A stretch of 64,000 bases of DNA from Halioglobus sp. Lineage in GTDB: Bacteria > Pseudomonadota > Gammaproteobacteria > Pseudomonadales > Halieaceae. Below are positions 1 to 64,000 of this stretch, piece by piece. Position numbers and translations under genes: made by a program. How positions within the stretch are numbered: position 1 is the stretch's first letter; every line of letters begins with the position of its first letter. The stretch is from the NCBI GenBank assembly GCA_020443425.1, contig JAGRIE010000001.1, positions 244,551 through 308,550 on the forward strand, read 5' to 3'. The notes below the pieces were generated by a model that saw nothing but the letters and a program-made list of their open reading frames with translations, had not been told where the DNA came from and did not search any database.

Positions 1-1793
1 AGCTGGCGCTGGTGGTGGCGACAGAATCGATCTGGCAGGAGATCAACAAGAGCAGTGCGCGCAGCCTGACCGGGATAAAAGGCGCACCCGGAATCGGTAT
101 TGGCCAGGTGAGACTGTGTGATGACGTCGACCTGTACTCGGTCAACGATGGCGAGTGTGACGACATTGACGCAACACTTGCCGAGTGGCATGACCTGGTG
201 AAGTCCGTACTGGCAGACGTCAAGAAAGAGCAGGCGGGGCTGGGTGACATGCTGTCGCAGGATGTCGCCACTGTGTTCGATGCCTACTGCCTGCTGTTAT
301 CTGATCCCTCGCTGATAAACGGTGTCGCCCAGCTGATACAGGACGGGCACCACCTCCCCGGCGCGCTGAAGCGCGTCATACACCACCACGCCGATGTTTT
401 TCTCGCGATGGAAGACCCCTACCTGCGGGCCCGTCACGAGGATATCCGGCATCTGGGCAATAAACTCTACAGTGCATGGCGCGGACTGAGGAATGCGCGG
501 GAGGAGGATCTCCCCAGCGCGCAGACGGTTCTGGTCGGCGCAGTGGTCAGTGTTTCCGATATCGCTCGGGTGCCGATAGAACTGCTCGCCGGAATCGTCT
601 GTTTCCAGGGCTCGAACCTGTCACACACGGCGGTGCTGGCCAACGCGCTGGGCGTACCGGCGGTGATGGGCGTGGGTGAGATCAAGGGGCTCCAGAACAG
701 GGACGCACTGGTCGTCGATGGCAACTCCGGGCGGGTTATCATCCGCCCCAGTGCCTCGGTGCTCACCGAGTACGAACACCTGTTGAACGCCGAGCGGCAG
801 ATGAAGGGTGAGCTGCGGGCGCTGCGCGACCTGCCGGCAGAGACGGTGGACGGCACGATCGTCAAACTGTATGCCAACAGCGGCCTGCTGGCCGATATCT
901 CTCCGGGGTTACAGGCGGGCGCAGAGGGCCTGGGGCTGTATCGCACAGAGATCCCGTTCATGGTCAGCGATACCTTTCCCTCCGAAGACGAACAGGTGGC
1001 CGTGTACCTGCAGATTTTGCAGGCCTATGGCGCCAAACCTGTGCATATGCGAGTACTGGATATTGGCGGCGACAAGCCGCTGCCGTATTTCCCGATCAAG
1101 GAAGACAATCCTGCGCTGGGCTGGCGCGGCATCCGTTTCTGCCTGGACAACAGTTCACTGTTTTTGAGCCAGATTCGCGCCATGCTGAGGGCCGCGGAAG
1201 GTCGCGATAATTTGCGCATAATGTTGCCCATGGTCGGCAGCACCTCCGAGTTGACAGGCTTTCATGCACTGCTGAACGATGCACTGCAGCAACTGCTGGA
1301 AGAGGGCTTCAATGTGCGGCGACCACCGGTCGGTATCATGGTGGAAGTGCCGTCCGCGATTTCCCAGCTGGCATCGTGGCGTGACCAGCTCGACTTCATC
1401 TCCATCGGCTCCAACGACCTGAGCCAGTACCTGCTGGCGCTGGATCGCAACAACCCCAGGGTTGCGGCTTCCTACGACCATGTGCACCCGGCTGTGTTGC
1501 ATGAAATCGCGCGCGTCATCAAGATTGCGGGGGAGACCGGACTGCCGCTCAGTATCTGCGGCGAAATGTCATCTGACCCGATCGCGGTGATGTTACTGCT
1601 GGGTATGGGCGTGCGCACACTGAGTATGAGTGCGGCGCAACTGCCGAAAATCAAATGGCTGTTGCGGCGGATCGCACTCGAGAATGCAACTGACGTCGTG
1701 GAGGAGGCACTGCGCCTGAATGACGCCAGGCAGATCAGGAAACTGGTGGCAGACAGGCTGTATGTGCTGGGAGCAGGGGAGATTTTGTGGTGA
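1..1793 (+). CDS. ptsP: Phosphoenolpyruvate-protein phosphotransferase PtsP (EI-Ntr), 5' end missing
   Basis: First enzyme of the nitrogen-type PTS: it autophosphorylates from PEP and passes the phosphate to the NPr carrier in the cytosol. The frame is already open at base 3 and runs in from outside the window, so the N-terminal GAF domain of full-length PtsP (family about 750 residues) is mostly missing; about 596 codons are seen. Counting from the GTG at base 12, the phosphohistidine segment SNLSHTAVLA places His at 205. The C-terminal PEP-binding TIM barrel has GLGLYRTEIPFM, VLDIGGDKPLPYF, the SIGSNDLSQY block and the catalytic Cys in SICGEM (residue 516). Family identity is clear. Plain EI without GAF is unlikely because in-frame codons continue upstream with no start signal. 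Confidence 0.93.
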   Translation, partial: LALVVATESIWQEINKSSARSLTGIKGAPGIGIGQVRLCDDVDLYSVNDGECDDIDATLAEWHDLVKSVLADVKKEQAGLGDMLSQDVATVFDAYCLLLSDPSLINGVAQLIQDGHHLPGALKRVIHHHADVFLAMEDPYLRARHEDIRHLGNKLYSAWRGLRNAREEDLPSAQTVLVGAVVSVSDIARVPIELLAGIVCFQGSNLSHTAVLANALGVPAVMGVGEIKGLQNRDALVVDGNSGRVIIRPSASVLTEYEHLLNAERQMKGELRALRDLPAETVDGTIVKLYANSGLLADISPGLQAGAEGLGLYRTEIPFMVSDTFPSEDEQVAVYLQILQAYGAKPVHMRVLDIGGDKPLPYFPIKEDNPALGWRGIRFCLDNSSLFLSQIRAMLRAAEGRDNLRIMLPMVGSTSELTGFHALLNDALQQLLEEGFNVRRPPVGIMVEVPSAISQLASWRDQLDFISIGSNDLSQYLLALDRNNPRVAASYDHVHPAVLHEIARVIKIAGETGLPLSICGEMSSDPIAVMLLLGMGVRTLSMSAAQLPKIKWLLRRIALENATDVVEEALRLNDARQIRKLVADRLYVLGAGEILW

Positions 1794-1827
1794 CAACACA
1801 ACGCAATGGCGTCCGGAGCGAAGCCTT

Positions 1828-2286
1828 ATGAGTAAGAAGAAGCCACTCGGCTGGCGGGAGTGGATCGGATTCCCTGACCTCGGTATTCCCAGGGTCAAAG
1901 CCAAGATTGACACCGGTGCCCGCACCAGCGCGCTGCACGCTTTCATGGTGGAACCGTTCGAGCGAGACAGCCAGCAGTGGGTGCGGTTTGCCATCCACCC
2001 TGTGCAGGGTGATACCGACACCGTGATTGAAGCCGAGGCGCCCCTCAAGGATCGTCGCGTGGTGCGCGACTCCGGTGGGCATGAGGAATTGCGCTATGTC
2101 ATCGAGACCCGTATCACTATAGGGGAGGACGTTTTTGACGCCGAAGTCACCCTCACGGATCGCGACAGCATGCGGTTTCGGGCGCTGCTGGGGCGCACCG
2201 CACTCAAGGCGCACTATGTTATCCACCCGGGCAAATCCTACATACAGAGCAAGCGCGCCGAAAAGCGGCAGAGACTGGAGCCATGA
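1828..2286 (+). CDS. RimB-like retropepsin-fold protein (PF05618, 'ATP-dependent zinc protease' family)
   Basis: A 152-residue cytosolic protein of the family once called putative ATP-dependent zinc protease and now seen as retropepsin-like. The aspartic-protease-type motif DTGARTSALHA begins at Asp28, after the family's opening GWREWIGFPDLG, and the conserved LLGRTAL block lies near the C-terminus. The ATG at 1828 was chosen because the family motif starts nine residues later; an in-frame ATG at 1720 lies inside ptsP. It starts 34 bp after ptsP and overlaps the next gene by 4 bp (ATGA). In Pseudomonas a member (RimB) sits in an operon with RimK, and a rimK lies 2.2 kb downstream here, so a role in processing RimK-made glutamate tails is a reasonable inference. 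Peptidase activity is not shown by the sequence alone. Confidence 0.82.
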   Translation: MSKKKPLGWREWIGFPDLGIPRVKAKIDTGARTSALHAFMVEPFERDSQQWVRFAIHPVQGDTDTVIEAEAPLKDRRVVRDSGGHEELRYVIETRITIGEDVFDAEVTLTDRDSMRFRALLGRTALKAHYVIHPGKSYIQSKRAEKRQRLEP

Positions 2287-3353
2287 CACGTAAAAAGCAG
2301 CCCGAGGTGGTGATCGGCGGGGTCAGTATCGCCCCGGGTGAGCGCACCGTGGTCGAGATACCGGTGGCACCGATGTACACCCATGACGACCTGTCGATTT
2401 CGGTGCAGGTCATCCGTGGCAAACTGCCGGGACCGACGCTGTTCATCAGCGCTGCGATTCACGGCGATGAAATCAACGGCGTCGAAATCATCAGGCGCCT
2501 GCTGCAGCACAAGGCATTGAAGAACGTGCGGGGAACCATACTGGCCATTCCCATTGTCAACGTCTACGGCTTCCTGCACCACACCCGCTACCTGCCGGAC
2601 GGTCGCGACCTCAACCGGTCCTTCCCGGGCTCTGCCAAAGGTTCATTGACAGGCCGGGTCGCGCACACCTTCCACAAGGAGATAGTGCGCAAATCCACGC
2701 ACGGTATCGACCTGCACACCGGCTCACGCCATCGCTCGAATTTCCCGCAGATCCGCGCCGACCTCGACAACCCGGTCAGCCTGGCGATGACCGAGGCCTT
2801 TGGCGTGCCGCTGGCGCTGGATGCAAAGCTGCGCGACGGCTCGCTCCGGGAAACGGCGGAGGAGGCCGGTGTGCCGGTGATTCTCTACGAGGCCGGCGAA
2901 GCGCTGCGCTTTGAGGAGTTGTACATTCGCGCAGGCCTCAAGGGCATTATCAATGTGATGCGCTGTATCGGCATGCTGAGCCAGTCACAGCGCAGGAAAA
3001 CACCCGCACCGCCGGTGATCAGCTACCAGACCAGCTGGCTGCGGGCACCGGAGAGCGGGGTGCTGCGCACGCTGGTGCCGCTGGGGGCCAAGGTATCGGC
3101 CGGTCAGGTCATCGCCATGGTCGCCGATCCGCTGGGCAGCAGCGAGGTCCCCATGACCGCCCCCAGCGACGGTATCGTCATCGGGCGCACGAACCTGCCA
3201 CTGGTGTACGAGGGGGACGCCGCCTTTCATATCGCACTGTACGGCCCGGATGTGTCGGAAGTGGAGAAGGAAGTCGAGCAATTCCAGGAGGAGCTGCAAC
3301 CTGACACCTATTTGTCCGCGGATACAGATGTCAGCAATGCACCCATCATTTAA
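2283..3353 (+). CDS. M14-family succinylglutamate desuccinylase/aspartoacylase-like hydrolase
   Basis: A 356-residue zinc carboxypeptidase-fold amidohydrolase. Zinc ligands are visible as His60 and Glu63 in HGDEINGVE and His145 in DLHTGSRH; the DGRDLNRSFPG substrate loop is at about 106-116, and the likely general base is Glu203 in LYEAGE. Residues about 245-330 form a C-terminal barrel-sandwich (lipoyl-like) domain, including the segment APESGVLRTLVPLGAKV, as in AspA/AstE relatives. Such enzymes cleave N-acyl or amide bonds on amino acids. It is translationally coupled to the RimB-like gene (ATGA overlap) and upstream of rimK, so the substrate may be a glutamyl or related peptide conjugate rather than succinylglutamate: no arginine-succinyltransferase (ast) genes are nearby. 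Family call firm, substrate unknown. Confidence 0.85.
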   Translation: MTRKKQPEVVIGGVSIAPGERTVVEIPVAPMYTHDDLSISVQVIRGKLPGPTLFISAAIHGDEINGVEIIRRLLQHKALKNVRGTILAIPIVNVYGFLHHTRYLPDGRDLNRSFPGSAKGSLTGRVAHTFHKEIVRKSTHGIDLHTGSRHRSNFPQIRADLDNPVSLAMTEAFGVPLALDAKLRDGSLRETAEEAGVPVILYEAGEALRFEELYIRAGLKGIINVMRCIGMLSQSQRRKTPAPPVISYQTSWLRAPESGVLRTLVPLGAKVSAGQVIAMVADPLGSSEVPMTAPSDGIVIGRTNLPLVYEGDAAFHIALYGPDVSEVEKEVEQFQEELQPDTYLSADTDVSNAPII

Positions 3354-3395
3354 TCTTGTTACCATGGCCAGTTGATGGCTACAGGTTAGTATTCA

Positions 3396-4373
3396 GTGAC
3401 ATTTGTTCTACTGGTTTCAGGTTTGGTATTACTGCTGCTCGGCGGCACCGGGCTGGTGCGGGGGGCATCCGGCATCGCCAGCCGCCACGGCGTTTCCCCC
3501 CTGCTGGTCGGCCTGACGGTGGTGGCGTTCGGCACCAGCGCCCCCGAGTTGGTGGTGAACATCATCGGTGCTTTGAGCGACGAGACGGAGCTGGCCTTCG
3601 GCAATGTCGTGGGGTCCAATCTTGCGAATCTCGGGCTGGTGCTATGTGTGGCGGCGCTGATCAAACCGATGAAAATCGAGGGCCAGATTGTACGCCGCGA
3701 GCTGCCACTGCTGCTGTTGGGCTCCACCGTGCTGCTGGTGATGACACTGGACAAGCCTCTGGTCGGTACCGCAGCGCAGATATCGCGTTCCGACGGTGTC
3801 ATCCTGCTGCTGTTGTTCGGTATTTTTGTCTACCTCACGATCAGCGATGTGCTGCGCCAGCGCGAAGACCCCCTGATCGACAATATGAACCAGATGAACA
3901 CCATGATACCGCCGCGGCTGGTAGCGAACATCCAGACTGACTGGTTGTTCACCCTGTTCGGGATTATCGCGCTGGCCGCGGGCGGGCAGCTGACCATTTC
4001 CCAGGGCGCAGAATTGGCCGAAATGCTGGGCCTGCCCCCGGTGGTCATCGGCATGATGGTCGTGGCGATCGGCACCAGCCTGCCGGAGCTGGTGACCTCG
4101 GTGATCGCAGCGCTCAACAATGAGTCCGACCTCTGTGTCGGCAACGTGATCGGGTCCAATATTTTCAACTGCCTGTTTGTGCTCCCCATCAGTGCATTGA
4201 TCAACCCGCTACCCATCCCCGCCGGCGGCGTGGTTGATATCCTGTTGACGCTGGCGTTCTCCGCGGTACTGCTGTTTGTATTCCTGTACGGACGTGCGAC
4301 CATGAACCGGACAATCGCAGCCGTTCTGCTGGCCAGCTACCTGGGGTATATGGCCCTGCGAGCATTCTCGTAG
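3396..4373 (+). CDS. Calcium/sodium antiporter, CaCA family (YrbG-like)
   Basis: A 325-residue inner-membrane exchanger built from two inverted repeats of about five helices. The paired ion-binding alpha motifs are GTSAPE at residues 46-51, followed by the GNVVGSNLANLGL block, and GTSLPE from residue 226, followed by GNVIGSNIFNCLF. Hydrophobic segments run from the first residues (VLLVSGLVLLLLGG). GTG was chosen as the start because it begins exactly at the first helix; no strong ribosome-binding site is visible. It lies 42 bp after the M14 hydrolase and 119 bp before rimK on the same strand. The ion is most likely Ca2+ exchanged for Na+ or H+, inferred from the family. Confidence 0.9.
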   Translation: MTFVLLVSGLVLLLLGGTGLVRGASGIASRHGVSPLLVGLTVVAFGTSAPELVVNIIGALSDETELAFGNVVGSNLANLGLVLCVAALIKPMKIEGQIVRRELPLLLLGSTVLLVMTLDKPLVGTAAQISRSDGVILLLLFGIFVYLTISDVLRQREDPLIDNMNQMNTMIPPRLVANIQTDWLFTLFGIIALAAGGQLTISQGAELAEMLGLPPVVIGMMVVAIGTSLPELVTSVIAALNNESDLCVGNVIGSNIFNCLFVLPISALINPLPIPAGGVVDILLTLAFSAVLLFVFLYGRATMNRTIAAVLLASYLGYMALRAFS

Positions 4374-4492
4374 AATATTGACGGGGCTTCTGTCACTATG
4401 CGCCCGCAGTGATGCGGTCGCCGCAGTGACTCCGTCCGCTAGCAGATATACGCGTCAATGTTCCCATCCGCATCCGTCCAGAGGACTCTGTA

Positions 4493-5695
4493 ATGAAGCT
4501 CGCCATTCTGTCTTGCTCGCCCAACGCCTACAGCACCCGCCGGCTCAAGGAAGCGGCCCTGCAGCGGAATCAGGAGGTCGATGTGCTCAACACACTGCGC
4601 TTCGCCATCGACCTGGACCGTGGTTCACCCGACCTCTACTACCGCCAGAAACACCTGAAACTCTATGACGCGGTACTGCCACGCATCGGCGCCTCCATCA
4701 CCTACTACGGCACTGCCGTTGTCCGCCAGTTCCAGGAGATGGACGTATTTTGCGCCAATACCGCGCACGGCATCACCAACTCCCGCGATAAACTGCGCAG
4801 CCTGCAAATTCTCAGTCGACACCATGTGGGCATCCCCCGCACTACGTTTGTGCGCGACCGCAAGGATGTGCTGCCGGCGATCGAAAGGGTGGGCGGGGCG
4901 CCTGTGGTCATCAAACTGATAGAGGGCACGCAGGGCATCGGCGTGCTGCTGGCAGAATCGGTGAAAACCGCCGAGGGCATTGTGGAGTTGCTGCAAAGCC
5001 AGAAACAGAACGTGCTGATCCAGAAGTTTGTCGCAGAGAGCAAGGGCCGGGATATCCGCGCCTTCGTGGTGGGTGATCGGGTCGTCGCCGCGATGCGGCG
5101 GGTCGCACAGGGCCAGGAGTTTCGCAGCAATGTGCATCGCGGCGGCATCGCCGAACCGGTTGAACTCAGCGAGGAATACCGCGAGACCGCCGTGCGCTGT
5201 ACGCAGATACTGGGCTTGCAGGTGGCGGGTGTCGATATGCTCGAGGGCAAGGACGGCCCGCAGGTGATGGAAGTGAACTCCTCGCCCGGGCTGGAAGGCA
5301 TCGAGACAGCCACCGGCCTGGATGTGGCGGGCGCGGTGATCGAATACATCGCCGCCCAGGTGGATTTCCCCGAGATCGATGTCAGGCAGCGGCTCACCGT
5401 CAGCAAGGGCTACGGTGTCAGTGAGATCTACGTACCCGACGGCTCCAAATTTGTCGGCCAGAAGATTATCGAAACAGGCCTGGCAGAAAGTGATGTCAAT
5501 GTTTTGACGCTGTATCGCGGTGCCAAGGTCATCCCCAACCCGCGCGCGGACCGGCTGCTGGAAGCCGGGGATAAACTGCTGTGTTTCGGCAAGCTCGAAG
5601 CGATGCGCAGTATGATTCCCGCCAGAACCCGGCGCAGGCGCCGTCCCGATGTGCAGGAACTGGACGCCTCGGCGCACGATACACCGCAGGGCTAG
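4493..5695 (+). CDS. rimK: RimK-family ATP-grasp glutamate ligase with C-terminal RCK_C-like domain
   Basis: An ATP-dependent ligase that in E. coli adds glutamates to the C-terminus of ribosomal protein S6 and can make poly-glutamate. Residues 1-300 align with the whole of E. coli RimK (300 residues): the N-terminal domain with NTLRFAIDLDRGSPDLYYR, the ATP-grasp core with KLIEGTQGIGV (141-151) and the Mg2+-binding EVNSSPGLEGIE (260-271). Residues about 303-375 are extra and resemble a TrkA-C/RCK_C regulatory domain (VSEIYVPDGSKFVGQKI, NVLTLYRGAKVIPNP, LEAGDKLLCFG), followed by a basic Arg-rich tail. The ATG follows AGAGGACTCTGTA. The extra domain suggests control by a small ligand or ion; that is inference. 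Confidence 0.9.
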   Translation: MKLAILSCSPNAYSTRRLKEAALQRNQEVDVLNTLRFAIDLDRGSPDLYYRQKHLKLYDAVLPRIGASITYYGTAVVRQFQEMDVFCANTAHGITNSRDKLRSLQILSRHHVGIPRTTFVRDRKDVLPAIERVGGAPVVIKLIEGTQGIGVLLAESVKTAEGIVELLQSQKQNVLIQKFVAESKGRDIRAFVVGDRVVAAMRRVAQGQEFRSNVHRGGIAEPVELSEEYRETAVRCTQILGLQVAGVDMLEGKDGPQVMEVNSSPGLEGIETATGLDVAGAVIEYIAAQVDFPEIDVRQRLTVSKGYGVSEIYVPDGSKFVGQKIIETGLAESDVNVLTLYRGAKVIPNPRADRLLEAGDKLLCFGKLEAMRSMIPARTRRRRRPDVQELDASAHDTPQG

Positions 5696-5718
5696 CGCCA
5701 TCGGCGCCAGTGCAGGTT

Positions 5719-5747
5719 TTGTGAAAATGCGACGCTGGGGCTATACT
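5719..5747 (+). promoter_or_regulatory. Sigma70-type promoter upstream of the copL-like gene
   Basis: TTGTGA at 5719-5724 and TATACT at 5742-5747 are separated by exactly 17 bp, and the copL-like ATG lies 29 bp after the -10 box. It follows the rimK stop by 23 bp and could start transcription of the metal-efflux operon. No clear CueR/CusR operator was recognised in or near it. Confidence 0.55.
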
Positions 5748-5776
5748 GCACCCGTCGATGTGCGGCGCGAAACCCT

Positions 5777-6178
5777 ATGCAGAATCGGTATTTGACAGTT
5801 TTCATGATGGTGTTGGCACTGCTGCAGCCGGTGGCGTCACTGGCGTCTGTCTGCGGGATGTCTGCCGCCGGGATGCAGGGTGCCGCACCGACTGGCAGCA
5901 CCGGGGACGCTGCGGCCGCGATCGTCGACCAGCGCCCGAAGGCATCGCTGCCTGCCTGCCACCAGGAGCCCATACCGACCCCGGTCGATACCTCGCACTG
6001 TGATGCCTGTAGCGGCGGTGGCGACTGCACCACAGCCTGCTCAATGCTTTCTCCCGTTGTCACAGCCGCCGTCTTCAGTCCGACGCTGGCGCCCGATGAT
6101 GTGCGCTACCAGAGCGTCACGCCGGCTGTTTCAACATCCCCCCCCTCTGAGCTTTATCGTCCTCCCCGGCTGAGCTAG
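5777..6178 (+). CDS. CopL-like exported Cys/His-rich metal-binding protein
   Basis: A 133-residue small protein with an N-terminal signal peptide (about 1-24, hydrophobic TVFMMVLALLQPVASLAS). Candidate metal ligands follow: Cys26, Cys61-His62, and a cluster His74, Cys75, Cys78, Cys84, Cys88 (SHCDACSGGGDCTTAC). The C-terminus ends in a Pro/Arg-rich tail (YRPPRLS) like that of CopL proteins, which precede copper-resistance operons in Xanthomonas and others and are needed for copper-responsive expression. Its position 99 bp upstream of a CusCBA-type efflux set supports a role in copper or silver sensing or buffering in the periplasm. The sequence is low in complexity and CopL is poorly conserved, so the family call is moderate. 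Confidence 0.68.
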   Translation: MQNRYLTVFMMVLALLQPVASLASVCGMSAAGMQGAAPTGSTGDAAAAIVDQRPKASLPACHQEPIPTPVDTSHCDACSGGGDCTTACSMLSPVVTAAVFSPTLAPDDVRYQSVTPAVSTSPPSELYRPPRLS

Positions 6179-6183
6179 GCCAG

Positions 6184-6201
6184 GGCGGCCTTGCGGCCGC
6201 C
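6184..6201 (+). other. Short GC hairpin between copL-like gene and cusC
   Basis: Perfect 7-bp arms GGCGGCC/GGCCGCC with a TTGC loop begin 6 bp after the copL-like stop codon. There is no following T-run, so it is not a canonical terminator. It could attenuate read-through or stabilise the upstream message. Confidence 0.4.
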
Positions 6202-6277
6202 AGTTCGACAATTCCCTACGATGTGTTGGCCCGACTTCGCCTGTTGCTGCGGCGTCCGGCCATGACTGGAAGAGACG

Positions 6278-7657
6278 GTGAACATTTTGAAAACTGCAAT
6301 CACAGCTGCCGCTGACGGCAGCAACAGGCGTGTATTCGTGGCCCGGCTGCTCACGCCACTCAAACGCGTGCCCCGCACTGTGTTGCTGGCGGCCTCGGCG
6401 CTGTTCGGCAGCGGCCCCTGCGCGCTCGCCCAGATCGACGCCCAGGCCAATTCTGTGCTGCCGTTACACGAGGCCCGGGCGCGGGCGGTGGCCGGGAATC
6501 CCGGTCTTGCGATGTTGCGTGAGCGTTACCAGGCACTCACGCATATAGCACCGCAGGTATCCAGCCTGCCTGATCCCGTGGTCAGCCTGAACGCGATGAA
6601 CCTCCCATGGGACAATTTCGACCTGAACCAGGAACCGATGACGCAAATCCAGATAGGCATCAGCCAGGTATTTCCATTCCCGGGCAAGCGCTCGCTGAAT
6701 GAGGAGATCGCTGTATTTGAAGCCGAAGCGGCGGCCTATTCCGTCGAGGAGATGCGGCTGAACCTCGCCATGAATGTCGCGCAAACCTGGTGGGATATCT
6801 TCTACCTGGATCGCGCAGTGGAAACCGTGCACAACAACCAGGCAGTGTTCCGCCAGTTGGTAGAGGTGGCCAATGCCAGGTACCGGGTGGGGGAGGGCCT
6901 GCAACAGGACGTCTTGCAGGCACAACTGGAACTGTCAAAGCTGCTGGACACCGAACTGCAACTCCAGGGGATCAGGCAGCAGCGCGCCATTCGCCTGAAT
7001 GTGCTGATGGGCGCTGCGCCGGACACCCCGGTAGCGCTGCCAGCAGACATGCCGCCGTCAGCCGGGGTTGTCGCACCCGCCGCTGCGCTGTACCGACGGG
7101 CTGAGGCGGTGCGACCATTACTGCAGGGCGAACAGGCAAGTATTGAGGCATCGGCATCCCGGTTGGCGCTGGCGGAAAAATCCTACTATCCCGATTTCAA
7201 GCTGGGCGTCGCCTACGGTAACCGGGAGCATGACCCGCAGGGCCAGTCCCGCCAGGATTTCGTCTCGGTGATGCTGAGCGTCAACATCCCGCTGTACGCA
7301 GGCACACGGCAGTCGCAGTCCGTGCAGCAGCACCGCCGCGAGCTGTCGCGCTCACGCTACTCGCTGATAGACCAGAAAAATCTCGTATTTTCGAGCATCG
7401 CGTCGGCGAGTTCAGACTACCGCCAGGCGAGCGAGCAAATGCGACTCTACGATACCGGTATCGTGCCGCAGTCCAGGCAGGCGGTGGCGTCCATGTTGGC
7501 GGGTTACCGGGTCAACCAGGTGGACTTTCTCAGTCTGGCGCGCAGCCAGAGCACCTTGTTCAATGCGGAATTGCTGTACTGGAAAGCGTTCGCCGAGGCA
7601 CACCAGTCCATTGCGCGACTGACAGCCGCGGTAGGGGAGGACAATATCTATGAATAA
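6278..7657 (+). CDS. cusC: TolC-family outer-membrane factor of a CusCBA-type metal efflux system
   Basis: A 459-residue outer-membrane channel component that receives metal ions from the RND pump. It shows the two repeated coiled-coil halves of the TolC/OEP family, for example AVAGNPGLAMLRERYQAL near 70-90 and the segment beginning ARYRVGEGLQQDVLQAQLE near 205-223, with PLYAGTRQSQSV in the second half. A hydrophobic stretch (TVLLAASALFGSGPCALAQ, about 34-52) looks like the signal peptide. The GTG start therefore gives an unusually long N-region, and a later start is possible. The gene overlaps cusB by 8 bp. The CusC/CzcC assignment rests on the neighbouring CusB and CusA. Confidence 0.85.
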   Translation: MNILKTAITAAADGSNRRVFVARLLTPLKRVPRTVLLAASALFGSGPCALAQIDAQANSVLPLHEARARAVAGNPGLAMLRERYQALTHIAPQVSSLPDPVVSLNAMNLPWDNFDLNQEPMTQIQIGISQVFPFPGKRSLNEEIAVFEAEAAAYSVEEMRLNLAMNVAQTWWDIFYLDRAVETVHNNQAVFRQLVEVANARYRVGEGLQQDVLQAQLELSKLLDTELQLQGIRQQRAIRLNVLMGAAPDTPVALPADMPPSAGVVAPAAALYRRAEAVRPLLQGEQASIEASASRLALAEKSYYPDFKLGVAYGNREHDPQGQSRQDFVSVMLSVNIPLYAGTRQSQSVQQHRRELSRSRYSLIDQKNLVFSSIASASSDYRQASEQMRLYDTGIVPQSRQAVASMLAGYRVNQVDFLSLARSQSTLFNAELLYWKAFAEAHQSIARLTAAVGEDNIYE

Positions 7658-8900
7658 GCTGATCGCAGTGACAGCAATACTGTGCCTGGCCGTGGGCGCA
7701 GCTCTGGGCTATTACCTCAGCGACAGCGCAGTCGTCGAAACGGCAGCGCCGGCACCGGAGGAGCCGCTGTTCTACCGGCATCCAATGAACCCGAGCGTGA
7801 CATCGCCCGTACCGGCCAAGGACTCGATGGGCATGGACTATATCCCGGTGTACGCAGAGGATGAAACCACCGGTGACAGTGGCACAGTCCGTATCGACCC
7901 CGTGCTGCGCAACAATATCAGTGTGCGAACCGCGACGGCTGAGGCAAGGACGATTTCGCGTACTGTACGCGCTGTCGGTCGTGTGGAATACGCCGAGGAC
8001 GCCGTGGTAAAGCTGCACCCCAAAGTCGAAGGCTGGATCAGGGATCTGCGCGTTGATAAAACCGGGCAGGCGGTCAGTGACGACGACATCCTGCTGGAGA
8101 TTTACTCGCCGACGCTGGTGGCCACCCAACAGGAGTACCTGCTGGCGCTCGACAATCGCGCGGCGCTGCAGGACAGCCCGTTTCAGGATATCCGGGAGGG
8201 CGCTGCGGCACTGGCGGCAAGCTCCCGCGCGAGACTGGCCCTGCTGGACGTGCCGGACCACCAGATCCGGGAGCTTGAACAGCGCCGTGCGGTGCAAGAG
8301 CAGCTGCACATCCACGCCCCCGTCGCCGGGATTGTCACCGAGATCGGCGCCCGCCCGGGGCAGTATGTGACGCCGTCGACAGAGCTTCTGCGTATTGTGA
8401 ACCTCGATGCCGTGTGGGTCTATGCCGATATCTATGAGTACGAATTGCCCTGGGTCGCAGTCGGGGACAGCGTGCACATGACCCTGGCCAGCCTGCCGGG
8501 GCGAGTGCTCAAGGGCAGGGTGGCTTTCATATACCCGTACGCGCAGGGGGCCACGCGCACCACTCGGGTGCGTGTGGTTTTTGATAACAGCGACGGCCTG
8601 TTGCGCCCCGATACACTGGTGAACGTGGCCATACAGTCCCGCGAGACGACGGCGCTGGTGGTGCCGAGTGAGGCCGTGGTGCGCTCCGGCACACAGGAGC
8701 GGGTATTCGTCGAGACCGCAGCCGGCACCTTTGAACCACGGCGCGTTGCACTGGGCATCGAGTCGGACGGTTATGTGGAGGTACAGGGCGGCGTGCAGGC
8801 CGGTGAGCGCGTGGTGGTGTCAGCGCAATTCCTGATCGATTCCGAGTCGCAACTACGTGAGGCCGCAGCCAAGATGACGGATGCAGGAGTGGCACAATGA
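7650..8900 (+). CDS. cusB: CusB-type periplasmic adaptor (membrane fusion protein) for Cu/Ag efflux
   Basis: A 416-residue adaptor bridging the RND pump and the outer-membrane channel. It has an N-terminal membrane anchor or signal (residues 3-25, AVTAILCLAVGAALGYYLSD). A heavy-metal-binding-domain-like segment follows at about 41-67 (FYRHPMNPSVTSP, then PAKDSMGMDYIPVY), which keeps the Met residues but lacks the CxxCGM cysteines of the standard motif. Barrel-sandwich halves (VKLHPKVEGWIRDLRVDKTG; IHAPVAGIVTEIGARPGQYV) flank a helical hairpin, then beta-barrel and membrane-proximal domains follow. Its start lies within the end of cusC and its stop overlaps cusA by 4 bp, so the three are translationally coupled. 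Confidence 0.9.
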   Translation: MNKLIAVTAILCLAVGAALGYYLSDSAVVETAAPAPEEPLFYRHPMNPSVTSPVPAKDSMGMDYIPVYAEDETTGDSGTVRIDPVLRNNISVRTATAEARTISRTVRAVGRVEYAEDAVVKLHPKVEGWIRDLRVDKTGQAVSDDDILLEIYSPTLVATQQEYLLALDNRAALQDSPFQDIREGAAALAASSRARLALLDVPDHQIRELEQRRAVQEQLHIHAPVAGIVTEIGARPGQYVTPSTELLRIVNLDAVWVYADIYEYELPWVAVGDSVHMTLASLPGRVLKGRVAFIYPYAQGATRTTRVRVVFDNSDGLLRPDTLVNVAIQSRETTALVVPSEAVVRSGTQERVFVETAAGTFEPRRVALGIESDGYVEVQGGVQAGERVVVSAQFLIDSESQLREAAAKMTDAGVAQ

Positions 8901-11900
8901 TCGGGGCTATTATCAGCGCGTCTATCCGGGAGCGCCTGCTTGTGCTTCTCACCGCAGCGGTGATCGCCGCTGCCGGCCTGTACTCCTACCTTGGCAGCCC
9001 ACTGGATGCCATTCCGGACTTGTCGGATGTGCAGGTGATTGTGCTGACCAAGTATCCCGGGCAGGCCCCGCAGGTGGTCGAGGACCAGGTTACCTACCCG
9101 CTCACCACAGCGATGCTGTCGGTGCCGCAGACCAGGGTCGTGCGTGGTTACTCGTTTTTCGGACTGTCGTTTGTCTACATCATATTTGACGACGACGTCG
9201 ACCTGTACTGGGCGCGTTCGCGGGTGCTGGAGGCATTGAATACTGCCAGCAGCCGGCTGCCACCCGGCGTGACACCCGCACTGGGCCCGGATGCGACCGG
9301 TGTCGGCTGGATCTATGAATACGCGCTGGTCGACACCACCGGCAAACACGATCTCGCCGAGCTGCGCTCACTGCAGGACTGGTATCTGCGCTATCCCCTG
9401 CAAACCGTACCCGGCGTATCGGAAGTCGCGTCCGTGGGTGGCTTCGTGCGCCAGTACCAGATCGAAATCGATCCCAATGCCATGCTGCGCTACGGCATCA
9501 GCCTGGAGACCGTGAAACGAGCCGTCAAGCAGTCCAACAATGACGTCGGCGGCCGCCTGGTCGAACACGCCGAGACCGAATATATGGTGCGTGCACAGGG
9601 ATACATCACATCACTCGAGGATATCAACACCATTGCCCTTAGCGTCGATGAGGACGGCACCCCCGTGCGCATTCGCGATGTGGCCCATGTCCAGACCGGG
9701 CCCGAACTGCGGCGAGGCCTGGCTGAGCTCAACGGCGAGGGGGAGGTCGCCGGCGGTGTGGTGATCATGCGCTATGGCGAGAACGCGCTCGCCACTATCA
9801 GGGCCGTGCGGGCAAAACTGGAGGAACTCGAAAAGGGGCTGCCACCCGGTGTCGAGATCGTGCCTGTCTACGACCGCGGCGACCTGATCGAGCGTGCCGC
9901 GGCCAGCCTGACCACATCGCTGCTGGAGGAATTGCTGATCGTCAGCCTGGTGGTGATCCTGTTCCTGTTGCACGCCCGCTCGGCATTCGTCGCCATCATC
10001 ACGCTGCCGCTGGGCATACTGATGGCCTTCATCGTCATGCGACTGCAGGGCCTGAACGCCAACATCATGTCGCTGGGCGGGATTGCCATCGCGATAGGCA
10101 CGATGGTCGACGGGGCCATCGTAATGATAGAGAACGGTCACCGGCGTCTGGCCCAGGCCGCGGACGCGAAGGGCAGGGCGCTGGATAACGAGGAGCGGTG
10201 GGAGACGATAGAAAAAGCCTGCAGGGAAGTCGGGCCGGCACTGTTTTTCTCGCTACTGGTGATCACTGTCTCGTTCGTACCCATCTTCACACTGCAATCG
10301 CAGGAGGGCCGGCTGTTCAGTCCGCTGGCATTCACCAAAACCTACTCGATGGCCGCCGCCGCGATACTGGCCGTCACACTGGTGCCGGTACTGATGGGGT
10401 ATTTCCTGCGGGGGACGATGGTGTCCGAGCGCGCCAACCCCATCAGCCGGGTGATGCGGGCTGTGCACACCCCCATACTGGCGCTGATGATGCGTTTCCG
10501 CGGTGTCACCATCCTGTGTGCGCTGCTGCTATTGGCGCTGACGGCCTGGCCCTACAGCAAACTCGGCAGTGAGTTCATGCCGCCGCTGGACGAGGGCGAC
10601 ATCCTGTATATGCCGACGACATTTCCCGGCATTTCCATCACCAAGGCCAGAGAACTGTTGCAGCAGACGGATCGCATACTGGCGACATTTCCGGAAGTTG
10701 AATCGGTGTTTGGCAAAGTGGGGCGGGCGGATACTGCCACGGACTCGGCACCGCTGTCGATGATAGAGACCACAGTGCGCCTGAAACCCCGTTTGCAATG
10801 GCCCGAACCGCAAAAGACCACGCGGGAACTGATGGACGAAATGGACCGCGAACTGCAGTTTCCCGGCCTGTCCAACGCCTGGACCATGCCGATAAAAACG
10901 CGCCTCGACATGCTGTCCACCGGTATCAAGACCCCCGTCGGCATCAAGGTCGCCGGCCCCGACCTCGATGTGCTGCAGGACATTGCCGCGCAGATTGAAC
11001 AGGCGCTGAAAACGCTGCCGGACACCCTGTCCGCATTCGGGGACCGGGCTGTCGGCGGGTACTATCTCGATATCGATATAGACCGCGAGGCCGCCGCCCG
11101 CTATGGCCTCACAGTGGGGCAGGTGCAGGACGTGATCATGAGCGCGATAGGCGGGATGAATATCACCGAGGTGGTGTCGGGGATTGAGCGCTACCCATTG
11201 AGCGTCCGCTTTCCGAGGGCACTGAGGTCCGACAGGGAAGCGCTGGAGCGGGTGCTGATACCCACCGCTGCCGGGGAAGCTGTGCCGCTGGCAATGGTCG
11301 CCGACATCCGCTTCACGCGCGGCGCACCGGTGATTAAATCGGAAGATGCCCGGCCCAATGCCTGGGTCTACGTGGATATCGCCTCTACGGATATCGGTGG
11401 CTATGTGGCGCGGGCACAGGCACTGGTCGACAGTGAGGTGAGACTGCCACCGGGTTACACCCTGAAATGGTCCGGGCAGTTCGAGCATATGGAACGCGCC
11501 TCGGCGCGGCTGGCAATTGTCGCACCGCTGACGCTGGTGGTGATTTTCCTGCTGCTCTACCTGCACTTCAGGAGTCCGGTGGAGCCAATGGTGGTGATGC
11601 TATCGATCCCGTTCGGACTGATTGGCGGTGTCTGGCTCATCTACCTCAACGGTTTCAATGTGTCGGTGGCGGTGGCGGTGGGGTTTATCGCATTGGCCGG
11701 GCTGGCGGCGGAGATAGGCGTGCTGGTATTGAGTTTCATCGATCAGGAAATATCCAGCCTGCGCCTGCGGAAGCGGGGGAGGTTGAGCCTTCTGGATATC
11801 CAGAACGCGACCCAAACCGCGACGTCGGACCGTGTCAGGGCAGTGGTGATGACAGCGGTATCCACGATGGCAGGGCTGGTACCCATTGCGCTGAGTACGG

Positions 11901-12049
11901 ATACGGGATCCGATGTAACCCAGCGCATCGCCGCGCCGATGCTTGGGGGGATGTTCACGGTGATGGTACTCAATTTGTTGGTGCTGCCGGTGATCTACAC
12001 CGTCGTGCTGCAGTGGCGTGAGCGTCGCCGCGCCGAGCACCAGCACTGA
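8897..12049 (+). CDS. cusA: CusA-type heavy-metal efflux RND transporter, Cu(I)/Ag(I) subtype
   Basis: A 1050-residue proton-driven inner-membrane pump with twelve expected helices and two large periplasmic loops. The opening DAIPDLSDVQVIVLTKYPGQ is typical of the HME-RND family. The substrate triad of E. coli CusA (Met573, Met623, Met672) is matched by Met572 (YMPTT), Met622 (PLSMIETT) and Met672 (RLDMLSTGIKTP). The nearby acidic residues Asp616 (TATDSAP) and Glu624 are kept too, so monovalent copper or silver is favoured over Zn/Co/Ni. It overlaps cusB by 4 bp and is followed immediately by a strong hairpin. Identity is clear; metal preference is inferred from the residues. Confidence 0.94.
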   Translation: MIGAIISASIRERLLVLLTAAVIAAAGLYSYLGSPLDAIPDLSDVQVIVLTKYPGQAPQVVEDQVTYPLTTAMLSVPQTRVVRGYSFFGLSFVYIIFDDDVDLYWARSRVLEALNTASSRLPPGVTPALGPDATGVGWIYEYALVDTTGKHDLAELRSLQDWYLRYPLQTVPGVSEVASVGGFVRQYQIEIDPNAMLRYGISLETVKRAVKQSNNDVGGRLVEHAETEYMVRAQGYITSLEDINTIALSVDEDGTPVRIRDVAHVQTGPELRRGLAELNGEGEVAGGVVIMRYGENALATIRAVRAKLEELEKGLPPGVEIVPVYDRGDLIERAAASLTTSLLEELLIVSLVVILFLLHARSAFVAIITLPLGILMAFIVMRLQGLNANIMSLGGIAIAIGTMVDGAIVMIENGHRRLAQAADAKGRALDNEERWETIEKACREVGPALFFSLLVITVSFVPIFTLQSQEGRLFSPLAFTKTYSMAAAAILAVTLVPVLMGYFLRGTMVSERANPISRVMRAVHTPILALMMRFRGVTILCALLLLALTAWPYSKLGSEFMPPLDEGDILYMPTTFPGISITKARELLQQTDRILATFPEVESVFGKVGRADTATDSAPLSMIETTVRLKPRLQWPEPQKTTRELMDEMDRELQFPGLSNAWTMPIKTRLDMLSTGIKTPVGIKVAGPDLDVLQDIAAQIEQALKTLPDTLSAFGDRAVGGYYLDIDIDREAAARYGLTVGQVQDVIMSAIGGMNITEVVSGIERYPLSVRFPRALRSDREALERVLIPTAAGEAVPLAMVADIRFTRGAPVIKSEDARPNAWVYVDIASTDIGGYVARAQALVDSEVRLPPGYTLKWSGQFEHMERASARLAIVAPLTLVVIFLLLYLHFRSPVEPMVVMLSIPFGLIGGVWLIYLNGFNVSVAVAVGFIALAGLAAEIGVLVLSFIDQEISSLRLRKRGRLSLLDIQNATQTATSDRVRAVVMTAVSTMAGLVPIALSTDTGSDVTQRIAAPMLGGMFTVMVLNLLVLPVIYTVVLQWRERRRAEHQH

Positions 12050-12079
12050 GCAGTGCGCAGTGTGAAGTCTGCGCACTGC
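12050..12079 (+). terminator. Strong hairpin directly after cusA
   Basis: Perfect 11-bp arms GCAGTGCGCAG (12050-12060) and CTGCGCACTGC (12069-12079) enclose an 8-nt loop, starting at the base after the cusA stop codon. No T-run follows, so it may act as a Rho-aided terminator or 3' stabiliser of the copL-cusCBA message. Confidence 0.55.
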
Positions 12080-12700
12080 GCACAGTCGATATCGGCAGAC
12101 AATCACTTTGCAGATGTTTGCATAGCACGCCAATACACCTGTATTTAACATAATATATTTATTAAATGCGGATTCGGGGCAGCGGGGGCGGTGCCTGACG
12201 GATGCTACGTCGACGCCGTACGCTAACGGTCGCAACAACCAGGACCAAACAGAGCGGCATGACTGACACGCGATGTGTGATTGTCTTCACAATGGCCACG
12301 ACACCGGTTCATCCCGGCCAATCCCAAGCTGGCAAGCCGCCTGGATTCACTGACACCGATACCTGAGCACAAAAGGGCGCACAGCCGTTACGTATGGCAC
12401 CAAGGGTGGTGAACCGCGCACACTACTAAACCTGCACCCCCGGGTTCAAATCGATGGAAATCACGAAACCCCGTAAACGCGTGATCAGGCTACAAATACC
12501 AGAACCGCTCGCCATTCCTTGGAAAGGTATCAGGAAGCGTCAAAATAATTTACAAAAAGCATGCAAACGAATGCACAGAATAAACCTAACTCTATGTATT
12601 TGTTACTTAATATCTGTATTGGAACAATTAATGCTTAATCAGTAATCAACCACCTGAGAGTGGGTTTTCGATGGATTAGTCTCTCATAATGGAGCTCGCG
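12080..12700. other. AT-richer intergenic region without a convincing gene
   Basis: About 620 bp between cusA and the PEP-CTERM gene. The only open frame of note (12454-12645, 63 codons, Lys/Arg/Leu-rich) has no ribosome-binding site and no recognised similarity, so it was not called. Base composition drops clearly below the surrounding GC-rich genes from about 12500, which could reflect a long leader and promoter for the PEP-CTERM gene. The region holds one copy of a 16-bp inverted repeat at 12143-12158. Confidence 0.5.
12143..12158 (+). repeat. 16-bp inverted repeat, left copy
   Basis: ATTTAACATAATATAT is found here and exactly in reverse complement at 13868-13883, on the far side of the PEP-CTERM gene. 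The motif is AT-only apart from one C. No transposase is present and no target duplication was identified. Confidence 0.55.
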
Positions 12701-13504
12701 ATGAACACAATGAAATACAGTTTAATAGCCGCAACGTGCTTTGCATTCCCAACACTTGCAAATGCTGTTCCGGTGGATTTAAGCGGGTGGACCGCTCAAG
12801 GCGGTAGTTCTTCCTGGAACGTACAACCCGGTAACGATACCGTGCTCCAGACAGTGAATGGAGCCCCGACAATTTTTTTCGATCCCACAGTAACCAGTAC
12901 GCAGGGTACAGCACTCAGTGGCAGGATCAGTGTGCAGGAATCAGGTGACGATGACTTCATTGGTTTCGTTCTGGGTTACGACTCGGGCGAGGTGTTCTCC
13001 AACAGCGCAAACTTCTTCCTGATTGACTGGAAGCAGGGCGACCAGGCCGGCTGGACACAAGGACTGGCCATATCACACGTCACCAACGGCTCCAATGGCA
13101 ATACGTCAGGTACTAGTGGGTCGTACTGGCAGCACACACCCGGCCAGGTCAACCTGATCACCAGGGCGACCGGTGGACTGGGCAACACGGGCTGGGTTGA
13201 TTTTACCGAGTACGCTTTCAACATTTTGTTCACCAGTAGCCAGATCACGGTGAGTGTGAATAACGTCGAGCAGATAAATATCACCCCCAGTGATGTTCCT
13301 GGCCTGACTTCATTTAGCGATGGTTCGTTTGGTTTCTACAACTACTCGCAGCCGCGGGTCTTGTACGCGGGAATCACACAGGTTGACTGTAGCGTGACGC
13401 CAGATGCCCCCGAATGCCAGAGCGGCAGTGTGCCAGCACCGGCAACACTGGTGCTGTTTGGACTGGGTCTTGCCGGTCTGGGCTGGTCACGCCGCAAAGC
13501 GTAA
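12701..13504 (+). CDS. PEP-CTERM-sorted extracellular protein with thrombospondin C-terminal-like domain
   Basis: A 267-residue exported protein. Signal peptide 1-22 (cleavage after ANA). Residues about 72-235 resemble the L-lectin-like C-terminal domain of thrombospondins: SGDDDFIGFVLGY (81-93), NFFLIDWKQGDQAGW (104-118), NTGWVDFTEYAF and a GSFGFYNYSQP block near the end. The C-terminus is a PEP-CTERM sorting signal variant: VPAPATL, a hydrophobic helix, then SRRKA. Such proteins are thought to be processed by an exosortase and displayed or secreted with exopolysaccharide; no exosortase is in this window. ATG 12701 was preferred over 12689 because GGAG at 12691-12694 sits 6 nt before it. The ligand is unknown. 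Confidence 0.82.
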   Translation: MNTMKYSLIAATCFAFPTLANAVPVDLSGWTAQGGSSSWNVQPGNDTVLQTVNGAPTIFFDPTVTSTQGTALSGRISVQESGDDDFIGFVLGYDSGEVFSNSANFFLIDWKQGDQAGWTQGLAISHVTNGSNGNTSGTSGSYWQHTPGQVNLITRATGGLGNTGWVDFTEYAFNILFTSSQITVSVNNVEQINITPSDVPGLTSFSDGSFGFYNYSQPRVLYAGITQVDCSVTPDAPECQSGSVPAPATLVLFGLGLAGLGWSRRKA

Positions 13505-13524
13505 GCCGTCCCACTGGCAACAAC

Positions 13525-13551
13525 AGCCCCGCATAGCGGGGCTTTTTTTTT
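13525..13551 (+). terminator. Rho-independent terminator of the PEP-CTERM gene
   Basis: Stem AGCCCCGC (13525-13532), 3-nt loop ATA, stem GCGGGGCT (13536-13543), then a run of nine T (13543-13551). It lies 20 bp after the stop codon and is the clearest intrinsic terminator in the window. Confidence 0.92.
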
Positions 13552-14527
13552 GCTGACTGATTAGCAGCCATTCTCTCCGCAACCGGTTGATCTGGATACC
13601 ATCTCACCACGGGCTAAAGCCAGGGAGCACAGTCTTGCTCAGTGCTTTGAAACTCACAGGGGGCCGTTCCAGCTACACCTGAAAACCTGCACGCTCATTC
13701 TGGCGCTGTACAACGCCGATTCATCAGATATCTCGTAACGCGCGTGCTGGCATTCTGTCAGCGATTTACCGACGGAAGATGCCTGTACATCTACAAAAAC
13801 CCCTATAAACGTAGACTCCAGGCAACATATCCACAACCGCACCTGACTTATTACACATACGCATAATATATATTATGTTAAATGTAGTATTAGGGCACAC
13901 AGTTACCCACAGGCTTGGACTGACTGTTAAAGTGGTGAACAAAGCGGAATCCGGGAATAGAAGCAAACAGGCTCACCGGCCCCCTATCCACTTTGGACCA
14001 GCTTGTGACTGTGCGGATATGAGTTGCTGACTCACGATGGCTAGCCGGACGATACTGCCAACATTGTCGACCGGCACCTCGCAGACGGCTTTGCGGTCAA
14101 AGGCGCACGCTGCGAGCGTAAAGACTTCACCTTGAGCACTTTCGTCAATGTGACCGTTCACGACGACGGTTCCGCCGTGCAGGGGAGATGTTGAAGCCGA
14201 CGCTGGTCCGGCAACGGGTTGGCATGGGCTCCAGGGCCAGGGATTGCTACGCGGGGTTCATCAGGCGCATGCGTTTCGAGGAGGATGTAGAGCGTATCCA
14301 GGCCCTGCCCCTATCGGGCAAGTAGGAAGCGGCCGCGCACGCGGTGCCGCTGGATCTTGTCGATTGCACCAACCTGATCTGCCCGCCGGCGCGAACCAGG
14401 CAGCACCTGGCCAGTCGGAACGCCGCCTAGCAGCGTGGCTCACTGGATGGGTTGTTGCTGACCACACAACTGCCCGAGGCTTTGGCACTCACGGCGAAAG
14501 GGTTGCTTTGAGCCAGGCGATGCCCCG
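13552..14527. other. Gene-poor stretch, possible decayed sequence
   Basis: Nearly 1 kb with no convincing gene on either strand. The first 400 bp are AT-richer and hold a perfect palindrome (CATAATATATATTATG, 13862-13877). From about 14050 to 14520 the base composition is coding-like. One + frame reads DTANIVDRHLADGFAVKG up to a TGA at about 14190, and another starting at 14189 (LVRQRVGMGSRARDCYAGF, then RMRFEEDVERIQALPL) is broken by two TAG stops. This may be the remnant of one or more dead genes, but no family was recognised. Confidence 0.4.
13868..13883 (-). repeat. 16-bp inverted repeat, right copy, overlapping a palindrome
   Basis: ATATATTATGTTAAAT is the exact reverse complement of the copy at 12143-12158, about 1.7 kb away. 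It partly overlaps the self-complementary CATAATATATATTATG at 13862-13877. Confidence 0.55.
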
Positions 14528-15628
14528 CTATTGCCGCGGCCACATCGAGACAATCTGGCCGCTTTTTGCATCGGACTGCCCCGCCAGCACGGACTGGTAG
14601 GTCTCCTCCACCGCGTCCACGCCATAACTGTGCTCAAGTGCCAGCCAGTTGTCACTGCCTGCGCGGAACTGCGCATAGTCCGCACCCAGCGCCTGCATCA
14701 GTGTTGCCGCACCCAACTCGGCGCTGCGCGATTGTATATGCGACGGCGCAAAGAAGAATTCGGGTTTCGCGCCCGGCAGGTTATCGACCGCCCCCATCTC
14801 CTCATAGTGTGTTGCACCGATCTGGCAGGAGTGCTTCAGGTTGTCACGGTAGTGATGGTGAAGAGCGCTCAGTACTGCGGCGCTGCCTGCCATATCCACA
14901 ATCACAGCCGGCTGTGATGCATCCAGCGACTCGACGGCATCATAGGTCAGTACCCGGTCGTAATACCCCAGGCTTTCGCAGAAGGCGACGTTGCCCGGTG
15001 ATGTAATCCCGATGCTCGCCATCTCCCCGCGTTTGCTGAGGCAGTGCGCCAGCGCGATACTGGTCTTGCTGGAGGCGCTGGTGACCAGGCACGCCGCCGC
15101 GCCAAATGAGTCGTTCACATGCATGAAATCCTCCACCAGCCAGGATGTCATGAACAGTCCGCGCAGCAGGCAGTCCTGGTCTTCCCGGGCGGCTTCGTAA
15201 ACAGGATTGGCGGACGCCCGGTCAAATCGCGCATACACCGGCGCGTACTGTGCGCGGTGCTCTGACACATCCTGGAAGTGCTCCGGACCCGCCCTCCCCG
15301 CGACGATCTTCAAATGTGTGCTGAACGGGAAAAAACCCCAGACCCGCTCGCCGGCCTGCACCGCCGGGTGTGCGGAGGCGATGACATCGCCCCAACCCAT
15401 CGCCGGGATGCGCCCCCAGCCCTCCTCCGCCGGAAAAAAAACCCAGTAACCGAGCAGGTCGCCGGCGCCTGCGTAGGAGATATTGTTGGCCGTCAGCGCA
15501 AACTTGTCGACGCGGAGCAGGACCTCATTGTCCCCCAGGTCGACGGGAAGCGTACTTTCAACCACCCGCGTATCGCTCCAGTTGTCCTTGCGGACCTCCA
15601 GCGTTCTCACTGTTGTAGTGTCACTCAT
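14528..15628 (-). CDS. DUF2855 family protein (medium-chain reductase-like)
   Basis: A 366-residue protein of the DUF2855 family, which resembles a medium-chain dehydrogenase/reductase without the usual GroES-type zinc ligands. Visible features are the opening TTTVRTLEVRKDNWSDTRVV, the YWVFFPAEEGWGRIPAMGWGD block (the segment that replaces the MDR substrate lobe), a Rossmann-like region around ACLVTSASSKTSIALA, and VIVDMAGSAAVLSAL. The start MSDTTT was preferred to an upstream ATG because a GGGAG lies before it and the family begins here. It is transcribed divergently from an SDR gene across a 207-bp gap with a perfect dyad. Substrate and reaction are unknown. Confidence 0.75.
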   Translation of the reverse strand: MSDTTTVRTLEVRKDNWSDTRVVESTLPVDLGDNEVLLRVDKFALTANNISYAGAGDLLGYWVFFPAEEGWGRIPAMGWGDVIASAHPAVQAGERVWGFFPFSTHLKIVAGRAGPEHFQDVSEHRAQYAPVYARFDRASANPVYEAAREDQDCLLRGLFMTSWLVEDFMHVNDSFGAAACLVTSASSKTSIALAHCLSKRGEMASIGITSPGNVAFCESLGYYDRVLTYDAVESLDASQPAVIVDMAGSAAVLSALHHHYRDNLKHSCQIGATHYEEMGAVDNLPGAKPEFFFAPSHIQSRSAELGAATLMQALGADYAQFRAGSDNWLALEHSYGVDAVEETYQSVLAGQSDAKSGQIVSMWPRQ

Positions 15629-15702
15629 GATGGCTGCTCTCCCGGGCTGGATAGGGTTGCTACGATCGCCGACCGCCTTGCCACAGCGGCCTGGCATTAT
15701 AT

Positions 15703-15719
15703 TGACATACTATATGTCA
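15703..15719. promoter_or_regulatory. Palindromic operator candidate in the DUF2855/SDR divergent region
   Basis: TGACATA-CTA-TATGTCA: perfect 7-bp arms around a 3-bp centre, overlapping a TTGACA hexamer at 15702-15707. The size and symmetry suit a TetR-type regulator. A related site (13 of 17 positions) occurs at 20403-20419 upstream of the acyl-CoA dehydrogenase pair. Confidence 0.6.
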
Positions 15720-15835
15720 CCATGTCACTCTGGCGCGCATTCACGCCACCGTGTGCGCAGGCAGTGTATCGAGAGTTATCATGCCGGTCGGTGCTGGTAA
15801 CAACAACACTATTCATATCGCAGGGGAACAGAGCA

Positions 15836-16618
15836 ATGCAGCTTCAGGACAAGACAGTCGTCGTGACCGGCGCCGGCAGCGGTATCGGTAAAGCCCTGGT
15901 GAAGAAGTTCCTCGCCGAGGGTGCCAACGCCGTGGTTGCCGTCGATATCAACGCCGATACAGCGGCACAGACAGCCGAGGAGTTGGGCTGCGTCGGCATG
16001 GCCGCCGATGTCACGAAGGAAGATGACATCATCCGCGTGATTGAAGACACCGAGGCGAATATCGGGCCCATTGACCTGTTCTGCAGCAACGCCGGTTTGG
16101 CAATCGGCGCCAGTGAGCAGTCGCCGAACGATGAGTGGCAGCTTATCTGGGAAGTCAATGTGATGTCCCATGTCTACGCGGCGCGGCATCTGGTACCGCG
16201 CATGGTACAGCGCGGCGGTGGCTACTTTCTCAACACCGCTTCCGCAGCGGGCCTGCTGAACCAGATCGGCGGCGCCGCCTATGGCACCACCAAACACGCG
16301 GCCGTCGGTTTTGCCGAATGGCTGGCTCTCACCTACGCTCACCAGGGCATCAAGGTCTCACTGCTCTGCCCACAGGCCGTGCGCACAGCGATGACGGCCA
16401 ATATGGACGACGATGCCACCAAAGCCGCCAGTGGCGACGGTATGATGGAGCCGGAGCAACTGGCTGACATCGTGGTGGAACACCTGGGGCGAGAGAGCTT
16501 CCTGATCCTCACTCATGAGGAGGTTAAAGTGTATATGCAGCGCAAGGCCTCCGACTACGACCGCTGGATCGGCGGCATGAACAGGTTGTTACAGAAACTG
16601 ACCGGCCAACAAAAATGA
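15836..16618 (+). CDS. Short-chain dehydrogenase/reductase (SDR)
   Basis: A 260-residue NAD(P)-dependent oxidoreductase. The cofactor-binding TGAGSGIGKAL motif is at residues 11-21, with Asp38 in VAVDIN as the acidic residue that usually favours NAD; NAG is in CSNAGLAIG. The catalytic set is Ser in NTASAAGLL, Tyr-x3-Lys in AAYGTTKHA and the C-side LLCPQAVRTAM. The ATG at 15836 follows GGGGAACAGAGCA. Divergent from the DUF2855 gene and 93 bp before an MBL hydrolase on the same strand. Substrate unknown; an alcohol or 3-hydroxyacyl compound is plausible from the nearby acyl-CoA genes. Confidence 0.88.
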   Translation: MQLQDKTVVVTGAGSGIGKALVKKFLAEGANAVVAVDINADTAAQTAEELGCVGMAADVTKEDDIIRVIEDTEANIGPIDLFCSNAGLAIGASEQSPNDEWQLIWEVNVMSHVYAARHLVPRMVQRGGGYFLNTASAAGLLNQIGGAAYGTTKHAAVGFAEWLALTYAHQGIKVSLLCPQAVRTAMTANMDDDATKAASGDGMMEPEQLADIVVEHLGRESFLILTHEEVKVYMQRKASDYDRWIGGMNRLLQKLTGQQK

Positions 16619-16711
16619 ACCCATCAGTTCCAGCGAAAAATCACCCGATGCGGGATGTGAAAACGCACAGGTGAGCGCATCGCAGGCTTTGATCCCAGCA
16701 GGAGAGTTGTC

Positions 16712-17782
16712 ATGAAAAAATCCCTCATTGTTATACTGGTTCTCATTGTGCTGGGTGCAATTGCCTATACACAGCGGGCCGATATCGCCATGCGTATCAT
16801 GTCCAAAGGCGCCGAGATCAATATCACCACAGACGCGACCGAGGCCTTCGATGACGGCCTGCATGTGGCCCTGTGCGGGGCCGGCGGCCCACTGCCCGAT
16901 CCCAAACGCTCAGGCCCCTGTGTGGCAGTCGTCGCCGGGCAGCAACTTTTCGTCGTTGATGCCGGCACCAACGGCCTGCGCAACCTGCTCAGGATGCGCT
17001 ACCCGGTCGGTGCCATCCAGGCCGTGCTGCTCACCCATTTTCATTCCGACCACCTCGATGGCCTCGGCGAAATGGCAACCATCCGCTGGGTGAACGCGTC
17101 CAACACCAAACCCCTGCCGGTGATAGGCCCGCAGGGTGTGCAGCAGATCGTCAACGGTTTCAACACCGTGTACAAGCAGGATTCGATTGGTCGCAACAAG
17201 CACCACGGTGATGCTGTCGCTCCGCCCTCCGGCTTTGGCATGGTCGCGCGCCCCTTCCAGATACCCGCTGCCGGGCAACTGGAAACCGTCTACGACCAGG
17301 ACGGCTTGACCATCCAGGCGCTGCTGGCGGATCACGGCCCCGTGAAACCCGCGGTGGCCTACCTGTTCACCTACAAGGAGCGCACAGTACTCGTCAGTGG
17401 CGACACCTCGAAATCCCCCAATGTCGAGCACTTTGCCAGCGGCGTGGATCTTCTGGTACACGAGGCGCTGTCACGCGAGCTGGTGGGTGTGATGGAGGAT
17501 ACCGCGACGAGAGTGGGCGCCGACGGCCTGGCGAAAATCATGTTCGATATCCAGGACTATCACGCCTCACCGGTGGAGACGGCTGAAATTGCCAGAGACG
17601 CCGGTGTCGGACACCTGCTCTACTACCACATCGTGCCACCGCTGATCCTGCCGGGCATGGAGGCGGCGTTTCTGGAGGGTGTCGATGAGGTCTATCCGGA
17701 CTATACCCTGGGTGAAGACGGCACCACGATCTCCCTGCCGGCCGGTTCCAAAGACATCATTGTGGTAAGCGAGGGACTCTGA
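16712..17782 (+). CDS. Membrane-anchored metallo-beta-lactamase-fold hydrolase
   Basis: A 356-residue protein with an N-terminal hydrophobic anchor or signal (residues 4-20, SLIVILVLIVLGAIAYT), so it likely acts in the periplasm. The dinuclear metal site is shown by HFHSDHLDG, the later LADHGPVKPAVAYLF, Asp in VSGDTSKSPN, and a C-terminal His in LLYYHIVPP. The layout resembles the RNase Z/arylsulfatase-like branch of the MBL fold (VVDAGTNGLRNLL; HEALSRELV). It starts after AGGAGAGTTGTC, 93 bp downstream of the SDR gene, and converges on an acyl-CoA dehydrogenase. Substrate (ester, sulfate ester or lactone) cannot be told from the sequence. Confidence 0.82.
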   Translation: MKKSLIVILVLIVLGAIAYTQRADIAMRIMSKGAEINITTDATEAFDDGLHVALCGAGGPLPDPKRSGPCVAVVAGQQLFVVDAGTNGLRNLLRMRYPVGAIQAVLLTHFHSDHLDGLGEMATIRWVNASNTKPLPVIGPQGVQQIVNGFNTVYKQDSIGRNKHHGDAVAPPSGFGMVARPFQIPAAGQLETVYDQDGLTIQALLADHGPVKPAVAYLFTYKERTVLVSGDTSKSPNVEHFASGVDLLVHEALSRELVGVMEDTATRVGADGLAKIMFDIQDYHASPVETAEIARDAGVGHLLYYHIVPPLILPGMEAAFLEGVDEVYPDYTLGEDGTTISLPAGSKDIIVVSEGL

Positions 17783-17932
17783 GCGCTGCGCAGCGGTGAC
17801 GCGGGCATGACAGAACGCCATTGCGACCACCTGCCATGTCCCTCTTTTTGATTTGATCAATACGCCTGCGAATGGCGACGGCGGAACTGGCAACGGGCAA
17901 GACAGCCCCGCATACCAGTCCGCCGCCCGCTG

Positions 17933-19090
17933 TCAGGCAGCTGCCGAACCCGCTTGCGGTGCTGCGTTCACCAGCTGCGCAAACAGCTGCTGGGTGTAGT
18001 CCGCATCACCGAACAGGGTATTGATAATCATCAGGTGCTTCACGTAGAAGCCGACCGAGAGCTCGTCAGTCATACCCATCCCGCCATGCAGCTGGATGGC
18101 CTCACCGCCGATGAGTTTACCGGCGCGCCCGACCATCACTTTCAGTGCCAGCAGGCTGCGCTGGGCATCCTCAGTGCCGTCCTGCACGGCGCATACCGCA
18201 CGGTACAGCAGCGACTTCACGTTCTCACAGGCACCGAACATATCCACCAGGCGATGTTGCAATGCCTGGAAGGAACCAATCGCCACGCCGAACTGCTCGC
18301 GGGTTTTGCAGTAGTCAAGCGTCTGGGCGTTGAGGCTCTCCAGCGCTCCCAGCGCATTGGCACACAAGGCCAGGCGCGCCTCGTCGACAATCGATGCCAT
18401 CAGGCCATAGCCCTCACCGGGGCTGCCGATCACCGCTTTGGCCTCGACGTTGGACAGCGTGATATTGGCTGCCTCCTGCCCGTCGGTCATGCGGTACAGG
18501 GTACGTTCCAAACCGGCGCTACCGGCATCGACCAGCAGCAGCGTAATGCCACTTTCGTCGGCCTGTTCACCGGCGCTGCGTGCAGCGACGATAATCTTCT
18601 GCGCCGCCCCGCCGTTCAACACCACGGTTTTCTCGCCATTCACTATCCACTTGCCGTCCTTCTGCTCGGCGGTAGTGGTGATATCGGTTAGCGCATAACG
18701 GCTCTGGCGCTCCAGGTAGGCGAAAGCCCCCTGCAACTCACCACCGATGATGGCGGGAATGTACTCGCCCTGTATGGCCTCGCTGGCACCGGCCTGCAAC
18801 AGGCCGCCGAACAACAGCACCGTGGCAAGATACGGTTCCGCCACCAAGCCGCGGCCAAACTCCTGCATCAGCACCATGGTGTCCACCGGGCCGCCGCCGA
18901 AACCGCCCTGCTCTTCGGCAAACGGGATTGAGAGCCAACCCAGTTCCGCAAACTGTTGCCAGTGCTGTTCGCTGAAACCGTGCTCCAGCGCCACCACTGC
19001 GTTGCGTTGGTCAAAGGCGTAGTTCTCCTGCACGAAGCGGGCGATGCTGTCGCGGATCTGGTTCTGTTCTTCACTCAAATTGAAATTCAT
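17933..19090 (-). CDS. Acyl-CoA dehydrogenase, FadE28/ChsE-like partner subunit
   Basis: A 385-residue FAD flavoprotein of the acyl-CoA dehydrogenase family. The N-terminal helical domain opens with MNFNLSEEQNQIRDSIARFV, a middle beta-domain follows, and the C-terminal domain has [19 protein letters not shown] and AIQLHGGMGMTDE. The FAD-contacting middle segment is atypical (AYLERQSRYALTD in place of the usual TEPxAGSD), and the usual YEGT block near the C-terminus is replaced by LFGDADYT, features seen in subunits of heteromeric dehydrogenases. It lies 12 bp downstream of another dehydrogenase gene, so the two may form a mixed tetramer. Substrate unknown. Confidence 0.85.
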   Translation of the reverse strand: MNFNLSEEQNQIRDSIARFVQENYAFDQRNAVVALEHGFSEQHWQQFAELGWLSIPFAEEQGGFGGGPVDTMVLMQEFGRGLVAEPYLATVLLFGGLLQAGASEAIQGEYIPAIIGGELQGAFAYLERQSRYALTDITTTAEQKDGKWIVNGEKTVVLNGGAAQKIIVAARSAGEQADESGITLLLVDAGSAGLERTLYRMTDGQEAANITLSNVEAKAVIGSPGEGYGLMASIVDEARLALCANALGALESLNAQTLDYCKTREQFGVAIGSFQALQHRLVDMFGACENVKSLLYRAVCAVQDGTEDAQRSLLALKVMVGRAGKLIGGEAIQLHGGMGMTDELSVGFYVKHLMIINTLFGDADYTQQLFAQLVNAAPQAGSAAA

Positions 19091-19102
19091 TGTTGCTGTC
19101 TC

Positions 19103-20281
19103 CTACAGGCCGAGCACATATTTGGCGGTGATATTCTTCTGCACTTCATTGGAGCCGCCATAGATGGACGAGGCGCGCCCCCTGAAATACGATTTCTGGG
19201 CGGTGTCGGCATAGTCGTGGCCGAGTTGCTCCGCGCTGAGATCCCCCTGCAGGGTGCCACTGTAGTAGGCGGCGACATCCATGCGCAGTTCCTGGATGGC
19301 CTGCTGGACCTCGGTGCCCTGCAGCTTCAACAGTGAGGATTCGGGGCCCGGCTCCTTGCCCTCGGCAATCGATGCCAGGGCCCGCAACTCCGTGTACTCC
19401 AGCGCCATCAGCCTGATCTCGATATCCGTCAGGCGTTTGGCAAACAGCGGATCCTCCAGCAGCGATACCCCGCCGTTGACTTCCGCACGCGCCTCTTCAC
19501 GCACCTCGGTCAAGGCGCGTTTGGAATCCGCCACCTCGGCAATGGAGAGCCGCTCCTGCACCAGCAGGGATTTCGCGTACGTCCAACCCTTGCCCTCCTC
19601 ACCGATACGGTTCTCGACCGGGACGCGCACGTTGTCGAAGAACACTTCGTTGAGATGGTGGAAACCGTCGATGGTCTGGATAGGCCGCACCGTGATACCG
19701 GGCGTGTTCATATCGATCAACAGGAAGGTGATGCCCTCCTGCTTGCGACCTGAACTGTCGGTGCGCACCAGGCAGAAAATCCAGTTGGCGTACTGTGCAT
19801 ACGTCGTCCAGATCTTGCTGCCATTAATGATATATTCGTCGCCGTCGAGGTCAGCGCGCGTCTTCAGCGACGCCAGGTCAGAACCTGCACCGGGCTCAGA
19901 GTAGCCCTGGCACCACCAGTCCTCACTTTTCAGGATCCGCGGCAGGAACCGGGCTTTCTGCGCGTCATTGCCGTAGGCGATGATCACAGATGCCACCATG
20001 GTGACACCGAACGGCATCACCTCGGGCGCACCGGCAGCGGCGCGCTCGGAGTTGTAGATAAATGTCTGCGTCACTGTCCAGTCTGTACCGCCGTGCTCCA
20101 CCGGCCAGTGCGGCGCGACCCAGCCCTGCTTATAGAGTCTTCGCTGCCACTCCTCAATGCCTTCTTTCATGGTGGCGCGATTGGCGCAGGTAGCGGCCAG
20201 TTCGCTGGTCCAGTTTTCCCTGAGGAATTGCCTGACCTCTGCCTGAAACGCCAGGTCCTCTTCGCTAAAACGTGTGTGCAT
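19103..20281 (-). CDS. Acyl-CoA dehydrogenase, probable catalytic partner
   Basis: A 392-residue acyl-CoA dehydrogenase: CQGYSEPGAGSDLASLKTRA (FAD and substrate loop), INGSKIWTTYAQYANWIF, and the C-terminal SSIYGGSNEVQKNITAKYVL. The Glu of the MCAD-type YEGT motif is Gly here (YGGS), but a Glu is present in LLVQERLSIAEV, the position used as base in isovaleryl- and long-chain-type enzymes. ATG 20281 was chosen over a longer frame because GAGGAG lies 7 nt upstream and the family start (HTRFSEEDLAFQAEVRQFL) follows. First gene of a two-gene operon; a palindrome lies about 120 bp upstream. Confidence 0.88.
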   Translation of the reverse strand: MHTRFSEEDLAFQAEVRQFLRENWTSELAATCANRATMKEGIEEWQRRLYKQGWVAPHWPVEHGGTDWTVTQTFIYNSERAAAGAPEVMPFGVTMVASVIIAYGNDAQKARFLPRILKSEDWWCQGYSEPGAGSDLASLKTRADLDGDEYIINGSKIWTTYAQYANWIFCLVRTDSSGRKQEGITFLLIDMNTPGITVRPIQTIDGFHHLNEVFFDNVRVPVENRIGEEGKGWTYAKSLLVQERLSIAEVADSKRALTEVREEARAEVNGGVSLLEDPLFAKRLTDIEIRLMALEYTELRALASIAEGKEPGPESSLLKLQGTEVQQAIQELRMDVAAYYSGTLQGDLSAEQLGHDYADTAQKSYFRGRASSIYGGSNEVQKNITAKYVLGL

Positions 20282-20735
20282 CTGTTCACTCCTCTTCAAG
20301 GTAGACGTATTTCGCAAAAACAGTATCCGGGCTTGCCCTTTTCGCTGTCAGCGCAAACTGCCCGGCACCAAAACCGGCAGACATCAGGTTATCGAAATGT
20401 AATGGCATATTGTATGTCCTAACATGGCAAACAACAACAATATCAGCCTCGCGCCGGGGCACAGGGTTTTTCCGGTCTGGTGACGCGGCGGGCATATCGG
20501 GCTCACGGGTGGCAAATACCCGCCGGGGCCGGTCGGCACTGCGGGTCGACGCCCCATTTACCCCGCGAATTCGCGCTATTCACGCCTGCAATTTTCACCA
20601 CGGAGGCTGTGGCTACAGGTATTGCGGCCGGACCTCCCAACCGTCGCCGCCCTCTAGCCGACAGCGCATTCAACGGGGATATTCGCTATAATCACGCCGC
20701 GACAAGACCCCACCTACCTGACACAGGACACCGAT
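20282..20735. other. Divergent intergenic region between acyl-CoA dehydrogenases and fadBA
   Basis: A 454-bp gap holding the promoters of two oppositely transcribed beta-oxidation units. The frames inside it are low-complexity Arg/Ser/Pro-rich shadows without family resemblance. The AT-rich part near 20395-20450 carries the operator candidate at 20403-20419; no obvious FadR site was seen before fadB. Confidence 0.5.
20403..20419. promoter_or_regulatory. Operator candidate upstream of the acyl-CoA dehydrogenase pair
   Basis: TGGCATATTGTATGTCC matches the perfect dyad at 15703-15719 in 13 of 17 positions, with both half-site cores (CATA, TATGTC) kept. It lies 122 bp upstream of the dehydrogenase start codon on the minus strand. 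Confidence 0.45.
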
Positions 20736-24090
<3,355 letters not shown>

Positions 24091-24093
24091 CGC

Positions 24094-24984
24094 CTAGCGC
24101 TGCAGTGCGTGCTCGCTGATGAGGTCGACAAACCTCGGCAGCAACGGTGTCGGCAGGTCGTGGCCCATACCGTCAATCAGCTCCAGGCGCGCACCCCTCA
24201 CCAGGCGGGCGGTATCTATACCGCCCGCCACCGGCACCAGGGGATCATCCTTGCCGTGTATCACCAGGGTCGGGGCTACGACCTTCTTCAATACATTGAC
24301 GCGATCTCCGCTGGCCATGATTGCCGCCATGTGGCGCGCATGACCTATCGGGTAGTGTGAACGCTGTGCACTGCGCGAAATTTTTTCACGCAGCGCTGCA
24401 TCGCTGGGTTGATACGCCGGGCTGCCGATCAGGCGCCAGGTGCGCATCGCGTGTTCCTCTAATACCCCGGGATCTGCACTGACCGGCCTGCGCAACATAT
24501 GCAACGCCACGTTGCGCTTGACGCCCGGCAGTGAGCGGCGGCCGCTACTCGACATGATCGATGTCAGCGATAGCACCCGGAAGGGGTAATGCCCTGCCAT
24601 CAACTGTGCAATCATGCCACCCATGGACGCACCGACAATATGCGCGGACTCGATGTCCAGTGCATCGAGCAGGCCAATCGCATCCTGCGCCATATCGTGC
24701 AGCGTATAGGGGACATCCAGCGGCAGGTTCAAGCGTGAGAAAGCGGCCAGTTTCAGCATATGCGGCAGTCGGCCTGCCGCCACTTTCTCTGACAGGCCGA
24801 TGTCGCGATTGTCGAATCGTATGACGCGAAAGCCTCGCGCCGCCAAACCATTGCAGAAGTCCTCGGGCCAGGCGATCATCTGTGTGCCCAGGCCCATAAT
24901 CAGCAGTATGACCGGATCGCTGGCAACGCCAAACTCGTCGTAGGCCAACTCAACTCCGTTGGCGCGGATGTAACGCTCTGACAT
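24094..24984 (-). CDS. Alpha/beta-fold hydrolase
   Basis: A 296-residue serine hydrolase. The nucleophile elbow is HIVGASMGGMIAQ; Asp is likely in HGKDDPLVPVAGG and His in DGMGHDLP, giving a complete triad; the oxyanion segment is LLIMGLGTQMIAW. The ATG was placed at MSERYIRANG because AGGAAAT lies 4 nt upstream; the longer frame would add a non-homologous N-terminus. It converges tail-to-tail on fadA with a 3-bp gap, so transcripts may overlap. The substrate is unknown; epoxide hydrolase, esterase and haloalkane-type activities share this fold. Confidence 0.85.
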   Translation of the reverse strand: MSERYIRANGVELAYDEFGVASDPVILLIMGLGTQMIAWPEDFCNGLAARGFRVIRFDNRDIGLSEKVAAGRLPHMLKLAAFSRLNLPLDVPYTLHDMAQDAIGLLDALDIESAHIVGASMGGMIAQLMAGHYPFRVLSLTSIMSSSGRRSLPGVKRNVALHMLRRPVSADPGVLEEHAMRTWRLIGSPAYQPSDAALREKISRSAQRSHYPIGHARHMAAIMASGDRVNVLKKVVAPTLVIHGKDDPLVPVAGGIDTARLVRGARLELIDGMGHDLPTPLLPRFVDLISEHALQR

Positions 24985-25254
24985 GGGTATTTCCTGAATG
25001 AATCGGGTTGATGCACGCCACCCGGAGTGAGGCCACAGTCGTGTGGAGAGACGCAGGGCGTGCCGAAGGCGCTGACTGCTGATTCTATGCCGTTCAATTT
25101 CTGCCAGCAACCGCGCTCTGCCGCAGCCTGGCCTCCCCGCTGTCGTATTGCACGCGCAGCTTGTCGTGGGCGCATCAATACACCTATCATGAATCAGTGC
25201 ATGCTATGCCGCATCACCCTCCACTACTGTGAACTGGATGCCAACGTTGCCGTT

Positions 25255-26181
25255 ATGAAACTGTCCGTTATCGTCATCGCCTATAACATGGCGCGTGAAA
25301 TCCCCCGCACACTGCAGGGACTGGCCCGCTCCTACCAACAGGACGCGCTGTCGCTGGACTACGAAGTGATCCTGGTCGATAACGGTTCAACGGTACCGCT
25401 GGACCCCTCCACCTGGTCGCATGTCGATGTGCCGGTGACCCTGATCCACATCCGGAACGCCTCTCACTCGCCGGCCCATGCAATCAATGTCGCGCTGGAC
25501 GCCGCGTGCGGGGAAATCATCTGCCTGATGATTGATGGCGCGCACCTGCTGACCCCCGGTGTTTTCCGTCTCGCGCTGGGCGGTATCGGCATGTTCGGCC
25601 AGGCGCTGATCGCCACCCGGTATTTCTGGCTCGGGCCCGATGAACAGAACGCGTCTATTCACCGCGGGTATAGCCAGCCGGTAGAGGACGAGCTGCTGCA
25701 CCATATCAACTGGCCCGAGGACGGTTATCGACTGTATGAAATTGGCGTTGCACTCACGGCAGGCGCCGAGAAAATCACCTGGTTCAACCGCATGTTTGAG
25801 TCCAACTGCCTGTTTATGACCCGAGCCATGTTCGATGCCATTGGCGGGGCCGACGAGCGTTTCGTACTGCCCGGTGGCGGGATGATCAATTCCGATATCT
25901 ACAAACGCGCATCAGACCTGCCCGGTGTCACCCCGGTACAGTTGATCGGCGAGGGCAGTTTTCACCAGTTGCACGGCGGTACCACCACCAATGTCACACC
26001 CCAGGAGCGCGACGCCAGGGTGGAACGTTTTATGGAGGAATACCGGGATATCACCGGACAGGGAGAATTGATGAGTGACAAGCCCTACCACTATATCGGC
26101 CACCTGCCGACAGAGGCATCGAAAATCCATCGACAGGGGCGGCCGGACTTCACCGCCGCGATGAGACGGGTTGGCCTATGA
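25255..26181 (+). CDS. Family 2-like glycosyltransferase
   Basis: A 308-residue protein with a GT-A-type N-terminal domain: KLSVIVIAYNMAREIPRTLQGL, then YEVILVDNGSTVPLD for nucleotide-sugar binding. The usual DxD metal motif is replaced by a loop reading CLMIDGAHLLTPGV, so the metal site may be altered. C-terminal segments such as ERFVLPGGGMINSDIYKRA and FHQLHGGTTTNV resemble uncharacterised glycosyltransferases in polysaccharide clusters. ATG 25255 was chosen because the GT fold starts at the first residues; the longer frame adds a Cys/Arg-rich non-homologous leader. It stands alone among metabolic genes, so donor and acceptor cannot be inferred. Confidence 0.75.
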   Translation: MKLSVIVIAYNMAREIPRTLQGLARSYQQDALSLDYEVILVDNGSTVPLDPSTWSHVDVPVTLIHIRNASHSPAHAINVALDAACGEIICLMIDGAHLLTPGVFRLALGGIGMFGQALIATRYFWLGPDEQNASIHRGYSQPVEDELLHHINWPEDGYRLYEIGVALTAGAEKITWFNRMFESNCLFMTRAMFDAIGGADERFVLPGGGMINSDIYKRASDLPGVTPVQLIGEGSFHQLHGGTTTNVTPQERDARVERFMEEYRDITGQGELMSDKPYHYIGHLPTEASKIHRQGRPDFTAAMRRVGL

Positions 26182-26224
26182 CGGGAGCGGCGCCCGCCGC
26201 CATTGAACGGTTCGCTCCAGCACA

Positions 26225-27598
26225 TCACCGGCGCGCGCCAAGCTGCCGCTGAATCTCTCTCGCGACCAGCCACAGGCGATCCTGCCCCCACAGGGCCAGT
26301 AACTCTTTGCCGGACGGGTCCAGCAAGCGAAAACTGGGCACACCCCAGAGGCCGGCCTCGTACATGGCCAGCCGGTTGCTTTCCAGTGCCGCTTCCCAGC
26401 CAGGTTGGCCGACGATGTCCCGGGCGACCGCCCAGTCCAGCCCGGCCTGCTCCACGACCGTCTGCAGCCCCTTGTCCCGATTGGTATTGACGCCCTCTAC
26501 AAAGGCGCAGCGCAAAAATGCGCTGATCAGCTCAACGCCCCGACCCTGCTGGCACGCCCAGGCATACAGTGAGTAGCCACGCCTGGCGGGATCGCCGATA
26601 GGATCGTAGAAATTGCCGAAAGGCACGCCAGCTGCACGCGCCTCGCGCGCAGTGTCCCAGAAAATATACATGCCTTTTTGCCGCGTCGCGGGGACACCGC
26701 GCATGACCATGGGCAACACCGGTCGCACGGCAAGGGTGACACCGGACTCGCGCGCGAGACTGACCGCCCGGTCAAAGCTGATGGCAGTGTAGGGGCTGCG
26801 CAGCGATGGGTAGACCTCCAGTGTGAGGCTGCCGTTATCCCTGAGCACCGGGGCCTCGATGTCAGGTCTTGGCACCAGCAGCGGAGACGCGGGCTCCCGG
26901 TCAGCGCCCAGGGAGTGCAGCCGCTGCTCCAGGTGGTAGAGGCGATCGACCCCCCAGTACCACTCACCGCCGTAGTAAAACATCGCCCCGGAGTAATGCT
27001 TGAGGGTATCGCGCCGCGCGTTGCCGGCCGCTGTGCGTTCGCGCACGGTGGCGGACGTCGCCACGCCGTGATTGCGGGCGAGCTGTGCCAGCGCCTCTTC
27101 ATCCTCCGCCCACAGGGCCTGTCCGACCGCGGTGGCCACCCTGGCAAATGTCTCGTTATCCTGCGCCGCGAGAATCGCCGCCGCCTGCTGCACAAGAGGT
27201 TGCTGTGGTGCAGCATCGTGCCTGGGAAACGCCAGCCCGTATTCACCGGCAACATGGAAGGCGTCGTAGCGGGAGAGGCGCAATAGCAACTCGGGTTCCG
27301 CGGCGTTTGCACCCTGCGGCCCTGTCACCAGATGGCAGACCAGGTCGATGTCATAGCGGGCGGCCAGTGGTTGCAGCACCTGTGCTGCCAGGTGGCTGTA
27401 GCCGTCGTCCACCTGGTGAAAGTACTCAACCGTGTGCGGCGCACCGGATTTGATGCGCGCCCGCTCGACCTTTGCCCGCAGCCGCGCCTGCCGCTGTGGC
27501 CGACACAGGCGCGTCATCAATGTCGAGGTCGCCCAGCGCAGGACTACCCCGGGGTCCATCGTTGCGGCGCCGCCCTGCTCCCTGAACTGTTCCGACAT
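26225..27598 (-). CDS. Tandem DsbA-fold protein (HCCA isomerase/GST-kappa-like)
   Basis: A 457-residue protein that appears to hold two DsbA-like thioredoxin-fold units. The first begins near 55 (HTVEYFHQVDDGYSHLA) and the second near 255 (SLTLEVYPSLRSPYTAISF, with RPVLPMVMRGVPATRQK and FYDPIGDP). Neither has the CxxC redox motif; Ser/Tyr occupy the region, as in 2-hydroxychromene-2-carboxylate isomerases and kappa GSTs, which bind glutathione. The C-terminal segment GVPSFRLLDPSGKELLALWGQDRLWL is the usual family ending. It is 60 bp downstream of a GST gene in the same direction, consistent with glutathione-linked detoxification. Substrate unknown. Confidence 0.72.
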   Translation of the reverse strand: MSEQFREQGGAATMDPGVVLRWATSTLMTRLCRPQRQARLRAKVERARIKSGAPHTVEYFHQVDDGYSHLAAQVLQPLAARYDIDLVCHLVTGPQGANAAEPELLLRLSRYDAFHVAGEYGLAFPRHDAAPQQPLVQQAAAILAAQDNETFARVATAVGQALWAEDEEALAQLARNHGVATSATVRERTAAGNARRDTLKHYSGAMFYYGGEWYWGVDRLYHLEQRLHSLGADREPASPLLVPRPDIEAPVLRDNGSLTLEVYPSLRSPYTAISFDRAVSLARESGVTLAVRPVLPMVMRGVPATRQKGMYIFWDTAREARAAGVPFGNFYDPIGDPARRGYSLYAWACQQGRGVELISAFLRCAFVEGVNTNRDKGLQTVVEQAGLDWAVARDIVGQPGWEAALESNRLAMYEAGLWGVPSFRLLDPSGKELLALWGQDRLWLVAREIQRQLGARR

Positions 27599-27658
27599 AG
27601 CCTGTGCTCCCGGGATAGATCTTGTCGCTGTACTGAGGAAGTCGTCCGCGGCAATCAA

Positions 27659-28342
27659 TCAACGCTGAACGATTTTCCCGGCATTATGTGCAAACTGCCT
27701 CGCGGCTTCCTCGTCCTCCAGGATGCTGTCGATCTTCACCGGCACCTGGACCCCCCGGCGCAACCCGGGTTTCTCCTTCATTGCCGACAGCCATCGATCG
27801 AGGTTGTCCAGGCCGTCCCTGGACACGCCGGACCATCTGTAGGTCCTCACCCAACACCAGTTGGCGATATCCGCAATGGAGTAGTCATCTGCGAGCCACT
27901 CGCTCTCACCCAGCCTGCGGTCCAGCACCTCGAACAAGCGCCGGCACTCATTCTGGTACCGATCTATCGCCGGCTGGATCTTCTCCGGGAAGTAGCGGTA
28001 GAACACGTTCGCCTGGCCCATCATGGGCCCGATGCCCCCCATCTGGAACATCAGCCACTGCAGGACCCGCGCGCGACCTGCAGCGTCAGTCGGCAGCAGC
28101 CGGCCGGCTTTCTCAGCGAGATAGATCATGATCGCGCCGGATTCAAAGACTGAGAGATTGTCGGCGTCCCGGTCCACAATGGCCGGTATCCTGCCGTTGG
28201 GGTTGATCGCCAGGAAATCGTCACTGCGCTGCTCCCCGGTGGACAAGTCGACCGCATGGACTTCATACGGCAGCCCCAGTTCCTCCAGTGTGCAGGAGGC
28301 TTTGTGACCATTGGGGGTAGAGGCGGTGTAAAGCTCGATCAT
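27659..28342 (-). CDS. Glutathione S-transferase, YfcG/nu-class-like
   Basis: A 227-residue GST. The N-terminal thioredoxin-like domain starts [16 protein letters not shown], where Thr/Asn replace the catalytic Tyr/Ser as in YfcG and Ure2p-like enzymes; glutathione contacts are in [11 protein letters not shown] and [15 protein letters not shown]. The all-helical C-terminal domain contains the N-capping motif in [15 protein letters not shown]. Such enzymes often act as disulfide-bond reductases with glutathione. It lies between a TetR regulator (98 bp upstream) and the tandem DsbA-fold gene (60 bp downstream) on the same strand. Confidence 0.9.
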
Positions 28343-28440
28343 GGTATAGCCCTCTCATGCGGCGCACAGTAAACACCCGGGTCGGCCCGGCTCCGGGCTG
28401 GCAATACATGGCCCAGCGCCTGACCCGGGCAGTCAGTTGT

Positions 28441-29025
28441 TCAGGCGGGTAAAATAATTTTATTCAACAGCGTCGTGGTCAACCTGATACTCGTTTTCTT
28501 ACTCAGGCCCTGCTGTTCACGCAGGCGATGCCAGTGCTCAAAAGACGCAACCGCATCCACCATCTCGCGGTCATCGTCGGGCAGGCTTTCCAGTTCAGGC
28601 AACCAGTCGTCGAGATCCTTGCGCAGTTGACGCTGCGCACGCGCATACTGCTCGTGCAGTATCGGGTAGCGCCACATCTGCGCCTTGGTGGTGAGGAAAT
28701 GATTGCCGATCGCTTCATAGGCCAGGGCGTGTTGCTCCACCGCGTGCAGCACGCGCTCCCGCAGCGAACCCTCGCGATCGCCACCACCGAACAAACCCTG
28801 GTACTGCTCCCGGATCACGGTATCGGCGGTGGCGAACAGGCTTTCCATATCGGAAAAATGCCTGAAAACCGAGCGAATGCCGACGCCCGCGCGCTCCGAT
28901 ACCTGCTGCGCGGTCGGCACCAGCACGCCCTCCTCCACCAGGTTCAACATCGCATCTATAATGGCCTGTCGACTGCGCTCACTGCGCATGCGACGCCCAT
29001 CGGGCACATTTTTTTTATCCTGCAT
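28441..29025 (-). CDS. TetR-family transcriptional regulator
   Basis: A 194-residue regulator. The N-terminal DNA-binding domain is at about 12-60: RSERSRQAIIDAMLNLVEEG, then TAQQVSERAGVGIRSVFRHF as the helix-turn-helix and recognition helix. The rest is a divergent helical ligand-binding domain. It is first in a co-directional set with GST and a tandem DsbA-fold gene, which it may control. An imperfect palindrome lies just upstream of its start, suggesting autoregulation. It is the only recognisable TetR gene in the window and so a candidate for the TGACATA-type sites too, though that link is speculative. Confidence 0.9.
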   Translation of the reverse strand: MQDKKNVPDGRRMRSERSRQAIIDAMLNLVEEGVLVPTAQQVSERAGVGIRSVFRHFSDMESLFATADTVIREQYQGLFGGGDREGSLRERVLHAVEQHALAYEAIGNHFLTTKAQMWRYPILHEQYARAQRQLRKDLDDWLPELESLPDDDREMVDAVASFEHWHRLREQQGLSKKTSIRLTTTLLNKIILPA

Positions 29026-29032
29026 AACCCCA

Positions 29033-29044
29033 GTAACCGTTTAC
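29033..29044. promoter_or_regulatory. Possible autoregulatory operator of the TetR gene
   Basis: GTAACCGTTTAC, with GTAA/TTAC arms, stands 8 bp upstream of the TetR start codon on its coding strand. It is short, so chance is not excluded. Confidence 0.3.
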
Positions 29045-29215
29045 GCGATGAGTGTTTGCGTGTCGCCGACTGCTCACGCGACCTCGCCATTAATGACACC
29101 ATATATGCCATTAGTTTGCAAGACCGGCACCGCCATCAGGCAGTGCCGCAAACAAGGTGTTTGCTCGCAAGGACCCACTGGCGGTGCCGTACACACCGCT
29201 GGGGGAAATGATCGC

Positions 29216-30340
29216 TCAGGCTCCCTGGCGCGGCATCTGGCCTTGCACCAGTTCCAGCTGCCCGGGCCGACGCTGTACCCAGTGTCGCAGTTCGACATTC
29301 ATCGCCGCCAGCCCCCCGACGTTCTCCAACAGGGCATCGGCGGCAGCCCTGTCAGCCCCCGCGAGTGACTGGTAGTGTCGCCACGCGCGCTGGAATAACC
29401 ACTGCGCGTAGCTGCTTACGATACGCTCCCCTGTCGCTGCCCCGAAGGTAAACCGGTGCATGCCGAGAAACCGTGGAATACTGCCGCCCGGATTCGCATC
29501 CAGCCACTGGCTGTTCTGCTCGATGGCATCCAGCACATCGGGAAACTGGTCCCGGCAGACAGTGGCCAGCACAGGCAACAAGGTCTCGGGAATGACATCG
29601 TCAGCCAGATACTCACCCGCCAGCGGTTGCGGGTTGTTCATCCGCGCCACCCAGGCTGCGACGTGCGGTGCGCGCGCCTCCATCAGGGCTTTCGGAACCG
29701 GATCGCGCCCCAGGTGTGCGTAAAGCGGGCCGATCAAACCGTAGTCGCCTATACTCGGGCGGGAGCCGAGCAGGAAGTCAAAGCGGGAAAAGTGGCTGTC
29801 CAGTTGATCCAGCAAAGCGAGATAGGCCGCCTCAATCCCCGGAATGGTCTCAGCGGTAATCCCCAGTGCCGGGACCATACCGCTGAACGCGCGGGAGGTC
29901 TTCGCACCGAGGGCAATCTGCTCCTCGTAGCTCGCGGTCGGATCGCTGAGCTTGCCAAATTCAGACATAATAAAATCATGTTGTTGGTCGAGCACACTCC
30001 AGCGGTAGTGCATCGCCGGGATCACCAGCCATTCATCGCCGTAGAGCTCCAACAGGAGCGCCACCAGCCGCTGTACCGGCTGTTCAGGGTAAACCGTCCC
30101 CTGCGGGTGACGCGCCTCGAGGAAATCAATGATATCCGTCGTGTCCTGCACGTACTCGCCCGCGGCAGTCTCCAGCACGGGGATGATGGGCGCACCGATA
30201 TTGGGAACAATGGTGTTGAGATAGACCTCGCGGGTGGCGAGTCTCTCCTCCCAGTTCAAATGTTTGTAACGCAGGTAAGCCCGCGCCTTGCCGGTAAACA
30301 GCGAGTGTTCGCTGCCGTACAAGATATAGTCCACTGCCAC
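29216..30340 (-). CDS. Glutathione S-transferase-like protein with long C-terminal extension
   Basis: A 374-residue protein, far longer than ordinary GSTs (about 200-230). The thioredoxin-like N-terminal domain (VDYILYGSEHSLFTGKARAY; IGAPIIPVLETAAGEYVQD, with the cis-Pro) and the helical domain (FLLGSRPSIGDYGLIGPLYAH) cover about residues 1-235. About 140 further residues hold no recognised domain (FPDVLDAIEQNSQWLDANPG; YAQWLFQRAWRHYQSL). The GTG start follows GGAGGAG with a 6-nt spacer. It is transcribed away from the prc gene and 190 bp upstream of the TetR start. Similar extended proteins occur in marine and soil proteobacteria, function unknown. Confidence 0.78.
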   Translation of the reverse strand: MAVDYILYGSEHSLFTGKARAYLRYKHLNWEERLATREVYLNTIVPNIGAPIIPVLETAAGEYVQDTTDIIDFLEARHPQGTVYPEQPVQRLVALLLELYGDEWLVIPAMHYRWSVLDQQHDFIMSEFGKLSDPTASYEEQIALGAKTSRAFSGMVPALGITAETIPGIEAAYLALLDQLDSHFSRFDFLLGSRPSIGDYGLIGPLYAHLGRDPVPKALMEARAPHVAAWVARMNNPQPLAGEYLADDVIPETLLPVLATVCRDQFPDVLDAIEQNSQWLDANPGGSIPRFLGMHRFTFGAATGERIVSSYAQWLFQRAWRHYQSLAGADRAAADALLENVGGLAAMNVELRHWVQRRPGQLELVQGQMPRQGA

Positions 30341-30698
30341 GGGCGACTCCTCCAGGTATAGCGACGGAACGGTTGCGGCCTGGCTACCAGGCCATTATTT
30401 TATTGGCATCAATGGTGTCATTATTGGCATCGCCGAGCAATCCATCTGTGACAAAAGCCATGTTTTTCCACGAATGAGGTGGCTATATATTTGACATTCG
30501 CTATAACCTATAATCCACGGGCGGCTTGTTAATAAGGATGTTAGTCGGTTGAGTACTGAGAACAGTCTGGTCCCGCCCCAAGTGAACTTTATGCGAAATC
30601 AACACTCCATAGTTTCTATATTGAACGCGCAATGTGCGGTGCCTGAACAGCCCGCCGCGCCAAGATCAGGTGCTCATATTTTGAATTCATTACGTGAC
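30341..30698. other. Divergent leader between GST-like gene and prc
   Basis: About 358 bp without a recognised gene if prc starts at 30699. An in-frame open stretch reaches back to a TTG at 30549 but encodes no recognised sequence. AT-rich promoter-like sequence lies at 30485-30514. Confidence 0.4.
30491..30514 (+). promoter_or_regulatory. Promoter-like elements upstream of prc
   Basis: TTGACA at 30491-30496 and TATAAT at 30509-30514 are both consensus hexamers but only 12 bp apart, too close to work as one promoter. The TATAAT may pair with a weaker -35 just upstream. Confidence 0.35.
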
Positions 30699-32816
30699 AT
30701 GAAAGGCGCAGTGAGATTGCTCCTCACCTCGGTACTGCTGGGCGCGCTGGCGCTGCCCGCATGGAGTCTGGTCGAGTATTCGGACGCCGAGCGAGAGACC
30801 ATAGTGGAGCTCGTCCAACAACTACAGGAACGCCACTACGCCAAGCTGGACTATGACGATGAACTGTCCTCCCAGCACCTGGACAACTATATCGACAGCC
30901 TCGACAGTGGGAAAATGTTCTTCCTGGCGTCAGACATTGCCGAGTTCGAGCAGTATCGCACCGTCATGGACGATGAGATCCGCGAGGGAAACCTCGATGC
31001 CGGATTTGCCATCTTCAACCGCTTTCACCAGCGCCTGCAGGATCGGCTTGAACAGACAGTAAATACGCTGCCGGACGCAGTGGCGGCGATGGATTTCGAG
31101 ATCGACGAGACGATCTCGCTGGATATCGAGAATCGCCAGTGGGCGAAGGACAAGGCGGAACTGGATGACCGCTGGCGCAAACAGTTGAAAAACCAGGTGC
31201 TGAGCCTGAGGCTGGCGGACAAACCGGAGGACGAGATCGTCCCCACGCTGGAGAAACGCTACAAGCGTCAGCTCAAAAGTGTCAAGCAGTACAACAACCA
31301 GGATGTCTTCCAGATCTACGCCAACGCGCTGACTGAGCTGTACGACCCCCACACCAACTATCTGTCGCCGCGCTCTACTGAGAACTTCAACATCAACATG
31401 AGCCTGTCGCTGGAGGGCATCGGCGCCGTACTGCAGATGGAAGACGAGTACACCAAGGTGAGCAGCCTGGTCGCCAAAGGGCCGGCAGACAAGCAGGGCG
31501 AACTGCACCCGGCCGACCGTATCGTCGCTGTCGGCCAGGGTGAGGAAGGCCCCCTCGAGGATGTGGTGGGCTGGCGCCTCGATGAGGTCGTGGAGCTGAT
31601 ACGCGGCCCGAAGGACACCGTAGTGCGACTGGAGGTTATTCCGGCCAAATCCAAGTCCACCGACGAGCGCAAGGTCATCACCATCGTGCGCAACAAGGTA
31701 AAACTGGAAGAGCAGTCAGCGCAGAAAAAAATCCTTGAACTGCCCAGCGGTGACGAGACCGTCAAGGTCGGGGTGATTGATATCCCGGCGTTTTATATTG
31801 ATTTCGACGCGATGCGGCGCGGTGAAAAGGACTACAAGAGCACCACCAGGGATGTCAAAAAACTGCTGGAAGAGCTGCAGGAAGAAGGTGTCGACGGCAT
31901 CGTCATTGACCTGCGCAACAACGGCGGCGGCTCGCTACAGGAGGCCAATGAACTCACCGGCCTGTTCATCGAATACGGCCCGACAGTGCAGATACGCCAC
32001 TCGTCACGGCGCGTCTGGCGCGACGGCAAACGGCTGAAAAGCCCCTATTACGACGGGCCGCTGGTGGTACTGGTCAACCGCCTCAGCGCCTCGGCCTCGG
32101 AAATTTTTGCCGGCGCCATGCAGGACTACCAGCGCGCCATCATCGTGGGCGACCGCTCATTCGGCAAGGGAACCGTGCAGACACTGATTCCCCTGACCGA
32201 AGGCCAACTCAAGATCACCGAGAGCAAGTTCTACCGTATCTCTGGTGAGAGCACCCAGCACCGCGGTGTGCTGCCGGATATCGAGTTCCCCTCGATGTAC
32301 GATACCGAGGAAATTGGCGAGAGCTCACTGGACCACGCCCTGAGCTGGGACAATATCAGCCCGATACGGCACAGCAACTACGGTGACCTGGCACCCTTCC
32401 TGCCCGCCATCCAGTCGCAGTTCCAGGAGCGCAGCGGCCACAATCCGGACTTTATCTATCTGGAAGACCAGGTGGCACTCGCGCAGCAGACGCGTGAGAT
32501 CAAGGAGTTACCGCTGAAGGAGTCGGCCCGAATCGCGCTGCGCGACAGCCAGGAAGCCAAGGCACTGAGCATAGAGAACAAGCGGCGCAAGGCCGTCGGA
32601 GAGGAACTGCTGACTTCACTGGAACGCGACGACGAGGAATCCGGGGAAGAGAACGAGCAGGCCGGTATCGACGGTGACGAAGCTGACGCTGAAGCCAGGG
32701 AAGAGGAAGAAGCCGACGACGTGCTGCTTGAAGAGGCCGGTTATGTTCTTATCGACGCCCTGTTGCTGAAGCGGCAGGGCCTGGCACTGGCCCAGGACAA
32801 GAAGGCGGCGAACTGA
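30699..32816 (+). CDS. prc: Prc/Tsp carboxy-terminal processing protease
   Basis: A 705-residue periplasmic serine protease that trims or degrades proteins from their C-terminus. The signal peptide reads MKGAVRLLLTSVLLGALALPAWS. A PDZ domain lies around SLEGIGAVLQMEDEYTKV to DRIVAVGQ. The Ser/Lys catalytic dyad is in RLSASASEIFAGAMQDY and RSFGKGTVQTL, and the tail-specific protease C-terminal domain follows. The start was put at the ATG giving a clean signal peptide; a longer frame to a TTG at 30549 has a fair ribosome-binding site but would bury the signal. Near the C-terminus a strongly acidic insertion (about residues 643-680, many Glu/Asp) is notable. Alone on its strand, convergent with cysG. 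Confidence 0.9.
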   Translation: MKGAVRLLLTSVLLGALALPAWSLVEYSDAERETIVELVQQLQERHYAKLDYDDELSSQHLDNYIDSLDSGKMFFLASDIAEFEQYRTVMDDEIREGNLDAGFAIFNRFHQRLQDRLEQTVNTLPDAVAAMDFEIDETISLDIENRQWAKDKAELDDRWRKQLKNQVLSLRLADKPEDEIVPTLEKRYKRQLKSVKQYNNQDVFQIYANALTELYDPHTNYLSPRSTENFNINMSLSLEGIGAVLQMEDEYTKVSSLVAKGPADKQGELHPADRIVAVGQGEEGPLEDVVGWRLDEVVELIRGPKDTVVRLEVIPAKSKSTDERKVITIVRNKVKLEEQSAQKKILELPSGDETVKVGVIDIPAFYIDFDAMRRGEKDYKSTTRDVKKLLEELQEEGVDGIVIDLRNNGGGSLQEANELTGLFIEYGPTVQIRHSSRRVWRDGKRLKSPYYDGPLVVLVNRLSASASEIFAGAMQDYQRAIIVGDRSFGKGTVQTLIPLTEGQLKITESKFYRISGESTQHRGVLPDIEFPSMYDTEEIGESSLDHALSWDNISPIRHSNYGDLAPFLPAIQSQFQERSGHNPDFIYLEDQVALAQQTREIKELPLKESARIALRDSQEAKALSIENKRRKAVGEELLTSLERDDEESGEENEQAGIDGDEADAEAREEEEADDVLLEEAGYVLIDALLLKRQGLALAQDKKAAN

Positions 32817-32827
32817 TCACGCCGCCC

Positions 32828-34219
32828 TCAGCGCGATGCCGCAGCGCCGAACCAGGCCAGGCTCTGATGTAATCGCACCACGTCGCCGACAATGATCAAG
32901 GTCGGCGCTGCTGGCTGGGCACGCGCGACCACGTCGACCATGGTCGCCAGCGTACCGACCAGGATATTCTGCTCCAGCGTGGTGCCCCGCTCAACCAGGG
33001 CGACGGGCGTGTCCGCAGCCCGCCCATGGGCCTGCAATTGCTCACAAATCACCGGCAGGCCCATCAGCCCCATATAAAACACCAGCGTCTCCGTGGTCGA
33101 CCTGAATGTACTCCAATCGTGATCCACGGTACCGTTTTTGAGGTAGCCCGCGACAAAGCGCACAGACTGGGCGTAGTCCCGGTGAGTCAGCGGGATTCCC
33201 GCATAACAGGCAGCGCCGTTGGCCGCGGTGATGCCGGGTATCACCTGGAAAGCGATACCGTGTTCGGCCAGCAGTTCAATCTCCTCTCCCCCGCGGCCGA
33301 ACACAAAGGGATCGCCACCCTTGAGCCGCACAACCCGTTTACCCTGCAGGGCGAGATCAACCAGCAGTTGATTGATCTCAGTCTGCGGGACACTGTGATC
33401 GGCGCGGCGTTTTCCGACATAGACCCGCTGCGCGTCACGCCGCGCCATGTCCACAATCGACGGTGCGACCAGACGGTCGTAGAGCACCACATCGGCACTC
33501 TGCAGCAACCTTGCCGCCTTGAAGGTCAACAAATCAGGGTCACCCGGGCCAGCACCGACCAGATAGACTTCGCCCACCGGCAGCGCACGGGTGTCCAGCA
33601 AGCGCTGGCGCAGCAGCCGCTCGCCCTCTGCCTCCTGACCGGCCATAACCTGTTCTGCCACAGTGCCGTCCAGCACTTGCTCCCAGAACAAACGCCGCGC
33701 AGAGTCCTGGCGGATACTGTCCTTCACCAGTTGCCGCAGGCGGCCGGCAAAACCCGCCAGTCGCCCGTAGGCGGCCGGCACCATCGCCTCGATCTTGCGT
33801 CGCAGTATTCTCGTCAACACAGGGCTGCGACCACTGCTGCTGATCGCAATCAACAGCGGGTCACGATCGACAATGGCCGGAAATATGAATGTGCACAGCT
33901 GTGGTGAATCAACCACATTGACCGGCATCGACTGCCGCCGGGCGTCAGTGAAAACCTGCCGGTTGACGGCCGCGTCGGGCGTCGCGGCGACCACCAGCGC
34001 CTGGCCGTCAAGATCGGATGGTGCATAACGCGCTTTCTTCCAGCAGCCGTTGTGCGCGGCCAGCAGCGCCTCCAGCTCCGCAGTGATCTCCGGGGACACT
34101 ACAGTGAGTGCGGCTCCAGCACGCACCAGCAGCCGCGCCTTGCGCGTGGCCACCTCACCCCCGCCCACCAGCAGCACAGGCGACTCGGTGAGTCTCAGGC
34201 AGACGGGAAGGAATTCCAA
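32828..34219 (-). CDS. cysG: Siroheme synthase CysG
   Basis: A 463-residue trifunctional enzyme making siroheme for sulfite and nitrite reductases. Residues about 1-205 are the precorrin-2 dehydrogenase/ferrochelatase (CysG-A): [20 protein letters not shown] for [23 protein letters not shown] for dimerisation. Residues about 215-463 are the SAM-dependent uroporphyrinogen-III methyltransferase (CysG-B): [37 protein letters not shown] and [20 protein letters not shown]. Length matches E. coli CysG (457). Last gene of the ftsK-lolA-rarA-crcB-serS-cysG series, 4 bp after serS. Confidence 0.96.
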
Positions 34220-34223
34220 GGGT

Positions 34224-35522
34224 CTATCCTCTCAACTCGCTGGCGCCACCCATATAAGGCTGCAATGCCTCCGGCACGGCAATACTGCCGTCCTCGCGCT
34301 GGCAATTCTCCATGATAGCGACCAGTGTGCGCCCGACGGCGAGACCGGAGCCGTTCAAGGTGTGCAGCAGCTCCGGCTTGCCGGTCTCCGGGTTGCGCCA
34401 CCGCGCCTGCATCCTTCGCGCCTGGTAATCACCAAAACTACTGCACGAGGAAATCTCGCGGTACGTGTCCTGCGCTGGCAGCCAGACCTCCAGGTCATAG
34501 GTTTTCTGCGAGGAAAACCCGAGATCGCCACCGCACAGTATCACCTTGCGATACGGCAGTTCCAGGCGCTGCAACACCGTCTCCGCATGGCCAACCAACC
34601 GCTCCAGCGCCTGCAGGGACTGCTGTGGACGGACAAACTGCACCAGTTCCACCTTCTCAAACTGGTGCTGGCGGATCATACCGCGCGTATCGCGACCGTA
34701 ACTGCCGGCTTCGCTGCGGAAACAGGGGGTATGACAGGCGAACCTGATACCGTGCTCCCCGAGTTCGGCATCTTCAAAGATGCGGTCCCTGGCGATATTG
34801 GTCACCGGGACTTCCGCCGTGGGAATCAGGTAGAGATCCTGGTCGGCACGCAGTTTGAACAGGTCCGCCTCAAATTTGGGCAGGTTTCCGGTGCCCAGCA
34901 GTGACTCGCGATTGACGATATACGGCACATAAATTTCAGCGTAGCCGTGCTCCTGTATATGCAGGTCCAGCATGAACTGGATAAGGGCGCGATGGAGCCT
35001 GGCGAGAGAGCCGTACATCACGGTGAATCGTGAGCCGGTGATCTTTCCCGCCATGTCGCCATCCAGCAGCTGCAGTCCCTCGCCGAGCTCGACATGATCC
35101 TTCACCTCGAAAGCGAATTGCCGGGGTTCACCCCAGCGCAACACCTCGACGTTATCCGCTTCGCTGCTGCCGGGCGGCACCTCGGACAGCGGCACATTGG
35201 GAACGCCCAGCAGCAGGTCCTCCAGAGCGCCCTGCGCCTGTCTGGCCTCATCGGTCAGCGCCTCCAGCTGTGCAGCGATTTTCTCCAGTGTGGCATTCAC
35301 CTGTGCCTTGGCGTCGTCCACACTCATGCCCTGCCCGACCAGCGCCCCGATCTTTTTCGACGCGCTCTTGCGCTCGGCCAACAGGTTCTGGCTGTCAATG
35401 TCCGCCTGTTTCCGCCGGGCGTCCAGCGCGCTGAACTGCGCTACGTCGAAATGGTAGCCGCGCGCTGATAACGCGTCGGCGATGCGCTGCGGATCCTGTC
35501 TGACCGCCTTGATATCCAACAT
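34224..35522 (-). CDS. serS: Serine-tRNA ligase
   Basis: A 432-residue class II aminoacyl-tRNA synthetase. The N-terminal coiled-coil arm (about 30-105) that contacts the long variable arm of tRNA-Ser is visible. Class II motif 2 is in [24 protein letters not shown] (shown in part) and motif 3 in [23 protein letters not shown] was chosen at [18 protein letters not shown], the family's universal opening; the longer frame adds 9 residues without a ribosome-binding site. Between crcB (55 bp) and cysG (4 bp) on the minus strand. It would also charge tRNA-Sec if present, though no sel genes are seen here. Confidence 0.97.
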
Positions 35523-35577
35523 CCTGATGGTTCCTGTACTAGTGTCCAAAAGTAAACGGGCCTGACGACCCGGGGCT

Positions 35578-35955
35578 CTACAGCAGTGCCCGTGTCAGCT
35601 GCATGGCCAGTCCCGCCATCAGCACACACACCACGGCGCTGCCGATCATGTATGCGGCGGCCTGCAGCGCATGGCCGGATTCCAGCAGCGTGATGGTCTC
35701 CAGGGAAAACGTCGCGAAGGTGGTAAACGCTCCCAGAAACCCCACCATCAGCACGCTGCGCCAGTCGGCGTGGATCAACTGCCGCTCCACCAGCAATACA
35801 TAGACTATACCGATGGCGAAAGACCCCAGGACATTCACGACCAGCGTGCCGAGCGGAAAGCGCCCCAGCCACAGGCTGTGCACCCAGTTGGCCAGCAGAT
35901 ACCGCGATACTGCGCCCGTGGCTCCTCCCAAGGCAATGAACAGAAGGTATTTCAT
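35578..35955 (-). CDS. crcB: Fluoride channel CrcB/Fluc
   Basis: A 125-residue inner-membrane protein with four predicted helices that forms a dual-topology dimer exporting fluoride. Family marks: [27 protein letters not shown] (with the conserved Asn) and [15 protein letters not shown], which carries the Phe box and Na+ site. It lies 15 bp after rarA and 55 bp before serS in an apparent operon. There is no room for a fluoride riboswitch directly upstream, so expression is probably not fluoride-induced here. Confidence 0.95.
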
Positions 35956-35970
35956 GGGCGCAAAACCGGT

Positions 35971-37317
35971 TCAATCGTAGCGGCGTATTGTACTGTTTTT
36001 GTCCCGTTCCCGCAGGTATTTGAGCTTTTCCTGGATTTTCTGCTCCAGCCCGCGATCCACGGGGAAATAGTACTGCCTGTCCCGCAGCGATTCCGGAAAA
36101 TAATTTTCACCGGCGGCATAGCCACCGATTTCATCGTGTGCATAGCGATACTCTGCTCCATGCTCCATGGACTTCATCAGCGCGGTCGGCGCATTGCGCA
36201 GATGCAGCGGCACCTCATCCGAGCCCCGTTGTTCCACATCGGCCCGGGCGGCCTTGTAGGCGGTGTAGACCGCATTGCTCTTGGCGGCACAGGCCAGGTA
36301 GACGATAGCCTGCGCAATCGCCAGCTCACCCTCCGGGCTGCCCAGCCGCTCCTGCACCTGCCACGCCTCCAGCGACAGCGTCAGCGCGCGCGGATCGGCA
36401 TTGCCGATATCCTCACTGGCCATACGCACAACGCGGCGGGCGATGTACAGCGGGTCGCAGCCGCCGTCCAGCATGCGGCAGAACCAGTACAGGGCGGCGT
36501 CCGGGGCACTGCCCCGCACCGCCTTGTGCAATGCGCTGATCTGGTCGTAGAACAGGTCTCCGCCCTTGTCGAACCGCCGCAGCGATGCCTGCAACACCTC
36601 TTCCAGTGTGTTGGCGGTGATGCACCCCTCCTCCGCGAGATCCGCCGCAAGCTCCAGCAGATTGAGCGCCTTTCGGGCATCCCCGTCGGCCTGGGCGGCG
36701 ATCAGTGACAGGCAGCTGTCATCCACCGTCACCGCCTGTTCCAGCGCCGACACACCCCGGTGTAACACCGCCTCGATATCCGCGACGTCCAGGGGGCGCA
36801 GTTTATAGACGCGGGCGCGCGACAGCAGTGCGTTGTTCAGCTCGAACGAGGGGTTTTCTGTGGTCGCCCCGATAAAAATGACCGTGCCATCCTCGACGTA
36901 GGGCAGGAACGCATCCTGCTGTGACTTGTTGAAACGGTGGACCTCATCGACAAACAGGACGGTATCGCGGCCCTGCGTCTTGTGCAGACGCGCGCGCTCA
37001 ATCGCTTCACGGATATCCTTGACCCCACTCAGGACCGCTGACAGCTGCAGGAACTGGGCGTTTGCCTGGCCAGCGGCAATCCTCGCCAGCGTTGTTTTGC
37101 CCACACCGGGCGGGCCCCAGAAAATCATCGAGTGCAACTGGCGGGAATCTATCGCCTGCCGCAGCGGTTTGCCGGTGCCGAGGATATGGCACTGGCCGGC
37201 GTAGTCAGCGAGTGTGCGCGGCCGCAACCGCGCGGCGAGTGGCTGGTAGCCACCGTCACCCTCAGGCACCCCGTCAGCAGGTGCCCCGCCCGTCGTTCCA
37301 AACAGGTCACTCGTCAT
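35971..37317 (-). CDS. rarA: Replication-associated recombination protein RarA (MgsA)
   Basis: A 448-residue AAA+ ATPase of the clamp-loader/RuvB-like group that acts at stalled replication forks. Walker A GPPGVGKT at 68-75, Walker B in [17 protein letters not shown], sensor-1 region [15 protein letters not shown], followed by the C-terminal tetramerisation domain ([30 protein letters not shown]). Its start overlaps the end of lolA by 11 bp, and crcB follows 15 bp downstream, so it is translated within the ftsK-lolA-rarA series. Confidence 0.96.
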
Positions 37318-37924
37318 AGTAGAAGAGATCGGCTCCCGGTGGTGGCGTGAAGGCGAAGTCTCCGCTGTTCAACTCACTCTCGCTGTCGAGATCGCTGAAC
37401 GTGATCACCGCGGTCTGGCCGAGGTTGTCCTCGATCTCCATCCCGGTGAGCTGCGCGCCCTGCAGATTCAGCAGCAGTTGCCTGAAGCCGACGCCCTGTG
37501 TCAGCGGCGTCAGTTGGAAGCTGCCCTCGGACAGGCGCTGCACCCGGAACTTCTCTCTCAACGCGGATTCATCACCACCCAGTATCTGCAGCGGTGTCAT
37601 ATCGGCATCGGTCGTGACCGGACGGCGGGTGACGGTTTCGAGATCGCGATCGTAGTGCCAGATAAACTCGGGGCCTGCAATGATCAACTGCTCGTCGGGG
37701 CTGAGGATCTCCCAGGCGAAATAACCCGGGCGCAGGAGCCGGAAGCGGCCACTGGATTCGGCCAGCATGAGTTTGTCCTGTCCGTACTGCTGCTGCGTGA
37801 AACTACCCTGCAACCGCTTGACAGGGGCCAGCGCGGCGAGCAATTCATCGACATCGCTGTCCGCCTGGGCGAATGCCGTCAGCGACAGGGCGACCAGCCA
37901 CAGGGTCAGTAGATATTTCTTCAT
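37307..37924 (-). CDS. lolA: Outer-membrane lipoprotein carrier LolA
   Basis: A 205-residue periplasmic chaperone that receives lipoproteins from LolCDE and hands them to LolB. Signal peptide [21 protein letters not shown]. The mature part shows the usual LolA features: [35 protein letters not shown] and [23 protein letters not shown] 37924 was chosen because it begins the signal peptide; the longer frame needs a TTG. Twenty bp after ftsK and overlapping rarA by 11 bp. Confidence 0.95.
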
Positions 37925-37944
37925 TGTCGTATCCAGTTGCGAGT

Positions 37945-40260
37945 TCAAGCTTCTCGAGGGGGTGGCGCCAGCACTTCGCGCTGGCCGTTGGTGCCCATTT
38001 CAGAAACGACGCCGGCCGTTTCCATCGCTTCAATCAGGCGCGCTGCGCGATTGTAGCCAATTCGCAGCTTGCGCTGCACAGACGATATCGAGGCGCGACG
38101 ACTCTGCGTGACGTAATACACGGCCTCGTCATACAGCGCGTCGTTTTCATCGTCCTGCTCGGATGCCTCCGATTGCAACTCACCGGGGGTGACCGCAGTG
38201 TTGCTGCCCTCGTCCAGCAGGCCTTCGATATACAGCGGCTCACCGCGTTTTTTCCAGTCCTCGACCACACGGTGGACCTCATCGTCACTGCAGAAGGCAC
38301 CGTGCACCCGGTTGGGGACGCCACTGCCCGGCGGCAGGTACAACATATCGCCGTGCCCCAGCAACTGCTCGGCACCGCCCTGGTCGAGAATGGTGCGGGA
38401 ATCGATCTTGGAGGACACCTGGAACGCGATACGGGTGGGCACGTTGGCCTTGATCAGACCGGTGATGACATCGACCGAGGGACGCTGCGTGGCCAGAACC
38501 AGGTGGATACCGGCGGCCCGCGCTTTCTGTGCGATACGGGCGATCAGCTGCTCGACCTTCTTCCCCACCACCATCATCATGTCTGCGAACTCGTCGATCA
38601 CCACGACGATGCTCGGGAGTTTTTCCAGATGGGGCGGTACCTGCTCCTCGTCGGTGGCGGCAAACAGGGGGTCGGGTTTCCAGGTCGGGTCAGGGATAGG
38701 GGTGCCCGCCTTGTGGGCGTCCTCGACCTTGCGGTTGTAGCCGGCGAGATTGCGCACACCCATCGACGCCATCAACTGGTAGCGGCGCTCCATTTCCGCG
38801 ACACACCAGCGCAGGCCGTTCGCGGCATCCTTCATGTCGGTGATGACGGGAGTCAACAGGTGCGGAATACCGTCGTAGACGGACAGTTCGAGCATCTTGG
38901 GGTCTACCAGGATCAGCCGCACATCTGCCGGCCCGGACTTGAACAACAGGCTCAGCAGCATCGAGTTCACACCTACCGACTTACCTGAACCGGTGGTGCC
39001 GGCCACCAGCAAGTGCGGCATCTTGGCCAGGTCTGCGACCACGGGCTGTCCCGATATGTCGTGGCCCAGCGCCAGCGTCAGCGGTGACTTGGACTGCTCG
39101 AACGCCTTCGAGGACAGCACCTCCCTGAAATTGACTATCTCCCTGTCCTCATTGGGGATCTCGATGCCGACCACGGATTTGCCCGGTATCACTTCCACCA
39201 CGCGGACACTGATCACCGCCAGTGAGCGGGCCAGGTCCTTGGCGAGGTTGGAGATACGCGATACCTTCACGCCCGCTGCGGGCTGCAGTTCAAACCGGGT
39301 GACGACAGGGCCGGGGTAAACGGCAACAACCTCTGCGGAGACGCCGAAGTCCAGCAGCTTGAGCTCCAGCAGCTTGGACATCCCCTCAAGCGCCTCCTTG
39401 GAGAAACCTTTATCGGGGTCCTTCACCGACTCATCCAGTAATTCCAGATGGGGCAGGTCACCGGTGGCCGGCGCCTCGAACAGCTTCTGCTGCTTCTCCC
39501 GCTCGATACGGTCACTTTTCTCGACCGGGGCCTTCAGGGACTTGATCTTGGGCGGCTGGCGCTGCTTGGTTTTTTCCACATGTTCGGTGATCACAATCTT
39601 GCGCGCTTCCACCGCCTTCTCGCGCCTGCGCGCATCTTTGAACTCGTCCAGTGCCCGCTCAGCGCGGGCCCGAACAGTGGTGAAGGCGGAGATACTCCAC
39701 GCGCCGATCTTCTCCAGCAGGGCCAACCAGCTGAGGTCGGTAAAAATGGTCATGCCGAAGAGGAAGATTGCCAGCAGGATAAGGCGGCTGCCGACCGCGC
39801 TGAAGGCCACCGTGAAGCCACTGCTGATAGATTGCCCGAGGATACCTCCGGCCCCCTGGGGCAAGGGAGAGGCCCCTGAGTCATTCATTGCGGCGAGTGA
39901 GGTTCCCGCTATCATCACCAGTACCAACCCCAGTGCCCGGATGCCGAACGTGGTCCAGTCGAACTCCCTGCCGGCCTGGCGTTGCAACAGCAGCACCACG
40001 GCACGATAGGCCAGTAACAGCGGAAACAGGTAGGCCGCGTAACCGACCAGTGAGAAAAACACATCGGCCAGCCAGGCACCTGTCGGCCCGCCGAGGTTGT
40101 GAATGGGGGCGCCGCTGCCCGTCCCCGACCAACCGGGGTCGCGGGCACTGTAGGTCAGCAGCGCCATCAGCAGGTAGACACACACGGCGGTCACACCGAT
40201 GAATGCGCCCTCGCGAAACCGCGAGCCGAGGTAGCTTTCTGTGTTAGAACTGTTGGGCAC
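37945..40260 (-). CDS. ftsK: DNA translocase FtsK
   Basis: A 771-residue septal DNA pump that clears chromosome dimers and activates XerCD at dif. The N-terminal membrane domain has about four helices ([20 protein letters not shown] is the first). The linker is short compared with E. coli FtsK (1329 residues), as in Pseudomonas-type proteins. The RecA-like motor has Walker A in [15 protein letters not shown] near residue 425 and Walker B in [13 protein letters not shown]. The C-terminal gamma winged helix ([20 protein letters not shown]) reads KOPS sites. The start is GTG. Divergent from trxB across 250 bp, first gene of the minus-strand housekeeping series. Confidence 0.96.
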
Positions 40261-40495
40261 GGCCTTGATCGTCCTTGCGGTGGATAGGAAGCGGGAATTT
40301 GTCTGTACCAGACGCCGCTATCGCGCTCATAGCAAGAAGTAATTGTGCACTCATTTATGTTCTATTTCAAAAGGTTATGCGGTTTATTTAAAATGCCCCT
40401 GATCTTTGTCCGGAGCCGGCCTTTAAAGTACCATAGTCCGGCCCAATACAGAATGAATTGGCTGGCCCCACGCCAGACCAGATTGACAACCCTGA

Positions 40496-41458
<963 letters not shown>

Positions 41459-41470
41459 TCGCCCTGGCAC

Positions 41471-42184
41471 ATGCCCAGTATCCCACAGCTGCATGAGGGC
41501 AGCGCATTCCCGCCGACAGCGCAGGCGCTGCAGTGGCCTAACGGCCTGCTCGCGATGGGCGGCGGGCTCTCGTGCGCGCGCCTGCTGGACGCATACAGTC
41601 GCGGCATATTCCCCTGGTATGAAGCCCCGCAACCCGTGCTCTGGTGGACGCCGGACCCTCGCTCCGTGCTGTTTCCGGACGCGTTACATATCTCTCGTTC
41701 ACTGCGCAAGACGCTGCGTTCCAACCGCTTCAGGCTGGCCGTCGACAGCCACTTTGGCGCCGTGATGCGGGCGTGCGCCGACGTGCGACGCGACACCGTC
41801 GGCACGTGGATTGACGAGGACATGGTGACGGCCTATGAGGAACTGCATGCCCTGGGTTTCGCACACGCTGTGGAAGTGTTTGACGACAACGGCGCCCTGG
41901 TCGGCGGCCTCTACGGGGTGTCACTGGGGCGCGTGTTCTTCGGTGAGTCCATGTTCAGCCGCGCCACAGATGCCTCCAAGGTGGCGCTGGTGGCACTGGT
42001 GGACATCGCCAAACGCGGCGACATACAACTGATCGATTGCCAGGTGGAAAACCCGCACTTGAACTCACTGGGCGCCACCAACATCAACAGGCTGGACTTC
42101 GAACAGTGTCTTGAGCAAAATGTCAGTGTCGCGATTGAGCGCGATATTTGGCATCTACCCGCCACTTGTGGAGATTTGCTGTGA
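41471..42184 (+). CDS. aat: Leucyl/phenylalanyl-tRNA-protein transferase
   Basis: A 237-residue enzyme that attaches Leu or Phe from aminoacyl-tRNA to proteins with N-terminal Arg or Lys, marking them for ClpS/ClpAP. Family blocks: GLLAMGGGLSCARLLDAYSR, GIFPWYEAPQPVLWWTPDPR, SHFGAVMRACADVRR, GTWIDEDMVTAYEELH and YGVSLGRVFFGESMFS. Length matches E. coli Aat (234). Its stop overlaps the start of bpt by 4 bp (GTGA). Confidence 0.97.
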   Translation: MPSIPQLHEGSAFPPTAQALQWPNGLLAMGGGLSCARLLDAYSRGIFPWYEAPQPVLWWTPDPRSVLFPDALHISRSLRKTLRSNRFRLAVDSHFGAVMRACADVRRDTVGTWIDEDMVTAYEELHALGFAHAVEVFDDNGALVGGLYGVSLGRVFFGESMFSRATDASKVALVALVDIAKRGDIQLIDCQVENPHLNSLGATNINRLDFEQCLEQNVSVAIERDIWHLPATCGDLL

Positions 42185-42891
42185 CTTCATCCCTGCGGGA
42201 TCTCAAGGTTTACACCACCTACCCCCACAGCTGTAGCTACCTGCAGGACCAGGAGGCCACCACGCTGTTTGTCGACCCGCGCCAGCCGGTCGACCAGAAA
42301 CTGTACAGCAAACTCTCCGTGCTGGGTTTTCGGCGCAGCGGCAGCCATATCTATCGGCCCCACTGCGCACAGTGCAATGCCTGCATCCCCGCCAGGATAC
42401 CGGTGCAGGAGTTCACCCCGCGCAGGGGACAGGCGCGAATATGGCAGCGCAACCGCGACCTGAGAGTAGCCTGTACCGAAACCATCAATGACGACGAGGC
42501 TTTCGATCTCTACCACCGCTATATCAGCCTGCGCCACCGTGACGGCGATATGTACCCGCCCGACCGCGAGCAGTACGAGGCGTTTTTGAGCAGCGTCTGG
42601 GGCTGTACCTGCTACTTCCGCTTTTACGACGGCGGCACACTGGTGGCGGTGGCGGTGGTTGATACGCTGGAAGACGGGCTGTCGGCGATCTACACGTTCT
42701 TCGACCCCGCCGCCACCCGGCGCAGTCTCGGGGTCCACGCAATACTCTGGCAGGTGGAACTGGCCCGCGACATGGGGCTGGAGCATGTCTATCTCGGGTA
42801 CTGGATCCAGCAATGCCAGAAAATGTCCTACAAGTCTGATTACCGCCCGCTGCAGATTTATCAAAACAGCCGCTGGACAACGCTGATCTGA
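42181..42891 (+). CDS. bpt: Aspartate/glutamate leucyltransferase Bpt (arginyltransferase family)
   Basis: A 236-residue bacterial relative of eukaryotic ATE1 that adds Leu to N-terminal Asp or Glu, feeding the same ClpS route as Aat. The opening TTYPHSCSYLQDQEATTLFVD, the cysteine-containing HCAQCNACIPARIPVQEF, and the GNAT-like core (YTFFDPAATRRSLGVHAIL, then YLGYWIQQCQKMSYKSDYRP) are typical. The GTG start inside the aat stop was chosen; the frame extends further upstream only within aat. 128 bp before infA. Confidence 0.95.
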   Translation: MTSSLRDLKVYTTYPHSCSYLQDQEATTLFVDPRQPVDQKLYSKLSVLGFRRSGSHIYRPHCAQCNACIPARIPVQEFTPRRGQARIWQRNRDLRVACTETINDDEAFDLYHRYISLRHRDGDMYPPDREQYEAFLSSVWGCTCYFRFYDGGTLVAVAVVDTLEDGLSAIYTFFDPAATRRSLGVHAILWQVELARDMGLEHVYLGYWIQQCQKMSYKSDYRPLQIYQNSRWTTLI

Positions 42892-43019
42892 TCCCGGTGC
42901 CCGTGCGCCGGCTGCGCAAACACCCATCAGGGGCGATCGCGCCTGCGGTATATTACGCTAGCACTGAGGCCCGGATTAAGGCAAAATGCGCCCTCTTTTA
43001 AACCGAGGATTGCCGCCTG

Positions 43020-43238
43020 ATGGCAAAAGAAGACCAGATTGAAATGGAAGGCGAGGTTATCGACACCCTGCCGAACACAACCTTCAGAGTGAAGCTGGAA
43101 AACGGTCATGTGGTGACCGCCCATATCTCAGGGAAGATGCGCAAAAACTATATCCGCATACTGACGGGTGACAAGGTGCGCGTAGAGCTGACGCCCTACG
43201 ACCTCACCAAGGGACGTATCACCTACCGCGAACGATAA
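43020..43238 (+). CDS. infA: Translation initiation factor IF-1
   Basis: A 72-residue OB-fold protein that binds the ribosomal A site during initiation. The whole family pattern is present: [40 protein letters not shown] and [17 protein letters not shown] stands about 11 nt before the ATG. Convergent with clpA, only 6 bp between the stops. Confidence 0.98.
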
Positions 43239-43244
43239 GCCCGG

Positions 43245-45527
43245 CTAGCTCTTCTGGAGCTCAGCCTCCTCTTCATCCACTGTCACTTCCAGCCTGTCCT
43301 CGGCCGCATTCAGGCGCACTGATGCCGTGCCGCCGGACTGCGACAGCGCCCCAAACAACACCATCTCCGCCAGCGGCTTCTTGATGTGTTCCTGTATCAC
43401 CCTCTCCATGGGGCGGGCACCCATGTGGATGTCGTAGCCCTTCTCCACCAGCCACAGTCGCGCCTCGACATCGACATCGAGCGTCACGCGCTTCTCATCG
43501 AGTTGGCACTGCAGTTCCGTCAGGAACTTGTCGACGACGGTCAGGATGACATCCTCGGCCAGCGGCTGGAACTGCACGATGGCGTCCAGTCGGTTGCGGA
43601 ACTCAGGCGTGAACATGCGATTGATCGCCTCCATGCCGTCGGAACTGTGATCCTGGGTGGTGAACCCGATGGTACGGCGGCTGATACTCTCCGCGCCCGC
43701 GTTGGTGGTCATGATCAGTATCACATGGCGGAAATCGGTCTTGCGGCCGTTGTTATCGGTCAGCGTGCCGTGGTCCATCACCTGCAACAGCAGGTTGAAC
43801 ACGTCCGGGTGTGCCTTCTCTATCTCGTCGAGCAACACCACCGCATGGGGGTGCTGGGTCACTGCGTCCGTCAGCAGCCCGCCCTGGTCAAAACCGACGT
43901 AGCCGGGAGGTGCACCGATGAGACGCGACACTGTATGCCTCTCCATGTACTCCGACATATCAAAGCGCACCAGTTCCAGCCCCAGCAATCGCGCCAACTG
44001 GCGGGTGACCTCGGTCTTGCCGACGCCGGTGGGCCCGGCCAGCAAAAACGAGCCGATGGGCTTCTCGCCGGCGCGCAGCCCCGCTCGCGCCAGTTTGATG
44101 GAGGTCGCCAGGCTGGTGATCGCCTCGTCCTGGCCGAACACCACCATCTGCAGGTTCTGCTCCAGCTTCTGCAGGGTTTCCTTGTCATCCGAGCTGACGG
44201 CTTTCGGCGGTATCCGCGCCATCTTGGCGATAACGGCCTCGATATCGCCCACCCCGATCACTTTTTTGCGCTTGGAGGGCGGCAGCAGTTGCTGGTAGGC
44301 ACCGGCTTCATCGATCACGTCGATCGCCTTGTCCGGCAGGAACCGGTCCGTGATATAGCGATCCGCGAGGTCGGTAGCCACACGCAGTGCCTTGTCGGTA
44401 TACCGCAGCCCGTGGTGCTCCTCAAACCGTGTTTTCAGCCCCTTCAGTATCTTGTAGGCGTCGTCTGCACTCGGCTCGGAGACATCAATTTTCTGGAAGC
44501 GTCGGCTCAGCGCCTTGTCCTTGTCAAAAATACCGCGGTATTCCTGGAACGTGGTGGAGCCGATACAGCGCAGCTTTCCTGAGCTGAGCAGGGGCTTCAG
44601 CAGGTTGCTGGCGTCCATTACGCCACCGGAGGCGGCGCCGGCGCCGATAATCGTATGCACTTCATCGATAAACAGGATCGCGTTGTCGCGCTTCTTCAAC
44701 TCCGCCAACATGCCCTTGAAGCGCTTTTCGAAATCACCGCGGTACTTGGTGCCGGCCAACAGTGAACCCAGGTCCAGCGAGTACACAACACTGTCCTTGA
44801 GAATATCGGGCACATCGCCATCGACGATTTTCTTGGCAAGGCCTTCCACAATCGCGGTTTTGCCAACGCCGGACTCGCCGACCAGCAAGGGGTTGTTCTT
44901 GCGCCGACGGGCCAGTATCTGCGCGACCCGCTCCACCTCCTCCAGGCGCCCGATCAGCGGGTCGATCTGCCCTGCCCCGGCCTCGGCATTGAGATTGGTG
45001 GTGAAACTGTCCAGGGGGTTGGCCTCCCCCTCCTCGGTGCGGATTTCGTCGCTGCCTATCTGCCCGGGTTCAGCGGAATCGCCGTCGTTGGCCACTTTGG
45101 AAATACCGTGCGTCATATAATTGACAACGTCCAGACGCGCCACGTTCTGGGTTTTCAGGAAATACACGGCCTGGCTTTCCTGTTCACTGAAGATCGCCAC
45201 CAGCACATTGGCACCGGTCACTTCACTCTTGCCAGACGACTGCACGTGAAAGACCGCGCGCTGTAACACGCGCTGAAAACCGAGTGTCGGCTGTGTATCG
45301 CGCTGCTCCTCGTCCTCGGGGATCAGTGGGGTGGTGGCGTCGACAAACTCCACCAGGTCGCCGCGCATGCTGCCGATATCGGCGCCGCAGGCTTTCAGTA
45401 CCCGGATTGCGTCATTGTTGTCCAACAGCGCCAACAGCAAGTGCTCGACCGTCATAAACTCATGACGCTTGGCTCTCGCGCCCCTGAAGGCCTCGTTCAG
45501 CGTGTGTTCCAGATCTTTGCTCAGCAT
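43245..45527 (-). CDS. clpA: ClpA, ATPase subunit of the ClpAP protease
   Basis: A 760-residue AAA+ unfoldase with two ATPase rings. The N-domain (1-about 145) docks ClpS. D1 has Walker A GESGVGKT and Walker B in ILFIDEVHTIIGAGAASGG; D2 has Walker A GPTGVGKT and Walker B in VVLLDEIEKAHPDVFN. The IGF/L-type loop that contacts ClpP is seen as IGFTTQDHS in D2. Length matches E. coli ClpA (758). It lies 18 bp downstream of clpS in one operon. clpP is not in the window. Confidence 0.97.
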   Translation of the reverse strand: MLSKDLEHTLNEAFRGARAKRHEFMTVEHLLLALLDNNDAIRVLKACGADIGSMRGDLVEFVDATTPLIPEDEEQRDTQPTLGFQRVLQRAVFHVQSSGKSEVTGANVLVAIFSEQESQAVYFLKTQNVARLDVVNYMTHGISKVANDGDSAEPGQIGSDEIRTEEGEANPLDSFTTNLNAEAGAGQIDPLIGRLEEVERVAQILARRRKNNPLLVGESGVGKTAIVEGLAKKIVDGDVPDILKDSVVYSLDLGSLLAGTKYRGDFEKRFKGMLAELKKRDNAILFIDEVHTIIGAGAASGGVMDASNLLKPLLSSGKLRCIGSTTFQEYRGIFDKDKALSRRFQKIDVSEPSADDAYKILKGLKTRFEEHHGLRYTDKALRVATDLADRYITDRFLPDKAIDVIDEAGAYQQLLPPSKRKKVIGVGDIEAVIAKMARIPPKAVSSDDKETLQKLEQNLQMVVFGQDEAITSLATSIKLARAGLRAGEKPIGSFLLAGPTGVGKTEVTRQLARLLGLELVRFDMSEYMERHTVSRLIGAPPGYVGFDQGGLLTDAVTQHPHAVVLLDEIEKAHPDVFNLLLQVMDHGTLTDNNGRKTDFRHVILIMTTNAGAESISRRTIGFTTQDHSSDGMEAINRMFTPEFRNRLDAIVQFQPLAEDVILTVVDKFLTELQCQLDEKRVTLDVDVEARLWLVEKGYDIHMGARPMERVIQEHIKKPLAEMVLFGALSQSGGTASVRLNAAEDRLEVTVDEEEAELQKS

Positions 45528-45545
45528 AGTTGACGCTCCGGGGGC

Positions 45546-45869
45546 CTACCCCTCCACGGCTTCGATTTCGCACAACAGGGGATGTTCATTCTCCCTGGCA
45601 TACTGGTTCACCTGGGCTGCCTTCGTTTCGGCGATGTCCTGGGTATAGATACCGCAGACGCCTTTACCCTGGGTGTGCACAGTCAGCATAACATGGGTGG
45701 CCTGTTCGCGGTTCATTCGGAAGAACACTTCCAGCACCTCGACGACAAACTCCATGGGCGTGTAGTCGTCGTTGATCAATACCACTTTGAACAGAGACGG
45801 ACGTTTAAGTTCCGGCTTGGATTCCTCGAGTGCGACTCCACTGGAGGAATCTTCTTTCTCTTTGTTCAT
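45546..45869 (-). CDS. clpS: ClpS adaptor for the N-degron pathway
   Basis: A 107-residue adaptor that binds Leu, Phe, Tyr or Trp N-termini and delivers them to ClpA. The flexible N-terminal arm ([20 protein letters not shown]) is followed by the core with [18 protein letters not shown], which holds the Asn-Asp pair binding the N-degron amine, then [20 protein letters not shown]. The ATG at MNKEKEDSS gives the E. coli length (106); a longer frame starting at 45935 is less likely. A cspD gene, which in Pseudomonas lies next to clpS, is absent. Confidence 0.95.
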
Positions 45870-46115
45870 ACGCCATTGACCTGAAGGATGGATCACTTTT
45901 ACTGACACGCTCTCGCTGGATATGGATTCAATCATTACAGTCTATGGCAACCATTATACGATTTTTCAAGTGATGGGGAACAAGCATCACACCCGGTGCT
46001 GGAATTCGGCGCACAGTTCCAGCGATAAAATGCGTGGTGACTCCCCGCCGGCAAGAGCGCGGCGGACCCGACCAGTTCGCGACAGGAACAGGAGAGCGCG
46101 CGCTGGATTGCGCGC

Positions 46116-46145
46116 AAAAAAAAGGGCCTGTGTCACCACAAGCCC
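46116..46145 (-). terminator. Rho-independent terminator of icd
   Basis: On the minus strand a stem GGGCTTGTG / CACAGGCCC (one G-T pair) with a 4-nt loop is followed by eight T. It ends 22 bp beyond the icd stop codon. Confidence 0.9.
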
Positions 46146-46167
46146 CTGCTTGGCGGAGACCTTACCG

Positions 46168-47421
46168 CTACATGGAATCGACTATCGCCTGCCCGAATTC
46201 CGAACAGCTCAGGAGTGTCGCACCCTCCATCAGGCGTTCAAAATCATAGGTCACGGTGCGCTTTTGGATGGCGCCATTCATGCCGTCGATGATCAGGTCC
46301 GCCGCTTCATTCCAGCCCAGGTGTCGCAGCATCATCTCTGCCGACAGGATCAGTGAACCCGGGTTGACCTTGTCCTGCCCCGCATATTTGGGCGCAGTGC
46401 CGTGTGTGGCCTCGAACAGGGCAATGGTATCAGACAGGTTGGCACCGGGCGCGATACCGATACCGCCCACCTGGGCCGCAAGCGCATCGGACAGGTAATC
46501 GCCGTTGAGGTTCAGCGTGGCGACCACACTGTACTCTTTCGGTCGTGTCAGGATCTGCTGCAACATGGCGTCGGCAATCACATCCTTGATCACGATCTCA
46601 TTGCCGGTATTCGGGTTCTTGATGGATACCCAGGGGCCGCCGTCAATCAGCTCACCGCCGAATTCCTGTTGTGCCAGCTCGTAGCCCCAGTCGCGGAACG
46701 CACCTTCCGTGAACTTCATGATATTGCCTTTATGCACCAGGGTAACGGAGGGCAGGTCCTGGTCGATAGCATACTGGATCGCTTTGCGCACCAGCCGCTT
46801 GGTGCCCTCTTCAGAGACCGGCTTGATACCGATGCCCACGTTCTGCGGGAAACGGATCTTGGTGGCGCCCATTTCCTTGATCAGGAAGTCAACCATCTTT
46901 TGCGCTTCGGGGCTCCCGGGCTGGTACTCGATACCGGCATAGATGTCCTCGGAGTTCTCGCGGAAAATCACCATATTGCAATCGCCGGGGCTTTTGACCG
47001 GCGACGGCACACCTTCAAACCAGCGCACCGGGCGCAGGCAGGTGTACAGGTCCAACTCCTGGCGCAGGGCCACGTTCAGCGAGCGGAAACCGCCGCCGAC
47101 GGGGGTTGTCAGCGGGCCCTTGATGCCGACGTAGTACTCCTTGATGGCGTCCAGCGTCTCCTCCGGAAACCAGTCTCCGTCGTACAGGTCGGCCGCTTTC
47201 TCGCCTGTGTATATCTCCATCCAGGAAATTTTCTTCTCACCGCCATAGGCCTTGTCAACAGCGGCGTTGACCACATCGATCATGACCGGGGTGATATCGA
47301 TACCGATACCGTCTCCCTCGATATAGGGAATGATTGGATTGTTTGGGACGTTCAGGCTGTAATCTTCATTGACAGTGATTTTGTCACCTTGTGAGGGAAC
47401 CTGAATATGCTTGTAGCCCAT
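46168..47421 (-). CDS. icd: NADP-dependent isocitrate dehydrogenase
   Basis: A 417-residue TCA-cycle enzyme of the E. coli type (416 residues), forming 2-oxoglutarate. Substrate-binding [21 protein letters not shown] has Ser114, the site phosphorylated by AceK in E. coli (Ser113); metal-binding aspartates lie in VIADAMLQQ and in [20 protein letters not shown] 47421 has GGAG 7 nt upstream; the longer frame adds a non-homologous leader. It has its own terminator and is divergent from rluE. Flux at this branch point matters for acetate use, relevant given the ethylmalonyl-CoA genes further right. Confidence 0.97.
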
Positions 47422-47565
47422 AGTATGCTCCGTTGCTGCGGGGTTCGTGGAACTCAGGAGGATGGTATGCTGCGCCTCGTGAGAAAACGGCAGCGATTGT
47501 AGCATGTGTACCCCCATCTGCTGTCACTGCGCACCGAAATTTTTTAAACCGGCGATAGCTTTCCC

Positions 47566-48171
47566 ATGGCGCAACTGATCCTGTTCAATAAACCCTTCAA
47601 TGTGCTCAGCCAGTTTACCGACGACCAGGGTCGCGCAACGCTGGCGGACTACCTCTCGGCACCGGGGTGTCGCGTTGCCGGACGCCTGGATTTCGACTCC
47701 GAAGGCCTGTTGCTGCTGACCGATGATGGCCACCTGCAACAGCTGATCGCAAACCCCAGCCACAAGCAGTGGAAAACCTATCTGGTACAGGTCGAGGGCA
47801 CGGTGACAGACGACGCCATCGCTGCGCTGGCCGGGGGCATCGCGCTCAAGGACGGTCCGACACTGCCCGCCCGCGCCCGCCGCATACCCGCTCCTGAACT
47901 GTGGCAGCGCACGCCGCCGGTACGGACACGTAAAACCGTGCCCGACAGCTGGCTGGAGCTGTCGATTCGGGAGGGCCGCAATCGCCAGGTGCGCCGCATG
48001 ACAGCCCATGTCGGCCTGCCTACCCTGCGGCTGGTGCGCACGGCCATCGGCGACTGGTCGCTTGAAGATTTACTGCCGGGGCAGTACCGTGCTCTGAGTG
48101 TCAATATGCCCGCCAGGACCGCGGCCCCCAAAACAACCCACTCCCCCCGATCACGTCAGAGGAGACGCTAG
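47566..48171 (+). CDS. rluE: 23S rRNA pseudouridine-2457 synthase RluE
   Basis: A 201-residue RsuA/RluB-E-type pseudouridine synthase without an S4 domain. The catalytic Asp42 is in VAGRLDFDSEGLLLLTDDG; other family blocks are ILFNKPFNVLSQFTD at the start and SIREGRNRQVRRMTAHVGLP. Length fits RluE (217 in E. coli). Its stop codon touches the start of nudJ, making an rluE-nudJ-mnmA-hflD run. Confidence 0.93.
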   Translation: MAQLILFNKPFNVLSQFTDDQGRATLADYLSAPGCRVAGRLDFDSEGLLLLTDDGHLQQLIANPSHKQWKTYLVQVEGTVTDDAIAALAGGIALKDGPTLPARARRIPAPELWQRTPPVRTRKTVPDSWLELSIREGRNRQVRRMTAHVGLPTLRLVRTAIGDWSLEDLLPGQYRALSVNMPARTAAPKTTHSPRSRQRRR

Positions 48172-48624
48172 ATGGACCGATGGGCTCCCCACGTCACTGT
48201 CGCCTGTGTTATCGAGCGCGACGGCCGCTACCTGATGGTTGAAGAGCGCGACAAGTTCAGTGGCGAGATGGTATTCAACCAGCCGGCCGGTCACCTCGAG
48301 GACGGCGAAACGCTGATGCAGGCCGCACTTCGCGAGACACTGGAAGAGACCGGCTGGCGCGTGCAACTGACCGGGGTACTGGGGATCGCGGTACACCGGG
48401 CTCCCACCAACAACAATACCTACTGCCGCACCACGTTCCTGGCGACACCGTTGGCACGGGTGGACGGCGCCGTGCTGGATCCGGACATCCACGCCGTGCA
48501 CTGGCTGGACTACGATGAAATCCTCGCCCGATCTGCTAGAATGCGCAGCCCTATCGCCCTGGCCGTCATTGAGCGCCATCGCCGGGGCATTTGTCATCCG
48601 CTGGACCTGATACATAACACATGA
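48172..48624 (+). CDS. nudJ: Nudix hydrolase NudJ (HMP-PP/nucleotide phosphatase)
   Basis: A 150-residue Nudix enzyme. The Nudix box GX5EX7REUXEEXGU is seen at 40-62 ([23 protein letters not shown]). The N-terminal [23 protein letters not shown] and C-terminal [12 protein letters not shown] match NudJ/YmfB, which removes phosphate from nucleoside di- and triphosphates and from the thiamine precursor HMP-PP. AGAGGAG lies before the ATG. Overlaps mnmA by 4 bp (ATGA), the arrangement known from E. coli. Confidence 0.93.
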
Positions 48625-49715
48625 GCCTGAGCACCACACCCAAAGTCATTGTCGGCATGTCCGGCGGCGTCGATTCCTCGGTCGCGGCCCTGTTGCTGCA
48701 ACAGCAGGGCTACCGCGTGGAAGGCCTGTTCATGAAAAACTGGGAGGAGGACGACGGCACCGAGTACTGCACCGCCAGGGAGGATTTCGCAGATGCCCAG
48801 GCGGTCGCCGACAAACTGGGCATCACCCTGCACGGTGCCAACTTTGCCGCCGAGTACTGGGATAATGTATTTGAGCACTTTCTGGCCGAGTACAAGGCCG
48901 GCCGCACGCCCAACCCGGACATCCTGTGCAATCGCGAAATCAAGTTCAAGGCCTTTCTTGACTACGCCCTGCTCCTCGGGGCCGACTATATCGCGACCGG
49001 GCACTATACCCGCACCGGCACCGACGACGGCAAGACCACACTGCTGAAAGGGCTGGATGAGAATAAGGACCAGAGCTATTTCCTGCACGCCGTAGGCCAC
49101 ACCGAACTCGCCAGGACACTGTTCCCGGTCGGTGAGATTGAAAAGCCCCGCGTGCGCGAACTGGCGCTGGAACACAATCTGGCGACGGCGCGGAAAAAGG
49201 ACTCGACGGGCATCTGCTTTATCGGCGAGCGACGCTTCAAGGATTTCCTGCAGCAGTACCTGCCGGCGCAACCGGGCGCCATCCACAGCCTGGAGGGCGA
49301 GGTGCTGGGCCGGCACCAGGGTCTGATGTACCACACCATCGGGCAGCGCCAGGGCCTGGGCATCGGGGGACACGCCAGTCACGGTGAGGCTCCGTGGTAC
49401 GTGGTGGAGAAAGACCTGGCCGACAACATCCTCTATGTCGCGCAGGGCAATGACCACCCTGCCCTGTTCAAATCGCATCTGTACACGCGCGACGTCTACT
49501 GGGTCGCTGGCGAGGCACCCGCGCTGCCACTGCGCTGCAAGGCCAAGGTCCGCTACCGCCAGCAGGACCAGGCCTGCACACTCACCGCCGCTCCCGACGG
49601 CGGCTATCGGGTCGAGTTCGACACGCCACAGCGCGCGGTTACGCCGGGCCAGTCAGCGGTGTTTTACCTGCAGGATCGCTGCCTCGGCGGTGGCGTCATT
49701 GCGCAGACGGGGTAG
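48621..49715 (+). CDS. mnmA: tRNA-specific 2-thiouridylase MnmA
   Basis: A 364-residue PP-loop enzyme that puts sulfur on U34 of tRNA Lys, Glu and Gln. The PP-loop SGGVDSS is at 14-20; the catalytic Cys103 is in [13 protein letters not shown] and the persulfide Cys199 in [13 protein letters not shown]; both are conserved. C-terminal beta domains (GALGIGG-like loop, [20 protein letters not shown]) are complete. Coupled to nudJ upstream and hflD 4 bp downstream. Confidence 0.97.
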
Positions 49716-49719
49716 CTGA

Positions 49720-51764
<2,045 letters not shown>

Positions 51765-51772
51765 GCGCCGGC

Positions 51773-52906
51773 ATGAGCGGCAACTGGCAGCTCAACCTGG
51801 ATCACACGGCATTCCTGCGGGACCACTGGCAGCGCAAGCCCCTGCTCATCCGCAACACAGGCGCAGGCTTCTCCCCCCCGATCAGCAGTGACCACCTGGC
51901 CGGGCTGGCGTTTGAGGCATCCGTGGAGTCACGCCTGGTTGAACAGTGCGGCGACAACTGGCGATTGCAGCACGGGCCGTTCTGCGCAGCTGACTTTGAA
52001 CGCGCGCAGCCCTGGACCCTGCTGGTGCAGGCGGTAGACCACTTCAGTGCAGCCGTGGGAGAGCTGCAGCGCCAATTCGACTTCATACCCCGGTGGCGTA
52101 TGGACGATGTGATGGTGAGCTACGCCGTGAATGGCGGCAGTGTCGGGCCACATTACGACAACTACGACGTGTTCCTGCTGCAGGGAGAGGGCCAGCGGCT
52201 GTGGCGGCTGGGCCAGGCCTGTGACGAGCACAGCGCGCTGTTGCCCCACGACGAGTTGCGCATCCTGCAGGATTTTCACTGTGTCGAGGAGTACCTGCTG
52301 GGCCCCGGTGACCTGCTGTATGTGCCTCCGGGTATTGCGCACTGGGGTGTTGCCCAGGGCGAGTGCACGACATTTTCAATCGGCTTCCGGGCACCGCAGC
52401 TGAGTGAGATGATAGCGCGCTGGAGCGATCAGCTGCTGTTACAGATGACGCAGGAGCTGTTCTACAGCGACGCCGGTCGCGCGGCGGCCACCCGACCCGG
52501 TGAAATACACGCGGGGGATGTCAACGAGGCACTGGCGCAGCTGCAGCGGGCCCTGCAGCAGCCGGTGCGGAACCAGTGGTTTGGTGAACTGGTAACGGAG
52601 CCGCATTACGACATCGACCTCGATGCCGGCGACATCGATGCCGCACGCGAGGCACTGTACAGCGGCGGCGCTACAATATCCCTGCCCCGCGCTGCCAAGC
52701 TGGCCTGGCAACAGGATAGCGACGGGATCACAGTGTTCGCTAACGGAGAGAGCCATACCTGTGGGGCATCGGTCCTGCCCTGCCTGCTGATACTGTGTGA
52801 CAGGCGCGATCTGTTCGGACCGCAACTGGACAGCGCGCTGGCCGACACCGATACTGCCAGGCTGTTGGAGAATTTATTGCAAAGCGGGTGTCTCGATGTC
52901 GAATAA
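51773..52906 (+). CDS. roxA: JmjC/cupin ribosomal oxygenase RoxA (uL16 arginine 3-hydroxylase, YcfD)
   Basis: A 377-residue Fe(II)/2-oxoglutarate dioxygenase that hydroxylates Arg81 of ribosomal protein uL16 in E. coli. The iron ligands are His127 and Asp129 (VGPHYDNYDVFLLQ) and His190 (VPPGIAHWGVAQG), in register with YcfD (His125, Asp127, His187). C-terminal winged-helix-like domain follows. Length matches E. coli YcfD (373). Eight bp after purB and overlapping the next gene by 11 bp. Confidence 0.92.
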   Translation: MSGNWQLNLDHTAFLRDHWQRKPLLIRNTGAGFSPPISSDHLAGLAFEASVESRLVEQCGDNWRLQHGPFCAADFERAQPWTLLVQAVDHFSAAVGELQRQFDFIPRWRMDDVMVSYAVNGGSVGPHYDNYDVFLLQGEGQRLWRLGQACDEHSALLPHDELRILQDFHCVEEYLLGPGDLLYVPPGIAHWGVAQGECTTFSIGFRAPQLSEMIARWSDQLLLQMTQELFYSDAGRAAATRPGEIHAGDVNEALAQLQRALQQPVRNQWFGELVTEPHYDIDLDAGDIDAAREALYSGGATISLPRAAKLAWQQDSDGITVFANGESHTCGASVLPCLLILCDRRDLFGPQLDSALADTDTARLLENLLQSGCLDVE

Positions 52907-53408
52907 CGATGCAGGCGCCGGGCCAGTGAACGAGTTTATAACCGGCGTCGCCTATCCCGAACCCTTTGCGCGCTTCGCAGTAGCGCTGTGCGCAAGCGCC
53001 TCGCGCCAGATCTGTATCCAGAGCCCGGCGCTGGATTACGCAGCGTTTGACAGCGCCGACCTCGTCACCGCACTGGCCGCGCTGGCGCGCAGCACCCGAC
53101 AGGCGCAGGTACGGATACTGATCAGCGACTCGCGCGCGCTGCGGGGCCGTCGCCACCAGTTACTGCAGCTGGCCCGCCGCGTACCCAGTGTGGTGCATAT
53201 TCGCAAACTCGCGGAACACCCGCAGTGGAACAGCGAGACGGTCGTGATACGGGACCGGGATGGCGTGCTTTACAAACCGGGCGGCAGTGAGCACGACGCC
53301 TTCTACGAGCCGGACTCGCGGGCCTCCACCGCGCGACACCTTGAGCTGTTTGACGAACTCTGGCGCTACAGCGTCGAGGACCCGGAGCTGCGCTCACTGC
53401 ACCTCTAG
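52896..53408 (+). CDS. DUF7931-like protein
   Basis: A 170-residue cytosolic protein without recognised catalytic motif. Segments such as QVRILISDSRALRGRRHQLL and TVVIRDRDGVLYKPGG resemble half of a phospholipase-D-like fold but lack HKD. In Pseudomonas a similar domain is found fused after a GNAT acetyltransferase next to purB and the cupin gene (from memory); here the GNAT part is absent. The start overlaps the end of roxA, implying coupled translation, so a ribosome- or RNA-linked role is possible. Confidence 0.65.
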   Translation: MSNNDAGAGPVNEFITGVAYPEPFARFAVALCASASRQICIQSPALDYAAFDSADLVTALAALARSTRQAQVRILISDSRALRGRRHQLLQLARRVPSVVHIRKLAEHPQWNSETVVIRDRDGVLYKPGGSEHDAFYEPDSRASTARHLELFDELWRYSVEDPELRSLHL

Positions 53409-53409
53409 G

Positions 53410-54285
53410 TCAGGCGCCCAGTGCAGCGATCGCCTCAGCCAGTGCAAGTTGCCGCTTGGCCTCTTCGACATGCAGGTTTTCTACCAGCCGGCCATTCACC
53501 ACCACCACACCCTTGCCGAGTGCCATCGCCTCTTCAAAGCCGGCGATAATATCCCGGGCGGCAGCGATTTCCTGTTCATCCGGCGCAAACACGGCATTGG
53601 CGGCCGCTATCTGTTTCGGGTGAATCAGGCTCTTGCCGTCGAAGCCCAGGTCGCGACCCTGTTCGCAGGACTGGCGCAACAAGTCTTCGTTCTCCAGATC
53701 CAGCTGCACACCGTCGATAATCGTGAGGCCGTGCGCGCGACCGGCGTAGACACAGAGGTTGAGCGCGGTGATGAAGCCGAGGCGATCCGGTGTATGCCGC
53801 ACGCGGGTGTCTTTGGAAAGATCGGACGTGCCCATTACGATGCCGGCGAGTCGCGGGTGCGCCGCCGCCACTTCGGCAATGTTCAGGATGCACAGCGGTG
53901 TTTCAGCCATGATCCACATTGCCACACTGTCGGGACAACCGGCCTTCTCAAACGCGGTGATCGCCTCCACCACATCCGCCGCGGTGTCGATCTTGGGGAT
54001 CAGTACAGCATCCGGCGTGTTGGCAAACGCGCAAATCGCCTCGATATCAGCCGCCCCCCACTCTGTGGACAGCGCATTGATGCGGACAATCAGCTCACGA
54101 TGACCGTAGCCGCCCTCCGCCAGTGCCGCGCCGATCTGTTCCCGGGCGAGGGCCTTGGCATCCGGAGCGACAGAATCCTCCATATCCAGGATCAGGCCAT
54201 CCGCGGGCAGGGATCGCGCCTTGTCCAGTGCCCGGGGGTTTGAGCCTGGCATATACAGCAATGAGCGACGTGGCCTGATGGTCAT
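53410..54285 (-). CDS. HpcH/HpaI-family CoA-ester lyase, possible malyl-CoA thioesterase (Mcl2-like)
   Basis: A 291-residue CitE-like TIM-barrel enzyme. Opening RPRRSLLYMPGSNPRALDKA, metal and substrate residues in LILDMEDSVAP and MAETPLCILNIAEV, GTSDLSKDTRVRHTP, and SLIHPKQIAAANAVF. CitE-like proteins act on citramalyl-, malyl- or methylmalyl-CoA. Rhodobacter has two paralogues in the ethylmalonyl-CoA pathway, Mcl1 (lyase) and Mcl2 (malyl-CoA thioesterase). The divergent location from the mcd operon and a second, Mcl1-type gene 6 kb away suggest the Mcl2 role. ATG 54285 follows GAGGAATCCCAAT. Exact reaction not shown by sequence. Confidence 0.75.
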   Translation of the reverse strand: MTIRPRRSLLYMPGSNPRALDKARSLPADGLILDMEDSVAPDAKALAREQIGAALAEGGYGHRELIVRINALSTEWGAADIEAICAFANTPDAVLIPKIDTAADVVEAITAFEKAGCPDSVAMWIMAETPLCILNIAEVAAAHPRLAGIVMGTSDLSKDTRVRHTPDRLGFITALNLCVYAGRAHGLTIIDGVQLDLENEDLLRQSCEQGRDLGFDGKSLIHPKQIAAANAVFAPDEQEIAAARDIIAGFEEAMALGKGVVVVNGRLVENLHVEEAKRQLALAEAIAALGA

Positions 54286-54452
54286 ATTGGGATTCCTCGT
54301 TTGGGTGATTCTGCAGTGCCGGGTGGCAGCCGCCAAGGATACCCAAGGGGACAGTGCCTGAGCAAGTACAGCGGGGCTGATCCGCTGGCCCTGGTCTGCG
54401 TATAACCCGCTATTTAACAGGTTGTCTAATACGCCCTGAACCATTAAAATTC

Positions 54453-54474
54453 GCGGTTTGAATGATTAAACCGC
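54453..54474. promoter_or_regulatory. Dyad upstream of the ethylmalonyl-CoA operon
   Basis: Perfect 7-bp arms GCGGTTT (54453-54459) and AAACCGC (54468-54474) separated by 8 bp, 67 bp before the mcd start, in the 256-bp divergent gap between the CoA-lyase gene and mcd. A regulator site is likely; its owner is unknown. Confidence 0.5.
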
Positions 54475-54541
54475 TACAGGCGTTGCGGGTTCCCGCGATA
54501 TCCCGTTCCGGCACATTTAATACCACAGAGTAGGATCAATC

Positions 54542-56239
54542 ATGTCAGACGTTTCCCTGAATGACGGGCAGCAGCTCGAGCACGCCGTTGCTGTGCTAGC
54601 TGCCGCAACTCAACTCATCGACCGGTCACTGTCCGCGCTCAAGGCGCGGACGGCCCAGGACGGGCGCGTGCTGCCGGCGCGGCTGGACGAACACCAGCTG
54701 GCCTGCGTTGACCTGTCGGTCAGCTGGTCCGAGTGCACGGCCGCGAAGTTCCTGCTCGCACATGCCCAACGGCTGATCGCCGAATCCTCCGCGAGCAACA
54801 CTTTCACCACGCAATTGGCCACACTGTTCTGCGCCGATGCCGTCACCAACACCGTGAATCGCCTGCGCACCCGGCCGGCAGATTTCGGGCTCTCGCTGGC
54901 GGATATCAGCGCCATCGAGGCGGACGCCGCCACCGCCGGCTTCCTGCAACAGCAACTCGCGGCCCAGAACATCGCCGCCATTGGCCAGATGGTGCTGGAG
55001 CGCGACGGCGACCTCGGGCCCGACCTGCTGAGCGAACACCACACGATGATGCGCGACACCTTCCGCCGCTTCGCAGACGACGTGGTCGCACCGCTGGCGG
55101 AGGAAATCCACCGCCAGGACCTGATCATCCCCGACGAGATACTCGAACCGCTGAAAGAGATGGGCATGTTCGGGCTCTCCATACCCGCCAGTTACGGTGG
55201 CCTGCAGGAGGACGATCAAGAGGACACACTCGGGATGATCGTGGTCACAGAGGAGTTATCGCGCGGCTCGCTGGGCGCCGCCGGCAGCCTGATCACGCGG
55301 CCTGAAATCCTCTCCCGGGCCCTGCTCAAAGGCGGTACTGAAGAGCAGAAACAGCACTGGCTGCCGCAGATCGCCGTCGGCGAACCACTGTGCGCAGTGG
55401 CCGTGACCGAGCCCAATTACGGCTCCGATGTCGCCGGGGTGCGCCTGCGGGCCACGCCTACCGAAGGCGGCTGGCTGCTGAACGGCGCCAAAACCTGGTG
55501 TACCTTCGGCGGCAAGGCTGGCCTGCTGCTGGTACTGGCGCGCACCAGTGCCGACATGGAGCTGGGCCACCGCGGCCTGTCCATGTTCCTGGTCGAGAAA
55601 CCCTCCAGCGACGGGCATGATTTCGAGGTGACCCCCGAGGCCGGCGGTAAACTGACGGGCCGCGCGATCGCCACCATGGGCTATCGCGGTATGCATTCAT
55701 TCGAGCTGTTCTTTGACGACTTCTTCGTGCCGGCGGAGAACATGCTGGGCGACGCCGACGGCGAGGGCAAAGGCTTCTACTACGCGATGGCGGGGTTCGC
55801 GGGCGGACGTATCCAGACAGCCGCTCGGGCTGTCGGCGTGATGCGGGCGGCATTTGAGAAAGCGATCTCCTACGCCAAGGACCGCGTGGTGTTCGCACAG
55901 CCGATCGCGCAGTACCAGCTGACCCAGGTCAAACTGGCGCGCATGGCGGCCCTGCTGCTGGCCTGCCGGCAGATCACCTACGATGTAGCGGAACTGATGG
56001 ATACCGGTGCCGGTGATATGGAGGCCAGTGCCGCGAAAATATTTGCCAGTAAAACCGCTGAATGGCTGACGCGCGAAGCGCTGCAAATTCACGGCGGCAT
56101 GGGCTATGCTGAGGAGACGCCGGTGAGCCGCTACTTTGCGGATGCGCGCGTGCTGTCTATTTTTGAAGGTGCGGAGGAAACACTGGCCCTCAAGGTGATC
56201 GCCAGGTCCCTGGTCGAGAACGCGGGAGGCGCTGCCTGA
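54542..56239 (+). CDS. mcd: (2S)-Methylsuccinyl-CoA dehydrogenase
   Basis: A 565-residue acyl-CoA dehydrogenase that oxidises methylsuccinyl-CoA to mesaconyl-CoA in the ethylmalonyl-CoA pathway. Unlike ordinary dehydrogenases (about 385) it has an N-terminal helical extension of about 160 residues, the mark of Mcd. The core follows with SIPASYGGLQEDD, VTEPNYGSDVAGVRLRA, NGAKTWCTFGGKAGLL, LQIHGGMGYAEETPVSRYF and SIFEGAEETL, where the last Glu fits the catalytic base. AGGATCAATC precedes the ATG. First gene of a five-gene run with a MaoC hydratase, the mutase, MeaB and the lyase, which supports the specific call. Confidence 0.88.
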   Translation: MSDVSLNDGQQLEHAVAVLAAATQLIDRSLSALKARTAQDGRVLPARLDEHQLACVDLSVSWSECTAAKFLLAHAQRLIAESSASNTFTTQLATLFCADAVTNTVNRLRTRPADFGLSLADISAIEADAATAGFLQQQLAAQNIAAIGQMVLERDGDLGPDLLSEHHTMMRDTFRRFADDVVAPLAEEIHRQDLIIPDEILEPLKEMGMFGLSIPASYGGLQEDDQEDTLGMIVVTEELSRGSLGAAGSLITRPEILSRALLKGGTEEQKQHWLPQIAVGEPLCAVAVTEPNYGSDVAGVRLRATPTEGGWLLNGAKTWCTFGGKAGLLLVLARTSADMELGHRGLSMFLVEKPSSDGHDFEVTPEAGGKLTGRAIATMGYRGMHSFELFFDDFFVPAENMLGDADGEGKGFYYAMAGFAGGRIQTAARAVGVMRAAFEKAISYAKDRVVFAQPIAQYQLTQVKLARMAALLLACRQITYDVAELMDTGAGDMEASAAKIFASKTAEWLTREALQIHGGMGYAEETPVSRYFADARVLSIFEGAEETLALKVIARSLVENAGGAA

Positions 56240-56241
56240 CG

Positions 56242-57414
56242 ATGAGTATTTCACTGCCACTGTCACCCCAGGCCGAGATATCCGCCGATATTCCCGTCGA
56301 CGTCGACAAGGCGCGCCACCCGCAATACGGGCGCTATCTCGATGAACTGGAACCCGGGCAGGTGTTTGAACACCCGCGCGGCTTCACCTTCACCGCCAGC
56401 AATATGCTGGACTTCGCACGCACCTTCATGCAGGCCAATCCGCTGTACCTGAATGCGCAGTACGCGCGGGCGCACGGCTTTGCAGACCTGCTCGCCAGCC
56501 CACAGATGGTGTTCAACGTGACGCTGTCACTGGGTGTGCAGAACGACTCGGAAAAAGCCATCGCCAACCTCGGCTACTACCAGGTACAGTTTCTGCGTCC
56601 GGTCTACCCCGGCGACACCGTGCGCAGTTTCACCAAAGTGCTTGAGCGCAGGGACCGGGGGCCCGACAAACCGGGTATCACCCGTATCCGCACTGTCGGG
56701 GTGAACCAGCACAATGCCGTGGTGCTGCAATACGAGCGCAAGATCCTGGTCGGCTGGCGCGGCGACCGCCCCGCCACCACCCCGGCACCGGAGGTCACCG
56801 TCGATTTTCCGGGCGAGGAGGCACCGGTGCTGGAACTGCCGCTGACGGCGGCACCTGCCGGCGCCGGACTGACCGGGCCCAATACCTACTTTGAAGACTT
56901 TACGCCCGGCGATATTATCGTGCACGCCAACGGCCGCACCATCACTGACGAGCATATGGCGCTGACCTATATGGTGGGCAACAGCCATCCCCTGCACTTC
57001 GACCGCCTCTTCTCCAGCTCGCTGTCGGGCAAAATGAGCGGCGAGCCCATCGTGTACGGCGGACTGGTGTTCGCGTGGCTGGACGGACTGGCCAGCCGCG
57101 ATGTCAGCGAACACGCGGTGTGGGAGCTCGGCTTTACCGAGGGCTATCACACACAGCCGGCATTTGCCGGCGATACCATAGGCGCATTGTCGCGCGTGCT
57201 GTCGACAGAGCCACTGGCGGACTGTGATGACTACGGCGTGCTCACACTGCAACTGGTTGGCGTGAAGAATATTCGCGCCGCAGCGGCACTGGAAGCCCAC
57301 GGCGCCGACCTGTTCGTCAAGGAAGATAGCAAACGCGCAGTCGGCAAAGAAAAAATCGCCGACAAGATTTTCGAAATTGAGCGGCGCCTGCTGGTCAAGC
57401 GCCGCCCCCGCTGA
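56242..57414 (+). CDS. mch: MaoC-like double-hotdog hydratase, probable mesaconyl-CoA hydratase
   Basis: A 390-residue protein with two hotdog domains (about 25-170 and 205-345). The second carries the hydratase-type pattern in DEHMALTYMVGNSHPLHFD, with Asp and His in the usual R-hydratase places, then YGGLVFAWLDGLASRD. In the pathway the enzyme hydrates mesaconyl-CoA to beta-methylmalyl-CoA. It is longer than the about 345-residue Rhodobacter Mch, with an N-terminal leader and a C-terminal basic tail. Starts 2 bp after mcd, ends 11 bp before the mutase gene. The assignment leans on this position between mcd and ecm. Confidence 0.8.
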   Translation: MSISLPLSPQAEISADIPVDVDKARHPQYGRYLDELEPGQVFEHPRGFTFTASNMLDFARTFMQANPLYLNAQYARAHGFADLLASPQMVFNVTLSLGVQNDSEKAIANLGYYQVQFLRPVYPGDTVRSFTKVLERRDRGPDKPGITRIRTVGVNQHNAVVLQYERKILVGWRGDRPATTPAPEVTVDFPGEEAPVLELPLTAAPAGAGLTGPNTYFEDFTPGDIIVHANGRTITDEHMALTYMVGNSHPLHFDRLFSSSLSGKMSGEPIVYGGLVFAWLDGLASRDVSEHAVWELGFTEGYHTQPAFAGDTIGALSRVLSTEPLADCDDYGVLTLQLVGVKNIRAAAALEAHGADLFVKEDSKRAVGKEKIADKIFEIERRLLVKRRPR

Positions 57415-57425
57415 GGAGTCTCACT

Positions 57426-59426
57426 GTGAGTCAGGACACTGAAAAACGCGATCGCCCCTGGTTGATGCGCACCTACTCCGGGCACTCCTCGGCCAAGGCC
57501 TCCAACGAGCTCTACCGCACCAACCTGAGCCGGGGGCAGACCGGGCTGTCAGTCGCTTTCGACCTCCCGACACAGACCGGCTACGACTCCGATCACCCGC
57601 TGGCGCGCGGTGAGGTCGGCAAGGTCGGTGTACCGATCAACCACATCGGTGACATGGAGGCGCTGTTCGACCAGATCCCACTGGGACAGATGAACACCTC
57701 CATGACGATCAATGCGACTGCGCCCTGGCTGCTGGCTCTGTACGTCGCGGTGGCCGAGCGCCAGGGAGTCGACCCCGCGCAGTTACAGGGCACCACGCAG
57801 AACGATGTGCTGAAGGAATACCTGTCCCGCGGCACCTATATTTTCCCGCCCGCGCCGTCGGTACGCCTGACCACGGACCTGATCGCCTACACCGTGCAGA
57901 ATATTCCCAAGTGGAACCCGACGAATATCTGCAGCTACCACCTGCAGGAGGCCGGTGCCACGCCCACCCAGGAACTGGCCTACGCCCTGTCCACGGCCAC
58001 CGCCATCCTCGATGCGGTGCAGGCCAGCGGCCAGATTCCGCCCGATCGCTTCACCGATGTCGTCGGGCGCATCTCGTTCTTCGTCAACGCCGGCATCCGC
58101 TTTGTCGAGGAGACCTGCAAGCTGCGCGCGTTCGGCCGTATGTGGGACACACTCACGCGCGAGCGCTACGGGGTCACTGACGAGAAGCAGCGCCGCTTCC
58201 GCTACGGCGTACAGGTCAACTCACTGGGCCTGACCGAGTCGCAACCGGAGAACAACGTACAGCGTATCGTGCTGGAAATGTTGTCGGTGACACTGTCGAA
58301 AAATGCCCGCGCCCGCGCCATACAGTTGCCGGCGTGGAACGAGGCGCTGGGACTTCCCCGCCCCTGGGACCAGCAGTGGGCCCTGCGTATGCAACAGGTG
58401 CTGGCGCTGGAAACGGACCTGCTCGAATACGGCGACCTGCTCGATGGTTCCCCCGTGGTGGAGGCCAAAGTGCAGGCGCTGATCGACGGTGCCCACGAGG
58501 AGATGGCGCGGGTCGAGGCGCACGGCGGCATGGTGGCCTGCATTGACAACGGCTACGTGAAGCGCGAACTGGTGCAGAGCCACACCCGCCGCATGCGCAG
58601 TATCGAGAGCGGCGACCTGAAGATCGTCGGCGTCAACTGCTACCAGGAATCCGCCGAATCACCGCTAACGGCCGGTGAGGAGTCTGGCATCATGCGGGTC
58701 GACGAGCGCGCGGAGCGCGACCAGATCGCCTCGCTGCAGGCATTCCGCGACACCCGCGACAACAGCCAGGTGCAGCAGGCCCTGCAGGCCCTGCGCGACG
58801 CCGCATCCGATGGCAGCAACATCATGCCACCCTCCATCCAGTGCGCGCGAGTCGGCGTCACTACCGGCGAGTGGAGCGAGGTCCTGCGCGAGGTGTTCGG
58901 GGAGTACCGGGCGCCTACCGGTATCGATATCAGCCCGGTGGAGGGCAGCGATTCCGACGCCCTCGAAGGCGTGCGCAACCGGGTCCGCAGAACCGGTGAA
59001 GAACTCGGCCGCCCACTGCGCTTGCTGATCGGCAAGCCCGGTCTCGACGGCCACAGCAACGGCGCCGAACAGATCGCCGTGAAAGGCCGCGATGCGGGCT
59101 TTGAAATTGTCTATGAGGGCATACGCCTCACGCCGGCGCAAATCGCGCGCGCGGCCCAGGAGGAAGGTGTCCACCTGATCGGGCTCTCGGTGCTGTCCGG
59201 CAGCCATCTCGAACTGGTTGAGGATATCAACAGGGAACTGGACAGGATCGGCGCCACCGGCATACCACTGGTGATCGGCGGTATCATTCCCGAAGAGGAT
59301 GCCAGGCAGCTGCAGCAGCAGGGCTTGAAAGCCGTGTTCACACCCAAGGATGTGGATATGAACACCATCATGAATACGATGGTCACCATCATTCGCGAGG
59401 CCAATGGCCTGGAGCCTGCGGCCTGA
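57426..59426 (+). CDS. ecm: Ethylmalonyl-CoA mutase
   Basis: A 666-residue adenosylcobalamin-dependent mutase converting ethylmalonyl-CoA to methylsuccinyl-CoA. The N-terminal TIM barrel opens RPWLMRTYSGHSSAKASNEL and includes GLSVAFDLPTQTGYDSDHP, GQMNTSMTINATAPWLLALY and IPKWNPTNICSYHLQEAGAT. The C-terminal B12 domain has the DxHxxG motif in LIGKPGLDGHSNGAEQIAV. It is shorter than methylmalonyl-CoA mutase (about 715), and its opening and size match the Ecm branch. GTG start after GAGGAGTCTCACT. Flanked by mch and its own MeaB. Confidence 0.92.
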   Translation: MSQDTEKRDRPWLMRTYSGHSSAKASNELYRTNLSRGQTGLSVAFDLPTQTGYDSDHPLARGEVGKVGVPINHIGDMEALFDQIPLGQMNTSMTINATAPWLLALYVAVAERQGVDPAQLQGTTQNDVLKEYLSRGTYIFPPAPSVRLTTDLIAYTVQNIPKWNPTNICSYHLQEAGATPTQELAYALSTATAILDAVQASGQIPPDRFTDVVGRISFFVNAGIRFVEETCKLRAFGRMWDTLTRERYGVTDEKQRRFRYGVQVNSLGLTESQPENNVQRIVLEMLSVTLSKNARARAIQLPAWNEALGLPRPWDQQWALRMQQVLALETDLLEYGDLLDGSPVVEAKVQALIDGAHEEMARVEAHGGMVACIDNGYVKRELVQSHTRRMRSIESGDLKIVGVNCYQESAESPLTAGEESGIMRVDERAERDQIASLQAFRDTRDNSQVQQALQALRDAASDGSNIMPPSIQCARVGVTTGEWSEVLREVFGEYRAPTGIDISPVEGSDSDALEGVRNRVRRTGEELGRPLRLLIGKPGLDGHSNGAEQIAVKGRDAGFEIVYEGIRLTPAQIARAAQEEGVHLIGLSVLSGSHLELVEDINRELDRIGATGIPLVIGGIIPEEDARQLQQQGLKAVFTPKDVDMNTIMNTMVTIIREANGLEPAA

Positions 59427-59437
59427 ATTGCGGCGCA

Positions 59438-60433
59438 ATGAACGCACCCGACACTGACAGCACGGCCGCACTCGCCGCTGCCATTGCCGCCGCCGACCGC
59501 GCCGCGATCGCACAGGCATTGAACCTGCTGGATGACAGGCGCCCCGTCGCACGGGAGCAGGCGGCGGCGTTGCTGGGCCTTCTGCAGCGCGACCAGGACC
59601 GAGCCGGCGGTCACCTGATCGGCATTACCGGCCCGCCCGGCGCCGGCAAATCCACATTGAGTGCCGCGCTGATACGTGTGTGGCGGCGCCGCGGTTTACG
59701 CGTTGCGGTGCTGGCGGTGGATCCATCCAGCCCGCTCAGCGGCGGCGCCCTGCTCGGTGATCGCCTGCGGATGCAGACCAGCGCGGAGGACGACGGTGTA
59801 TTCGTCCGCTCGCTGTCCAACCGCGGCCAGTTCGGCGGCTTGAGCGCCGAGGTCTGGCCGATGAGCGTCGTGATGCTCGCCGGTTTTGACATCGTGCTGA
59901 TCGAGACTGTCGGTGTCGGACAGCGCGAGGTGGATGTCTCGCGCCTGTGTGACACCACCTGTTACGTGGCGCAACCCGGTTCCGGCGACAGTGTGCAGTT
60001 CCTGAAAGCCGGTATTCTCGAGGTGCCGCATATCCTGGTGGTCAACAAGGCGGATATGGGCGCCGTCGCCACCCGCACCCTGTCAGAACTCAGTTCCGCG
60101 CTCAAACGCACCCATCCCGACGGCGACTGGCAGGTGCCAGTACTGGCCACCAGCGCCGCCAGTGATGATGGCGTCGAAGCACTGGCCGACGCCCTGGAAC
60201 AGCACTACCAGTTGCTGCTGTCACAGCAGCGGCTGTCGCAGCGACGCAGGCACTACCAGTCCTACTGGCTGCACAAGCGGCTGCTGGAGGAATTCGGCAG
60301 CTTCGGTATAGAACGACTCGGCGGCGAACAGCAGTTGCTCGCGCAGATAGAGTCACAGCCGATGAACCTGTACCACCAGTACCAGACGCTGCGCCAGCGC
60401 CTGTATACTGCTTTCCATGACATCAACAGTTAA
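59438..60433 (+). CDS. meaB: MeaB/ArgK-family GTPase, ethylmalonyl-CoA mutase chaperone
   Basis: A 331-residue G3E-type GTPase that protects and reloads B12-dependent mutases. Walker A GPPGAGKS at 65-72, the switch segment [21 protein letters not shown], Walker B region IVLIETVGVGQREVDV, and NKAD as guanine specificity motif. It lies 11 bp after ecm, so it probably serves that enzyme. A second, quite different MeaB gene sits beside the methylmalonyl-CoA mutase on the other strand (61857-62816). Confidence 0.92.
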   Translation: MNAPDTDSTAALAAAIAAADRAAIAQALNLLDDRRPVAREQAAALLGLLQRDQDRAGGHLIGITGPPGAGKSTLSAALIRVWRRRGLRVAVLAVDPSSPLSGGALLGDRLRMQTSAEDDGVFVRSLSNRGQFGGLSAEVWPMSVVMLAGFDIVLIETVGVGQREVDVSRLCDTTCYVAQPGSGDSVQFLKAGILEVPHILVVNKADMGAVATRTLSELSSALKRTHPDGDWQVPVLATSAASDDGVEALADALEQHYQLLLSQQRLSQRRRHYQSYWLHKRLLEEFGSFGIERLGGEQQLLAQIESQPMNLYHQYQTLRQRLYTAFHDINS

Positions 60434-60454
60434 GCCGCTCCTTCGGAGGTAAAC

Positions 60455-61504
60455 ATGCGCAGTCCCCGTGATTTTTTTCGTCCCCTCGCCCTCGGTGCTC
60501 CCCAGCCGGTGCACGATATTCCGGTGCGTCCCTCGCGCATGATCCACTTCTTCGATCCCAGCAATCCCAAAATGGTGGAAAAAGCACCGGGGATCGCCAA
60601 GCGGGTTGATATCCTGCTGGGCAACCTGGAGGACGCAATCGCCATCGACAACAAGGAGGCGGCACGCGAAGGCTTTATCAAAATCGCGCAGGACAACGAC
60701 TTCGGTGACACCCAGCTGTGGACCCGCATCAACAGCCTCGACAGCCCGTGGTTCCTCGATGATATTACGCGAATCGTCACCGAGGCTGGCGACAAGGTCG
60801 ATGTGATCATGCTGCCGAAAATCCAGGGCGCATGGGATATCCATTTCGTCGACCAGCTGCTGGCCCAACTGGAGGCGCGCGCGGGGTTGAAAAAACCGAT
60901 TCTGCTGCACTGCCTGCTGGAGACGGCACTCGGGGTGGCAAATGTGGAAGAGATCGCCAACGCCAGTCCCCGCATCCAGGGCATGAGTCTCGGGCCGGCC
61001 GACCTGGCTGCATCGCGGCGCATGAAAACCACTCGCATCGGCGGCGGCCACCCCGGCTATGTGGTCCGCGATGATCCGGATGAAAGCAACCCGGACGCCC
61101 CGCGCGCCACCCACCAGCAGGATTTGTGGCACTACACCATGGGCCGCATGGTAGACGCCTGTGTCGCAGTCGGCGCCCTGCCCTTCTACGGTCCTTTCGG
61201 CGCGATCGACGATCCCGTGGCCTGTGAAGACCAGTTCCGCAATGCCTTCCTGATGGGCTGCGTCGGGGCCTGGTCACTGCATCCCAGCCAGATAGACATC
61301 GCCAAAAAGGTGTTCAGCCCACCGCCCGCCGAGGTGGTGTGGGCCAAGCGTGTACTGGACGCCCTGCCCGACGGCAGCGGCGCGGTGATGGTAGACGGCA
61401 AAATGCAGGACGATGCCTCGTGGAAACAGTGCAAGGTGATGGTCGACCTCGCGCGCCTGATCTCCGAGAAGGACCCGGAGCTGAAAGCCCAGTACGGTTT
61501 CTGA
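60455..61504 (+). CDS. mcl1: L-Malyl-CoA/beta-methylmalyl-CoA lyase (Mcl1-like)
   Basis: A 349-residue CitE-superfamily lyase that splits beta-methylmalyl-CoA to glyoxylate and propionyl-CoA, and can also act on malyl-CoA. Features: [39 protein letters not shown] with the acidic metal-site residues, [20 protein letters not shown] and [14 protein letters not shown], closing with [24 protein letters not shown] precedes the ATG. Last gene of the mcd-mch-ecm-meaB-mcl1 run, 21 bp after meaB. It is about 30 residues longer than the Rhodobacter enzyme (318). Confidence 0.88.
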
Positions 61505-61525
61505 GTGGGCGGCCTGATGCCGGGG

Positions 61526-61843
61526 CTAGTCCTCCAGCATCAGGCCCAGTTCATTGCCCTGGTATATCACAGGGTAGAGACGCAGGCCGCGGCACCGCTC
61601 TTCGGTGGCGTGCAGCAGGCGGCCATCGGCGAGGGAGAACTCGTACTGGTGCAGTGGGCAGCGCAGCACACCCCCATCGATATCAGCCGTACCCAGGGGA
61701 TGTGAGCGGTGCGGACAGTTCGCCTCAAGCAGGTGCACCTCACCCTGGCGCTGCGTCAACAGCAGCTGCAGGTTATCGATCTTGAATTGTCGCGAGTAGC
61801 CGTCACGCAGGTTGATCAGCTTTTCGAGCGGTTGAAAGCGCAT
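61526..61843 (-). CDS. Small Rieske-type [2Fe-2S] protein
   Basis: A 105-residue Rieske ferredoxin. Iron ligands Cys43 and His45 (CPHRSHPL) and Cys62 and His65 (CPLHQYEFS) are complete, with the expected spacing. No signal peptide, so cytosolic. ATG 61843 is preferred to a start within meaB because the fold begins here. Third gene, 13 bp after meaB, of a mutase-meaB-Rieske run, and tail-to-tail with mcl1. It could serve an oxygenase or repair step; its partner is not in the window. Confidence 0.82.
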   Translation of the reverse strand: MRFQPLEKLINLRDGYSRQFKIDNLQLLLTQRQGEVHLLEANCPHRSHPLGTADIDGGVLRCPLHQYEFSLADGRLLHATEERCRGLRLYPVIYQGNELGLMLED

Positions 61844-61856
61844 GGTGGCGACCGTG

Positions 61857-62816
61857 TTACAGATGTTCCATGATTTGTTTGACCGCGGCAAAGGCTGTGA
61901 TCTCCTGGCGTTCTACCGCGCGCTCAAGATCCGGCAGCAGTGACTTCACGGTGGCATTCTGCGACAGCTTCAGCAACAGCATCTCGTTCAGCAGCTGGCG
62001 CATCCAGTCCAGATTCTGCTGGTTGCGTTTGCTGATGAACGCATTGCACGCCAGCGCCTCGTAGTAGTACTCCAGCAACATCGCCCAAACGGCGTCGATA
62101 TTGTGCGAGGTCAGTGCGGAACAGGTCATCACCCGCGGCGTCCAGAAGCTGTTGTGGCGCAGCAGGCTCATGGCGCTGGTGTACTGGCGCTGTGTCATGC
62201 CGGCGAGTTTTTCGCTGTCGCCGTCCGCCTTGTTGATCACCAGCGCATCCGCCAGCTCCATAATGCCTTTCTTGATCCCCTGTAACTCGTCACCGCCGCC
62301 CGGCAGCATGAGGACCATGAAGAAATCGACCATACCGGCGACCTGGTACTCGGACTGCCCGACACCGACAGTCTCGACCAGGATGACATCGTAGCCGGCG
62401 GCTTCACAGAGCAGCATGGTTTCGCGCGTTTTCTGCGCGACACCACCGAGCGCGCCTGCCGCCGGCGTCGGCCGTATAAAGGCCTCCTCGCGCCGCGAGA
62501 GTTCCTCCATCCGCGTCTTGTCGCCCAGTATGGAGCCGCCGGCAATCGGCGAGCTGGGATCGACCGCGAGCACGGCAACGCGCTTGCCCTGCTCGATCAG
62601 GTAGAGGCCAAACGCCTCGATAAAGGTGGACTTGCCGACCCCCGGCACGCCGGTGATACCGACACGGATGCTGTTGCCGCTGTGCGGCAACACCTCCTCG
62701 AGGATGGTTTGCGCCTGCTCCCGGTGCGCGTCAAGCGAACTCTCGATCACCGTGATGGCCTTGGCGAGGGCGCGGCGGTTGCCGCCCAGCAGTTGCTGCA
62801 GGTCGAACTGGCTCAT
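61857..62816 (-). CDS. meaB2: MeaB-family GTPase, methylmalonyl-CoA mutase chaperone
   Basis: A 319-residue G3E GTPase. Walker A GVPGVGKS at 56-63, [21 protein letters not shown] switch region (in part), [20 protein letters not shown], and the NKADG specificity motif. It is 35 bp downstream of the mutase fragment and differs clearly from the plus-strand meaB, as expected for separate chaperones of the two mutases. The gene symbol only marks it as the second copy. Confidence 0.92.
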
Positions 62817-62851
62817 GTCACGTTAACCGTGTTGCGGACGTGGTGGCATGC

Positions 62852-64000
62852 TCAACCCTGGACCGATTTCACCGCTTCCAGCACTTCTCGCGCGCACTGG
62901 GGAATAGGCGTGCCGGGGCCGAAAATGCATTTCACACCGGCCTCGTAAAGGAAGTCGTAGTCCTGCCGCGGAATCACCCCGCCTGCAATGACAACGATAT
63001 CCTCAGCGCCCTGCTTCTTCAGTTCCGCGACCAGCTCAGGCACCAGCGTTTTATGGCCCGCTGCCAGCGAGGACGCGCCGACCACGTGCACATCGTTCTC
63101 AATCGCCTGCCGCGCGACTTCTTCCGGGGTGGAAAACATCGGTGACAGGTCGATGTCGAAACCGACATCAGCAAAGGCCGTGGCGATTACCTTGGCACCG
63201 CGATCGTGTCCGTCCTGGCCCATTTTGCACACCAGCATACGCGGGCGACGGCCGTGTTCAGCGACAAAACTATCGATGTCCTTGCTGATATCCTGCCAGG
63301 TCTGGTCGGTTTCAAATGCAGCGCCATAGACACCGGATACGGTTTGCGCCTGTGCCTTGAAGCGGCCGAATTCGCGTTCCATGGCAAATGAGATCTCCCC
63401 GACGGTCGCGCGTCGACGCGTGGCCTCAATGGCCAGTTCCAACAGGTTCCCCTCACCGCTCACCGCACACTGGTAGATGGCTTCCAGTGCCGCTTCGACC
63501 GCGCTTTCATCGCGGCTTTCACGAATGCTGGCGAGCCGCGCCAACTGCGATTTCCGCACCGCCGCGTTATCGATGTCGAGGATATCGACATTGCCCTCTT
63601 CCTTGACGCGGTACTTGTTCACGCCGACGATCACATCCTCACCGCGATCGATACGCGCCTGCTTCTTGGCGGCAGCCTCCTCAATACGCATTTTCGGCAT
63701 ACCGGTTTCAATCGCCTTGGCCATGCCGCCGGCGGCCTCCACTTCCTCGATCAACTCCCAGGCTTTGTCGGCGATGTCCTGCGTCAGGTTCTCCATCATG
63801 TAGGAGCCACCCCAGGGATCGACCACTCGCGTGATACCGGTCTCCTCCTGGATGATCAGCTGCGTGTTGCGGGCGATGCGTGCGGAGAACTCGGTCGGCA
63901 GTGCGATCGCCTCATCCAGCGCATTGGTGTGCAGCGACTGGGTGCCGCCGAAGACGGCGGCCATGGCTTCTATCGTGGTGCGCACCACATTGTTGTAAGG
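62852..64000 (-). CDS. Methylmalonyl-CoA mutase, C-terminal part (5' end beyond window)
   Basis: About 382 codons of a B12-dependent mutase that makes succinyl-CoA from methylmalonyl-CoA. The visible part starts within the barrel ([41 protein letters not shown]) and ends with the cobalamin domain, with DxHxxG in [16 protein letters not shown] and the [14 protein letters not shown] and [15 protein letters not shown] segments. Family length about 715, so half is off the edge. With propionyl-CoA carboxylase it would recycle the propionyl-CoA made by mcl1. Identity as MCM rather than a second Ecm is based on these motifs. Confidence 0.9.

Follow-up and report, generated by a model that had tools for sequence, protein, structure and literature searches.

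The mcd-mch-ecm-meaB2-mcl1 run of this Halioglobus sp. contig is predicted to be a genuine module of the ethylmalonyl-CoA (EMC) pathway. It would represent the lower part of that pathway without its defining enzyme, crotonyl-CoA carboxylase/reductase (Ccr), and not the complete canonical pathway, since ccr was found neither here nor in 30 of the 31 listed ecm-bearing genomes. A previous sequence-only reading of the window (the whole stretch of 64,000 nucleotides analysed) had seen in it the whole path from ethylmalonyl-CoA onwards, with ccr and the epimerase outside the window; as a complete canonical pathway it is not upheld, the ccr search in this genome having given the negative outcome that this reading had set as its refutation. 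As for the entry of carbon, the preferred reading, with about even chances, is a feed by butyryl-CoA carboxylation through an adjacent enzyme of the propionyl-CoA carboxylase (PCC) type.

Cluster layout and enzyme assignments

The run occupies positions 54542-61504 of the plus strand, with intergenic gaps of 2, 11, 11 and 21 bp, and its open reading frames, strands and coordinates agree with the compact arrangement (gaps of 2-21 bp) that had been described. The first gene, mcd (54542..56239, +), encodes a 565-aa protein with a long N-terminal part, whose best PDB match is the methylsuccinyl-CoA dehydrogenase 8ciw (614 bits over residues 21-561), against 312 bits for 6es9 and 249 bits for the next acyl-CoA dehydrogenase; it is predicted to be (2S)-methylsuccinyl-CoA dehydrogenase. 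The weakest among the enzyme assignments is that of mch (56242..57414, +) as a putative mesaconyl-CoA (beta-methylmalyl-CoA) hydratase, which matched PF19315 MC_hydratase with 70 bits (cut-off 26.5) and the structures 4e3e (137 bits) and 8hgn, a beta-methylmalyl-CoA dehydratase (117 bits), the matches to the NCBI models for RipB and 2-methylfumaryl-CoA hydratase being below their cut-offs. The ecm product (57426..59426, +) is predicted to be a B12-dependent ethylmalonyl-CoA mutase distinct from methylmalonyl-CoA mutase (Mcm): it shares 63-67% identity with the ccr-adjacent ecm of Streptomyces and Alphaproteobacteria, agrees with Ecm at all 106 positions that separate the two mutases, and falls inside the Ecm part, apart from Mcm, of a quick tree built from hand-chosen rows (62 of 131 Ecm, with most Streptomyces and duplicates omitted, and 5 of 30 Mcm). 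Arg207 of methylmalonyl-CoA mutase aligns to position 135, which is Arg in 62/62 Ecm and 5/5 Mcm rows. The following gene, meaB2 (59438..60433, +), encodes a second MeaB-type GTPase (TIGR00750, 257 bits, above cut-off) that is probably the chaperone of Ecm: a copy at 55-100% was found, in addition to MeaB1, in 13 of 15 ecm-bearing genomes, and none above 39% in the 10 ecm-lacking genomes.

The last gene of the run, mcl1 (60455..61504, +), is predicted to encode a malyl-CoA/beta-methylmalyl-CoA lyase of the Chloroflexus type, with 512 bits to PDB 6kin and 4l7z versus 211 bits to the Rhodobacter 4l9y. In its available part, PMC3832036 assigns 4l7z and 4l9y to their organisms and puts the Mcl1-type lyase and the Rhodobacter EMC lyase in different phylogenetic subgroups. 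This type of Mcl1 would also fit a share in the 3-hydroxypropionate bicycle, in which mesaconyl-CoA proceeds through citramalyl-CoA to pyruvate. Such a role seems very improbable, as the mesaconyl-C1-CoA-C4-CoA transferase query had no match in any of 12 ecm-bearing genomes (E 1e-50), and this continuation is largely excluded in the ecm-bearing genomes tested. The same query found matches in two of six ecm-lacking genomes and in the Accumulibacter source genome, in which the CoA transferase next to mcl1 is, judging by its position, presumably a mesaconyl-CoA transferase.

Upstream and divergent from the run, as had been noted for a second CoA-ester lyase, lies a CitE-like gene ('mcl2', 53410..54285, minus strand; frame open from 54444, with 54285 as the likely start). 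Its product, a putative CoA-ester lyase or malyl-CoA thioesterase, matched PF03328 with 156 bits and, as best PDB entries, the malyl-CoA lyases 5ugr and 4l9y (148 and 142 bits), and the gene adjoins mcd in most relatives read. Itaconate degradation (RipABC) was considered and rejected, with Mch at 141.5 bits against the RipB cut-off of 340 and the CitE-like protein at 154 against the RipC cut-off of 375.

Facing the run, and convergent as first described, is a minus-strand mutase unit composed of a Rieske ferredoxin-like gene (61526..61891, PF00355, 44.5 bits), meaB1, encoding the methylmalonyl-CoA mutase chaperone (61857..62816, NF006958, 470 bits, above cut-off), and mcm, encoding methylmalonyl-CoA mutase (62852..64000, matched by NF006944 with 618 bits, beginning at profile position 343). 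The Rieske gene, which also occurs in ecm-lacking relatives, is part of the mutase locus. Altogether, the PDB and profile matches, the 106 discriminating positions and the Ecm tree argue that the genes encode EMC enzymes and not unrelated dehydrogenases or hydratases, in keeping with the sequence-only reading.

Contig ends, search for Ccr and descent

The window ends where contig C111 ends, so that the 5' part of mcm is lost. Another contig of the same assembly, C146, opens with mcm residues 1-262, followed by genes for an epimerase (136 aa), a biotin carboxylase (938 aa) and a carboxyltransferase. As no overlap joins the two contigs and a stretch of mcm is present in neither, it is from the gene order in relatives that we infer C146 to continue C111. 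The epimerase, which exceeds the TIGR03081 cut-off in the relative G001, has a 96% identical copy on C146. Thus, of the expectation that only ccr and the epimerase lay outside the window, the part on the epimerase held, but ccr was not found in the whole assembly, in which the best TIGR01751 score was 106 bits against a cut-off of 378.6.

The search covered 145 genomes, at least 31 of them ecm-bearing, and TIGR01751 exceeded its cut-off in a single one (G100), the Caulobacter control being detected; the other 30 of the 31 listed ecm-bearing genomes had no Ccr match. It could be supposed that the pathway is canonical and that ccr is hidden in assembly gaps, considering that this assembly, at 94% completeness, has a contig break at the cluster. 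This is the least probable of the explanations weighed here, since Ccr was found in none of the 22 listed ecm-bearing genomes with a completeness of 90% or more, the present one included, and since in relatives the stretch past the break is a carboxylase unit and not ccr. The more distant G117, a single contig that is 100% complete, also has ecm and lacks ccr. The same search was positive in 39 of 45 ecm genomes of another scan, drawn from the best 80 of 589 confirmed Ecm places, those left out being mostly Streptomyces. Four of its six ccr-less genomes are Halieaceae (L071-L074), which provide no independent evidence because they were probably already counted among the 90 family genomes (L072 and L073 have identical Ecm).

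A different supposition is that another enzyme supplies the module, either a non-homologous or unrecognised one, such as another reductive carboxylase, or that ethylmalonate or methylsuccinate is scavenged. Ccr-related reductases are able to carboxylate, G110 contains an 1855-aa frame with a Ccr-like region, and the frames flanking the cluster are only partly annotated, leaving room for an uptake gene. However, the best Ccr-like scores were no higher in 15 ecm-bearing than in 10 ecm-lacking genomes, and no Ccr-like reductase peculiar to the former was seen in this comparison; we regard such a source as rather improbable.

The module was found in at least 25 of 90 Halieaceae genomes, belonging to four genera; G006 and G014 were not counted, yet in both the contig is cut within the cluster (mcl1 at the edge and, in G014, also meaB2). 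Its gene order is repeated in relatives with one clear exception, G039, which has ecm and mcd in a cluster without mch, mcl1 and the CitE-like gene. The absence of the key enzyme, together with the loss of mch and mcl1 in G039, could point to a decaying remnant left after ccr loss. This is scarcely credible, given that the two nearest pairs show strong purifying selection (dN/dS 0.01-0.11) and that the module is retained across the family; moreover, among the loci read, the G039 gap is the only one that is not a contig end.

In the quick tree, which carries a long-branch warning for G100, G110 and G117, the Ecm clade has Accumulibacter, Competibacteraceae and an uncultured proteobacterium as its neighbours, and at least four changes of ccr state were counted. 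A single clade of Halieaceae, G120, G101 and G142, a group named after the tree was seen, was rejected (p-AU 0.03), and the tree does not favour one clade for all ccr-less members. Regarding origin, these neighbours agree with the suggestion that a gammaproteobacterial lineage has a version of its own, and a recent horizontal gain from Alphaproteobacteria or actinomycetes is not supported. In the open-licence literature, no paper was found that joins 'ethylmalonyl-CoA pathway' with Halieaceae, and such a report may be in print elsewhere.

Proposed carboxylase feed and use of the module

In relatives, a biotin carboxylase stands at the head of the convergent unit; here it is encoded across the contig break, on C146. 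At the D421/422 site, which is Asp in propionyl-specific PccB, the carboxyltransferase that goes with it carries Ala in all 30 loci with at least 40% identity (rows below this limit, L171 and L172, were excluded, and one genome is probably present twice, as L052 and L074); the residue register was checked against Asp-type and Ile-type carboxyltransferases of two Streptomyces genomes. According to the available portion of PMC5187497, PccB becomes able to bind butyryl-CoA once this Asp is replaced by Ala, and Ala is also the residue of MccB, an enzyme that makes alkylmalonyl-CoA independently of Ccr. A non-Asp residue is an indicator of butyryl-CoA acceptance and not a strict criterion: the Thermobifida enzyme has Asp and takes butyryl-CoA, and Asp-to-Ile lowered this activity (PMC7835884, in part), so the residue is no sole determinant. 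Furthermore, the adjacent carboxylase is probably the normal propionyl-CoA carboxylase of the family, since the unit, Ala included, also stands in ecm-lacking relatives.

The unit and the ecm cluster lie on different contigs in G101, G142 and G110 and far apart in G117, and the unit itself contains no epimerase gene in G011, G013, G101 and G142. Each of the ecm-bearing genomes G101 and G142 encodes just two carboxyltransferases, one being the Ala-type. A second carboxyltransferase peculiar to ecm-bearing genomes was also considered and discarded, with 5-7 matches in nine ecm-bearing genus members versus 3-6 in ten ecm-lacking family members, counted as match totals with paralogs unpaired.

In the proposed route, the biotin-dependent PCC-type enzyme would carboxylate butyryl-CoA, arising as the C4 intermediate of beta-oxidation, to ethylmalonyl-CoA, on which the epimerase of the same unit would act. 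Ecm with MeaB2 would then form methylsuccinyl-CoA, Mcd mesaconyl-CoA and Mch beta-methylmalyl-CoA, which Mcl1 would cleave to glyoxylate and propionyl-CoA; from the latter, the convergent carboxylase-epimerase-Mcm-MeaB1 unit would produce succinyl-CoA. Because the biotin enzyme would also serve propionyl-CoA, one carboxylase-epimerase pair would act twice, and the net conversion would be of butyryl-CoA and two CO2 to glyoxylate and succinyl-CoA, beside the glyoxylate shunt. Extended to Halieaceae and some relatives, the proposal of a Ccr-independent EMC pathway, with one biotin enzyme acting on butyryl-CoA and propionyl-CoA, assimilation of carbon from fatty acids under net CO2 uptake and MeaB2 serving Ecm, is more tentative, its chances being somewhat short of even.

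Growth on acetate, the role that had been implied, does not need the module, since isocitrate lyase and malate synthase G are encoded. Isocitrate lyase is of the long Pseudomonas type in this genome (6g1o, 895 bits), and PF00463, at a looser limit, had matches in 83 of 90 family genomes, judged by length and score except for this genome and G004, whose frames were inspected; it had no match in the ecm-bearing G032 and G039 (94 and 91% complete). An acetate role drawn from family-wide isocitrate lyase absence (TIGR01346, E 1e-60) was overturned by these matches. Malate synthase G matched in 18 of 18 genomes, 15 above cut-off, and is read in two frames in this draft. Given these shunt genes, another use of the module is likely.

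Such a use could be salvage, in which the carboxylase accidentally makes a little ethylmalonyl-CoA and Ecm, Mcd, Mch and Mcl1 dispose of it productively, as a low-flux metabolite repair. This is possible because the carboxylase also occurs in the family without the module; in addition, acetate is covered by the shunt genes, and mammalian ethylmalonyl-CoA arises, according to the accessible parts of PMC8473548 and PMC6717113, as a by-product of a carboxylase and is removed by ECHDC1. Nevertheless, five dedicated enzymes and a chaperone are much for the repair of a trace product, and the propionyl-CoA unit seems not to demand repair, because 64 of 65 family genomes without listed Ecm (among them G006 and G014, with broken clusters) have a mutase match. 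Salvage is considered possible but not likely.

Should the carboxylase route be true, the pathway could be entered through an ATP-dependent carboxylation of butyryl-CoA in place of the reductive carboxylation of crotonyl-CoA, beta-oxidation would be tied to CO2 uptake in Halieaceae, and ethylmalonyl-CoA, removed in mammals, would become a metabolic intermediate. As Ccr is the usual marker of the EMC pathway in genome surveys, Ccr-free versions would be overlooked. According to PMC10100682 (in the part available), Halieaceae are abundant in coastal seawater.

Comparison with known systems

The module resembles the EMC pathway of Rhodobacter and Methylobacterium in the predicted presence of Ecm, Mcd, Mch, Mcl1, epimerase, PCC and Mcm, but differs from it by lacking Ccr, by the encoded isocitrate lyase and malate synthase, by the Chloroflexus-type Mcl1 and by the second MeaB adjoining ecm. 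The usual, not strictly defining, trait of replacing an absent glyoxylate shunt on acetate does not apply here; Paracoccus holds both routes, as an excerpt of PMC10370305 states.

A closer layout is the Accumulibacter cluster mcd-mch-ecm-meaB2-ccr, an order shared by two Accumulibacter genomes and an uncultured proteobacterium, and by Propionivibrio from ecm on, Accumulibacter and its relatives being the nearest Ecm relatives. In that type ccr follows meaB2, whereas here mcl1 takes its place. The Competibacteraceae contig stops inside meaB2, its ccr being on another contig, and an EMC pathway with ccr has been published for Candidatus Contendobacter (PMC8956781, in the portion seen).

The stambomycin MccB system (PMC5187497, available part) is alike in its cluster without Ccr, its biotin-dependent carboxylase and the Ala at the chain-length residue; however, MccB feeds a polyketide synthase with medium-chain units, whereas the product proposed here is ethylmalonyl-CoA for central metabolism. 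Similarly, mammalian ECHDC1, as far as the accessible sources describe it, handles ethylmalonyl-CoA arising as a carboxylase side product, but decarboxylates it with one enzyme, while the Halioglobus module would convert it to glyoxylate and propionyl-CoA.

Layout and enzyme identities

The genes predicted by the sequence-only reading were all found at their claimed coordinates by open reading frame reading and profile searches. On the plus strand, mcd, mch, ecm, meaB2 and mcl1 (hereafter, the module) are separated by gaps of 2, 11, 11 and 21 bp, with a CitE-like gene divergent from the run and a rieske-meaB1-mcm unit convergent to it. The contig ends with the window. A different contig of this assembly opens with the N-terminal residues of mcm (methylmalonyl-CoA mutase, Mcm), the epimerase, a biotin carboxylase/carrier protein of 938 aa and the carboxyltransferase, an order that is uninterrupted in most relatives read. 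A dioxygenase-like gene, judged by eye from its motif to be of the phytanoyl-CoA hydroxylase type, lies between both convergent units in two of the nearest three relatives (L046:12581-13558, L061:9483-10616) and is absent from the window.

The ethylmalonyl-CoA mutase (Ecm) is 63-67% identical to mutases adjoining ccr in Streptomyces and Alphaproteobacteria, and it carries the Ecm residue at all 106 positions that discriminate 35 Ecm rows from ccr-bearing genomes from five Mcm rows. The residues that the alignment places opposite Tyr89, Arg207 and His244 of Mcm are conserved in all 62 Ecm rows. For Mcd, the solved (2S)-methylsuccinyl-CoA dehydrogenase 8ciw scores 614 bits, about twice the next structure, and Mch matches solved hydratases of its kind more weakly. 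As far as sequence allows, the concern that these were unrelated dehydrogenases and hydratases is thus removed. Mcl1 scores 512 bits to 6kin and 4l7z versus 211 to the Rhodobacter lyase; the Chloroflexus and Rhodobacter lyases are described in PMC3832036 as two distinct subgroups with essentially equal reactions.

Additionally, mcd is immediately preceded by the gene for a DUF6986 protein of about 480 aa in G117, G110, G100 and two Accumulibacter genomes (L055:15042-16481, L056:4800-6236, L059:4372-5811, L077:5611-7050, L079:5591-7030; PF22484 tested in three of the five). Since the profile of this protein matched those of Mcl1 and the CitE-like gene with probabilities of 76 and 70% (E 2e-5 and 4e-5, shallow alignments compared), the ethylmalonyl-CoA (EMC) route may have in it a further, unrecognised lyase of the CitE superfamily.

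Missing Ccr and a proposed entry

The sequence-only reading had proposed a genome search for crotonyl-CoA carboxylase/reductase (Ccr), and none was found, the best match to the NCBI Ccr model in the own genome reaching 106 bits where the cut-off is 378.6. At least 31 of the 145 genomes searched, own included, have a listed Ecm at 50% identity or more (ecm+); only one of these, G100, carries ccr, and none of the 22 that are at least 90% complete does. As a control, the same model was applied to 45 ecm-bearing genomes taken from a scan of named genomes and detected ccr in 39, or in 39 of the 41 outside Halieaceae. The six without it were four Halieaceae MAGs, which are probably duplicates of genomes in the 145-genome set, one uncultured bacterium and one deltaproteobacterial MAG; in the latter two (L093 and L128), a MeaB gene follows ecm. 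Two Haliea MAGs share identical Ecm sequences with G045 and G077, genomes of the window's family, which identifies that family as Halieaceae. No weaker Ccr-like match was peculiar to ecm+ genomes when 15 of them were compared with 10 lacking a listed Ecm (ecm-). Ccr-like regions of 142-162 bits were observed inside frames of 1811-1855 aa in three Halieaceae and one relative (G028, G029, G050, G110), three of the four without listed ecm; judged by length, these are presumably propionyl-CoA synthases.

The module would require ethylmalonyl-CoA, which could be supplied through carboxylation of butyryl-CoA by the neighbouring biotin-dependent carboxylase. The carboxyltransferase of this enzyme resembles PCC beta subunits and, with the register checked, has Ala in place of the Asp of PccB at all 30 loci compared, whether the genome is ecm+ or ecm-. 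According to PMC5187497, the Asp-to-Ala change enables PccB to bind butyryl-CoA, and Ala is also the residue of MccB, an enzyme producing alkylmalonyl-CoA without Ccr; PMC7835884 shows that this residue is not decisive on its own. Only two carboxyltransferases each were found in G101 and G142, one of which is this subunit. Taking together the neighbouring carboxylase, its Ala site, these literature data and the latter two genomes, we propose the butyryl-CoA entry with moderate confidence. Genomes without ecm have the carboxylase just as those with it do, an observation equally compatible with flux and with salvage. The biotin carboxylase/carrier subunit of the family's propionyl-CoA carboxylase is itself unusual, with 938 aa and long insertions (L045:3700-6513; own genome, L170:1215-4028), scoring at most 114 bits to a solved counterpart.

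MeaB2 and the history of the module

In 13 of 15 ecm+ genomes, a MeaB with 55-100% identity was found in the ecm cluster in addition to the mutase-linked MeaB1 (34-37%), and in the remaining two, G110 and G117, a more distant MeaB (34 and 32%) adjoins ecm. None of 10 ecm- genomes tested has a copy above 39%, and nine have a single MeaB match. This distribution suggests that MeaB2 is a putative chaperone for Ecm. Additional copies (43-44%) near an additional mutase in G011, G013 and G110 fit one MeaB per mutase.

In a quick tree, Halieaceae Ecm formed one clade (support 99), neighboured outward by G120 (91), Competibacteraceae with an uncultured proteobacterium (97), and Accumulibacter, Propionivibrio and G101/G142, with actinomycete and alphaproteobacterial Ecm outside this grouping. 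The ccr gene follows meaB2 in Accumulibacter, Propionivibrio and the uncultured proteobacterium, whereas mcl1 occupies that slot in Halieaceae. In seven ecm- Halieaceae loci (L156-L162), the distance between the DUF7931 flank and the carboxylase-epimerase-mcm-meaB1 unit, taken at its rieske/meaB1 end, is 9 bp to 1.8 kb; therefore, either the module was inserted next to an older propionyl-CoA unit or it was lost from that position. L072 and L073, two further MAGs, have a different left flank. With a G+C content of 63.2%, the module exceeds the sequence to its left (60.6%) by about three standard deviations, as calculated from overlapping windows of similar size in that sequence, which hints mildly at a foreign origin.

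Comparison with the two closest relatives read (dS 0.9-1.6) gave dN/dS values of 0.01-0.02 in mcl1, 0.04-0.06 in ecm and mcd, and about 0.10 in mch and meaB2, and the module is thus kept by selection. An exception was observed in G039 (L054, G039:C1:15000-34999), whose cluster has ecm, mcd and meaB2, with no mch, mcl1 or CitE-like gene within that locus.

Glyoxylate shunt and known pathways

Two of the other genes that the sequence-only reading had proposed to seek, those for isocitrate lyase and malate synthase, are present in the own genome. The isocitrate lyase is of the Pseudomonas type (6g1o, 895 bits). Of the 90 Halieaceae genomes searched, 83 have a similar match, and none was found in the ecm+ genomes G032 and G039. 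Malate synthase G matched in 18 of 18 genomes tested, 15 over the cut-off; the own copy lies in two overlapping frames (G000:C122:55353-57514), as would result from an error in the assembly or from a genuine frameshift. Since, in addition, six Halieaceae strains with a complete glyoxylate cycle are reported in PMC10100682, the module would not in general substitute for the glyoxylate shunt.

A CoA transferase 55-57% identical to the mcl1-adjacent one of Accumulibacter was observed at G022:C14:13922-15124 and G027:C17:336067-337263. It occurs in two of six ecm- Halieaceae tested and in none of 12 ecm+ genomes tested, so that the two lower routes may be mutually exclusive.

Because its defining enzyme, Ccr, was searched for and not found, the module is not classed here as an EMC pathway, and is predicted to act like its lower half. 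A gammaproteobacterial EMC pathway with ccr has already been published for Candidatus Contendobacter (PMC8956781), whereas Halieaceae hold a conserved module without Ccr, in which the novelty appears to lie.
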